DNA of 33,838 nt. It comes from an uncultured Bacilli bacterium (lineage in GTDB: Bacteria > Bacillota_I > Bacilli_A > RF39 > UBA660). Location of the stretch: assembly GCA_947624275.1 (NCBI GenBank), contig CANQJR010000007.1:1-33838 (forward strand), written 5' to 3'. The position numbers were made by a program, and so were the translations under genes. The notes beneath the pieces were generated by a model. That model saw only the letters and a program-made list of their open reading frames with translations, did no database searches and was not told the origin of the DNA. This document shows positions 1-33,838 of the stretch, piece after piece (position 1 is the first letter of the stretch; each line of letters starts with the position of its first letter).

Positions 1-1
1 T

Positions 2-688
2 CAAGGAGTCAGCGTGACGCCCATTCAGCAAGTCACCGCTGTCAGTGCCGTCGTCAATGGTGGAACACTATATCAACCATATATCGTCAAGGCAGTGACC
101 GATACGAATAATAAAGTTGTCCAGGAAAACAAACCTCAAAAATTGCGCCAAGTCATCAGTGCGGAGACGTCAAAAAAGATGCGCAGTGCTCTTGAGAGTG
201 TCGTCGCTCGCGGTGGTGGTGGCTATGCATATATCGATGGTTATCGTGTTGGTGGCAAGACGGGAACGGCTCAGAAAGTTGAAAATGGTCATTATTTAGA
301 CAATAATTACATCATGAGTTTCATGGCAGTAGTTCCTTCCAATAATCCTGAAGCCGTACTATATTTAGCAATCGATAACCCCAAAAATACTGCTCTTCTA
401 TCGAGTTATACGACGGCACCAGTGGCCCGTAGAATTCTACTAGACATCATCGATGCCTTAAAAATAGAGAAGCAAGAAGGACAGATTGAAAAAGTTTATC
501 AATGGAATGATAAAGTTTATGTCGAATTGCCCAATGTCAAAGGAGTCGATGTCAAGACAGCTAGAAGAATGTTATTTGAATATGAAATAGAGTATACGGG
601 AACAGGTGAAAAAGTAATTGAACAATCGCCAGCACCAGGAGAGAGAATTGCCAAGGGTTCGACGATCAGATTACTTTTAGGTGATTAA
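2..688 (+). CDS. Class B penicillin-binding protein (FtsI/SpoVD/PbpB type), 3' part only
   Basis: Transpeptidase that cross-links peptidoglycan at the outer membrane face. The frame is open to the left edge, reading QGVSVTPIQQ, the usual segment before the KTG box, so the track start (GTG at 14) is not a real start. Visible are the KTG motif (GGKTGTAQK) and one C-terminal PASTA domain over about the last 60 residues (from LPNVKGVDVKTARRML, ending LLLGD). The catalytic SxxK and SxN boxes lie before the window. PASTA domains on class B PBPs are typical of Firmicutes SpoVD/PBP2x-like enzymes. With mraY and ftsW about 3 kb downstream this is a dcw-cluster gene, but which class B PBP it is cannot be told from the fragment. 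Confidence 0.93.
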   Translation, partial: QGVSVTPIQQVTAVSAVVNGGTLYQPYIVKAVTDTNNKVVQENKPQKLRQVISAETSKKMRSALESVVARGGGGYAYIDGYRVGGKTGTAQKVENGHYLDNNYIMSFMAVVPSNNPEAVLYLAIDNPKNTALLSSYTTAPVARRILLDIIDALKIEKQEGQIEKVYQWNDKVYVELPNVKGVDVKTARRMLFEYEIEYTGTGEKVIEQSPAPGERIAKGSTIRLLLGD

Positions 689-690
689 AA

Positions 691-720
691 AAATACTTTC
701 TAAAACAGAAAGTATTTTTT
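691..720. terminator. Bidirectional terminator between convergent genes
   Basis: An 11-bp perfect stem (AAATACTTTCT with AGAAAGTATTT, loop AAAAC) is followed by T6 on the plus strand and by a T-run on the minus strand. It can stop both the PBP transcript and the convergent gene at 739-1446. Confidence 0.88.
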
Positions 721-738
721 AGTGTCACATATTCATTT

Positions 739-1446
739 TTATTTGTCTATTATTTGGACTTCTTTTATTGTCCAATCGTCATTGCTCGTCTCTTTTTCTA
801 CTTTGGGAAGAATAGTGTTGCAATATTTACAACGAAGTAGCGTAGAATCTTTAATTTTTCCTCCACAATTGGGACAAGTATCGATGAGAACATCTCTATT
901 TTTACTACACTCTGAATTGACGGAATAATATTTTTGGGTTTTTACTAACTTATTATTTTCGTCAAGAGTTGATTCTTCAATCAAATATTTGACAGTTATC
1001 AGATATTCGTTTTCCTCATCTTTAAAATCGGTTATATTCTTTTTCAACAATTTGTGATCAACTACCTGGCTGTTCTCAGTAATGCGTTTCTCAATTTCTT
1101 CATAAGTGTCATTCATAAATTTATTAGGAGAAAAAGTTGGGAGAATTTTAAAAATGGAATCAGGATTGAAATCAGTAACCATTTCATCATTTTTCTTTTG
1201 AACTTTCTTTTTATCTTCTTTGACTTTTAGATCGGCAATAACTTGTTTTTCTTTCTCATTATAAGTTTTTCCACCAGTTTTGGTATATATGATTATGACT
1301 ACGCCAATGATTAAGAATAAAATACATACCGCATTACCTAAAACGACGATAGGATTATCAGTATTTATCGTCAAAGCAAAAACATTTTCAGTACTAATTA
1401 ATAATAAAACTGTAGAAATCAAAAATAAATTAATTACTTTTTTCAC
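739..1446 (-). CDS. Membrane-anchored TIM44-like domain protein with C-terminal zinc ribbon
   Basis: A 235-residue protein starting at a GTG. The track start (1491) is rejected because a TGTTATAAT extended -10 lies between it and the GTG; GGGGTGG sits just upstream of the GTG. It has an N-terminal hydrophobic segment with a signal-peptide look (ending NVFA), a second membrane helix at about 33-52, a Lys/Glu-rich linker, a middle domain of about 80 residues resembling the TIM44-like fold (FSPNKFMNDTYEEIEKRI), then CPNCGG...CKYC, a four-cysteine zinc ribbon. Bacterial proteins joining TIM44-like and zinc-ribbon domains occur in Firmicutes; their role is not settled. It is convergent with the PBP gene and monocistronic. 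Family assignment is by recognition only. Confidence 0.7.
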   Translation of the reverse strand: MKKVINLFLISTVLLLISTENVFALTINTDNPIVVLGNAVCILFLIIGVVIIIYTKTGGKTYNEKEKQVIADLKVKEDKKKVQKKNDEMVTDFNPDSIFKILPTFSPNKFMNDTYEEIEKRITENSQVVDHKLLKKNITDFKDEENEYLITVKYLIEESTLDENNKLVKTQKYYSVNSECSKNRDVLIDTCPNCGGKIKDSTLLRCKYCNTILPKVEKETSNDDWTIKEVQIIDK

Positions 1447-1470
1447 AATGCCACCCCATATTCTAATAAG

Positions 1471-1479
1471 ATTATAACA
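1471..1479 (-). promoter_or_regulatory. Extended -10 promoter of the TIM44-like gene
   Basis: On the minus strand it reads TGTTATAAT. No good -35 is present, as expected for a TGn promoter. Its position excludes the upstream ATG of the ORF track. Confidence 0.65.
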
Positions 1480-1557
1480 TAAAAGCAGCAAATTGCTACA
1501 TAAAATTTATTTTTGCAATAGAGCTTTGTGAAAAAAGAGTGAAATGATATTATTTTG

Positions 1558-1586
1558 TTGATTTATGGTCATTTTTAGTTTATATT
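1558..1586 (+). promoter_or_regulatory. Promoter of the thioredoxin-like gene
   Basis: TTGATT, 17-nt spacer, TATATT, ending 22 nt before the ATG at 1609. Confidence 0.6.
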
Positions 1587-1608
1587 TATCTTATAGGAGG
1601 GTAAAAAA

Positions 1609-2352
1609 ATGACAAAAAATAAAAAAGAATTGGAAGAAACAAAACAAGGTAAAAGTTTAAAGAAGAACAATGTTAAAGAAAAATTAGAAGATATTGATTT
1701 AGAAGAAGATTTTGAAGAGTATGACGATGAAGATGACTATGAAAAAGTTGTTAGCGAAAAGAAGAAGGACAAAAAAGTAGAGAAGAAAAAGACTGTTGAA
1801 AAAGATGGTGTAGCAACTAGTCATAACAGACAATTAACTATTTTTAAATGCATATCTGTATTGTCGCTCCTCGTTTCAGTAGTTACTTTAATCATTGTCT
1901 CTGTAATGTTGGATAAAGTGTCTTTTATTCATTCTCAATTCACTTCAGATGCGTCTACTGAAGAACAACCAGAGTATGACATCAGTCTATTTACTGAAGT
2001 ATCTGGTGATGACATGTTAGATATTCTAGAACGTGATGATGACACGACTTATTTCATAGCTGTTGGTCGCAGTGGTTGTCCATTTTCTCAACAATTCTTA
2101 CCACATATGCAACGTTCAGTAAATGAATATGATTACACATTGTACTATTTAGATACTGATAAATTAGAAGAAGATACTGCTACAAAAATCACTGAAAAGT
2201 CTGAAGTGTTTAGCGATGAGAATTCAGTATTTGGGGCAACACCAATCGTTTATGTAATTAGGAATGGTAAAGTAGAAGATGTTCATGCTGGATATAGTGA
2301 ATATGATGAATATGCTAAATTCCTAGAAGATAATGATGTCAAAAAGAAATAG
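1609..2352 (+). CDS. Membrane-anchored thioredoxin-like protein with CxxS motif
   Basis: A 247-residue protein with a strong ribosome site (AGGAGGG). Residues 1-75 are extremely Lys/Glu/Asp-rich and presumably cytoplasmic, 79-101 form one membrane helix, and about 125-245 are a thioredoxin-fold domain outside the cell. The active-site position reads CPFS (C157, S160), a single-cysteine CxxS form, and the cis-proline is at ATPIVYV (P212), followed by a strand (RNGKV). CxxS thioredoxins cannot do ordinary dithiol reduction; known ones act in mixed-disulfide, glutathione-type or chaperone roles, or resemble bacteriocin-transport accessory proteins. The gene has its own promoter and terminator. 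Fold confident, function open. Confidence 0.75.
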   Translation: MTKNKKELEETKQGKSLKKNNVKEKLEDIDLEEDFEEYDDEDDYEKVVSEKKKDKKVEKKKTVEKDGVATSHNRQLTIFKCISVLSLLVSVVTLIIVSVMLDKVSFIHSQFTSDASTEEQPEYDISLFTEVSGDDMLDILERDDDTTYFIAVGRSGCPFSQQFLPHMQRSVNEYDYTLYYLDTDKLEEDTATKITEKSEVFSDENSVFGATPIVYVIRNGKVEDVHAGYSEYDEYAKFLEDNDVKKK

Positions 2353-2378
2353 AAAGATTACATTAGTAATCTTTTTTT
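2353..2378 (+). terminator. Terminator of the thioredoxin-like gene
   Basis: A 9-bp stem (AAAGATTAC/GTAATCTTT) with loop ATTA, followed directly by a T-tract. Confidence 0.88.
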
Positions 2379-2396
2379 GTTTTTATTCAATTACTA

Positions 2397-2405
2397 TGTT
2401 ATAAT
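2397..2405 (+). promoter_or_regulatory. Extended -10 promoter of the GT2 gene
   Basis: TGTTATAAT ends 21 nt before the ATG, with AAAAGGTGAT as ribosome site in between. The -35 is only weakly matched (TTGTTT, 16 nt upstream). Confidence 0.6.
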
Positions 2406-2426
2406 TTTAAAAGGTGATGTATAAAT

Positions 2427-3353
2427 ATGAAATTGTCTGTAATCGTTCCCAGTTATAATGAAGAGGATAATGTTTCTCTCTTCTATGACGAATTCGTCAA
2501 AACTTTTAAATCGTATAAGGGAGAATATGAATTAATTTTTGTCAATGATGGAAGTAAAGATAATACTTTGTATGAATTAAAAAAGATAGTTGATAAGGGT
2601 AAAAATATCAAAGTTGTCAATTTTTCGCGCAATTTTGGAAAAGAGGCTGCAATGTTAGCAGGGTTAAAAGAATCAAGTGGTGACTTTGTCTCTTTGATCG
2701 ATGCTGATTTGCAACAAAGACCAGAAGTTCTTTTGGATATGGTGAATCTTTTAGAAGATCATTTGGAATATGATTGTGTTTGCGCTTATCAAGATTCGCG
2801 AAACGAGGGTAAAGTATTAACCTTTTTTAAAAATTGTTTTTATAAATTGATCAATAAAATATCTGATGTCAATTTTGTCAGAGGAGCATCAGATTTTAGG
2901 GCTTTTAGAAAGAGTGTGCGCGATGCTCTTCTCGAATTGAGTGAAGTCAATCGCTTTACTAAAGGTATTTTTTCATTCGTCGGTTTCAATACTTTTTACT
3001 TTTCATATCAAGCCGAAGAGAGAACTAATGGTACTAGTAAATGGAGCTTTAAATCATTGTTTAAATATGCTATCAATGGCATTTTATCATTTTCAATGGT
3101 CCCTTTAAAGATTGCTACTATATTGGGAGGAATGACGATAATTGGTTCTTTTATTTATTTGATAGTTGCCTTATTGCTAAAAGTGGCCATATCGACCTTG
3201 ATGCTCTTTTTCTTAATCAGTTTCTTTGCTGGAGTTCAATTGTTGATGATAGGAGTAATTAGTGAATATGTTCGCTTGATGTGCGATGAAGTGCGTAAAA
3301 GACCTGTTTATATAGCAAAGGAAGTTTTAGTTTCTAAAAAGTATAAAAAGTAA
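2427..3353 (+). CDS. GT2 glycosyltransferase, DPM1/GtrB-like (polyprenyl-phosphate sugar synthase)
   Basis: A 308-residue protein. Residues 1-220 are a GT-A domain: SVIVPSYNEEDN at the N-terminus, FVNDGSKDNT nucleotide-binding loop, SLIDADLQQRPE as the DxD-type motif, and the NFSRNFGKEAAMLAGL segment typical of dolichol/undecaprenyl-phosphate glycosyltransferases. Two C-terminal membrane helices follow (about 228-252 and 255-280), as in GtrB, CsbB and YkcC. Such enzymes load a nucleotide sugar onto undecaprenyl phosphate for later transfer outside the cell. The sugar cannot be read from sequence. It sits inside the dcw region between the PBP and mraY; a second paralogue lies at 29761-30708. 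Confidence 0.88.
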   Translation: MKLSVIVPSYNEEDNVSLFYDEFVKTFKSYKGEYELIFVNDGSKDNTLYELKKIVDKGKNIKVVNFSRNFGKEAAMLAGLKESSGDFVSLIDADLQQRPEVLLDMVNLLEDHLEYDCVCAYQDSRNEGKVLTFFKNCFYKLINKISDVNFVRGASDFRAFRKSVRDALLELSEVNRFTKGIFSFVGFNTFYFSYQAEERTNGTSKWSFKSLFKYAINGILSFSMVPLKIATILGGMTIIGSFIYLIVALLLKVAISTLMLFFLISFFAGVQLLMIGVISEYVRLMCDEVRKRPVYIAKEVLVSKKYKK

Positions 3354-3664
3354 TTTATTTTATTGATTTGATATTGGGAATGATTTCTTTCAAAATGTCA
3401 AAAATAATATTAAAAGTGAATATGAATAATTTTACTTTTATCCTTGAACTCATAACTTATATGAGTCTTCGGTTTGTTCATTATTAATAATTTGATATTC
3501 ATTGGACAAATATGACTTTAAATGTGATATGATATCTAGTGACAAGATGCAATGAGACTCAAAAACAATCCACAGATCAATGGAATAATTAATGAGGTAT
3601 AAAGAAGTAATTGTCGATTAAAATGATGTCCATTTTTCGTCAAATTGTTCAAAAATGAACTATC
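3354..3664. other. Intergenic stretch upstream of mraY, no gene seen
   Basis: No convincing ORF. A 7-bp hairpin (ACTCATA/TATGAGT, 3448-3466) lacks a T-tract. A possible promoter with a TGATATGAT element lies near 3526-3534. No T-box, S-box or other riboswitch signature was recognised. Confidence 0.4.
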
Positions 3665-3694
3665 TTGACATATAAGTATAGTATAATTTAATAT
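3665..3694 (+). promoter_or_regulatory. Probable mraY promoter
   Basis: A consensus TTGACA is followed after 18 nt by TAATAT. A perfect TATAAT also lies here (3682-3687), but only 11 nt from TTGACA, so the two cannot work together; either -10 may be used. Confidence 0.5.
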
Positions 3695-3714
3695 GCAGAT
3701 TTGGAGTGGTTACA

Positions 3715-4701
3715 ATGGGAATTTTATTATTGACTAAAGCAGTATTTGCAATAATGATAGGTTTTTTAGGGGCTTTAGTATTAGGTATTATTTTGATTCC
3801 GATACTACGAAGTTTTAAGTTGGGGCAAAGAATAAGTGCTTTTGTCGGTGACAATCACAAAAAGAAAGAGGGAACACCGACTTTTGGTGGATTAATTTTT
3901 ATCATACCAACACTTTTGACAACTCTCATCTTGGTCTTGACTGACAAAATTCAATTCACGATGAATTTGGCTATTATTTTATTGGTATTTACTGGTTATG
4001 CCTTTATCGGTTTCTTGGATGATTATTTGAGTTTCAAGAAGAAAAATAATGAAGGATTGACAACTTTTCAAAAATTGCTTTTACAAATAGTAATCGCTTT
4101 AGGATTTTTCTTCATTTATATAAAGACAGGTGGAAGTACAGCATTACACGTCTCAACTCTAGGAATAAACATCGAAATGGGTTGGTTTTATGGCGTTTTC
4201 CTCTTATTCATTTTAGTAGGGGCAAGTAATGCAGTCAATCTAACTGATGGATTAGATGGATTAGCTGGTGGTCTATCAGCCATTGCTTTCATAGCTTTCA
4301 GTTTGATTTCTCTAATGGTCGGTTTTGAAGAAATAGGTATTTTCACTTTTATTTTAGTTGGGGCATTAATTGGCTTTTTGTTCTTTAATACGTATCCGGC
4401 TAAAGTATTCATGGGTGATACCGGTTCACTGGCCTTAGGGGCAGTCATGGGAGCAGTTGCCATTTTAACACACCGCGAAGTAACATTATTAGTAGTTGCC
4501 AGCGTCTTCGTAGTGGAAACTTTAAGTGTTATTCTACAAGTTTTATGGGTATACATATTCAAAAGAAAACTCTTTTTGATGACACCACTTCATCATCATT
4601 TTGAAAAGTTGGGTTGGGAAGAGACGGATATTGTCAAATTGTTTTGGGCCATTGGTTTAATTCTGACGATGGCTGGAATCTTTTTTGGAGTTTGGTTATA
4701 G
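3715..4701 (+). CDS. mraY: Phospho-N-acetylmuramoyl-pentapeptide transferase
   Basis: Moves phospho-MurNAc-pentapeptide from UDP onto undecaprenyl phosphate at the inner membrane face, forming lipid I. It is a polytopic protein of 328 residues (family usually 320-360). Signature motifs are all present: DDYLSF near residue 101, NAVNLTDGLDGLAGG near 170, FMGDTGS near 230 and the histidine motif PLHHHFE near the end. The start is the ATG at 3715, 8 nt after TTGGAG; the track GTG at 3706 lies inside that ribosome site. The usual neighbours murE and murD are absent; upstream is a GT2 gene, downstream ftsW. Confidence 0.97.
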   Translation: MGILLLTKAVFAIMIGFLGALVLGIILIPILRSFKLGQRISAFVGDNHKKKEGTPTFGGLIFIIPTLLTTLILVLTDKIQFTMNLAIILLVFTGYAFIGFLDDYLSFKKKNNEGLTTFQKLLLQIVIALGFFFIYIKTGGSTALHVSTLGINIEMGWFYGVFLLFILVGASNAVNLTDGLDGLAGGLSAIAFIAFSLISLMVGFEEIGIFTFILVGALIGFLFFNTYPAKVFMGDTGSLALGAVMGAVAILTHREVTLLVVASVFVVETLSVILQVLWVYIFKRKLFLMTPLHHHFEKLGWEETDIVKLFWAIGLILTMAGIFFGVWL

Positions 4702-4722
4702 GACAAAAGAGTCCTTTTTTTT
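4700..4722 (+). terminator. Weak terminator after mraY
   Basis: A 5-bp stem (AGGAC/GTCCT, loop AAAAGA) overlaps the mraY stop and is followed by a long T-run. The short stem suggests partial read-through into ftsW. Confidence 0.6.
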
Positions 4723-4740
4723 ATGGTTATCGGTATATTA

Positions 4741-4746
4741 TATAAT
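4741..4746 (+). promoter_or_regulatory. Candidate -10 for the ftsW-type gene
   Basis: TATAAT lies 31 nt before the ATG at 4778, with AAAGGTGA as ribosome site. No clear -35, so confidence is low. Confidence 0.4.
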
Positions 4747-4777
4747 TTAAGATTATAAAATATATAAAGGTGATTTA

Positions 4778-5872
4778 ATGAATAAGTACATTGACAAATA
4801 TTTATCTTTGGCAGTTATTCTTTTTTCTATATTTGGATTAATAATGATTTATTCATCATCTTATATATGGGCTGAATATAAATTTAATGATGCTTTTAGA
4901 TATGTAAAATTACAGGGATTATTTTTATGTGTTGGCATTTTATTGATGAATGTCATAAGCAAAATTGATTATAAGAATTATTATAAATATGCAACTCATA
5001 TTTTTGTCTTTTGTCTAATTTTATTAATATTAGTTTTAATACCAGGGATAGGTACGATTAGAAATGGTAGTAGAAGTTGGTTTGGAATCGGTTCTTTTGG
5101 AATTCAGCCCAGTGAATTTATGAAGTTATCATTGATAATTTTAACTAGTCGTTATTTGAGTAAGAGCGATAAAAATATTAAAAATTTTGTTAGGGGTATT
5201 TTGCCCATTTTGACGATATTAGGTTTAGTTTTCTTTTTGATAATGTTACAACCAGATTTTGGAACTAGCATGATCATCATCGTCAGTGTTTTATCACTCT
5301 TATTCATTTCTGGCGCCAATATGAAATTCTTTTTAATAGCGGGATTTGTTGGTATCATTGGCATAATTGTTTTAATATTGATTGCTCCATATCGCCTAGA
5401 TCGCATCATTTCTTTTGTGAATCCATGGAATGATCCTTTGGGAACAGGTTTCCAAATAATTCAATCTTTATATGCCATTGGTCCCGGTGGTATTTTTGGT
5501 TTGGGCTTTCTCAATTCCCGCCAAAAACATTTTTATTTGCCAGAACCTCAAACTGATTTCATATTTTCAATAATAAGTGAAGAATTGGGTGTATTTGGAA
5601 TTATAATTGTCAGTCTCTTTTTTCTCTTTATTTTATATTGTGGAATTAAAATAGCTCTAAACAGTAAAAATCTTTTTGCTAAATATTTGACGTTTGGAAT
5701 GACCTTTCAGATTTTAATTCAAGCTATCATGAACCTGATGGTTGTCGTCGGTTTAATTCCTGTAACAGGAGTTACTTTGCCATTTCTCTCATATGGTGGA
5801 TCAAGTTTGTTGATCACCTTGTGCAGTATGGGCATAATTCTAAACATTGCTAAAAGTCAAAAAAACTTTTAA
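4778..5872 (+). CDS. ftsW: FtsW/RodA/SpoVE-family peptidoglycan glycosyltransferase
   Basis: A 364-residue SEDS protein with about ten membrane helices, the family's usual size. SEDS proteins polymerise lipid II into glycan strands together with a class B PBP such as the one at the window start. Motifs: YSSSYIWA after the first helix, GSRSWFGIGSFGIQPSEF, the long extracellular loop GFQIIQSLYAIGPGG, then KHFYLPEPQTDFIFSI and SEELG, and a C-terminal VTGVTLPFLSYGGSSL. The PEPQTDFIFS loop and mraY proximity favour FtsW/SpoVE over RodA; this choice is inference. Confidence 0.92.
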   Translation: MNKYIDKYLSLAVILFSIFGLIMIYSSSYIWAEYKFNDAFRYVKLQGLFLCVGILLMNVISKIDYKNYYKYATHIFVFCLILLILVLIPGIGTIRNGSRSWFGIGSFGIQPSEFMKLSLIILTSRYLSKSDKNIKNFVRGILPILTILGLVFFLIMLQPDFGTSMIIIVSVLSLLFISGANMKFFLIAGFVGIIGIIVLILIAPYRLDRIISFVNPWNDPLGTGFQIIQSLYAIGPGGIFGLGFLNSRQKHFYLPEPQTDFIFSIISEELGVFGIIIVSLFFLFILYCGIKIALNSKNLFAKYLTFGMTFQILIQAIMNLMVVVGLIPVTGVTLPFLSYGGSSLLITLCSMGIILNIAKSQKNF

Positions 5873-5895
5873 TGAAAAGTTTTCTATAGTATAAT
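5862..5895 (+). promoter_or_regulatory. Hairpin at the ftsW end and -10 of the next gene
   Basis: A 9-bp A/T stem (AAAACTTTT/AAAAGTTTT, loop AATG) overlaps the ftsW stop and could be a weak terminator. TATAAT at 5890-5895 follows, only 15 nt before the ATG at 5911, so a transcript from it would start inside or just before the ribosome site. Confidence 0.45.
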
Positions 5896-5910
5896 TGAAG
5901 AGGTGATTTT

Positions 5911-6369
5911 ATGAACTTAGATGATTTGCTCAATGAATTAGATTTTTCCAATTTTGATTATTTTTATCATGAAACAGAGAGAGGAATAGGACAAGAAATT
6001 TTAGAAAGGGGTTTATTGATAGAGGGTACCAATATCATAAACACTGATAATATTATCTTTACTACCGTGGCTCCATTATCACAAGATATGGTAAGTGACG
6101 AAGGAAGCTTTCAAGAATTTTTAGAAGATGAGAAAACGCATTCTCCACTACGCGATGTTTCAGAAATGGTCATAATTGCTTCACCCAAAGAAGATGATGC
6201 ACAAATCGCTATACCGTTTAATGATTATGTCGATGGAACCTATTATGAAGCTATCATTCCATCATCTAATATTGTTGGATTTATCGACTTAGATACCAAA
6301 GAAATAGTGATGAATGAAGAGTGTCAATATATTGAAGGAATGTCTTATACCGAAGATAAACACATCTAA
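5911..6369 (+). CDS. Unknown protein, possible ADP-ribosyltransferase-like fold
   Basis: A 152-residue acidic soluble protein with ribosome site GAAGAGGTGAT. No family is recognised with confidence. FYHETERGIGQEILERGLLI near residue 18 matches the pattern seen at the start of ADP-ribosyltransferase and KptA-like folds: an aromatic-His-x-Thr strand end, then a helix ending in GL. A later segment (SEMVIIASPKE) and NDYVDGTYYEAIIPSSNIVGFID would suit the remaining strands. This is pattern reading, not a family match. No signal peptide or membrane segment. The next gene is a membrane-anchored XRE regulator with its own promoter. Confidence 0.55.
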   Translation: MNLDDLLNELDFSNFDYFYHETERGIGQEILERGLLIEGTNIINTDNIIFTTVAPLSQDMVSDEGSFQEFLEDEKTHSPLRDVSEMVIIASPKEDDAQIAIPFNDYVDGTYYEAIIPSSNIVGFIDLDTKEIVMNEECQYIEGMSYTEDKHI

Positions 6370-6375
6370 TTATAG

Positions 6376-6397
6376 AGAATGAGAATTCTTTTTTTTT
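6376..6397 (+). terminator. Terminator after the ART-like gene
   Basis: A 5-bp stem (AGAAT/ATTCT, loop GAGA; one further G-U pair) followed by T9. Confidence 0.6.
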
Positions 6398-6438
6398 GGA
6401 AAAAATTACCAACTACGATAATTTATAAAAATGATTAG

Positions 6439-6447
6439 TGTTAAAAT
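6439..6447 (+). promoter_or_regulatory. Extended -10 promoter of the XRE regulator
   Basis: TGTTAAAAT. It overlaps the GTG at 6438 used by the ORF track, so that codon cannot be the start of a transcript made from here. Confidence 0.6.
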
Positions 6448-6473
6448 ATTGGCAAAGGAGTTCGGTAGTTGTT

Positions 6474-7175
6474 ATGGATTATGAAAAGATCGGTGAATAT
6501 ATCCAAATAAAGAGAAAAGCTATTAATATGACACAAGCTGAATTGGGAGAAAAACTAGGTGTCACCAGCAAAGCAGTATCGAAATGGGAATGTGGAGTTG
6601 CTCTACCTGATGTCTCTTTATTTACTGACTTGTGCAAAATATTAAATATTGAAATAACGGAATTATTAGAAGGCAAAGATAAGAATGATGAAAATTTAAT
6701 TATTAGTAAAAGAAAGAACATTATCATTGCTATTCTGAGCATTGTTTTAATTCCACTATTGCTAATAAGTATAGCATTAGGACTTTATTATGAACAAAAT
6801 CATGATAATGTGCACGTATATGATATCGTCAGTGATAATAATGATTTTAAAATAACTGGTACTCTCATTTCCATAAATGATGATAACTATATAAACATTT
6901 CTGATATCAGATATGTACCACAACATGAAACTAAAATATTATATGGTACTAAAATCGAGTGCGAGTTGTACTATCAGGATGATTTATTAGTAAAGAAAAA
7001 TAATCTCATCGAAACTTTAAATAGTTTTAACAATCATTTATCATCTGTATCTTTATATCACAAATTTAATATATCCAAAGATGCCGACTGGGCTGATTAT
7101 TTAATTTTAAGAATTAATTTTACTGATAATAATGAAATCATGAGGCAATTTACAACAGGTTTATTGTTAAAATAG
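6474..7175 (+). CDS. Membrane-anchored XRE-family transcriptional regulator
   Basis: A 233-residue protein. Residues 1-65 are a Cro/C1-type helix-turn-helix (MTQAELGEKLGVTSKAVSKWECG, then PDVSLFTDLCKILNIEITELLEG), close to many Firmicutes XRE regulators. One membrane helix follows (about 77-98), then an outer domain of about 135 residues of unrecognised fold. The start is the ATG at 6474, which gives the usual distance to the HTH; AAAGGAG lies 13 nt upstream, longer than usual. A cytoplasmic DNA-binding head with an extracellular domain suggests signal sensing across the membrane; the signal and target are unknown. Confidence 0.8.
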   Translation: MDYEKIGEYIQIKRKAINMTQAELGEKLGVTSKAVSKWECGVALPDVSLFTDLCKILNIEITELLEGKDKNDENLIISKRKNIIIAILSIVLIPLLLISIALGLYYEQNHDNVHVYDIVSDNNDFKITGTLISINDDNYINISDIRYVPQHETKILYGTKIECELYYQDDLLVKKNNLIETLNSFNNHLSSVSLYHKFNISKDADWADYLILRINFTDNNEIMRQFTTGLLLK

Positions 7176-7179
7176 TCTA

Positions 7180-7196
7180 GTAGAATTAAATTCTAC
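7180..7196 (+). other. Hairpin without T-tract after the XRE regulator
   Basis: A 7-bp perfect stem (GTAGAAT/ATTCTAC, loop TAA) lies 5 nt after the stop. It is followed by CAAATTCG rather than Ts, so it looks more like an mRNA end-protecting or operator structure than a terminator. Confidence 0.4.
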
Positions 7197-7270
7197 CAAA
7201 TTCGAATAACAATATGTGTCTTATTTAGGTTCAATTTATTAATCTAAAAAGCGGAAAGGAGAGAAAAAGT

Positions 7271-8125
7271 ATGAAAAAGAAGTTGTTTGTATTATTGTTT
7301 GCTCTAATTTTAATGCCTATGATGACTTTGGCAGATGAATATGATTACGTGAACTACTTTGGTGTTGGAATGAGCAAAGAACAATATAATAATTTATTAG
7401 AATTAGGTTTTTCCGAAAGTGAAATTACTTATATGTCTGAAGAAGAATTTAATGCTAATAAAGATGTTGTCGGAAAACTTGAAGCTGACGTTACTAATTA
7501 CTATGTAAATGTAGTTAGATATGACATTACTGGAAAAATAGTAAGTTCCAGTGATATGCAAATATCTAAAGAAGACTATATGAATAGTGATAACTTACTA
7601 ATGCCACTTGGTGATGGTTTAGTCGGTACATCTTATAAAGAAATGCGAACGACGATAGCTAAAGCTGATTCTAAATATCGCTATAAGGTAAATTTGAAGT
7701 GGAAAACGATGCCTGCAACTAGAAGTTACGATATCATCGGTATCGGTTTTGAACCAAATGTTTATCTAAATAGTGATATTAATTTTCAACAGAAGTATTG
7801 CTCACTCAACATTTGTAAGACTAATACAGCAATTAATAGTAGCAGTGTAAATCCTAATGGTGTTGGTGTAAGTTTCTTACTTCCATCATCTAAAGAGATC
7901 ACTTCTATGGAGTCGACGTTGTATTTCGATGTATCTAAAGTTATAAGTGGTACTATTAAATTGATGACCGCTTATGGCGATTATTCACATGCGACGAAGA
8001 AGATTGCTGGTGGCGCAGCGCAAATGTTTGCAGTAAATCAAGCCGGAGTCGATTTATCTACAACTATTGAAGACTACTATGATGCTATCGATTCGGCTGC
8101 AGCAACTTGGTCAGGAACTTGGTAA
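7271..8125 (+). CDS. Secreted protein of unknown function
   Basis: A 284-residue protein with a clear Sec signal peptide (MKKKLFVLLFALILMPMMTLA, cleavage after LA) and a GGAAAGGAGAG ribosome site. After it come YFGVGMSKEQYNNLLELGF and ITYMSEEEFNANKD, a helical N-terminal unit also seen in small exported proteins of Bacilli, then a beta-rich domain (LKWKTMPATRSYDIIGIGF) with a short C-x4-C pair (CSLNIC). It ends ATWSGTW. No catalytic motif was found. The next ORF follows after 9 nt in the same reading frame. Its neighbour and secretion suggest a surface or inter-bacterial role, but this is speculation. Confidence 0.75.
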   Translation: MKKKLFVLLFALILMPMMTLADEYDYVNYFGVGMSKEQYNNLLELGFSESEITYMSEEEFNANKDVVGKLEADVTNYYVNVVRYDITGKIVSSSDMQISKEDYMNSDNLLMPLGDGLVGTSYKEMRTTIAKADSKYRYKVNLKWKTMPATRSYDIIGIGFEPNVYLNSDINFQQKYCSLNICKTNTAINSSSVNPNGVGVSFLLPSSKEITSMESTLYFDVSKVISGTIKLMTAYGDYSHATKKIAGGAAQMFAVNQAGVDLSTTIEDYYDAIDSAAATWSGTW

Positions 8126-8134
8126 TTTAAGAAT

Positions 8135-8806
8135 TTGGAACAACATAGATTTAGCAAATTAGAAAGAGCAATAATGTTATCGTGTATGATTGGTTTCATG
8201 ATATGTCATCTTTTGTATAACTATTATATTTCTCATTATGAGACCCATGATAATGCTGTTGGTGTTTCTAGCAATCATTTGATAGAAAATGTAGAATTAA
8301 AGAGTGATTATTACCCAGTTTATAAAGATGTAATTGTTGATTGGAATGGTATAAGTCTACGTATTAATCATATTAATTTTAGATCACAAGACATCGTAAA
8401 AGGTCGAGATGTCAAAAACGAATATGAAGTAGTATTATCTAAAAAGTATTTGCCCTTACTCAATAGTAATATTGATCTTGTCCTAAATGCCAAACATTAT
8501 TACTTTAAAGTAGTCGGAATTCACGATGACGTTTTAAATGAAGAGTTTGGGCAAGTTACTTCCGATATGCTGCTTTCACTACACAAATCATCTAGAGATA
8601 TTACTGATTATAGATATGTTTTTATTGTAGACGACTATGATGAATTAAATTCTAATATCGATATCCTCAAGAAAAATGGTTATGATTTAAACATTATTGA
8701 TAATGAAGGCTTTGGTGTAATAAGCAGTTATAATACCATAATTGCTATCTTTACATTAGTTAGCTCAATATTATTATCATTTCTTTTCATCAATATTGTC
8801 TTTTAG
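8135..8806 (+). CDS. MacB/FtsX-like membrane protein with a single C-terminal helix
   Basis: A 223-residue ORF. It has an N-terminal membrane helix (about 12-30), an outer domain of about 160 residues with the look of the MacB periplasmic core (EYEVVLSKKYLPLLNSN, then YYFKVVGIHDD) and a C-terminal helix (TIIAIFTLVSSILLSFLFINIVF). ABC permeases of this type carry three further helices after the core; here the protein stops after the first, directly before a terminator, so it is either truncated or a stand-alone derivative. The TTG start lacks a ribosome site; the ATG at 8174 is an alternative. It shares frame with the preceding secreted-protein gene, separated by one TAA. Confidence 0.6.
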   Translation: MEQHRFSKLERAIMLSCMIGFMICHLLYNYYISHYETHDNAVGVSSNHLIENVELKSDYYPVYKDVIVDWNGISLRINHINFRSQDIVKGRDVKNEYEVVLSKKYLPLLNSNIDLVLNAKHYYFKVVGIHDDVLNEEFGQVTSDMLLSLHKSSRDITDYRYVFIVDDYDELNSNIDILKKNGYDLNIIDNEGFGVISSYNTIIAIFTLVSSILLSFLFINIVF

Positions 8807-8828
8807 AGTAATTTTATTGCTCTTTTTC
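8805..8828 (+). terminator. Terminator after the MacB-like gene
   Basis: An 8-bp stem with one G-U pair (AGAGTAAT/ATTGCTCT, loop TTT) followed by TTTTTC, overlapping the stop codon. Confidence 0.75.
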
Positions 8829-8837
8829 TTTTGCCAA

Positions 8838-8866
8838 TTGAAGTGTTTTGGATGTTGTGGTAAAAT
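8838..8866 (+). promoter_or_regulatory. Promoter of the flippase gene
   Basis: TTGAAG, 17-nt spacer, TGGTAAAAT (extended -10), 20 nt before the ATG. Confidence 0.68.
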
Positions 8867-8886
8867 TTTGATGACGAGGTGAAAAT

Positions 8887-10422
8887 ATGTCTAGAACGAA
8901 TAATATGATTAGAAGTGTTTCTTGGTCTTTTATTGGTCAGGGTTTAGGAATCCTTGCCAGTTTTGTCGTGAGAATTGTTTTCATCAGAATGTTGAGCAGT
9001 ACTTATTTAGGACTAGATGGTCTATTTTCTAATATCTTAACCATTCTTTCCTTGAGTGAACTAGGAGTAGGTACTGCCATAACTTATTCACTTTATGAAC
9101 CGCTTGCTAAGAAAAATATTAAAAAACTGAAGTCTCTCATGTTATTGTTTAAAAAAGTTTATACGATTATAGGTATCATCATTTTTGTCATCGGTTTTTC
9201 ATTAACTCCATTTTTAAGTTTTTTTATCAATGATATGCCCAATATTGATGGCATTGAACTAATTTATATGCTTTTTGTCACTAATACGGCCGTCAGTTAC
9301 TTTTTTTCTTATAAGAGAAATCTCATTCTAGCTGATCAAAATCGTCACATTGAAACTATTTATCGCTACAGTTTTTATATTGGAATGAATATTTTACAGA
9401 TAATATATTTGTTCATATCTAAAGATTATTTTGGTTATTTAATCATTCAAGTCATCATGACTATTTTATCCAACTGGGCTCTCAGTGTTAAAGCTGATAA
9501 AATGTATCCTTTTTTGAAAGAGAAAAAGGTAGCTAAATTGTCTTCTAAAGATACTAAGGAAATCATAAAAAATACGAAAGCATTGATGATGCAGAAAGTT
9601 GGTAATGTCGTCGTCAATTCAACTGACAATGTCATTCTTTCTAAATATGTTGGATTGGTTGAAGTAGGACTGTATTCCAATTATCGCTTAGTCACTTATG
9701 CCTTATTCATGATCATCAACCAAATTTATACTTCACTAACTCCTGGTATTGGTAATTTCTGGGTTGATCAAGATGAATCACGTCGTTTGGAAATATTTAA
9801 GAAGAGCAATTTTTTCACCTTTTGGATGGCTTATTTTTGTTCGATTTGTCTAATGGTTTTATTCAATGACTTCATCGTCATCTTTGCAGGTAGAGAATAT
9901 TTGTTCAACATTGGCATCGTCTTCATCATCGTCTTTAATTTTTATTTTACGACTATGCGCAAAGTCATCATATCTTTTCGTGAGGCCAGCGGTTTGTTTT
10001 ATAAAGATCGATATCGAACTGTTTTTGAAGCCGTGTGCAATTTAGTCGTATCGATCATCTTAGCGAAAGAAATGGGAACTATTGGTGTGTTCATCGGTAC
10101 AGCCATCAGTTATTTTTCATTATCATTTTGGTTAGAGATTTATGTTTTGTATAAAGATGGGTTGAAGGCCAAAGTTACTGAGTACTACATCGATTATTTT
10201 AAAAAAATGTTGTTGACATTGGTCGTAGGTGGATCATTATTTTATGTTCTTTCCTTGATGAATGGTTCTCTCTTAGTCAATTTTGTCATTAAATGTATTA
10301 TTTGCTTAATAGTTCCTAATCTTATTTTCTATCTAATTTATCACCAAAAAATGGAATTTAATTATTTTAAAGATTTGATCGTTGGAATTTTTAAAAGAAT
10401 GAAGAGAACTAAAAAGGTTTAA
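8887..10422 (+). CDS. Polysaccharide/lipid-linked oligosaccharide flippase (Wzx/MOP family)
   Basis: A 511-residue polytopic protein with about 12-14 membrane helices, typical of the MOP superfamily. The N-terminus (IRSVSWSFIGQGLGILASF, then RIVFIRMLSSTYLGLDGLF) is the classic pattern of polysaccharide biosynthesis/flippase proteins, followed by the charged loop PLAKKNIKKLKSL. Such proteins flip undecaprenyl-linked repeat units to the outside. No polymerase or glycosyltransferase is directly adjacent, so the substrate is not indicated. The ribosome site is GACGAGGTGA. The gene stands alone; no strong terminator was seen before the YitT gene. Confidence 0.87.
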   Translation: MSRTNNMIRSVSWSFIGQGLGILASFVVRIVFIRMLSSTYLGLDGLFSNILTILSLSELGVGTAITYSLYEPLAKKNIKKLKSLMLLFKKVYTIIGIIIFVIGFSLTPFLSFFINDMPNIDGIELIYMLFVTNTAVSYFFSYKRNLILADQNRHIETIYRYSFYIGMNILQIIYLFISKDYFGYLIIQVIMTILSNWALSVKADKMYPFLKEKKVAKLSSKDTKEIIKNTKALMMQKVGNVVVNSTDNVILSKYVGLVEVGLYSNYRLVTYALFMIINQIYTSLTPGIGNFWVDQDESRRLEIFKKSNFFTFWMAYFCSICLMVLFNDFIVIFAGREYLFNIGIVFIIVFNFYFTTMRKVIISFREASGLFYKDRYRTVFEAVCNLVVSIILAKEMGTIGVFIGTAISYFSLSFWLEIYVLYKDGLKAKVTEYYIDYFKKMLLTLVVGGSLFYVLSLMNGSLLVNFVIKCIICLIVPNLIFYLIYHQKMEFNYFKDLIVGIFKRMKRTKKV

Positions 10423-10477
10423 TTTTGTTAATTTATGTCAAAGAAATAATAAAAATTTATTTAGGTAATAACATTGG

Positions 10478-10486
10478 TGTTAAAAT
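10478..10486 (+). promoter_or_regulatory. Extended -10 promoter of the YitT-family gene
   Basis: TGTTAAAAT ends 20 nt before the ATG at 10507. Confidence 0.58.
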
Positions 10487-10506
10487 TGAAATAGGTAGGT
10501 GTGTTT

Positions 10507-11412
10507 ATGGCTAAATTGCGTAAAAATTCTTTCTTTCTCTTATTAATCGATTTCTTGGGTATGACAATAGGAGCGACTCTAGCAGCCTTTGCTTTAGAAG
10601 AGTTTTTAGTTCCCAATTCCATCTTGGATGGTGGAATAACAGGAGTTTCTATCATCATCAGCAAATTGACTTTTTTACGTCTAAGTCTCCTAATTTTATT
10701 TATCAATATACCATTTATGTTGATCGGATATAAGAATTTAGGTTATCATTTCTTGATTAAAACTATTTATAGCATGTCTTTATTTGCCATTTTATTGGAA
10801 CTTTTTGAAGGGAGTCCACCAATAACTAATGACATTTTATTAGCTATGGTATATGGCGGTTTACTTTTAGGAATTGGGGTCGGTTTGATCATCAAGTGTG
10901 GTGGTTGTATTGATGGAACTGAATCAGTTGCCATCGTCATCAGCAAAAATACGACTTTTTCCGTTGGGCAAGTAGTACTAGTGTTCAATTTGATCATCTT
11001 TGGCGTTGCCGGTTTTATTTTTGGCGCTAATCGTGCTCTATATTCTCTATTGACGTATTTCATAACTTTTAAAGTCATTGATTTGGTAAATGATGGTTTG
11101 GAGAAAGTTAAAGCGGTCATGATCATTTCGGAAAATGGAAATGGCATCGCCAAAGAAATATATGAACATTTGGGCAGAACTTGTACGCTCATGGATGGTG
11201 CTGGTTTGTTGACGGGAGCTAAATCGGTATTGTATGTCGTCGTTACGCGACTTGAGATATCAGAAGTAAAACACATCGTGGAAGAAGAGGATGCTTCGGC
11301 TTTCGTAACCATATCTGACGTTTCAGAAATAGTAGGAAATCACATCAAGTCTACACGAGCTATCAAAGAAGTTAAGAAAAAGAAACGAATTGGGTCTAAA
11401 AAGAATGACTGA
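10507..11412 (+). CDS. YitT-family membrane protein (DUF2179 C-terminus)
   Basis: A 301-residue protein. Five or six membrane helices cover residues about 10-195, with family landmarks GATLAAFALEEFLVPNSILDGGITG near the N-terminus (only part quoted is diagnostic: LVPNSILDGGITG), GGCIDGTESVAI, and ANRALYSLLTYF. The C-terminal DUF2179 domain begins near VKAVMIISENG and ends with VVTRLEISEVKHIV and an Asp/Ala-rich stretch. A lysine-rich tail closes the protein. The start is the ATG 7 nt after AGGTAGG; the GTG at 10501 lies only 1 nt from it. YitT proteins are widespread in Firmicutes; their transport role is not established. It ends in TGA, supporting code 11. Confidence 0.88.
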   Translation: MAKLRKNSFFLLLIDFLGMTIGATLAAFALEEFLVPNSILDGGITGVSIIISKLTFLRLSLLILFINIPFMLIGYKNLGYHFLIKTIYSMSLFAILLELFEGSPPITNDILLAMVYGGLLLGIGVGLIIKCGGCIDGTESVAIVISKNTTFSVGQVVLVFNLIIFGVAGFIFGANRALYSLLTYFITFKVIDLVNDGLEKVKAVMIISENGNGIAKEIYEHLGRTCTLMDGAGLLTGAKSVLYVVVTRLEISEVKHIVEEEDASAFVTISDVSEIVGNHIKSTRAIKEVKKKKRIGSKKND

Positions 11413-11422
11413 TGTAAAACAT

Positions 11423-11451
11423 TTGACATTTTTATGTTTTTATGATATAAT
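11423..11451 (+). promoter_or_regulatory. Upstream promoter P1 of the small membrane protein pair
   Basis: TTGACA, 17-nt spacer, TGATATAAT: a full consensus -35 and extended -10. The TTGACA lies in the loop of a 7-bp inverted repeat (AAAACAT...ATGTTTT). A 5-3-5 palindrome (TGATAGTCTATCA, 11467-11479) follows in the early transcribed region. Confidence 0.85.
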
Positions 11452-11500
11452 ACTACCACATTTAGATGATAGTCTATCAATTGGAAAAATCGTCAAATAA

Positions 11501-11529
11501 TTGACAAATTTGCTGTGTTGTGGTATAAT
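11501..11529 (+). promoter_or_regulatory. Downstream promoter P2 of the small membrane protein pair
   Basis: TTGACA, 17-nt spacer, TGGTATAAT, again perfect and extended. P1 and P2 are 78 bp apart and share the sequence after the -10 (ACTACCACATTT versus ACTACACATTT), so they look like a duplicated unit. GTCAA-N4-TTGAC overlaps the P2 -35 and could be an operator. Confidence 0.88.
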
Positions 11530-11560
11530 GACTACACATTTGAATTAGGGGGAATACTAA

Positions 11561-11896
11561 ATGAAAACAAATATTGCATATGATATGGCTAGTAATGATT
11601 ATACTAGAAATTATAATGTTGATAATGAACTTGAAAAAATTGATACTGCACGTGGTGTAGTAAGATTTAACAAAAGATTCTTTGCTACATGTGCAAGTCT
11701 TGGTGGTGTTGCTACTTTGATTGGTACTACTTGTTTAGTTGTTGCTGGTGTAGCTACTGCTCCAGTTGTCGCAACTGGTCTAGGAGTTGCTTCATTAGTA
11801 ACTGGTACTTCATTTTATCAAGTAGAAAAACGTCAAGAAAGACAACTTCATGAAAAAGAAAAAGTACTCATGACAAACTACAATAGAATGAGATAA
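11561..11896 (+). CDS. Small two-helix membrane protein, first of a pair
   Basis: A 111-residue protein, ribosome site AGGGGGAAT. A polar N-terminal part of about 40 residues (YTRNYNVDNELEKIDTARG) is followed by a Gly/Ala/Thr/Val-rich hairpin of two membrane helices (about 44-64 and 66-84, with TAPVVATG between) and a charged C-terminal helix (VEKRQERQLHEKEK). No family recognised. It shares layout and the motif ARG-x(2)-x-N-K with the next protein (IDTARGVVRFNK versus LNIARGNLKINK). Codons are strongly biased to GGT, GCT, ACT and GTT and two perfect promoters precede it, so high expression is likely. Both termini are presumably cytoplasmic. Confidence 0.72.
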   Translation: MKTNIAYDMASNDYTRNYNVDNELEKIDTARGVVRFNKRFFATCASLGGVATLIGTTCLVVAGVATAPVVATGLGVASLVTGTSFYQVEKRQERQLHEKEKVLMTNYNRMR

Positions 11897-11923
11897 ATAG
11901 GAAAATAAAAGGGGGAATTTCTT

Positions 11924-12292
11924 ATGGCACGTAATGTACAATTTTCAAACAATTTAAAAAATGATAGTAGTTATAATCAATACTTAAATAGTAATTGGGC
12001 TACCTTGAACATTGCTCGTGGTAATCTTAAAATCAATAAGACCAATATGACTAAATTGGTGCGTGGTGTTTCTAAAGGTACTTTGATTGCTTCAGGTATT
12101 GGTATAGCATACTGTGGTTTATCGACGATTGCTTGTATGGTCAATCCAAGATTGTCTCTTTTTGATGCTGCTGGTTATGCAGTTGGTGCTATTGCTTTAG
12201 GATTTTTGGCCAAATACTCATATAAAGTGAATAAACATTATAAATATAAAGCACAAGTAATGGAAGAAAAGAAAACAAAGATAAAGAGATAA
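11924..12292 (+). CDS. Small two-helix membrane protein, second of a pair
   Basis: A 122-residue protein, 27 nt after the previous gene with its own ribosome site (AAGGGGGAAT), so co-transcribed. Same plan: Asn/Ser-rich N-terminus (SNNLKNDSSYNQYLNSN), the ARG/NK motif (IARGNLKINK), two membrane helices (about 50-72 and 78-98, with MVNPRLS between) and a Lys-rich C-terminus. The likeness to its neighbour suggests an old duplication or two partners of one complex. Family unknown, no catalytic motif. A strong terminator follows. Confidence 0.7.
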   Translation: MARNVQFSNNLKNDSSYNQYLNSNWATLNIARGNLKINKTNMTKLVRGVSKGTLIASGIGIAYCGLSTIACMVNPRLSLFDAAGYAVGAIALGFLAKYSYKVNKHYKYKAQVMEEKKTKIKR

Positions 12293-12297
12293 ATGAG

Positions 12298-12329
12298 AAA
12301 AATATTAACATTATTGTTAATATTTTTTT
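12298..12329 (+). terminator. Strong terminator of the small membrane protein operon
   Basis: A 12-bp perfect stem (AAAAATATTAAC/GTTAATATTTTT, loop ATTATT) ending in a T-run. Confidence 0.9.
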
Positions 12330-12350
12330 GTGTTATGAAAGAATGCCTTA

Positions 12351-12379
12351 TTGCTTTTTATTGATAGTTTTATTATAAT
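12351..12379 (+). promoter_or_regulatory. Promoter of the prepilin-like gene
   Basis: TTGCTT, 17-nt spacer, TATAAT; ATG 24 nt further. Confidence 0.62.
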
Positions 12380-12402
12380 ATAATGAGAATAGGGTGGAGA
12401 AA

Positions 12403-12903
12403 ATGAAAAATAGAAATAATGGTTTTACTTTGATTGAGATGTTGGCCGTAATAGTCATTATCGGAATATTGGTATTAGTATCAATACCAGCTGTTACTCA
12501 TCAAATCGATCAGAGTAGGAAAAAGACATATATCGATATTGCTAGTGAATACATCGAAATGGCGGCGACAGAAGCAGCTAAGGGTACGTTTCCAATCAGA
12601 AGAACGGATACGACTTACTACATCCATATCAACAATTTGCACACTGAGAGTAAGAGGGACAAAAGTCCATACGCTGCTTGGGTAGATGCTTATGTAGTAG
12701 TAAATTTATCTAGTGACAATGATTATGAATACTATTGGGTTAGTGTCGATGAGACTGGTCATCGCATTGATGTAACTAAAGAACCCGATTTGCGCGAAAG
12801 TAGTGTCATCGAGTCTACTAAACGTACTATTGATATAAAACCAATTGATGGTAGGCTTTATGTAACTTGTTGGGATAGAACGGGTAATCGTGTCAATTCT
12901 TAA
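12403..12903 (+). CDS. Type IV prepilin-like (pseudopilin) protein
   Basis: A 166-residue protein with a class III prepilin signal: short basic leader (MKNRNNG), cut before FTLIEMLAVIVIIGILVLVSIP, with the conserved Glu at +5. The rest is a soluble domain with a C-terminal beta sheet (YYWVSVDETGHRIDV) and one cysteine. It resembles competence or type II-like pseudopilins, which need a PilD-type peptidase and an ATPase; none lies in this window. The start is the ATG at 12403; the GTG at 12394 in the track lies inside the ribosome site (AGGGTGGAG). No terminator separates it from the glyS T-box leader. Confidence 0.85.
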   Translation: MKNRNNGFTLIEMLAVIVIIGILVLVSIPAVTHQIDQSRKKTYIDIASEYIEMAATEAAKGTFPIRRTDTTYYIHINNLHTESKRDKSPYAAWVDAYVVVNLSSDNDYEYYWVSVDETGHRIDVTKEPDLRESSVIESTKRTIDIKPIDGRLYVTCWDRTGNRVNS

Positions 12904-12917
12904 TGTTGTTTGAAGAC

Positions 12918-12946
12918 TTTACAAATATCTTTTTTAGTTGTAAAAT
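12918..12946 (+). promoter_or_regulatory. glyS T-box promoter
   Basis: TTTACA, 17-nt spacer, TAAAAT, predicting a transcript start near 12953, about 60 nt before the T-box sequence. Confidence 0.65.
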
Positions 12947-12952
12947 TGAGAT

Positions 12953-13070
12953 GTTTAGCGAAGACGGGGTGGAATCCTAACAGCTGTATTAAAAGAGAGA
13001 TTCTTCTAGAATAAATAAGGTGGAACCGCGATATATCGTCCTTATGTCTTCTAGAAGTTTTTAATTTTTG
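12953..13070 (+). promoter_or_regulatory. T-box riboswitch leader of glyS
   Basis: The T-box sequence AATAAGGTGGAACCGCG (13014-13030) is unmistakable; it pairs with the CCA end of uncharged tRNA. ATAAGG pairs with CCTTAT across it and CGATATATCG forms the small inner helix, giving the antiterminator. A longer hairpin, 13004-13020 with 13040-13056 (15 of 17 pairs), ends in GTTTTTAATTTTT and would act as terminator. The 5' part before the T-box is only about 60 nt, so stem I must be very short; TTAG...CTAA (about 12955-12980) may close it. The specifier codon could not be placed with confidence. Glycine specificity is inferred from glyS. Confidence 0.88.
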
Positions 13071-13085
13071 ATTGAGGTGAAAGAT

Positions 13086-14456
13086 ATGAATGATATGAAT
13101 ATGGATAAAATGGTTAACTTTTGTAAGCAGTACGGTTTTATTTTTCAAGGGAGCGAAATTTATGGTGGATTAGCTAATACTTGGGATTATGGTCCACTTG
13201 GAAGTCGTTTTAAAAATAATGTTAAGGATGCTTGGCGCAAAAGATTCATTCAGGAACGCAAAAATGCTTATGAATTAGATGCCGATATATTGATGCATCC
13301 TCGCGTTTGGGAAGCTAGTGGTCACGTCGATAGTTTTGCTGACCCTCTTTTGGATTGCCGCGAATGTAAAACGCGCCATCGTGCTGATAACTTGATCAAT
13401 GACTATACTAATAGTACGATTGGTGATGCGATGACGAATGAAGAGATGATGAAATACATTCGTGATCATAAAGTGCCATGTCCAAAGTGTGGCAAATCTA
13501 ACTTTACCGATATTCGCCAATTCAAATTGATGTTTGAGACCCATCGCGGGGTAGTAGAAGACGCTAAGAGCATCGTCTATTTGAGACCGGAAAATGCTCA
13601 AGGCGAATACGTTAATTTCTTAAACGTTTTGCGCAGTATGAGATGTAAGCTTCCTTTCAGCATTGGTCAAATTGGTAAAGCTTTCCGCAATGAGATCACA
13701 CCGGGTAATTTCACTTTTAGAACGATTGAATTTGAACAGATGGAATATCAAACTTTCTGTAGAGAAGGGGAAGATATGCAACTATATGAATATTTTAAAG
13801 AGTATGGAAAAAAGTTTTATATGGATTTAGGAATACCTGAAGATAAACTTCGCTTCCATGATCATGAAAAACTTGCACATTATGCTAAGAGTGCTTGCGA
13901 CATTGAATATCTATTCCCTTTTGGTTGGGGTGAGATAAATGGTACTCATAATCGTACCAATTTCGATTTGTCGCGTCATCAACAATATAGTGGAGTCAGT
14001 CAAGAGTATTTAGACGAAGAGACCCATGAGAAGTTTGTCCCTTTCATAATTGAATCGACTTATGGACTTGATCGCACTTGTCTTGCTCTCTTGTTCAATG
14101 CCTATCACGAAGAAACTCTAGAAAATGGCAGTACGCGCGAAGTCATGAAGTTCCATCCGTTCCTCGCTCCTTATAAAGTCACAGTGCTTCCTCTGATAAA
14201 AAAGTATCACAGTGAACGCGCTAATGAGATTTATGAAATGCTCAGCAAACATTTTATGTGTGACTATGACGAAGCAGGAAATATTGGTAAGCGTTATCGC
14301 CGTAGTGATGTCGTGGGAACGCCGTTTGCAATCACGATTGATGATAATACTTTAAATGAAAATACTGTCACAATTCGCGATCGCGATACGATGGAACAGA
14401 TCACTCTACCAGTTGATGAAGTAGTAGATTATATCAAATCAAAAATTAATTTTTAA
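13086..14456 (+). CDS. glyS: Glycyl-tRNA synthetase, dimeric (eukaryote-like) type
   Basis: Charges tRNA-Gly in the cytosol. The 456 residues match the alpha2 form used by Bacilli, Mycoplasma and eukaryotes, not the alpha2beta2 GlyQS form. Visible: FCKQYGFIFQGSEIYGG at the N-terminus, zinc-site cysteines (DCRECKTRHR and CPKCGKSN), RPENAQGEYVNF, class II motif 2 (FRNEITPGNFTFRTIEFEQM), motif 3 (STYGLDRTCLALLF), and the anticodon-binding domain from about residue 355 (HPFLAPYKVTVLPLI). The start is the ATG at 13086, 5 nt after TGAGGTGA; the TTG at 13068 in the track lies before that site. Expression is controlled by the T-box directly upstream. Confidence 0.97.
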   Translation: MNDMNMDKMVNFCKQYGFIFQGSEIYGGLANTWDYGPLGSRFKNNVKDAWRKRFIQERKNAYELDADILMHPRVWEASGHVDSFADPLLDCRECKTRHRADNLINDYTNSTIGDAMTNEEMMKYIRDHKVPCPKCGKSNFTDIRQFKLMFETHRGVVEDAKSIVYLRPENAQGEYVNFLNVLRSMRCKLPFSIGQIGKAFRNEITPGNFTFRTIEFEQMEYQTFCREGEDMQLYEYFKEYGKKFYMDLGIPEDKLRFHDHEKLAHYAKSACDIEYLFPFGWGEINGTHNRTNFDLSRHQQYSGVSQEYLDEETHEKFVPFIIESTYGLDRTCLALLFNAYHEETLENGSTREVMKFHPFLAPYKVTVLPLIKKYHSERANEIYEMLSKHFMCDYDEAGNIGKRYRRSDVVGTPFAITIDDNTLNENTVTIRDRDTMEQITLPVDEVVDYIKSKINF

Positions 14457-14462
14457 AATAAA

Positions 14463-14492
14463 AAAATCTCAAAACTTGAGATTTTCTTTTTT
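14463..14492. terminator. Bidirectional terminator between glyS and tRNA-Gln
   Basis: A 10-bp perfect stem (AAAATCTCAA/TTGAGATTTT, loop AAC) with T-runs on both strands, serving glyS and the minus-strand tRNA. Confidence 0.9.
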
Positions 14493-14494
14493 AA

Positions 14495-14569
14495 TGGCTG
14501 CCCCAGTTAGATTCGAACTAACGGATGTCAGGTTCAGAGCCTGATGCCTTACCACTTGGCGATGGGGCA
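14495..14569 (-). tRNA. tRNA-Gln (anticodon CTG)
   Basis: 75 nt including encoded CCA. Acceptor TGCCCCA pairs with TGGGGCA; anticodon arm TCAGG-CTCTGAA-CCTGA gives anticodon CTG (codon CAG); T arm has GTTCGAATC. The acceptor and D arm match bacterial tRNA-Gln. Confidence 0.95.
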
Positions 14570-14580
14570 ATGACATTAAT

Positions 14581-14608
14581 ATTATAACATAAATAAATTG
14601 TGTGTAAA
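14581..14608 (-). promoter_or_regulatory. tRNA-Gln promoter
   Basis: On the minus strand TTTACA, 16-nt spacer, TATAAT preceded by TGT, ending 11 nt before the tRNA. Confidence 0.7.
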
Positions 14609-14742
14609 TGTTAAATTTTAATTTATTTCTCTTGATTTATTATTTAAAATGGTTTATATTATTTACGTTACTTCATCTTAGTAATTGAATATTCCGACAT
14701 TTACTCAGTTGAAGCGAATAATATTAAAGAGGAGGAATGACT

Positions 14743-15012
14743 ATGGCAATGACAAAAGAGAGAAAACAAGAATTGATTAAGAAATTTGCTAGAGATGAAA
14801 AAGATTGTGGTAGTGTTGAAGTTCAGGTTGCAATTTTGACTGAAGAGATTAATGCATTGACTGAACATATGAAAGAACACACTCATGACTATCATTCACA
14901 AAGAGGACTTTTAAAGAAAGTTGGTCAAAGAAAAAATTTGTTAAACTATCTTGTTAAACATGATATTAATAGATATCGTGCTCTAATTAAAGAATTAGGT
15001 TTGAGAAAATAA
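14743..15012 (+). CDS. rpsO: 30S ribosomal protein S15
   Basis: 89 residues, the standard length. S15 binds the 16S rRNA central domain early in 30S assembly. The sequence holds the S15 core: [19 protein letters not shown], the [20 protein letters not shown] rRNA-contact helix and [13 protein letters not shown]. The start is the ATG at 14743, 7 nt after GAGGAGG; the ATG at 14737 overlaps that site. The rpsO-pnp order is widely conserved. In the 150-nt leader, ACTTCA...TGAAG could pair and might serve autoregulation by S15; this is inference. Confidence 0.97.
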
Positions 15013-15025
15013 TATTTATAAAAGT

Positions 15026-15050
15026 AGACACTGTTTTTGGTGTCTTTTAT
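15026..15050 (+). terminator. Terminator after rpsO
   Basis: A 6-bp stem (AGACAC/GTGTCT) with an 8-nt loop and a T-rich tail. The moderate stem could allow read-through into pnp. Confidence 0.68.
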
Positions 15051-15067
15051 TTTTCTTTTATTTAAGT

Positions 15068-15073
15068 TATAAT
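15068..15073 (+). promoter_or_regulatory. pnp -10 element
   Basis: TATAAT lies 19 nt before the pnp ATG and contains the track's start codon (15072), ruling that start out for this promoter. Confidence 0.55.
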
Positions 15074-15092
15074 GAGAATAGTGGAGGTATTT

Positions 15093-17222
15093 ATGGAAAA
15101 GAAAGTTTTTGAATTAGATTTTAGGGGAAGAAAATTAGTCGTTGAACATGGGGAGATGGCTAAACAAGCGCATGGTGCTGTTTTAGTTCGCTATGGTGAT
15201 ACAGTCATTTTGTCAACGGCTGTCGTTTCTAAAAATGCGAATATTTTGTCCGATTTTTTTCCTCTAATGGTTTTGTATCAAGAAAAATTGTATTCAGTTG
15301 GAAAAATACCTGGTGGATTCATCAAAAGAGAAGGTCGTCCAACGGAAGCTGCAACTTTAGCGGCACGTATGATTGATAGACCGATGCGACCTCTTTTTCC
15401 AGAAGGATTTAGAAATGAGGTTCAAATAGTTAACACCGTTTTATCAGTTGAACAAGATAATTCGCCAGAGATTACGGCCTTATTTGGATCTAGTCTAGCA
15501 ACTTGTATTAGTAAGATACCATTCGATGGGCCAATTGCTGGTGTCAAAGTTGGACGTGTCGATGGAAAGTTGGTCATCAATCCAACGGCTGAAGAAGCTG
15601 AAAAATCAGATATCGATCTAACGGTAGCGGGAACTAAATATGCGATTAACATGGTGGAATCAAGCGCCAAAGAAGTGTCTGAAAATGACATGTTGGAAGC
15701 ATTGATGTTTGGACATGAGGCCATTAAGGAGTTGGTTGCATTCCAAGAAAAAATTATTGCTGAAATTGGCGAAGAGAAGATGGAATATGACACTTTAGAA
15801 ATTCCTTCAGAATTGCGCGAAGAGATTTCGCAAACTTGTCGTGATGATCTCGATCATGCCATGCGCATCGAAGATAAAATTCTCAAGTATGAGACTATTG
15901 ATAAGATTAAAGAAGATGTCGTCAATTCATATGTTGAGAAAAATAGTGATTTAAAAGAAGCCGAATTAGAAGAGTTAGTGACCAAGGTTAAATTAGTACT
16001 AGAAGATTTGGAATATGAGATTTTTAGACGCATTGTCGTCAAAGAACATACGCGTGCTGATGGTAGAAAGATGACGGAGATAAGACCTATATCAACTGAC
16101 ATTGACGTCTTGCCAAGAGTTCATGGTTCAGCACTATTCACGCGTGGACAGACACAGAGTTTATCAATTACGACTCTTGGAGCACTAGGAGAGAGTCAGA
16201 TTCTTGACGGTTTGAGTCTCGAAGATGAAAAACGATTCATGCTCCATTACAATTTCCCACAATTCTCCGTTGGAGAGACGGGAAGATATGGTTCGCCAGG
16301 ACGTCGTGAAATAGGTCATGGAGCTTTGGGTGAAAAAGCCCTTGCTCAAGTAATTCCGAGTGAAGAAGAATTCCCATATACAATTCGTGTCGTGAGCGAA
16401 ATCTTGGAGAGTAATGGTAGTAGTAGCCAAGCCTCAATTTGTGCTGGATGCATGAGCTTGATGGCTGCTGGTGTTCCTATTAAAGCTCCTGTTGCGGGAA
16501 TTGCCATGGGATTGATAACTGATGGTGATGATTATACGATTCTTACAGATATTCAAGGTATGGAAGACCATTTGGGTGATATGGATTTCAAAGTGGCTGG
16601 TACTCGCAATGGTATTTGTGCTCTCCAAATGGATATTAAGATAAAGGGAATAACGGAAAAGATCTTAAAAGAGGCTTTGGCTCAAGCTAAAGATGCCCGC
16701 ATGGAAGTATTAGACGTCATGCAAAAACAAATCGCCGAACCTCGTAAAGAAGTTAGTAAATATGCTCCTAAGATGGAAACATTCATGATCAAACCAGAGA
16801 AGATCAAGGATGTCATCGGCCGCGGTGGAGAAATGATTACCAAAATCATCTGTGATGCCAGCAATGTGACGGCTGTCAACGATATGCGTGCTGTCAAAGT
16901 TGATATCGAAGATGATGGTAAAGTAGTAATTTATCACATGGATAGAGAAGTTATTGACAAGACGGCTCAGATGATTAAGGATATTGTCCGTGAAGTTGAA
17001 GCGGGCAAAGTGTATAATGCCAAAGTCATTTCAGTAGAAGATTTTGGATGCTTTGTCGAAGTGTGGCCTGGTTGTGAAGGATTAGTTCACATTTCGAAAC
17101 TTGCCAAAGAACGCGTTGAAAAAACGAGTGATGTCGTCAAAGTTGGCGATGAAATACTTGTCAAAGCCATCGGTACTGATAAGAAGGGACGTATTAATTT
17201 CTCTCGTAAAGACGCTATGTAA
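15093..17222 (+). CDS. pnp: Polyribonucleotide nucleotidyltransferase (PNPase)
   Basis: Phosphorolytic 3'-5' exoribonuclease, a homotrimer in mRNA decay. The 709 residues show the full order: first RNase PH domain ([20 protein letters not shown]), the helical linker, second RNase PH domain with the catalytic region ([20 protein letters not shown] and [20 protein letters not shown]), a KH domain ([14 protein letters not shown]) near 560-620 and a C-terminal S1 domain ([24 protein letters not shown]). The start is the ATG at 15093 with GTGGAGG 5 nt upstream. It has its own -10 element in addition to possible read-through from rpsO. Confidence 0.98.
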
Positions 17223-17247
17223 AATCAGAATTTTCTGATTTTTTTTT
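17222..17247 (+). terminator. Terminator after pnp
   Basis: An 8-bp stem (AAATCAGA/TCTGATTT, loop ATTT) then a T-run, overlapping the last base of the stop codon. Confidence 0.85.
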
Positions 17248-17350
17248 GAAAATAAAAGCCTATATTTAATCACAAATAAAACCTAAATGCAAGAAAAATT
17301 TTAAAAAATTTATGACTAATTTATCTTTTAAAAATTATCTGGTATTTTGC

Positions 17351-17378
17351 TTGATTTTTCCTTTCTAGATGTTATAAT
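17351..17378 (+). promoter_or_regulatory. lon promoter
   Basis: TTGATT, 16-nt spacer, TATAAT with a TGT extension. No CtsR heptad repeat or CIRCE element was found around it, so standard heat-shock repression is not evident. Confidence 0.68.
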
Positions 17379-17408
17379 AGAAAACATAATTTATTGAGGT
17401 GATGGACT

Positions 17409-19766
17409 ATGATTAAAACAAATTTACCAGTACTTTTGATTAGAAACATGGTCCTATTTCCCAATAGCGAAATAAGGATTGAACTCGATAATGACTTCGA
17501 CAAAAAAGTTATTTCTTTAGCTGAAGATTATTATGATAATCAAGTATTGATAGTCAATCCCAAAGACGTTTTAGAACAAAATCCCGATGTTACCGAATTG
17601 CCTAAAGTAGGAATAATTGGTAATGTCAAAATGAAGATTGATATGCCTAATTCGAAGACGCGAGTAGTGATATCAGGAATCAGTCGTGCTAAAGTTCATA
17701 CTTATACCAAAGATGATAATATTTATGATGCGGTCATCAGCACTGTCGATGATGATGGTTTAGAACTAAAAGAGGAATTGGCATATGTTCGAAGTTTAGT
17801 AAAGCATGTCGAAATGTACGTCAAAGAAGTTCCATACATGTCTAATACTGTTTTGTCCCAAGTATCAGGAATCAATGATATCAATCAATTGACAGATATA
17901 GTGGCGCTCTTTTTGCCAATCAGTTTTGAGAGAAAATTGGAATATATAGAAGAGTTTTCAGCTACTAAAAGAGTTAAGATGATTCTCGATGATATCAATC
18001 ATGACATGGAAGTTTTAAAATTGGAAAAAGAAATTGAATCAGGGGTCAACAAAGCACTAGAAGAATCGCAACGCGAATTCGTTTTGCGTGAAAAAATTCG
18101 TGTCATCAAAGAAGAGTTAGGTGACGTTCACGATAAAGATAGTGAAATTGATGAATTGAGGACTAAAGCCAATCAATTGGATTGTCCTCCCAAAGTTAAA
18201 AATCGTTTGAATAATGAGATAAATAAATATGAAGCTTGTAATCCGAATTCGCCAGAAATGGGTCTTTTGAGTACCTATATCGATTGGTTGTTATCTTTGC
18301 CTTGGAATAAATCGACGAAAGACGTATCAGATTTGAACCGTGTTAAAGAGTCACTTGACAAATCGCATTATGCTTTGGATAGTGTCAAGGATCGCATCAT
18401 CGAGTATCTTGCAGTTAAACAAAACAAGAATAGTTTGCGAAGTCCAATCATATGTTTAGTTGGGCCACCAGGAGTTGGAAAGACGACTCTTGCCCAAAGC
18501 ATTGCTAAGAGTTTAAACCGTAAATCGACTAAAATAAGTGTCGGTGGAGTCAATGATGAGGCAGAAATTGTTGGACATCGTCGCACTTATGTTGGCGCAG
18601 CTCCAGGTCTAATCATTCAAGGTATGAAAAAGGCTGGTACGAGTAATCCCGTCTTCATCATCGATGAAATTGACAAAATGACCAAAGACATCAAAGGAGA
18701 CCCTGCTTCAGCTCTATTGGAAGTTTTAGACAAAGAACAAAATAAACATTTTGTCGACCATTATATTGAAGAAGAATTCGATTTGAGCGATGTCATGTTC
18801 ATCGCGACAGCCAATTACATCGAACAAATTCCCAATGAACTTCGCGATCGTTTAGAGATTGTAGAATTATCCAGTTACACCGAATACGAAAAATTAGATA
18901 TCGCCAAAATTCATCTCATTCCTAATCTTTTGGAAGAACATGGTGTGAAGTTAGAACGCGTCCATTTTACCGATGAAGCCATTTTGGCCACTATTCGCAA
19001 TTATACTAAAGAGAGTGGTGTTCGTGAATTAGAGCGTTTGTTAGCTACTATCATTCGTAAAATCGTCAAAGATATCGTCGTCAATAAATCTAAGAAAAAA
19101 TATGAAATTACCGATGAGGATTTAAAGATTTATTTAGGAAACGAAAAATACTTTTATCACAACAGTGATAATATTGGTAGAATCGGTGTCGTTAATGGTT
19201 TGGCCTACACGCAGTTCGGTGGAGATATTCTTCCCATTGAAACGACGATGTACAAGGGTAAAGGTGAACTGTTGTTAACTGGTTCTTTGGGAGAAGTAAT
19301 GCAAGAATCAGCTAAAATAGCCTTCAGTTATATTAAAGCCAATGCTTCCACATTCGGCATTGATGATGAACTCTTAACTAAAAATAATATTCATATTCAT
19401 GTACCTGAAGGAGCCGTTCCTAAAGATGGTCCAAGCGCAGGAGTAAGTTTGACGACAGCTTTGATAAGTCTCTTTACCAATCTGGAAATTCCTTCTAATA
19501 TTGCCATGACTGGTGAGATAACTCTAAGAGGAAAAGTTTTAGCCATCGGAGGTTTAAAAGAAAAAGTAATAGGAGCTCATCGTGCCCTCATGAAAAAGAT
19601 TTTTCTTCCTCGTGAAAATGCTAAAGATTTGAATGAAATACCCCAAGAAATTAAAAAAAATATAGATTTTATCTTAGTTGATTGTTATACTGATATATAT
19701 AACCATTTAAAAAAAGGAGAAAACAATGATAGAGCAAAAGGAACGAGAAGAAAAAATACAAAATAG
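17409..19766 (+). CDS. lon: ATP-dependent protease Lon
   Basis: Cytosolic AAA+ serine protease for damaged and regulatory proteins. The 785 residues hold the N-terminal LON substrate domain (LPVLLIRNMVLFPNSE start), a coiled middle, the AAA+ module with Walker A (GPPGVGKTT, about 351-359) and Walker B (VFIIDEIDKM, about 415), and the protease domain with catalytic Ser in KDGPSAGVS (about 676) and Lys in GGLKEKVIGAH (about 719). The last about 10 residues (NDRAKGTRRKNTK) exceed most relatives and are encoded in the overlap with the next gene. Unlike Bacillus, no engB follows. Confidence 0.97.
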   Translation: MIKTNLPVLLIRNMVLFPNSEIRIELDNDFDKKVISLAEDYYDNQVLIVNPKDVLEQNPDVTELPKVGIIGNVKMKIDMPNSKTRVVISGISRAKVHTYTKDDNIYDAVISTVDDDGLELKEELAYVRSLVKHVEMYVKEVPYMSNTVLSQVSGINDINQLTDIVALFLPISFERKLEYIEEFSATKRVKMILDDINHDMEVLKLEKEIESGVNKALEESQREFVLREKIRVIKEELGDVHDKDSEIDELRTKANQLDCPPKVKNRLNNEINKYEACNPNSPEMGLLSTYIDWLLSLPWNKSTKDVSDLNRVKESLDKSHYALDSVKDRIIEYLAVKQNKNSLRSPIICLVGPPGVGKTTLAQSIAKSLNRKSTKISVGGVNDEAEIVGHRRTYVGAAPGLIIQGMKKAGTSNPVFIIDEIDKMTKDIKGDPASALLEVLDKEQNKHFVDHYIEEEFDLSDVMFIATANYIEQIPNELRDRLEIVELSSYTEYEKLDIAKIHLIPNLLEEHGVKLERVHFTDEAILATIRNYTKESGVRELERLLATIIRKIVKDIVVNKSKKKYEITDEDLKIYLGNEKYFYHNSDNIGRIGVVNGLAYTQFGGDILPIETTMYKGKGELLLTGSLGEVMQESAKIAFSYIKANASTFGIDDELLTKNNIHIHVPEGAVPKDGPSAGVSLTTALISLFTNLEIPSNIAMTGEITLRGKVLAIGGLKEKVIGAHRALMKKIFLPRENAKDLNEIPQEIKKNIDFILVDCYTDIYNHLKKGENNDRAKGTRRKNTK

Positions 19767-20409
19767 TTTATGGTCAAAAAAAATATTAGCTAGTTCATCA
19801 ACCAAAGAGTTGTTGAAACTGGCTGAAAATCCTGACGAATTTGACTATTTCATTTCGGGGGTAGCTAATCGATTAAATGTTTTTTACGTTTGTTATCTAT
19901 GGAAATATAATGATATATTGCGCGAAATGATGCGAAAAAATTATTATCGATGTGATATCGATTCTTCATTAGACTCAAAAGTTTCCAAAGTTTTGAGTTA
20001 TTTAGATGAATATGCTTCTAGAGATAGTACGTATCGCACTGATTTCAGTACCCAATATGAATATCTGGCTTCTAGGAGCATTGGTATACATAAATTGGAT
20101 GTCAGTTTGAATGAACTCGATGAACACATGTATGACATGTTCCAAAAAATTAAATGTGGCGACATCGATGATGTCAAGACAGATAAGTATTATTTAGCGA
20201 CAGTCAGTTATTTGTCTGTTTACCATCCAAGATATTTTAATGCTTGTTCAGCTGGACACAAAGTAAAAATGGCATTATTTGATATCGATCGCGAACAATT
20301 TGATGATTACAGTTCATATCGCCATTTTAAAAGCGTGGCTGATAAGGCTTTAGAAAATATTTCTAAAGCATATATTGATAAAAAACCAAAGGTTAAAAGT
20401 TTATCATAA
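19726..20409 (+). CDS. Unknown cytosolic protein overlapping the end of lon
   Basis: A 227-residue ORF beginning 41 nt inside lon in another frame, with a strong ribosome site in lon (AAAAAAAGGAG), so translationally coupled. It is mostly helical with no membrane segment; landmarks are LKLAENPDEFDYFISGVANRL, REMMRKNYYRCDID and YLSVYHPRYFNACSAGHKVK. No family recognised. Position between lon and uppP (24 nt before uppP) gives a likely three-gene operon, but no functional link is visible. Confidence 0.75.
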   Translation: MIEQKEREEKIQNSLWSKKILASSSTKELLKLAENPDEFDYFISGVANRLNVFYVCYLWKYNDILREMMRKNYYRCDIDSSLDSKVSKVLSYLDEYASRDSTYRTDFSTQYEYLASRSIGIHKLDVSLNELDEHMYDMFQKIKCGDIDDVKTDKYYLATVSYLSVYHPRYFNACSAGHKVKMALFDIDREQFDDYSSYRHFKSVADKALENISKAYIDKKPKVKSLS

Positions 20410-20433
20410 TGTAAAAGAATAAAGAGGCGTTTT

Positions 20434-21240
20434 ATGTTAGAAATTATTATTTTAGCTATTGTCCAAGGAATAGCAGAATTTTTACCAATCTCATCATCAG
20501 CTCATTTGATCATTTTTAGAGATGTTTTTGGAATTGGTAGTAGTTTGATCAATGAAGAGATTGCTATGAGTTTTGATATTGCTCTTCATTTTGGAACATT
20601 GTGTGCCATTGGCATCTACTTTTTCAAAGATTTTATCAAAATGATTGCATCAGGATTGACCAAAGGAGTCAAAGAAAGAGACGGTAAAATTTTTTGGTAT
20701 GTCGTAGTTGCAACTATTCCAGCAGCTATCGTCGGAGTGTTATTTGAAGATGTCTTTGAAAACTTTTTTCGTAAACAGTTCATTCTCATCGCTCTAGCTC
20801 TCATCTTTATGGGAATTTTAATATATTTAGTCGATAAAAAAATGCCAAGTAAGAAGAATTTGGATAAATTGACATTAAAAGATGCGATTTTGATTGGATG
20901 TAGTCAAGTCTTTGCTCTAATTCCCGGCTTTTCTAGAAGTGGTACAACCATTGCTGCTAGCCGTGCTTTAGGAATTGATAAAGAAGATTCGGCTAAATTT
21001 TCCTTTTATCTATCAGCTCCTGTCGTTTTGGGATCTGTTTGTCTTTTCATCTTAAAAGACGGTTTCGATTTGATCGTTGCCAATGCTAGTATTTTCATAA
21101 TTGGCGTTTTGATATCTTTTATCGCTGGATTGTTGTGCATTAACTTTTTGTTGAAATATTTGCGCAAAAACGATTTCAAAATATTTATGATCTATCGCAT
21201 AGTGATTGGTATAATTGTTATAATTTGGACATTGTTTTAA
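20434..21240 (+). CDS. uppP: Undecaprenyl-diphosphatase
   Basis: Recycles undecaprenyl pyrophosphate to the monophosphate carrier used by MraY and by the GT2 enzymes here; confers low-level bacitracin tolerance in many bacteria. The 268 residues are the usual length, with about eight membrane helices. Both signature motifs are present: VQGIAEFLPISSSAHL near the N-terminus and PGFSRSGTTIAASRALG near residue 165. Ribosome site AAAGAGG. Probably co-transcribed with lon and the gene between. Confidence 0.96.
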   Translation: MLEIIILAIVQGIAEFLPISSSAHLIIFRDVFGIGSSLINEEIAMSFDIALHFGTLCAIGIYFFKDFIKMIASGLTKGVKERDGKIFWYVVVATIPAAIVGVLFEDVFENFFRKQFILIALALIFMGILIYLVDKKMPSKKNLDKLTLKDAILIGCSQVFALIPGFSRSGTTIAASRALGIDKEDSAKFSFYLSAPVVLGSVCLFILKDGFDLIVANASIFIIGVLISFIAGLLCINFLLKYLRKNDFKIFMIYRIVIGIIVIIWTLF

Positions 21241-21241
21241 A

Positions 21242-21268
21242 AAAATAGGAATCATTTTCCTATTTTTA
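21242..21268. terminator. Bidirectional terminator between uppP and the DUF192 gene
   Basis: A 10-bp stem (AAAATAGGAA/TTCCTATTTT, loop TCATT) flanked by T- and A-runs; the minus-strand gene ends inside it. Confidence 0.87.
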
Positions 21269-21557
21269 ATTGATCATTTATATTTAAATCTTTAATAAAA
21301 TTGGCAGGGAATTCATAAGTATTATGAACTCCTTTTTTCGGTAATATTATTTTGTTTTTACCCAGATTCTTTTTCAGGTATAATATTTTGCCATTTCTAT
21401 CAGTCATGACGACATCTATGTTTTCTTTCATGAAAAAAGTATGAATGCAATTACAATTTTTAAAGAGTAAAGCATAATCAATATTTTTTTTAAACATGAA
21501 TCCCCAAAGGCGTTCTCTAAAACTTTTAGCTTCTTTAATAACGATATTATCAATCAT
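21252..21557 (-). CDS. DUF192 family protein
   Basis: A 101-residue soluble protein. Family landmarks: short N-terminal strand, KSFRERLWGFMFKKN, then CIHTFFMKENIDVVMTDRNGKIL, and the C-terminal strand-rich part (VHNTYEFPANFI). DUF192 proteins are small single-domain proteins without agreed function. The track start (21584) is set aside because TGCTATATT, an extended -10, begins next to it; the ATG at 21557 has GGTGAT upstream. Unlike many relatives there is no signal peptide. It is divergent from the pilin-like gene. Confidence 0.85.
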   Translation of the reverse strand: MIDNIVIKEAKSFRERLWGFMFKKNIDYALLFKNCNCIHTFFMKENIDVVMTDRNGKILYLKKNLGKNKIILPKKGVHNTYEFPANFIKDLNINDQLKIGK

Positions 21558-21572
21558 GATATCACCATGATA

Positions 21573-21601
21573 AATATAGCACATTTTGAGAAATTTCTAA
21601 A
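21573..21601 (-). promoter_or_regulatory. Promoter of the DUF192 gene
   Basis: Minus strand: TTTAGA, 17-nt spacer, TGCTATATT. The -35 overlaps one arm of the inverted repeat at 21598-21637. Confidence 0.55.
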
Positions 21602-21637
21602 CACATTCATATCAATTGTCTATGATAAATGTGTTTA
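21598..21637. repeat. 10-bp inverted repeat between divergent promoters
   Basis: TAAACACATT and AATGTGTTTA are perfect complements 20 nt apart. One arm covers the DUF192 -35; the other lies 9 nt before the pilin-gene -35, so a shared operator is possible. Confidence 0.6.
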
Positions 21638-21646
21638 CTATCTGTA

Positions 21647-21675
21647 TTGACAAAAAAAAACATTGAGTATAAAAT
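21647..21675 (+). promoter_or_regulatory. Promoter of the Flp-type pilin-like gene
   Basis: TTGACA, 17-nt spacer beginning with A8, TAAAAT. Confidence 0.75.
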
Positions 21676-21704
21676 TAAATTATCAAAAGGTAAGGTGATT
21701 TTGT

Positions 21705-21893
21705 GTGAAAAATGAAAAGGGACAAGCTTTAGTTGAATATATTTTAATTATTGCTCTAATGTCAGTTATTGTCATAACGGTTATTAATACTTTTGGTGGA
21801 TATATAAAAGATAGTATCACTAAGACCTCTTGCAACATTGCTGGACAAGATTATGTCGAAGGTGAAGAAGCTGGAGAAGGGTATTGTGAATGA
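21705..21893 (+). CDS. Flp/Fap-type pilin-like small protein
   Basis: A 62-residue protein from a GTG start, 6 nt after AAGGTGA. The N-terminus (NEKGQALVEYILIIALMSVIV) has the class IVb Flp form: a short charged leader, Gly before the cut, Glu at +5 followed by Tyr, then one hydrophobic helix. The tail holds two cysteines (SCNIAG and GYCE) and is acidic. Flp pilins are assembled by Tad machinery; no tad gene is in the window, so it may be a stand-alone membrane peptide or rely on genes elsewhere. It is monocistronic with a strong promoter and terminator and ends in TGA. Confidence 0.78.
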   Translation: MKNEKGQALVEYILIIALMSVIVITVINTFGGYIKDSITKTSCNIAGQDYVEGEEAGEGYCE

Positions 21894-21913
21894 TGCTTAA
21901 GGCATCTTTTTTT
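21892..21913 (+). terminator. Terminator after the pilin-like gene
   Basis: A 5-bp stem (GATGC/GCATC, loop TTAAG) and T7, overlapping the stop codon. Confidence 0.75.
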
Positions 21914-21941
21914 GACAAAAAATATGAATTGGTGACTTATA

Positions 21942-22925
21942 ATGATTGAAATAAATGGATTATTAGTTAAGATTTGTATGGAAATAGAGAAACTTTATTT
22001 ACATTTGATCGAATGTGAATATTTCAATGACGAAACGAGTAAAAAAAAGATTATTGCCAATATCAAATCTTTAGAAGAAATTGAGGATGACATCTATCGC
22101 AACATTGGTACGGATGAATGCTGCAAATTACTCGACAAAATTGATAATTATATTTTGCCTTATCGTGATGGACTTGAAAAATTCGGTAATGAGTCACTTT
22201 GGTTACAGAGAGTTATCTTTGGTCATCTATCACGCCTAGTCGCTTTAGAAAGAGAGGAATTAGAAGCGATTAATAACGTTTCTCGTGCCTATTTGAAATT
22301 GGGGGTTGAACTGCCTTTTGTGGGTAATGTCATGGTCAATCGTGAAGATATTTTGATGGCTGATTTACAGGATATATTTTTCTTTTTGTTACAGAATGCA
22401 GCAAGAGAGGAGAAGGATGATGTCTTCAAAAAATTATATATGAAATCGAAATATTTTAATTGTTTCTTAGATGGTGATCTCGAACGTCGACAGATCAAGT
22501 ATGACTTTAAAGAATTAGACGAAATTTATACTAATGGATATTTGAACGGATATTTCCTCGGTCTTCCTGTCCAAGATATAGGGGATGTCATCCAAGCAGA
22601 AGGTCGAGAATTATTATTACATTCACTCGTTGAGACTTATTCGATCACAGATGATTGTCAAAATGATAAAAATAAGCTCTTTGCATTAAAGGAGAACGTT
22701 CTGCGCATTAAAGCTCTTTCATTCCTAATGAATCAAAAAGATATGCAAACGTTGGGAAAGGCTTTGAGTGAGGCGATGAATGAACAGGCTTCCAAAGCAG
22801 ATTCAAACAATCATTTGCTTGCTCAGAGAAGTATCGAAGAGGCTTTTAAAAGAAAAGATCCAATTATTCAAAAGGTCAAAATAGTTAAAATGTTTAATCA
22901 AATTGATGGTAACTATAATAACTGA
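21942..22925 (+). CDS. Unknown helical cytosolic protein
   Basis: A 327-residue protein, predicted almost wholly helical and acidic, with no membrane segment or known motif. Landmarks: DIYRNIGTDECCKLLDKID, WLQRVIFGHLSRLVALERE, and a C-terminal LLAQRSIEEAFKRKD. The start is uncertain: ATG at 21942 has GGTGA 6 nt upstream but overlaps a TATAAT, and the next in-frame ATG is at 21978. It lies between the pilin-like gene and tRNA-Lys, each with its own signals, so nothing in the context hints at a role. Confidence 0.72.
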   Translation: MIEINGLLVKICMEIEKLYLHLIECEYFNDETSKKKIIANIKSLEEIEDDIYRNIGTDECCKLLDKIDNYILPYRDGLEKFGNESLWLQRVIFGHLSRLVALEREELEAINNVSRAYLKLGVELPFVGNVMVNREDILMADLQDIFFFLLQNAAREEKDDVFKKLYMKSKYFNCFLDGDLERRQIKYDFKELDEIYTNGYLNGYFLGLPVQDIGDVIQAEGRELLLHSLVETYSITDDCQNDKNKLFALKENVLRIKALSFLMNQKDMQTLGKALSEAMNEQASKADSNNHLLAQRSIEEAFKRKDPIIQKVKIVKMFNQIDGNYNN

Positions 22926-22936
22926 TGACAATTTAC

Positions 22937-22965
22937 TTGCAATTTTTATTGATATGAGTTATAAT
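22937..22965 (+). promoter_or_regulatory. tRNA-Lys promoter
   Basis: TTGCAA, 17-nt spacer, TATAAT, 19 nt before the tRNA. Confidence 0.75.
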
Positions 22966-22984
22966 TTATATTGTTAATTTGATT

Positions 22985-23060
22985 GTCTCCTTAGCTCAGT
23001 TGGTAGAGCAACTGACTCTTAATCAGTGGGTCTAGGGTTCGAATCCCTAAGGGGACACCA
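22985..23060 (+). tRNA. tRNA-Lys (anticodon CTT)
   Basis: 76 nt with encoded CCA. Acceptor GTCTCCT pairs with AGGGGAC (one G-U); D arm AGCTCAGTTGGTAGAGC; anticodon arm ACTGA-CTCTTAA-TCAGT gives CTT (codon AAG); T arm GGGTTCGAATCCC. Confidence 0.96.
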
Positions 23061-23072
23061 TATTTGATAATT

Positions 23073-23116
23073 AAAATTCCTAGCAATTATAAGAGTTTGC
23101 TAGGAATTTTTATTTT
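23073..23116 (+). terminator. Terminator after tRNA-Lys
   Basis: A 14-bp perfect stem (AAAATTCCTAGCAA/TTGCTAGGAATTTT) with a 10-nt loop and T-rich tail. Confidence 0.88.
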
Positions 23117-23144
23117 TAAATTTTTAGAATTTTATAAAGTATTA

Positions 23145-23315
23145 CTAGTCATCGTTAATACTAGATTTTTTTTCGATATACTCTTTTAAAGTGCTTTCGC
23201 TCACTAGATTACGATTAACAACTCTAAAAGCCTCGAGTTCCATTATTAATCATTGGATAGTCTTAAAATTAACCCCAAGAATACAACTTATTTCCTTTGT
23301 TGTGTAAAATTTCAT
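23145..23315 (-). pseudogene. Broken excisionase/HTH_17-type DNA-binding gene
   Basis: Missing from the ORF track because of an internal stop. Minus strand: MKFYTTKEISCILGVNFKTIQ, TGA, then LIMELEAFRVVNRNLVSES, ending KEYIEKKSSINDD. This is the single-domain winged HTH of excisionases (consensus TxxEIAxxLGVxxxTIxxWI, then FRVGNRYRVSESDLEEFI). The TGA (23250-23252) falls where the family has Trp, a TGG-to-TGA change. Neighbouring genes use TGA as stop and TGG for Trp, so this is a nonsense mutation rather than a code change. An AAAGG lies 10 nt before the ATG. Adjacent to tRNA-Lys, it may be the leftover of an integrated element. Confidence 0.7.
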
Positions 23316-23349
23316 ATACACACTGCCTTTAATTTATAGAGTTGTTAAT
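23214..23349. repeat. 13-bp inverted repeat around the broken HTH gene
   Basis: ATTAACAACTCTA (23214-23226) and TAGAGTTGTTAAT (23337-23349) are exact complements, one inside and one upstream of the minus-strand pseudogene. It could be a binding-site pair of the lost regulator or a decayed element end. Confidence 0.5.
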
Positions 23350-23384
23350 TAACCATCAATTTTTTCAATATATACTATATATTT

Positions 23385-24365
23385 TTATTCTTTTAATTCT
23401 TTATCTAGTTTTCTTGTTAACTCAGATGTACTTAAAATAGTATTGTCAGTTAATAATGTATAAGTGTCTCCAATGAGTTTAATATCTTTACTAAATCTTT
23501 TGTATATTGCACTTTGCATTATCTTTTTTTCGCATTCAATATCTTTATATTTCTGGCATTCTTCCGTTTCTTCAATTCCTTTATAAAAATATCCTTTATC
23601 GCTAATGATTCTTTCTATATTATATATATTTTTTTCAGAATCATAATATCCATCTATATAAGATATTTTTCCATATTCACTGTCAGATAAAAACACTTTT
23701 TCACTGGTTAATTTTTGGTTAAAATATTCTTGTTTATATACAATACCATCATTTTTTAAAACTAAATAAGTGGCTTTTTCGTCATCGTAATTTGCTCCTA
23801 CATAAGTACCATTTACATATAATATTTGCTTAACGTCTCCTTTTAATATAATATTGGCTTTTACTTTGCTAAAAGAAGAGTCAGATTTATATTCATACTT
23901 ATTTTCAAAATTATAAAAGTCATATATTTTATTATCGGTAGTGATTACATATATTTTAGAGGTATCATAGGTATCTCTTACAAAAGATTTTATTTCCATA
24001 TCTATCTTTTTACAATTTTGATTATTACTATATAACTCGTATAAATCAAATTCATATATAGAATTATCTTCTAAAATAAAATAATTGTTATATATATCTT
24101 TAATTTTCTTATCCAATATATCACATTTAAACTCATCTGTAGTATATGTATTTATAAAGTATTCATTATAATCCTCGTCGTCTCTATAATATTCATAATT
24201 GCTATGTGTTTTTATATATTCCTGTAAAGTTTTAGCATTTATTCTTTCATTATATCTTTTTTCACTCTTTATCTTATTGGATATATTATCGTATGCGACA
24301 ACGCCAACATATATCAGAACTATTACAACTATTATGATTCCTATTATTTTAAGTGCTTTTTTCAT
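23385..24365 (-). CDS. Single-pass membrane protein of unknown function, very AT-rich
   Basis: A 326-residue protein: N-terminal membrane helix (MKKALKIIGIIIVVIVLIYVGVV), then an extracellular domain rich in Asp, Glu, Lys, Tyr and Asn. Repeated short strands of the type NNYFILEDNSIYEFDLY, KIYVITTDNKIYDFYNF and ATYLVLKNDGIVYK recur about every 40-50 residues and suggest a beta-propeller-like build. No enzyme motif. Codon use is strongly biased to A/T (many ATA and TAT codons), clearly unlike glyS, pnp or lon, which suggests acquired DNA. Ribosome site AAGAGGAA on the minus strand. Confidence 0.72.
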   Translation of the reverse strand: MKKALKIIGIIIVVIVLIYVGVVAYDNISNKIKSEKRYNERINAKTLQEYIKTHSNYEYYRDDEDYNEYFINTYTTDEFKCDILDKKIKDIYNNYFILEDNSIYEFDLYELYSNNQNCKKIDMEIKSFVRDTYDTSKIYVITTDNKIYDFYNFENKYEYKSDSSFSKVKANIILKGDVKQILYVNGTYVGANYDDEKATYLVLKNDGIVYKQEYFNQKLTSEKVFLSDSEYGKISYIDGYYDSEKNIYNIERIISDKGYFYKGIEETEECQKYKDIECEKKIMQSAIYKRFSKDIKLIGDTYTLLTDNTILSTSELTRKLDKELKE

Positions 24366-24397
24366 TTACTATTCCTCTTTTCTTTTTAATATACTTT

Positions 24398-24406
24398 ATT
24401 ATATCA
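24398..24406 (-). promoter_or_regulatory. Extended -10 promoter of the AT-rich membrane protein gene
   Basis: Minus strand TGATATAAT, 32 nt before the ATG; -35 weak. Confidence 0.5.
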
Positions 24407-24516
24407 TATCCCAAAACAAGTTAAAAATATTATTACTAATGAAAGTATTTAAGTTAATTTTTTTTATAATTTCCTTCTTTTAGGTTATTCGTTGTTTCGC
24501 TTTTTTCTTCTTTTTC

Positions 24517-24540
24517 TATAATATAGTAGATTGATCAATC
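24517..24540 (+). promoter_or_regulatory. -10 element and palindromic operator candidate before the M23/SH3 gene
   Basis: TATAAT at 24517-24522 is followed at 24529-24540 by a perfect 12-bp palindrome (GATTGATCAATC) at the expected transcript start, then the ribosome site GAGGAGGAG. A repressor bound there would block the promoter. Confidence 0.5.
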
Positions 24541-24559
24541 AAAAGAAAGAGGAGGAGAT

Positions 24560-25594
24560 ATGGAGTTCAAATTGACAAAAGGGTATGAAGATTATGCGAT
24601 ATTTCCGATGAATTATTTGCGAATTACTCAATCGTATGATCAAGGTAATCATATCGATCATTGGAAAGGAGCTAATTATGTCGATTATCCAATTGATGTC
24701 GGAGGTATGGATAGTGGTCGTGACTACTTATTCGCGCCAGTTGATATGAAAGTGACAGCTTTAAGTGGTATAGGTAATAAATTAGTATCTAACAAAATAT
24801 TTTTAGAATCGGTCAATAAAGTTAAGACGCCTAAATGGGGAACGACTAAAATTTTTATGACGGCTGTCCATTTTGAAAATAGTGACGTCTCTAAATTTGG
24901 TCTCAGCGTCGGTAAAATAATTAAAGCTGGACAACCGATCTGTTTTGAGGGAAGAGAAACGGCTACGGCGAATCATCTCCATTTGACTTGTGGTATTGGA
25001 TCTAGTACGAAATCGATTCAAAACAATAAAGGGAAATGGGTCACGAAAGGCAATTGTAAAAAACCAGAAGAAATTTTTTATATCGATCCCAATTTTACCA
25101 TTGTCAAAAATATGGGAGGATTGAAATTTGTTGAGTTACCTAAAAGAGAAGTAGAAATGTTGCCCAAAATAGGTAGTCCAGTATTGCGTGATACTACGAA
25201 AAAGCAAATCGAGGTTCTCGTTGATACTTTGAGAATGAGGAGTCTTCCAACGACATCAGGAAAGGTTTTAGGTTATATCAAAAAAGGCATTTATGATTAT
25301 GGTGATATTAGACAAGCCAATAATTATACGTGGTATAAAGTTGAGAACGGATGGATAGCTTTTAATGATCTTTGGTGCAAGTTATATGAAAAAGAAGTCA
25401 CAGTACCAGAGACTGAGGAAAATCTTCAACCGAGTGAAATGCCTTCACAAGAACCCGATGTTATCAAAGATGATCAAAAAGAAGAAACAGAAAAAGAAGA
25501 AAAATTTGAAAAAAACGTCAATCTGTTCATCGCTTTTTTTCAAAAGGTATGGTTTGTCATCAAAAAAGTCATAGGCATCTTCATAAAATTTTAG
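24560..25594 (+). CDS. M23-type peptidase with SH3b domain and C-terminal amphipathic helix (lysin-like)
   Basis: A 344-residue protein. Residues about 18-190 resemble the M23 lysostaphin fold: a histidine/aspartate region (NHIDHW...YPIDVGG, H31/H34 and D46) and the HxH zinc motif in NHLHLTCG (H139, H141). Residues about 217-275 are an SH3b wall-binding domain (VDTLRMRSLPTTSGKVLGYI, later TWYKVENGWI). A Glu/Lys linker follows, then a strongly amphipathic or membrane-bound end (FIAFFQKVWFVIKKVIGIFI). There is no signal peptide, as in phage endolysins. No holin or phage structural gene is near. The first zinc ligand is less certain, so activity is not assured. Confidence 0.75.
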   Translation: MEFKLTKGYEDYAIFPMNYLRITQSYDQGNHIDHWKGANYVDYPIDVGGMDSGRDYLFAPVDMKVTALSGIGNKLVSNKIFLESVNKVKTPKWGTTKIFMTAVHFENSDVSKFGLSVGKIIKAGQPICFEGRETATANHLHLTCGIGSSTKSIQNNKGKWVTKGNCKKPEEIFYIDPNFTIVKNMGGLKFVELPKREVEMLPKIGSPVLRDTTKKQIEVLVDTLRMRSLPTTSGKVLGYIKKGIYDYGDIRQANNYTWYKVENGWIAFNDLWCKLYEKEVTVPETEENLQPSEMPSQEPDVIKDDQKEETEKEEKFEKNVNLFIAFFQKVWFVIKKVIGIFIKF

Positions 25595-25616
25595 ACTTGG
25601 TCATCCAAGTCTTTTT
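25593..25616 (+). terminator. Terminator after the M23/SH3 gene
   Basis: An 8-bp stem (AGACTTGG/CCAAGTCT, loop TCAT) then T5, overlapping the stop codon. Confidence 0.87.
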
Positions 25617-25624
25617 AATTATAA

Positions 25625-25653
25625 ATGACATATTTCGTCAAAGATGTTATAAT
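25625..25653 (+). promoter_or_regulatory. Promoter of the ComEC-like MBL gene
   Basis: ATGACA, 17-nt spacer, TATAAT with TGT extension, 20 nt before the ATG. Confidence 0.7.
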
Positions 25654-25673
25654 AATATAAATAGAGGTACGAT

Positions 25674-26423
25674 ATGAATAAAAAGAAGATTGTTTTATTA
25701 ATCGTCATTGTTTTAACTTTAGGTATAGGCATTTATATCTTCATTTCACATGATGATAATGATGCGTTTGATAAGACGAAATATGCACAGATATATTTAT
25801 ATGATTTGGGTAATTCTAATGTTGAAATAATCAAAAAGGATGATTATGTCATCTTAGTCAACACCGGCGTGCGCGAAGATCGTGATAATTTGTTAGATTA
25901 CTTAGACAAATTGGGAATCGATAGAATAGACTACTTAATTCTCACCAATAAAGATGAAGCAAGTCTTGGCAATGCTGCTTTCATAGTTAATGGACTCCAA
26001 GTTCAATACATCTATTTGAACGATTATGAATACAGTTCTAAAAATTTAGAAGAGTTGAACGAAGTCTTACAAGACAATTACGCGACACCATTTGTTTTAA
26101 CTACGTATGAAAATATTAAATTAGGAGATCTAAATATTGATATTTATCCTTATTTTGAAGAAAAATATTCAATGGAAGATAAGACTTTAGTCGTTAAAGT
26201 AAAAGAGGGTGATAAAGCTATTTTTCTATTGAATAATGCCTCTGTTAAGCGTTTTAAAGACGTCACTGATAGTTATGTTTTAGCATCACAAAATGAAAAT
26301 TTATATGACATAAAATCAAAGTATTATATATATGATGGGTCTAAAAAAATGAAAAACAACAAAAATGTGTTAAAACGAAATGTTCAAATTTATGTCAATA
26401 ATGAAGAGTTTATCATAAAATGA
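25674..26423 (+). CDS. Membrane-anchored metallo-beta-lactamase-fold protein lacking the metal motif (ComEC C-terminal-like)
   Basis: A 249-residue protein: one N-terminal helix (KKIVLLIVIVLTLGIGIYIFI), then an outer domain that follows the ComEC/Rec2 MBL pattern strand by strand: IYLYDLGNSNVEIIKKDDYVI, LVNTG, LDKLGIDRIDYLILT, then a helix and VQYIYLND. The metal motif of the family (HxHxDH after LILT) reads TNKDEASLGN, so all three histidines are gone while the framing strands remain. Later ligands are also absent (no His after FLLNNAS). A hydrolase is therefore unlikely; a binding or scaffold role is more plausible. Own promoter; ends in TGA. Confidence 0.75.
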   Translation: MNKKKIVLLIVIVLTLGIGIYIFISHDDNDAFDKTKYAQIYLYDLGNSNVEIIKKDDYVILVNTGVREDRDNLLDYLDKLGIDRIDYLILTNKDEASLGNAAFIVNGLQVQYIYLNDYEYSSKNLEELNEVLQDNYATPFVLTTYENIKLGDLNIDIYPYFEEKYSMEDKTLVVKVKEGDKAIFLLNNASVKRFKDVTDSYVLASQNENLYDIKSKYYIYDGSKKMKNNKNVLKRNVQIYVNNEEFIIK

Positions 26424-26438
26424 AAACTCTTTTCTTTC
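26404..26438 (+). terminator. Terminator overlapping the end of the MBL-like gene
   Basis: An 8-bp stem (AAGAGTTT/AAACTCTT) with a 12-nt loop holding the stop codon, followed by TTTCTTT. Confidence 0.62.
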
Positions 26439-26450
26439 GGCAAATTAATA

Positions 26451-26480
26451 TTGACTATTATATTTCTAATGGGTTATAAT
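26451..26480 (+). promoter_or_regulatory. tRNA-Ser promoter
   Basis: TTGACT, 18-nt spacer, TATAAT, 18 nt before the tRNA. Confidence 0.72.
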
Positions 26481-26498
26481 CTAATATGTAAGCGTTAT

Positions 26499-26589
26499 GG
26501 AGACATACTCAAGAGGCTGAAGAGGCGCCCCTGCTAAGGGTGTAGGTCGGGAAACTGGCGCGAGAGTTCAAATCTCTCTGTCTCCGCCA
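26499..26589 (+). tRNA. tRNA-Ser (anticodon GCT)
   Basis: 91 nt with encoded CCA and the long variable arm of class II tRNAs (GTAGGTCGGGAAACTGGC region). Acceptor GGAGACA pairs with TGTCTCC; anticodon loop CTGCTAA gives GCT (codons AGC/AGT). Confidence 0.95.
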
Positions 26590-26601
26590 TAATGTTATTT
26601 G

Positions 26602-26623
26602 CCCTTATTCTATAAGGGTTTTA
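26602..26623 (+). terminator. Terminator after tRNA-Ser
   Basis: A 7-bp stem (CCCTTAT/ATAAGGG, loop TCT) followed by TTTTATT. Confidence 0.75.
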
Positions 26624-26639
26624 TTATGCTTTTTATTTT

Positions 26640-26661
26640 TTACCTCTTATTTACCTCTTAT
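26640..26661 (+). repeat. Tandem 11-mer repeat, two copies
   Basis: TTACCTCTTAT occurs twice in direct succession before the HMA gene promoter. It may be chance slippage in AT-rich DNA. Confidence 0.5.
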
Positions 26662-26674
26662 TTTTTTAATATTG

Positions 26675-26683
26675 TGTTATAAT
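26675..26683 (+). promoter_or_regulatory. Extended -10 promoter of the HMA gene
   Basis: TGTTATAAT, 46 nt before the ATG, leaving a leader of about 40 nt. Confidence 0.6.
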
Positions 26684-26729
26684 ATTAATAGAAGTATGGA
26701 ATATCAATTGTAATAGAGGAGGGATGATT

Positions 26730-26939
26730 ATGCATGAGATGATTTTGAATGTCGAGGGAATGCATTGTGACGGTTGTGTAAAGCGCATTCAAAATGTGTT
26801 ACAGAAAATGGAAGGGATTACGGAAGTTCAAGTCTCTCTAGAAGAAAAAAGAGTGAATATCAAAAGCGATAGAGAATTGGACAGCAAAGAAATTAAAGAA
26901 AAAATTGAAAACTTGGGATTTGAAGTTACAAATCTTTAA
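26730..26939 (+). CDS. Heavy-metal-associated (HMA) domain protein, CopZ-like
   Basis: A 69-residue single HMA domain with the GMHCDGC metal motif (GMxCxxC) and the usual beta-alpha-beta-beta-alpha-beta pattern, ending LGFEVTNL. Such proteins carry Cu(I), or other soft metals, to P-type ATPases or regulators. The start is the ATG at 26730, 6 nt after GAGGAGGG; the ATG at 26724 touches that site. No copper ATPase or CsoR/CopY regulator is in the window. No terminator separates it from the DUF362 gene 47 nt downstream, so co-transcription is possible. Confidence 0.9.
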   Translation: MHEMILNVEGMHCDGCVKRIQNVLQKMEGITEVQVSLEEKRVNIKSDRELDSKEIKEKIENLGFEVTNL

Positions 26940-26986
26940 TGTCTCTTAAAATAAAAATATTGTTTAATTAGAAAGGAAATGAGAAT

Positions 26987-27865
26987 ATGGAAAGAGCAAA
27001 AGTTTATTTCACAAAAGAATTGACACCATCTAGTCTTGTCAAGATGTTTAAAGTATTAGAAAAGGATTTACCAGGTAGAGTAGCTGTCAAAGTTCATTCT
27101 GGTGAAGAAGGGAATCAAAATTATTTACGACCAGAATTTATGAAAGATATCGTTGAATATGTCAACGGAACTATCGTTGAGTGCAATACAGCTTATGATG
27201 GTGAGCGCGATACGACTGAAAAACATACTAAACTCATGAAAAATCATGGATGGAGCAAAATGTTTAAAGTTGATATCATGGATAGTGAAGGGGATGAAGT
27301 ACTAGACATTCCAAATGGTAAAGTCATCAAAAAGAATTATGTCGGTAAACATTTAGAAAATTATGATTCCATGTTAGTTCTATCACATTTTAAAGGTCAT
27401 CCTATGGGTGGATATGGTGGAGCTTTGAAACAACTATCAATTGGTGTTGCCAGTGGTAAAGGAAAGAGATATATTCATTGTGCTGGTGCTGAAGGTGGTT
27501 CATATGATGATATGTTCCACACTGATCAAGTAAAGTTCTTAGAATCTATGGCTGATGCGGCTTCTTCAGTAGTGAACCATTTTCATGGAAATATTGCATA
27601 TATCAACGTCATGTGTAACATGTCAGTAGATTGTGATTGCTGCAGTGTCGCTGAAGATCCTTGTATGAAAGATATTGGTATAGTCGCTTCTCTCGATCCG
27701 ATTGCTATTGATCAAGCTTGTATTGATCTAGTTAAGAACTCAGACGATCCAGGTCGTGACCATTTATTGGAAAGAATCAATTCGCGCAAAGGAACGCATA
27801 CGATTGATGCCGCTGCCGAACTAGGATTTGGAACTAAAGATTATGAATTGATTGAAGTAGAATAG
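26987..27865 (+). CDS. DUF362 domain protein with cysteine cluster
   Basis: A 292-residue cytosolic protein matching DUF362: VAVKVHSGEEGNQNYLRPEF near the start, the SHFKGHPMGGYGGALKQLSIG core, and SLDPIAIDQACIDLV near the end. A cysteine-rich stretch (CNMSVDCDCCSVAEDPC) carries five cysteines and could bind a metal or Fe-S cluster. Many relatives carry an additional C-terminal 2x[4Fe-4S] ferredoxin domain, absent here. DUF362 proteins are common in anaerobes; no reaction is established. Neighbour of the HMA metal carrier. Ribosome site AAAGGAAATGAG. Confidence 0.87.
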   Translation: MERAKVYFTKELTPSSLVKMFKVLEKDLPGRVAVKVHSGEEGNQNYLRPEFMKDIVEYVNGTIVECNTAYDGERDTTEKHTKLMKNHGWSKMFKVDIMDSEGDEVLDIPNGKVIKKNYVGKHLENYDSMLVLSHFKGHPMGGYGGALKQLSIGVASGKGKRYIHCAGAEGGSYDDMFHTDQVKFLESMADAASSVVNHFHGNIAYINVMCNMSVDCDCCSVAEDPCMKDIGIVASLDPIAIDQACIDLVKNSDDPGRDHLLERINSRKGTHTIDAAAELGFGTKDYELIEVE

Positions 27866-27887
27866 ATTCCTTCCGAATCTATTCTTT
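27861..27887 (+). terminator. Terminator after the DUF362 gene
   Basis: A 9-bp stem (AATAGATTC/GAATCTATT, loop CTTCC) with CTTTTT, overlapping the stop codon. Confidence 0.78.
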
Positions 27888-27923
27888 TTATGTCACGATT
27901 ATAGAGGTAGGAGGTGTGACGAT

Positions 27924-28112
27924 ATGAGTTTTTGGAAAAATTTTGCTCTTCTTCACATGTTGAATGCGGAAGATAGTGAAGATTTGAACGAAGCTGTTTT
28001 TTTATATTCTCTCGAAGAAGAAAAAGAAGAACGATTCGAAGATGATTTAAGGAAAATGGAAGATGATGAAGAACTTGAAGATGATGAATTTGACGAATTT
28101 TATGATGAATAA
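27924..28112 (+). CDS. Small acidic protein of unknown function
   Basis: 62 residues with a consensus ribosome site (TAGGAGGTG). N-terminal part WKNFALLHMLNAEDSED, then an almost continuous run of Glu and Asp to the C-terminus (EDDEELEDDEFDEFYDE). No membrane helix. Bacilli genomes hold many such short acidic proteins; the function is unknown. Its good ribosome site and following terminator support that it is a gene. Confidence 0.65.
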   Translation: MSFWKNFALLHMLNAEDSEDLNEAVFLYSLEEEKEERFEDDLRKMEDDEELEDDEFDEFYDE

Positions 28113-28132
28113 TTTTTAATCATACTTAAAAT

Positions 28133-28153
28133 GCATGAGTGTTCATGCTTTTT
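28133..28153 (+). terminator. Terminator after the small acidic protein gene
   Basis: A 6-bp stem (GCATGA/TCATGC, loop GTGT) then T5. Confidence 0.8.
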
Positions 28154-28154
28154 C

Positions 28155-28184
28155 TTGACGCTCACAATTGGCAAATGCTATACT
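28155..28184 (+). promoter_or_regulatory. Promoter of the DUF6056-like gene
   Basis: TTGACG, 18-nt spacer, TATACT with a TGC extension. Confidence 0.7.
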
Positions 28185-28201
28185 AAAGTAGTAGAAAGTA
28201 G

Positions 28202-29701
28202 ATGTTATGTATGAATAAGTTAAATGAAATTAAAAAGAATAAATGTTTATTTTATGGTATAGTTTTTTTTATTTTGGCGTTGCTTTGCTTCCTGTTTCCA
28301 TATACTCATGATGATTGGGCTTGGGGAACAGAAGTTGGAATTCAGCGATTGACCACTTTTTTTGCCGACTACAATGGAAGATATTTGGGAAATCTTTTCA
28401 TCTTAGCTTTGAGTAGGAATATTTTGCTTAAATCTGTAGTGATGGCATTAGTGTATGTGGGAATTCTATTTTTGGCCAATGAATTAACCGAACAGAATAA
28501 ATTGAATAAATGGTTATCATTGTTCTTATTTTTGGTCACACCGAGATTGGTGTTTAGACAAGTAATTTCTTGGGCTAGTGGTTTTACTAATTATGTTCTT
28601 CCCGTAATTTTTATTCTTTTATATTTTTATAGTAATAGAGATCTATTCTTGGGAAAGTTTGAAGAAAATTCTAAAATAAAAATATTTTTATACTTATTAC
28701 TTGGTATTGGCAGTTGTTTGTTCATTGAACACGTAACGCTATATTTGATCGTTTTATCGCTTGGTACTTTATTATATAAATATATCAAATTTAAAAAAGT
28801 ATCTTTATATTCTGTCGGATATGCAGTTGGATGTATCATCGGTTCTATTTTGATGTTTTCTAATGGCGCTTATTCTAGTATCTTTGCTGGAGATGACACT
28901 TTGGGTTACCGACAAATTGGTCTAGCTCACTTCATCAGCAATTCAATCAAGAGTTTCTTTGACACGATATATACCGATTTGGTTTTTAACAATTATATCT
29001 TAAATATCATTTTGAGCATATGCATAATTACTTATTTGTATAATTATTTGAAAAAGAATAAAAAAGATAAAAAAGTGACTAAGTTGGTCAATACCTGTAC
29101 GATCATAATTTCATCATTTACCATTTATTCTTTAATTTATGGACTTAGTGGTGCTCAGATCTTTTTGCGATACACTAAATATGTCAATGGTTGCTTTTCC
29201 ATTGTTTATTTCCTTGCGATATTGGGAAGTACGTTATTGATACAAGACCTTGCGAAGAAGAGAAGATTATTATTGTATTTGTTCAGCATTGTCATGTTGA
29301 CCATTCCACTATTTGTCGTTTCTCCTATTGGTAGTAGATGTTTCTTTCCAATGTATGTGATGTGGATTTTAGTAGCTCTTGAGTTCTTCTCATCCATTAT
29401 CAAAAATAAAGAATTTCCACCATTGAAGTTTGTCTTATTGAGTGGAATTGTAACAGTTTTTGTCTATTTGTTTTTAATATATGGTTACGTTTTTAAAATC
29501 AATGTTCAAAGATATGATTACATCAAAGATCATAATGATGAAGAAAAGTTGGTATTACCAAAATTGCCATATTCAACTTTCCTTTTCCACAGCAATCCTT
29601 ATCCAGGACCATGGTTGGACAGATTTAAATTGTTTTATGACATACCAGAAGACACCGAAGTAGAATTTGTCGATTGGAAAGACTTTAAAAAAATGCAGTG
29701 A
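28202..29701 (+). CDS. Polytopic membrane protein, DUF6056-like (probable GT-C-fold glycosyltransferase)
   Basis: About 499 residues with 10-12 membrane helices. After the first helix comes an outer loop with acidic pairs (PYTHDDWAWGTEVGIQRL, then DYNGRYLGNLF), a pattern I associate with DUF6056, whose first loop recalls the catalytic Asp region of GT-C enzymes. The C-terminal about 70 residues form an outer tail (YSTFLFHSNPYPGPWLDRF). GT-C proteins take sugars from polyprenyl-phosphate donors, and a GT2 enzyme of the type that makes such donors follows 59 nt downstream. Start uncertain: ATG at 28202 or 28211; AGAAAG is the only ribosome-site match. Confidence 0.75.
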   Translation: MLCMNKLNEIKKNKCLFYGIVFFILALLCFLFPYTHDDWAWGTEVGIQRLTTFFADYNGRYLGNLFILALSRNILLKSVVMALVYVGILFLANELTEQNKLNKWLSLFLFLVTPRLVFRQVISWASGFTNYVLPVIFILLYFYSNRDLFLGKFEENSKIKIFLYLLLGIGSCLFIEHVTLYLIVLSLGTLLYKYIKFKKVSLYSVGYAVGCIIGSILMFSNGAYSSIFAGDDTLGYRQIGLAHFISNSIKSFFDTIYTDLVFNNYILNIILSICIITYLYNYLKKNKKDKKVTKLVNTCTIIISSFTIYSLIYGLSGAQIFLRYTKYVNGCFSIVYFLAILGSTLLIQDLAKKRRLLLYLFSIVMLTIPLFVVSPIGSRCFFPMYVMWILVALEFFSSIIKNKEFPPLKFVLLSGIVTVFVYLFLIYGYVFKINVQRYDYIKDHNDEEKLVLPKLPYSTFLFHSNPYPGPWLDRFKLFYDIPEDTEVEFVDWKDFKKMQ

Positions 29702-29760
29702 CTTTGGCCATTGTAATTTGAATTTATTTTATATTTGGAAATGAAAAGAGTGCATTGTTA

Positions 29761-30708
29761 ATGGCTAAGACTTTATATGTTATTGTTCCTTGTTATAATG
29801 AAGAAGAAGTTTTAAAAGAGACTTCTAAATGTTTAAAACAAAAATGCGAGAAACTGATCAAAGATAAAAAAATTACTAAAAAGAGTAAGATCATGTTTGT
29901 TGATGATGGATCTAGTGATGAGACTTGGAATATGATAATGAACTTGTGTAGTGAAGATTCTCTTTTTGCTGGTGTTAAACTGTCCAAAAATCGCGGGCAA
30001 CAAAATGCTCTTTTGGCAGGACTCATGACTGCTAAAGAAAAAGCGGATATAACTATTTCAATGGATGCTGATTTACAAGATGATATAAATGTTATCGATG
30101 AAATGCTTGAAAAGAATGAAATGGGATATGAAATAGTTTATGGGGTGCGCAGCAGTCGCCAAAAGGATACCTTTTTTAAGCGCTTTACAGCTAAAACATT
30201 TTATCGCTTGTTAGAATTCTTAGGAGTGGATATCGTTTATAATCATGCTGATTGTCGCTTGATGAGTAAAAAAGCTCTTGAAGCTTTAGCAAATTATCAA
30301 GAAGTAAATCTCTTTTTACGAGGACTAGTTCCCCTCATTGGTTATAAGAGTACCATCTGTTATTATGAACGTCATGAGCGCTTTGCTGGAAAGTCAAAAT
30401 ATCCTCTAAAGAAAATGTTTTCCTTTGCCGTTGATGGCATAACTTCTTTTAGCATTAAACCGCTGCAAATGATTATGGCTCTAGGCATTATCATTCTTTT
30501 AGTTAGCATCATTATCATGATCTATTCACTAATTGTCAAAGTTATGGGAATGGTAGTACCAGGTTGGACTTTTTTGACCATCTCCATTTGGTTTTTAGGT
30601 GGCTTACAGATGGTTTCCATTGGCATTATTGGTGAATATGTAGGTAAAATTTACTATGAGACGAAAAAAAGACCGAGATATATCATCGAGGAAGTCATTG
30701 ATGAGTAG
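29761..30708 (+). CDS. GT2 glycosyltransferase, GtrB/DPM1-like
   Basis: A 315-residue protein: GT-A domain with YVIVPCYNEEEV, MFVDDGSSDETW, the SKNRGQQNALLAGL segment and SMDADLQDD (metal/nucleotide motif), then VDGITSFSIKPLQ and two C-terminal membrane helices. This is the architecture of undecaprenyl-phosphate glucosyl/N-acetylglucosaminyl transferases. The start is ATG at 29761 with AAAAGAG 10 nt upstream; the TTG at 29755 is a poorer choice. It probably shares a transcript with the DUF6056-like gene, giving a donor-maker and transferase pair. Paralogue of 2427-3353, with better matches to the bactoprenol glucosyltransferase type. Confidence 0.9.
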   Translation: MAKTLYVIVPCYNEEEVLKETSKCLKQKCEKLIKDKKITKKSKIMFVDDGSSDETWNMIMNLCSEDSLFAGVKLSKNRGQQNALLAGLMTAKEKADITISMDADLQDDINVIDEMLEKNEMGYEIVYGVRSSRQKDTFFKRFTAKTFYRLLEFLGVDIVYNHADCRLMSKKALEALANYQEVNLFLRGLVPLIGYKSTICYYERHERFAGKSKYPLKKMFSFAVDGITSFSIKPLQMIMALGIIILLVSIIIMIYSLIVKVMGMVVPGWTFLTISIWFLGGLQMVSIGIIGEYVGKIYYETKKRPRYIIEEVIDE

Positions 30709-30726
30709 GATTAATATTGATTGAAT

Positions 30727-30760
30727 AAAAGATGAACTTGTTTATCTTTTTTCTTTTTTA
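30727..30760 (+). terminator. Terminator after the GT2 gene
   Basis: A 10-bp stem with one G-U (AAAAGATGAA/TTTATCTTTT, loop CTTG) then TTCTTTTTTA. Confidence 0.8.
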
Positions 30761-30763
30761 TTA

Positions 30764-30769
30764 TATAAT
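30764..30769 (+). promoter_or_regulatory. -10 of the MBL hydrolase gene
   Basis: TATAAT, 16 nt before the ATG at 30786; a start upstream of it (30732 in the track) is therefore unlikely. Confidence 0.5.
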
Positions 30770-30785
30770 TGATATTGGTGATTAT

Positions 30786-31409
30786 ATGTTAGATTGTGTG
30801 ACTGTCTTTGGACAAAACAGTATTAAATTTACTATTGATAAAAAAATTTATATCGATCCCTTGCAAATCGATAAAGACTATCATGACGCTGATATCATCT
30901 TTATCACTCATGACCATTATGATCATTTCTCTTTAGATGACATTGAAAGAGTTCGTCAAAAAGATACTATTTTAATCGCGCCAAAATGCATGAAGGATTT
31001 ACTCGGCTCTTTTTCCAATGTCATGTTGGTGGAAGTGGGCGAGAAATATCGAGTGTTGGACATCGATTTTGAAACAGTTCCAAGTTATAACATTGATAAA
31101 CCTTTTCATCCAAAAGAAAAGGGCTATGTCGGTTATATTTTAAACTTGGATGGTAAACGTTATTACATAGCTGGTGATACAGATGACATAGCTGAAATTA
31201 GAAACATATCTTGTGATGTGTGCTTCATCCCTATCGGTGGAAAGTTCACGATGGATTGGCAAGAGGCGGTACTCTTAGTTGAAAAGATAAGACCAAGAGT
31301 AGCAGTGCCAGTACACTATGGTAGCATAGTTGGTTCGATGGAAGATGGTATCAATTTTCAAAAGGAATTGGAAAGTACCGATGTTCAGTGCGTTTTAATG
31401 ATAAAATAA
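30786..31409 (+). CDS. Metallo-beta-lactamase-fold hydrolase (UlaG/YtkL-like)
   Basis: A 207-residue soluble enzyme with the complete metal set: THDHYDH (HxHxDH), a distal motif AGDTDD (Asp ligand) and VPVHYGS (last His). The compact form with ITHDHYDHFS and KIYIDP upstream matches UlaG-like metal-dependent hydrolases. Substrate unknown. The start is the ATG after GGTGAT. It contrasts with the ComEC-like protein at 25674-26423, which has lost the motif. Confidence 0.87.
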   Translation: MLDCVTVFGQNSIKFTIDKKIYIDPLQIDKDYHDADIIFITHDHYDHFSLDDIERVRQKDTILIAPKCMKDLLGSFSNVMLVEVGEKYRVLDIDFETVPSYNIDKPFHPKEKGYVGYILNLDGKRYYIAGDTDDIAEIRNISCDVCFIPIGGKFTMDWQEAVLLVEKIRPRVAVPVHYGSIVGSMEDGINFQKELESTDVQCVLMIK

Positions 31410-31412
31410 TAT

Positions 31413-31453
31413 TTTACATCGATTTACATAAGTATTTTACACATTGCTTTACT
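31413..31453 (+). repeat. Four phased TTTACA/T motifs
   Basis: TTTACA occurs at 31413, 31423 and 31436 and TTTACT at 31448, spaced 10, 13 and 12 nt, directly upstream of the 52-residue ORF. It may be a protein-binding array or overlapping -35 elements. Confidence 0.4.
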
Positions 31454-31498
31454 TGTGTTTTTTTTTATGATATCTTGTTGTAGTAAGGGTATATTTTT

Positions 31499-31657
31499 AT
31501 GGATAAAGAATGGTTAAATTATTGGCAAGAAATTGAAGATTTAGAACGTGATAGCAATGAGGACAACGATTATATAAATATCGATCAAAAAGAATGTGAT
31601 GATCACCTTGAAAAGGCAAAAGATCTGTATAGACCGGTCTTGAGCGATGATAATTAA
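31499..31657 (+). CDS. Small acidic protein, 52 residues (not in the ORF track)
   Basis: ATG at 31499 to TAA at 31657: begins MDKEWLNYWQEIEDLERDSN and ends KDLYRPVLSDDN. Strongly acidic, one cysteine, no membrane helix. AAGGG lies 10 nt before the ATG. The following gene has its own promoter. Family unknown; coding status rests on the ribosome site, codon use and a compact fit between neighbours. Confidence 0.6.
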   Translation: MDKEWLNYWQEIEDLERDSNEDNDYINIDQKECDDHLEKAKDLYRPVLSDDN

Positions 31658-31660
31658 ATA

Positions 31661-31689
31661 TTGAATTATTAGGCTATTTGTATTATAAT
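31661..31689 (+). promoter_or_regulatory. Promoter of the single-pass membrane protein gene
   Basis: TTGAAT, 17-nt spacer, TATAAT, 29 nt before the ATG. Confidence 0.72.
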
Positions 31690-31718
31690 TGTCTATAGTA
31701 GGAAGGATTGATTGATTT

Positions 31719-32270
31719 ATGGCTGAAAAAGAAGAAAAAGGGTTGAAAAGAGAAGAAAAAAAGTCGCATAAAGAAGTTCATACGGATAAAAGATCGAGCA
31801 AATATCGCAAATTAATTGAACATTATAAGCGCAGAAATAAACTTATAGAAGCTATCATTGCTTGCGTTGTCATAGTTTTGGTTTTTCTCTTATTGTGCAA
31901 TAGAACTTTTTTAAAAACTGAATATTCGATGAAAGTAAATAATAGTGAAATAACGATTCCTTTGCCAAGATTTACTTATTATGTCGGTTCAGATGGGTCA
32001 AAAGTAATTTTTAAGACGCTTAGAAAGTCAACTAATACTCGTCAATTTTTTGATGATTTCTTAAACACTGAAACTTTTGATATCTATTATTGTGGTGGTA
32101 AAAAAGATCCTTACTATTATAATGAAGAAAACAAATATTTCATCTCTTCAATTGAAGTTAAAAAGGGTTTTGCAATCAAAACGATAACTGTTAATTACTC
32201 AACTGTCGATAAAGATTTGTTCTGTAATACGATTGAAACAAATGATGTCGTCAATGAAGATGAACTTTAG
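31719..32270 (+). CDS. Single-pass membrane protein of unknown function
   Basis: 183 residues: a Lys/Glu-rich cytoplasmic part (about 1-44), one membrane helix (IEAIIACVVIVLVFLLLC), and an outer domain of about 115 residues with many strands (ITIPLPRFTYYVGSDGSKVI, later FDIYYCGGKKDPYYY) and two cysteines that could pair. A TGA precedes the ATG in frame, which fixes the start; the ribosome site AGGAAGG lies rather far upstream (12 nt). No family recognised. Confidence 0.7.
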   Translation: MAEKEEKGLKREEKKSHKEVHTDKRSSKYRKLIEHYKRRNKLIEAIIACVVIVLVFLLLCNRTFLKTEYSMKVNNSEITIPLPRFTYYVGSDGSKVIFKTLRKSTNTRQFFDDFLNTETFDIYYCGGKKDPYYYNEENKYFISSIEVKKGFAIKTITVNYSTVDKDLFCNTIETNDVVNEDEL

Positions 32271-32274
32271 AATG

Positions 32275-32293
32275 AGCCGCGAGGCTTTTTTTA
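32275..32293 (+). terminator. Terminator after the membrane protein gene
   Basis: A short GC stem (AGCC/GGCT, loop GCGA) followed by T7. Confidence 0.7.
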
Positions 32294-32303
32294 TTTTCCC
32301 AAT

Positions 32304-32332
32304 TTGACAATGAGGACCTTTTCTGTTAGAAT
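32304..32332 (+). promoter_or_regulatory. Promoter of the ankyrin-repeat gene
   Basis: TTGACA, 17-nt spacer, TAGAAT with TGT extension. Confidence 0.75.
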
Positions 32333-32370
32333 AGTTAACTGTCACGTTATTAAAGAAGAGGTGTATAAGA

Positions 32371-33066
32371 ATGTTTTATGATGAAGAAAGAGCAATTGAC
32401 GCCTGTTGTGATGAACCATCCCTGGTCTTTGAATTAATCAAAGAGGAACATTTCGAGACCGTTGATAAATTGCTTAGCAAACATAAAATAGACATTAATG
32501 TTTGTGACGAAAATGGAAATGATATTTTGACGAGATTACTCAAAAAGGGACAATATGATTTAGTTCTAAAATATATGAAAAGTGCTAAATGGGATGTCAA
32601 TCATCAAAATAGTGATGGTAACACTTTTGCCCACATTCTCGTATTAATCGATTATAAAAATGTCATTGAAATTATTAAACAATTGAAAAAGAATAAGAAA
32701 TTTTTACCCAATATAAAGAATAATAAAAATGAAACTATCTTAGATAGATCTATTAAGAGTAACTATTTGTACACATCTGTCAAGATATTGGAAGATAAGC
32801 GTTTTAATAGTATCGATATAGCATCTTTCAAGAAGTTTTATGATACTTATATCAATACTAAAAAGTATGGTAAGTATACGAAGTTGGCTAATTTAGAGAT
32901 AATCATGGATTCATTAGAAGAAAAGGATTTAGTACCACGCATGGCTAAATTGGTCAATTATTTCAAAAGAGATTACAATGTGATTAGAGCAGAAGTGATT
33001 AACGATAATAAGACAAAAAATATTGATAGAATCATTAAATTGATTTTAAAGGAAAGTAAAAGTTAA
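32371..33066 (+). CDS. Ankyrin-repeat protein
   Basis: 231 residues, soluble. Three or four ankyrin units are visible: DINVCDENGNDILTRLLKKG, DVNHQNSDGNTFAHILVLID and LPNIKNNKNETILDRSIKSN, each about 33-36 residues with the N-D/N-G-N/E-T turn. An N-terminal helix pair and a charged helical C-terminus (VPRMAKLVNYFKRDYN) flank them. Ankyrin repeats bind other proteins; the partner is unknown. Ribosome site AAGAGGTG. Monocistronic. Confidence 0.82.
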   Translation: MFYDEERAIDACCDEPSLVFELIKEEHFETVDKLLSKHKIDINVCDENGNDILTRLLKKGQYDLVLKYMKSAKWDVNHQNSDGNTFAHILVLIDYKNVIEIIKQLKKNKKFLPNIKNNKNETILDRSIKSNYLYTSVKILEDKRFNSIDIASFKKFYDTYINTKKYGKYTKLANLEIIMDSLEEKDLVPRMAKLVNYFKRDYNVIRAEVINDNKTKNIDRIIKLILKESKS

Positions 33067-33084
33067 ATTTTACTTTTTCTTTTT
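33053..33084 (+). terminator. Terminator after the ankyrin gene
   Basis: A 9-bp stem (AAAGTAAAA/TTTTACTTT, loop GTTAAA) including the last codons, then a T-rich tail. Confidence 0.8.
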
Positions 33085-33096
33085 TTATATATTTAG

Positions 33097-33102
33097 TATA
33101 AT
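33097..33102 (+). promoter_or_regulatory. -10 of miaB
   Basis: TATAAT, 23 nt before the ATG; no clear -35. Confidence 0.5.
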
Positions 33103-33125
33103 ATAACAGGAAAGAAGTGAGAAGG

Positions 33126-33838
33126 ATGGAATTGCCAGATTATGTCAAAGCAAGAAAGAGAACTAAAGAGCGAGTATTAGAAGAAGTTTATGAATTAGAT
33201 GAAGAGTTAAAGACAATTGGTAGAGGTAAAAAATATTTTTTAAAGACCTATGGTTGTCAAATGAATGAACATGATAGTGAAAATATTAAAGCGATGTTAG
33301 AAGATTTATCTTTTGAAGAGACTGATGACTATAAAGAGGCTGATTTAGTTCTTTTGAATACTTGTTCAATTCGTGAGAATGCTCATAATAAAGCCTTTGG
33401 TATGTTGGGAAGATTGAAACACATCAAAGAGACTACTAATCCCCATTTGATCGTTGGCTTATGTGGTTGTATGGCTCAAGAAGAAGGGGTAGTACAACGC
33501 TTGATGGAAAAATATAAATGGGTCAATTTCGTCTTTGGAACACACAATATTCATCGTCTCCCTTATGTTTTAAATGCCGCTTTGCAAAATGATGAACAAG
33601 AAATTGAAGTCTTGAGTCAAGAGGGAAATATCATTGAAGGAATACCTGTTAAGAGAGAAAATCGTTATAAAGCTTATGTGAACATCATTTATGGTTGTGA
33701 TAAGTTCTGTACTTACTGCATCGTTCCCTATACGCGTGGTAAACAGCGAAGTCGCAATCCCAAAGACATCATTAGAGAAGTTGAGCAATTAGTGGAAGAT
33801 GGTTATCAAGAGGTCACACTATTGGGGCAAAACGTCAA
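33126..33838 (+). CDS. miaB: tRNA-2-methylthio-N6-dimethylallyladenosine synthase, 5' part
   Basis: Radical SAM enzyme that adds the methylthio group at tRNA position A37. It runs off the window edge and so is missing from the ORF track; about 237 residues are present of a usual 440-510. Seen: the UPF0004 N-terminal domain with its cluster cysteines (YGCQMNEHDSE, NTCSIRENA, GLCGCMAQEEG) and the radical SAM motif CDKFCTYC (CxxxCxxC) followed by IVPYTRGKQRSR. The YGCQMN and RGKQRSR wording separates MiaB from MtaB and RimO. The N-terminal extension of about 35 residues before the domain is typical of Firmicutes MiaB. AGAAGG touches the ATG, with AGGAAAG further upstream. Confidence 0.95.
   Translation, partial: MELPDYVKARKRTKERVLEEVYELDEELKTIGRGKKYFLKTYGCQMNEHDSENIKAMLEDLSFEETDDYKEADLVLLNTCSIRENAHNKAFGMLGRLKHIKETTNPHLIVGLCGCMAQEEGVVQRLMEKYKWVNFVFGTHNIHRLPYVLNAALQNDEQEIEVLSQEGNIIEGIPVKRENRYKAYVNIIYGCDKFCTYCIVPYTRGKQRSRNPKDIIREVEQLVEDGYQEVTLLGQNV

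Follow-up and report, generated by a model that had tools for sequence, protein, structure and literature searches.

What are the two small membrane protein genes that stand side by side behind a pair of consensus promoters in an uncultured Bacilli bacterium, and do their products belong together? The window, that is, the whole stretch of DNA that was analyzed (33,838 nucleotides), corresponds to contig C7 of a draft genome of 1.04 Mb, whose closest named relatives are uncultured Bacilli recovered from gut metagenomes of animals. The local gene order is XRE regulator, secreted protein, membrane protein, flippase, YitT, A, B, pilin-like gene, glyS, rpsO, pnp, and lon, where the names of neighbors lacking a Pfam hit were read from their sequences. 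A sequence-only reading of this locus had proposed that genes A and B encode an abundant membrane complex of two related subunits, possibly regulated. Here, we examined this proposal by comparative genomic, profile-based and codon usage analyses.

The A-B unit and its promoters

All features of the unit lie on the forward strand. Two promoters, P1 (11423..11451) and P2 (11501..11529), are located upstream of gene A, 78 bp apart. Each consists of TTGACA, a 17-nt spacer and TATAAT (12 of 12 consensus bases), with a TG one base upstream of the -10 box (extended -10; TGA in P1 and TGG in P2). These are the only two perfect TTGACA-17-TGn-TATAAT sites in the whole window, whereas such sites averaged 0.005 over 200 dinucleotide-shuffled sequences. 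G002, G004 and G007 carry a counterpart of P1 at the equivalent position, and P2 is kept in relatives. Tandem promoters spaced by 78 to 111 bp precede gene A in G000, G002, G004 and G007; in G003 and G008 one promoter is found upstream of A and the other between A and B.

The duplicated promoters had been described as sharing similar downstream sequence, and both the geometry and this likeness hold, with CACATTTAGATGA at 11457 matching CACATTTGAATTA at 11535. When the pair's 12 promoters (six species) are aligned, no gaps are needed, and every one of them has CAYATTT starting 5 nt downstream of its -10 box. Provided that RNA synthesis starts at the usual distance, CAYATTT would correspond to the first transcribed bases, a role that we infer for CACATTTAGATGA after P1 (11457..11469) and, from its match to the P1 downstream sequence and the alignment with relatives, for CACATTTGAATTA after P2 (11535..11547).

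A presumed ribosome-binding site, AGGGGGA (11547..11553), precedes gene A, and its GGGGG is kept before A in all six species. The two adjacent ORFs of 111 and 122 amino acids noted earlier are present: gene A (11561..11896) and gene B (11924..12292), the latter preceded by a second presumed ribosome-binding site, AGGGGG (11910..11915). Both encode two-helix membrane proteins and have relatives in five other genomes. The unit is closed by a terminator hairpin (12296..12329), followed by a T run, for which the fold z-score is -5.5 and no shuffled sequence folds as well. The terminator as such had been recognized correctly; its stem measures 15 bp, mostly A+T, rather than the 12 bp originally given, and its loop 4 nt. 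Strong hairpin terminators stand behind B in 6/6 species (z = -5.4 to -9.0).

Regulation through the palindromes noted at the promoters is not supported. Both palindromes are there, at 11467-11479 and 11492-11505, but as many 5-bp palindromes turn up in 27% of shuffled versions of the region and relatives lack them; we therefore attribute them to chance and dropped them as operator candidates. As for a structured RNA leader after P1, the fold z-score is -0.4 and an Rfam search of the region gave no match.

In the window's own genome, an extended -10 box followed by YRCATTT occurs at these two sites only; in G171, a member of another genus, it occurs ahead of several unrelated genes. The -10 box with a CACATTT start element was seen at unrelated genes of other genera in G171 (L187, L188, L191, and L192) and G021 (L070), in a list of loci enriched for such sites, as many loci were fetched with that very pattern. 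The genes behind it include one for a large secreted protein in G171 and one for a small secreted protein upstream of glyS in G021. Its position ahead of unrelated genes in both genomes argues for a reused promoter element, not one private to A and B.

Paralogy and predicted architecture of A and B

An ARG/NK motif common to A and B had been noticed by eye. Direct BLASTP comparison of the two proteins is weak (23% identity over 66 residues). A profile built from A proteins alone matches B in its own genome at 4e-4, the B profile reciprocally finds A, and hhalign comparison of the two profiles gives a probability of 91.8% (E = 7e-7) over 31 aligned columns, where reversed-sequence controls reach a best E of 0.19. 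These reciprocal matches, together with the profile alignment, lend the motif statistical support. The 31 columns correspond to the soluble stretch ahead of the first helix, E-x-I-x-T-x-x-G-x-I-x-x-N-K-x-F-F, and the hydrophobic helices are not part of the alignment. In A, the pre-membrane motif comprises residues 25-42 (11633..11686; ELEKIDTARGVVRFNKRFFA region), and in B residues 22-42 (11987..12049). The profile evidence indicates that A and B are paralogs, related through the pre-membrane motif and not through their membrane helices.

AlphaFold2 models of A and B are of low confidence (mean pLDDT 54 and 50, respectively) and place two strands in the motif, followed by two helices. A structural similarity of the two proteins, with a beta hairpin and then two helices in both models, is thus only hinted at, and a fold search with the low-confidence model of A returned no useful match. 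The membrane hairpin of both proteins is flanked by basic residues on either side and its loop is a few residues long; by the positive-inside rule, both ends of A and B most likely lie in the cytoplasm. MscL, a two-helix channel subunit, is of about the same size, with two membrane helices, both ends cytoplasmic, and a charged C-terminal helix. However, the outer loop of MscL is long, unlike that of A and B, for which we found no Pfam or PDB match.

Conservation, codon usage and gene neighborhood

The sequence-only reading had made the co-occurrence of A and B in related genomes a test of its proposal, and the pair is indeed adjacent, in the same order and at the same site, in 6 of 9 genomes from the genus. 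The remaining three (G001, G005, and G006) lack it, and there YitT leads directly into the pilin-like gene, with flippase, YitT, pilin-like gene and glyS all present. Since the flanking genes are joined without the pair in these genomes, A and B are present or absent as a unit, and their absence from three species of the genus argues for an accessory rather than essential role. A rough genus tree is compatible with a single loss of the pair in the G001/G005/G006 clade; gain and loss are not told apart, because the tree lacks a root and is mixed in its glyS part, with glyS replaced-looking in G003, G004 and G008. The glyS genes of these three genomes (L042 5369-6742, L043 4373-5746, and L045 4354-5727) are 62-65% identical to glyS of the window, unlike their pnp genes, with at least 90% identity, and this looks like replacement by a foreign copy.

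Within the genus, A proteins are 25-34% identical to A of the window and B proteins 19-35% identical to its B. The codons had been described as of the highly expressed type, which the adaptation ranks confirm, above all for A. Relative to ribosomal-protein codons from two genomes of the genus, A ranks first in its neighborhood in 5/6 genomes and B in the sixth, B being second or third in four more. When only genes of the window's own genome serve as reference, A (0.786) is second to rpsO (0.811), which itself belongs to that reference set, and B reaches 0.690. Values of dN/dS between G003 and G008 are 0.39 for A and 0.18 for B, compared with 0.05 for YitT and 0.02 for glyS. These values identify A and B as true coding genes that are under purifying selection yet change fast for genes with such codons. 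Slow evolution is usual for highly expressed proteins (PMC9635659).

The pilin-like gene (12394-12903) lies directly after B in all six pair-bearing genomes, which raises the possibility that A and B are its accessory membrane proteins, anchoring or assembling a type IV filament-like structure. We consider this improbable. A terminator separates B from the pilin-like gene in 6/6 genomes, G001, G005 and G006 have this gene at the same site although they lack the pair, and its codon adaptation in the window is low (0.596 vs. 0.786 for A). Co-transcription with the pilin-like gene, or constant presence beside it, as would be expected of type IV filament accessory proteins, was therefore not found in these genomes. 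Given that pair-less genomes keep flippase, YitT, pilin-like gene and glyS together, the adjacency reflects general synteny, and we discarded this neighborhood as a guide to function.

Three further observations concern the surroundings of the pair. The pilin-like gene upstream of glyS is short (163-185 amino acids) in five pair-bearing genomes, including that of the window, and long (684-707 amino acids) in the three pair-less genomes (L238 2670-4733, L239 2883-5006, and L240 753-2843); it is also long in G007 (L044 300-2354), although this genome has the pair. Locus L078 of a relative encodes a different membrane protein of 157 amino acids, without the A-B motif, immediately upstream of glyS (about 668 to 195 bases before it; glyS at 8419). 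Finally, a block at 6438-8806 of the window is found again in relatives, whole or in part. It encodes an XRE regulator that has a membrane helix, a secreted protein with the pattern VNYxGxxMSxEEYxNLxxLGF, and a small membrane protein; a Pfam search assigned the secreted and the small membrane protein to no family.

Relatives, known families and a proposed role

A combined profile matched 9 of 385 family genomes, of which three belong to the genus. The strong scores of G117 and G171 arise by construction, as sequences from both were included in this profile; independent support for their relatives comes from a search with the A profile and from comparison with reversed controls. Beyond the genus, the credible relatives comprise single proteins of G117 (L194) and G094 (L223), and proteins of 88 and 84 amino acids encoded directly after lspA in G171 (L193) and G274 (L222), respectively, in another genus. 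Like A and B, all four have a motif of the T-x-x-G-x-I-x-x-N type, two hydrophobic helices and a charged tail; they differ in standing at other genomic sites, and have neither a family name nor a tested function. Those of G117 and G094 are single genes, unlike the A-B pair, whereas those of G171 and G274 adjoin another small two-helix protein (118+88 amino acids at L193 1820-2477; 117+84 amino acids at L222 3500-4145), with homology to A detectable in the second member only. XRE-type regulators with a two-helix tail (G332 and G232) were also matched by the profile, probably through composition.

The earlier statement that A and B match no recognized family stands, as nothing scored above cut-off in Pfam, NCBIfam, PHROGs, PADLOC or PDB, searched with single proteins and, for Pfam and PDB, also with family alignments. 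A weak profile match of A (residues 26-106, E = 0.0043) to Pam17 (PF08566) is seen in only 1/6 A members and reaches 17.4 bits against a cut-off of 25.4; moreover, Pam17 is a mitochondrial import factor. The best PHROGs match (E = 0.001) covers only part of the profile of a family with 527 positions and unknown function, and does not place the proteins among phage holins or other phage membrane proteins.

The two-helix layout, fast evolution and patchy presence of the pair might also fit a membrane effector with two components that serves a conflict or defense system (pore-forming two-helix, SLATT-type or holin-like), or a bacteriocin-like or immunity pair, inactive until triggered. SLATT-type proteins are two-helix conflict proteins with the same layout as A and B, and two of the six A members resemble CyanoTRADDas_TM (PF20712) at E below 0.1 (best E = 0.015). 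However, this likeness stays under the Pfam gathering cut-off (15.8 vs. 24.3 bits), and no B member falls below E = 0.1. PADLOC offered no fitting model, with no match for B and one weak stray Cas8a-model match for A (E = 0.0067, 14 bits). Nor does any nucleotide-sensing, toxin, protease or lysin partner lie beside the pair, which differs from CyanoTRADDas_TM and SLATT-type conflict proteins in having conserved strong promoters and no conflict-system partner genes. Strong promoters and ribosome-like codons would be odd for a lethal effector, and viral contigs yielded no relatives of A or B, while phages and plasmids yielded none of A, on which grounds we also rejected a mobile origin. We regard a defense role as unlikely, and links of the pair to defense or to the adjacent pilin-like gene as weak. 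Less probable still is that A and B are unrelated proteins alike by composition, with a double promoter born of recent local duplication and devoid of special meaning, for despite the weak BLASTP match and poor structure models their alignment falls on the soluble motif, not the helices, and promoter geometry is kept across six species despite diverging proteins.

The explanation that we favor, tentatively and with somewhat less than even confidence, is that A and B form, as two paralogous hairpin subunits, a single structure of the cytoplasmic membrane that is made constitutively and in abundance. Two strong sigma-70-type promoters would drive the terminated two-gene unit constitutively, and both proteins would be made in high abundance. 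A and B may then come together through their helices, which are rich in small residues, and their pre-membrane beta hairpins and basic tails would form a cytoplasmic face. The role of the pair is most likely that of an accessory structural or channel-like envelope component. The original idea of two related, adjacent subunits, highly expressed by codon usage, is in this respect supported by their paralogy, by their pairing in 6/9 genomes and by the codon ranks. Several points count against this explanation: the structure models are poor and matched nothing useful, the predominance of single proteins among relatives beyond the genus suggests that pairing is not universal, and an abundant protein with a purely structural role would not usually evolve so fast.

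On a broader and rather doubtful view, the pair would represent an abundant membrane system specific to this lineage of uncultured gut Bacilli, with a new pre-membrane motif and a distinct promoter class, in which CAYATTT would serve as a regulator target or initiation element reused at other genes in related genera. Whatever their role, A and B are small membrane proteins that combine codon adaptation at the level of ribosomal proteins with only about a quarter to a third identity between species of the same genus, and with no named family. The conserved promoter element provides a testable clue to how transcription works in a group that has no cultured model, and if A and B are as abundant as their codons suggest, they would be a major uncharacterized part of the membrane of these uncultured gut bacteria.
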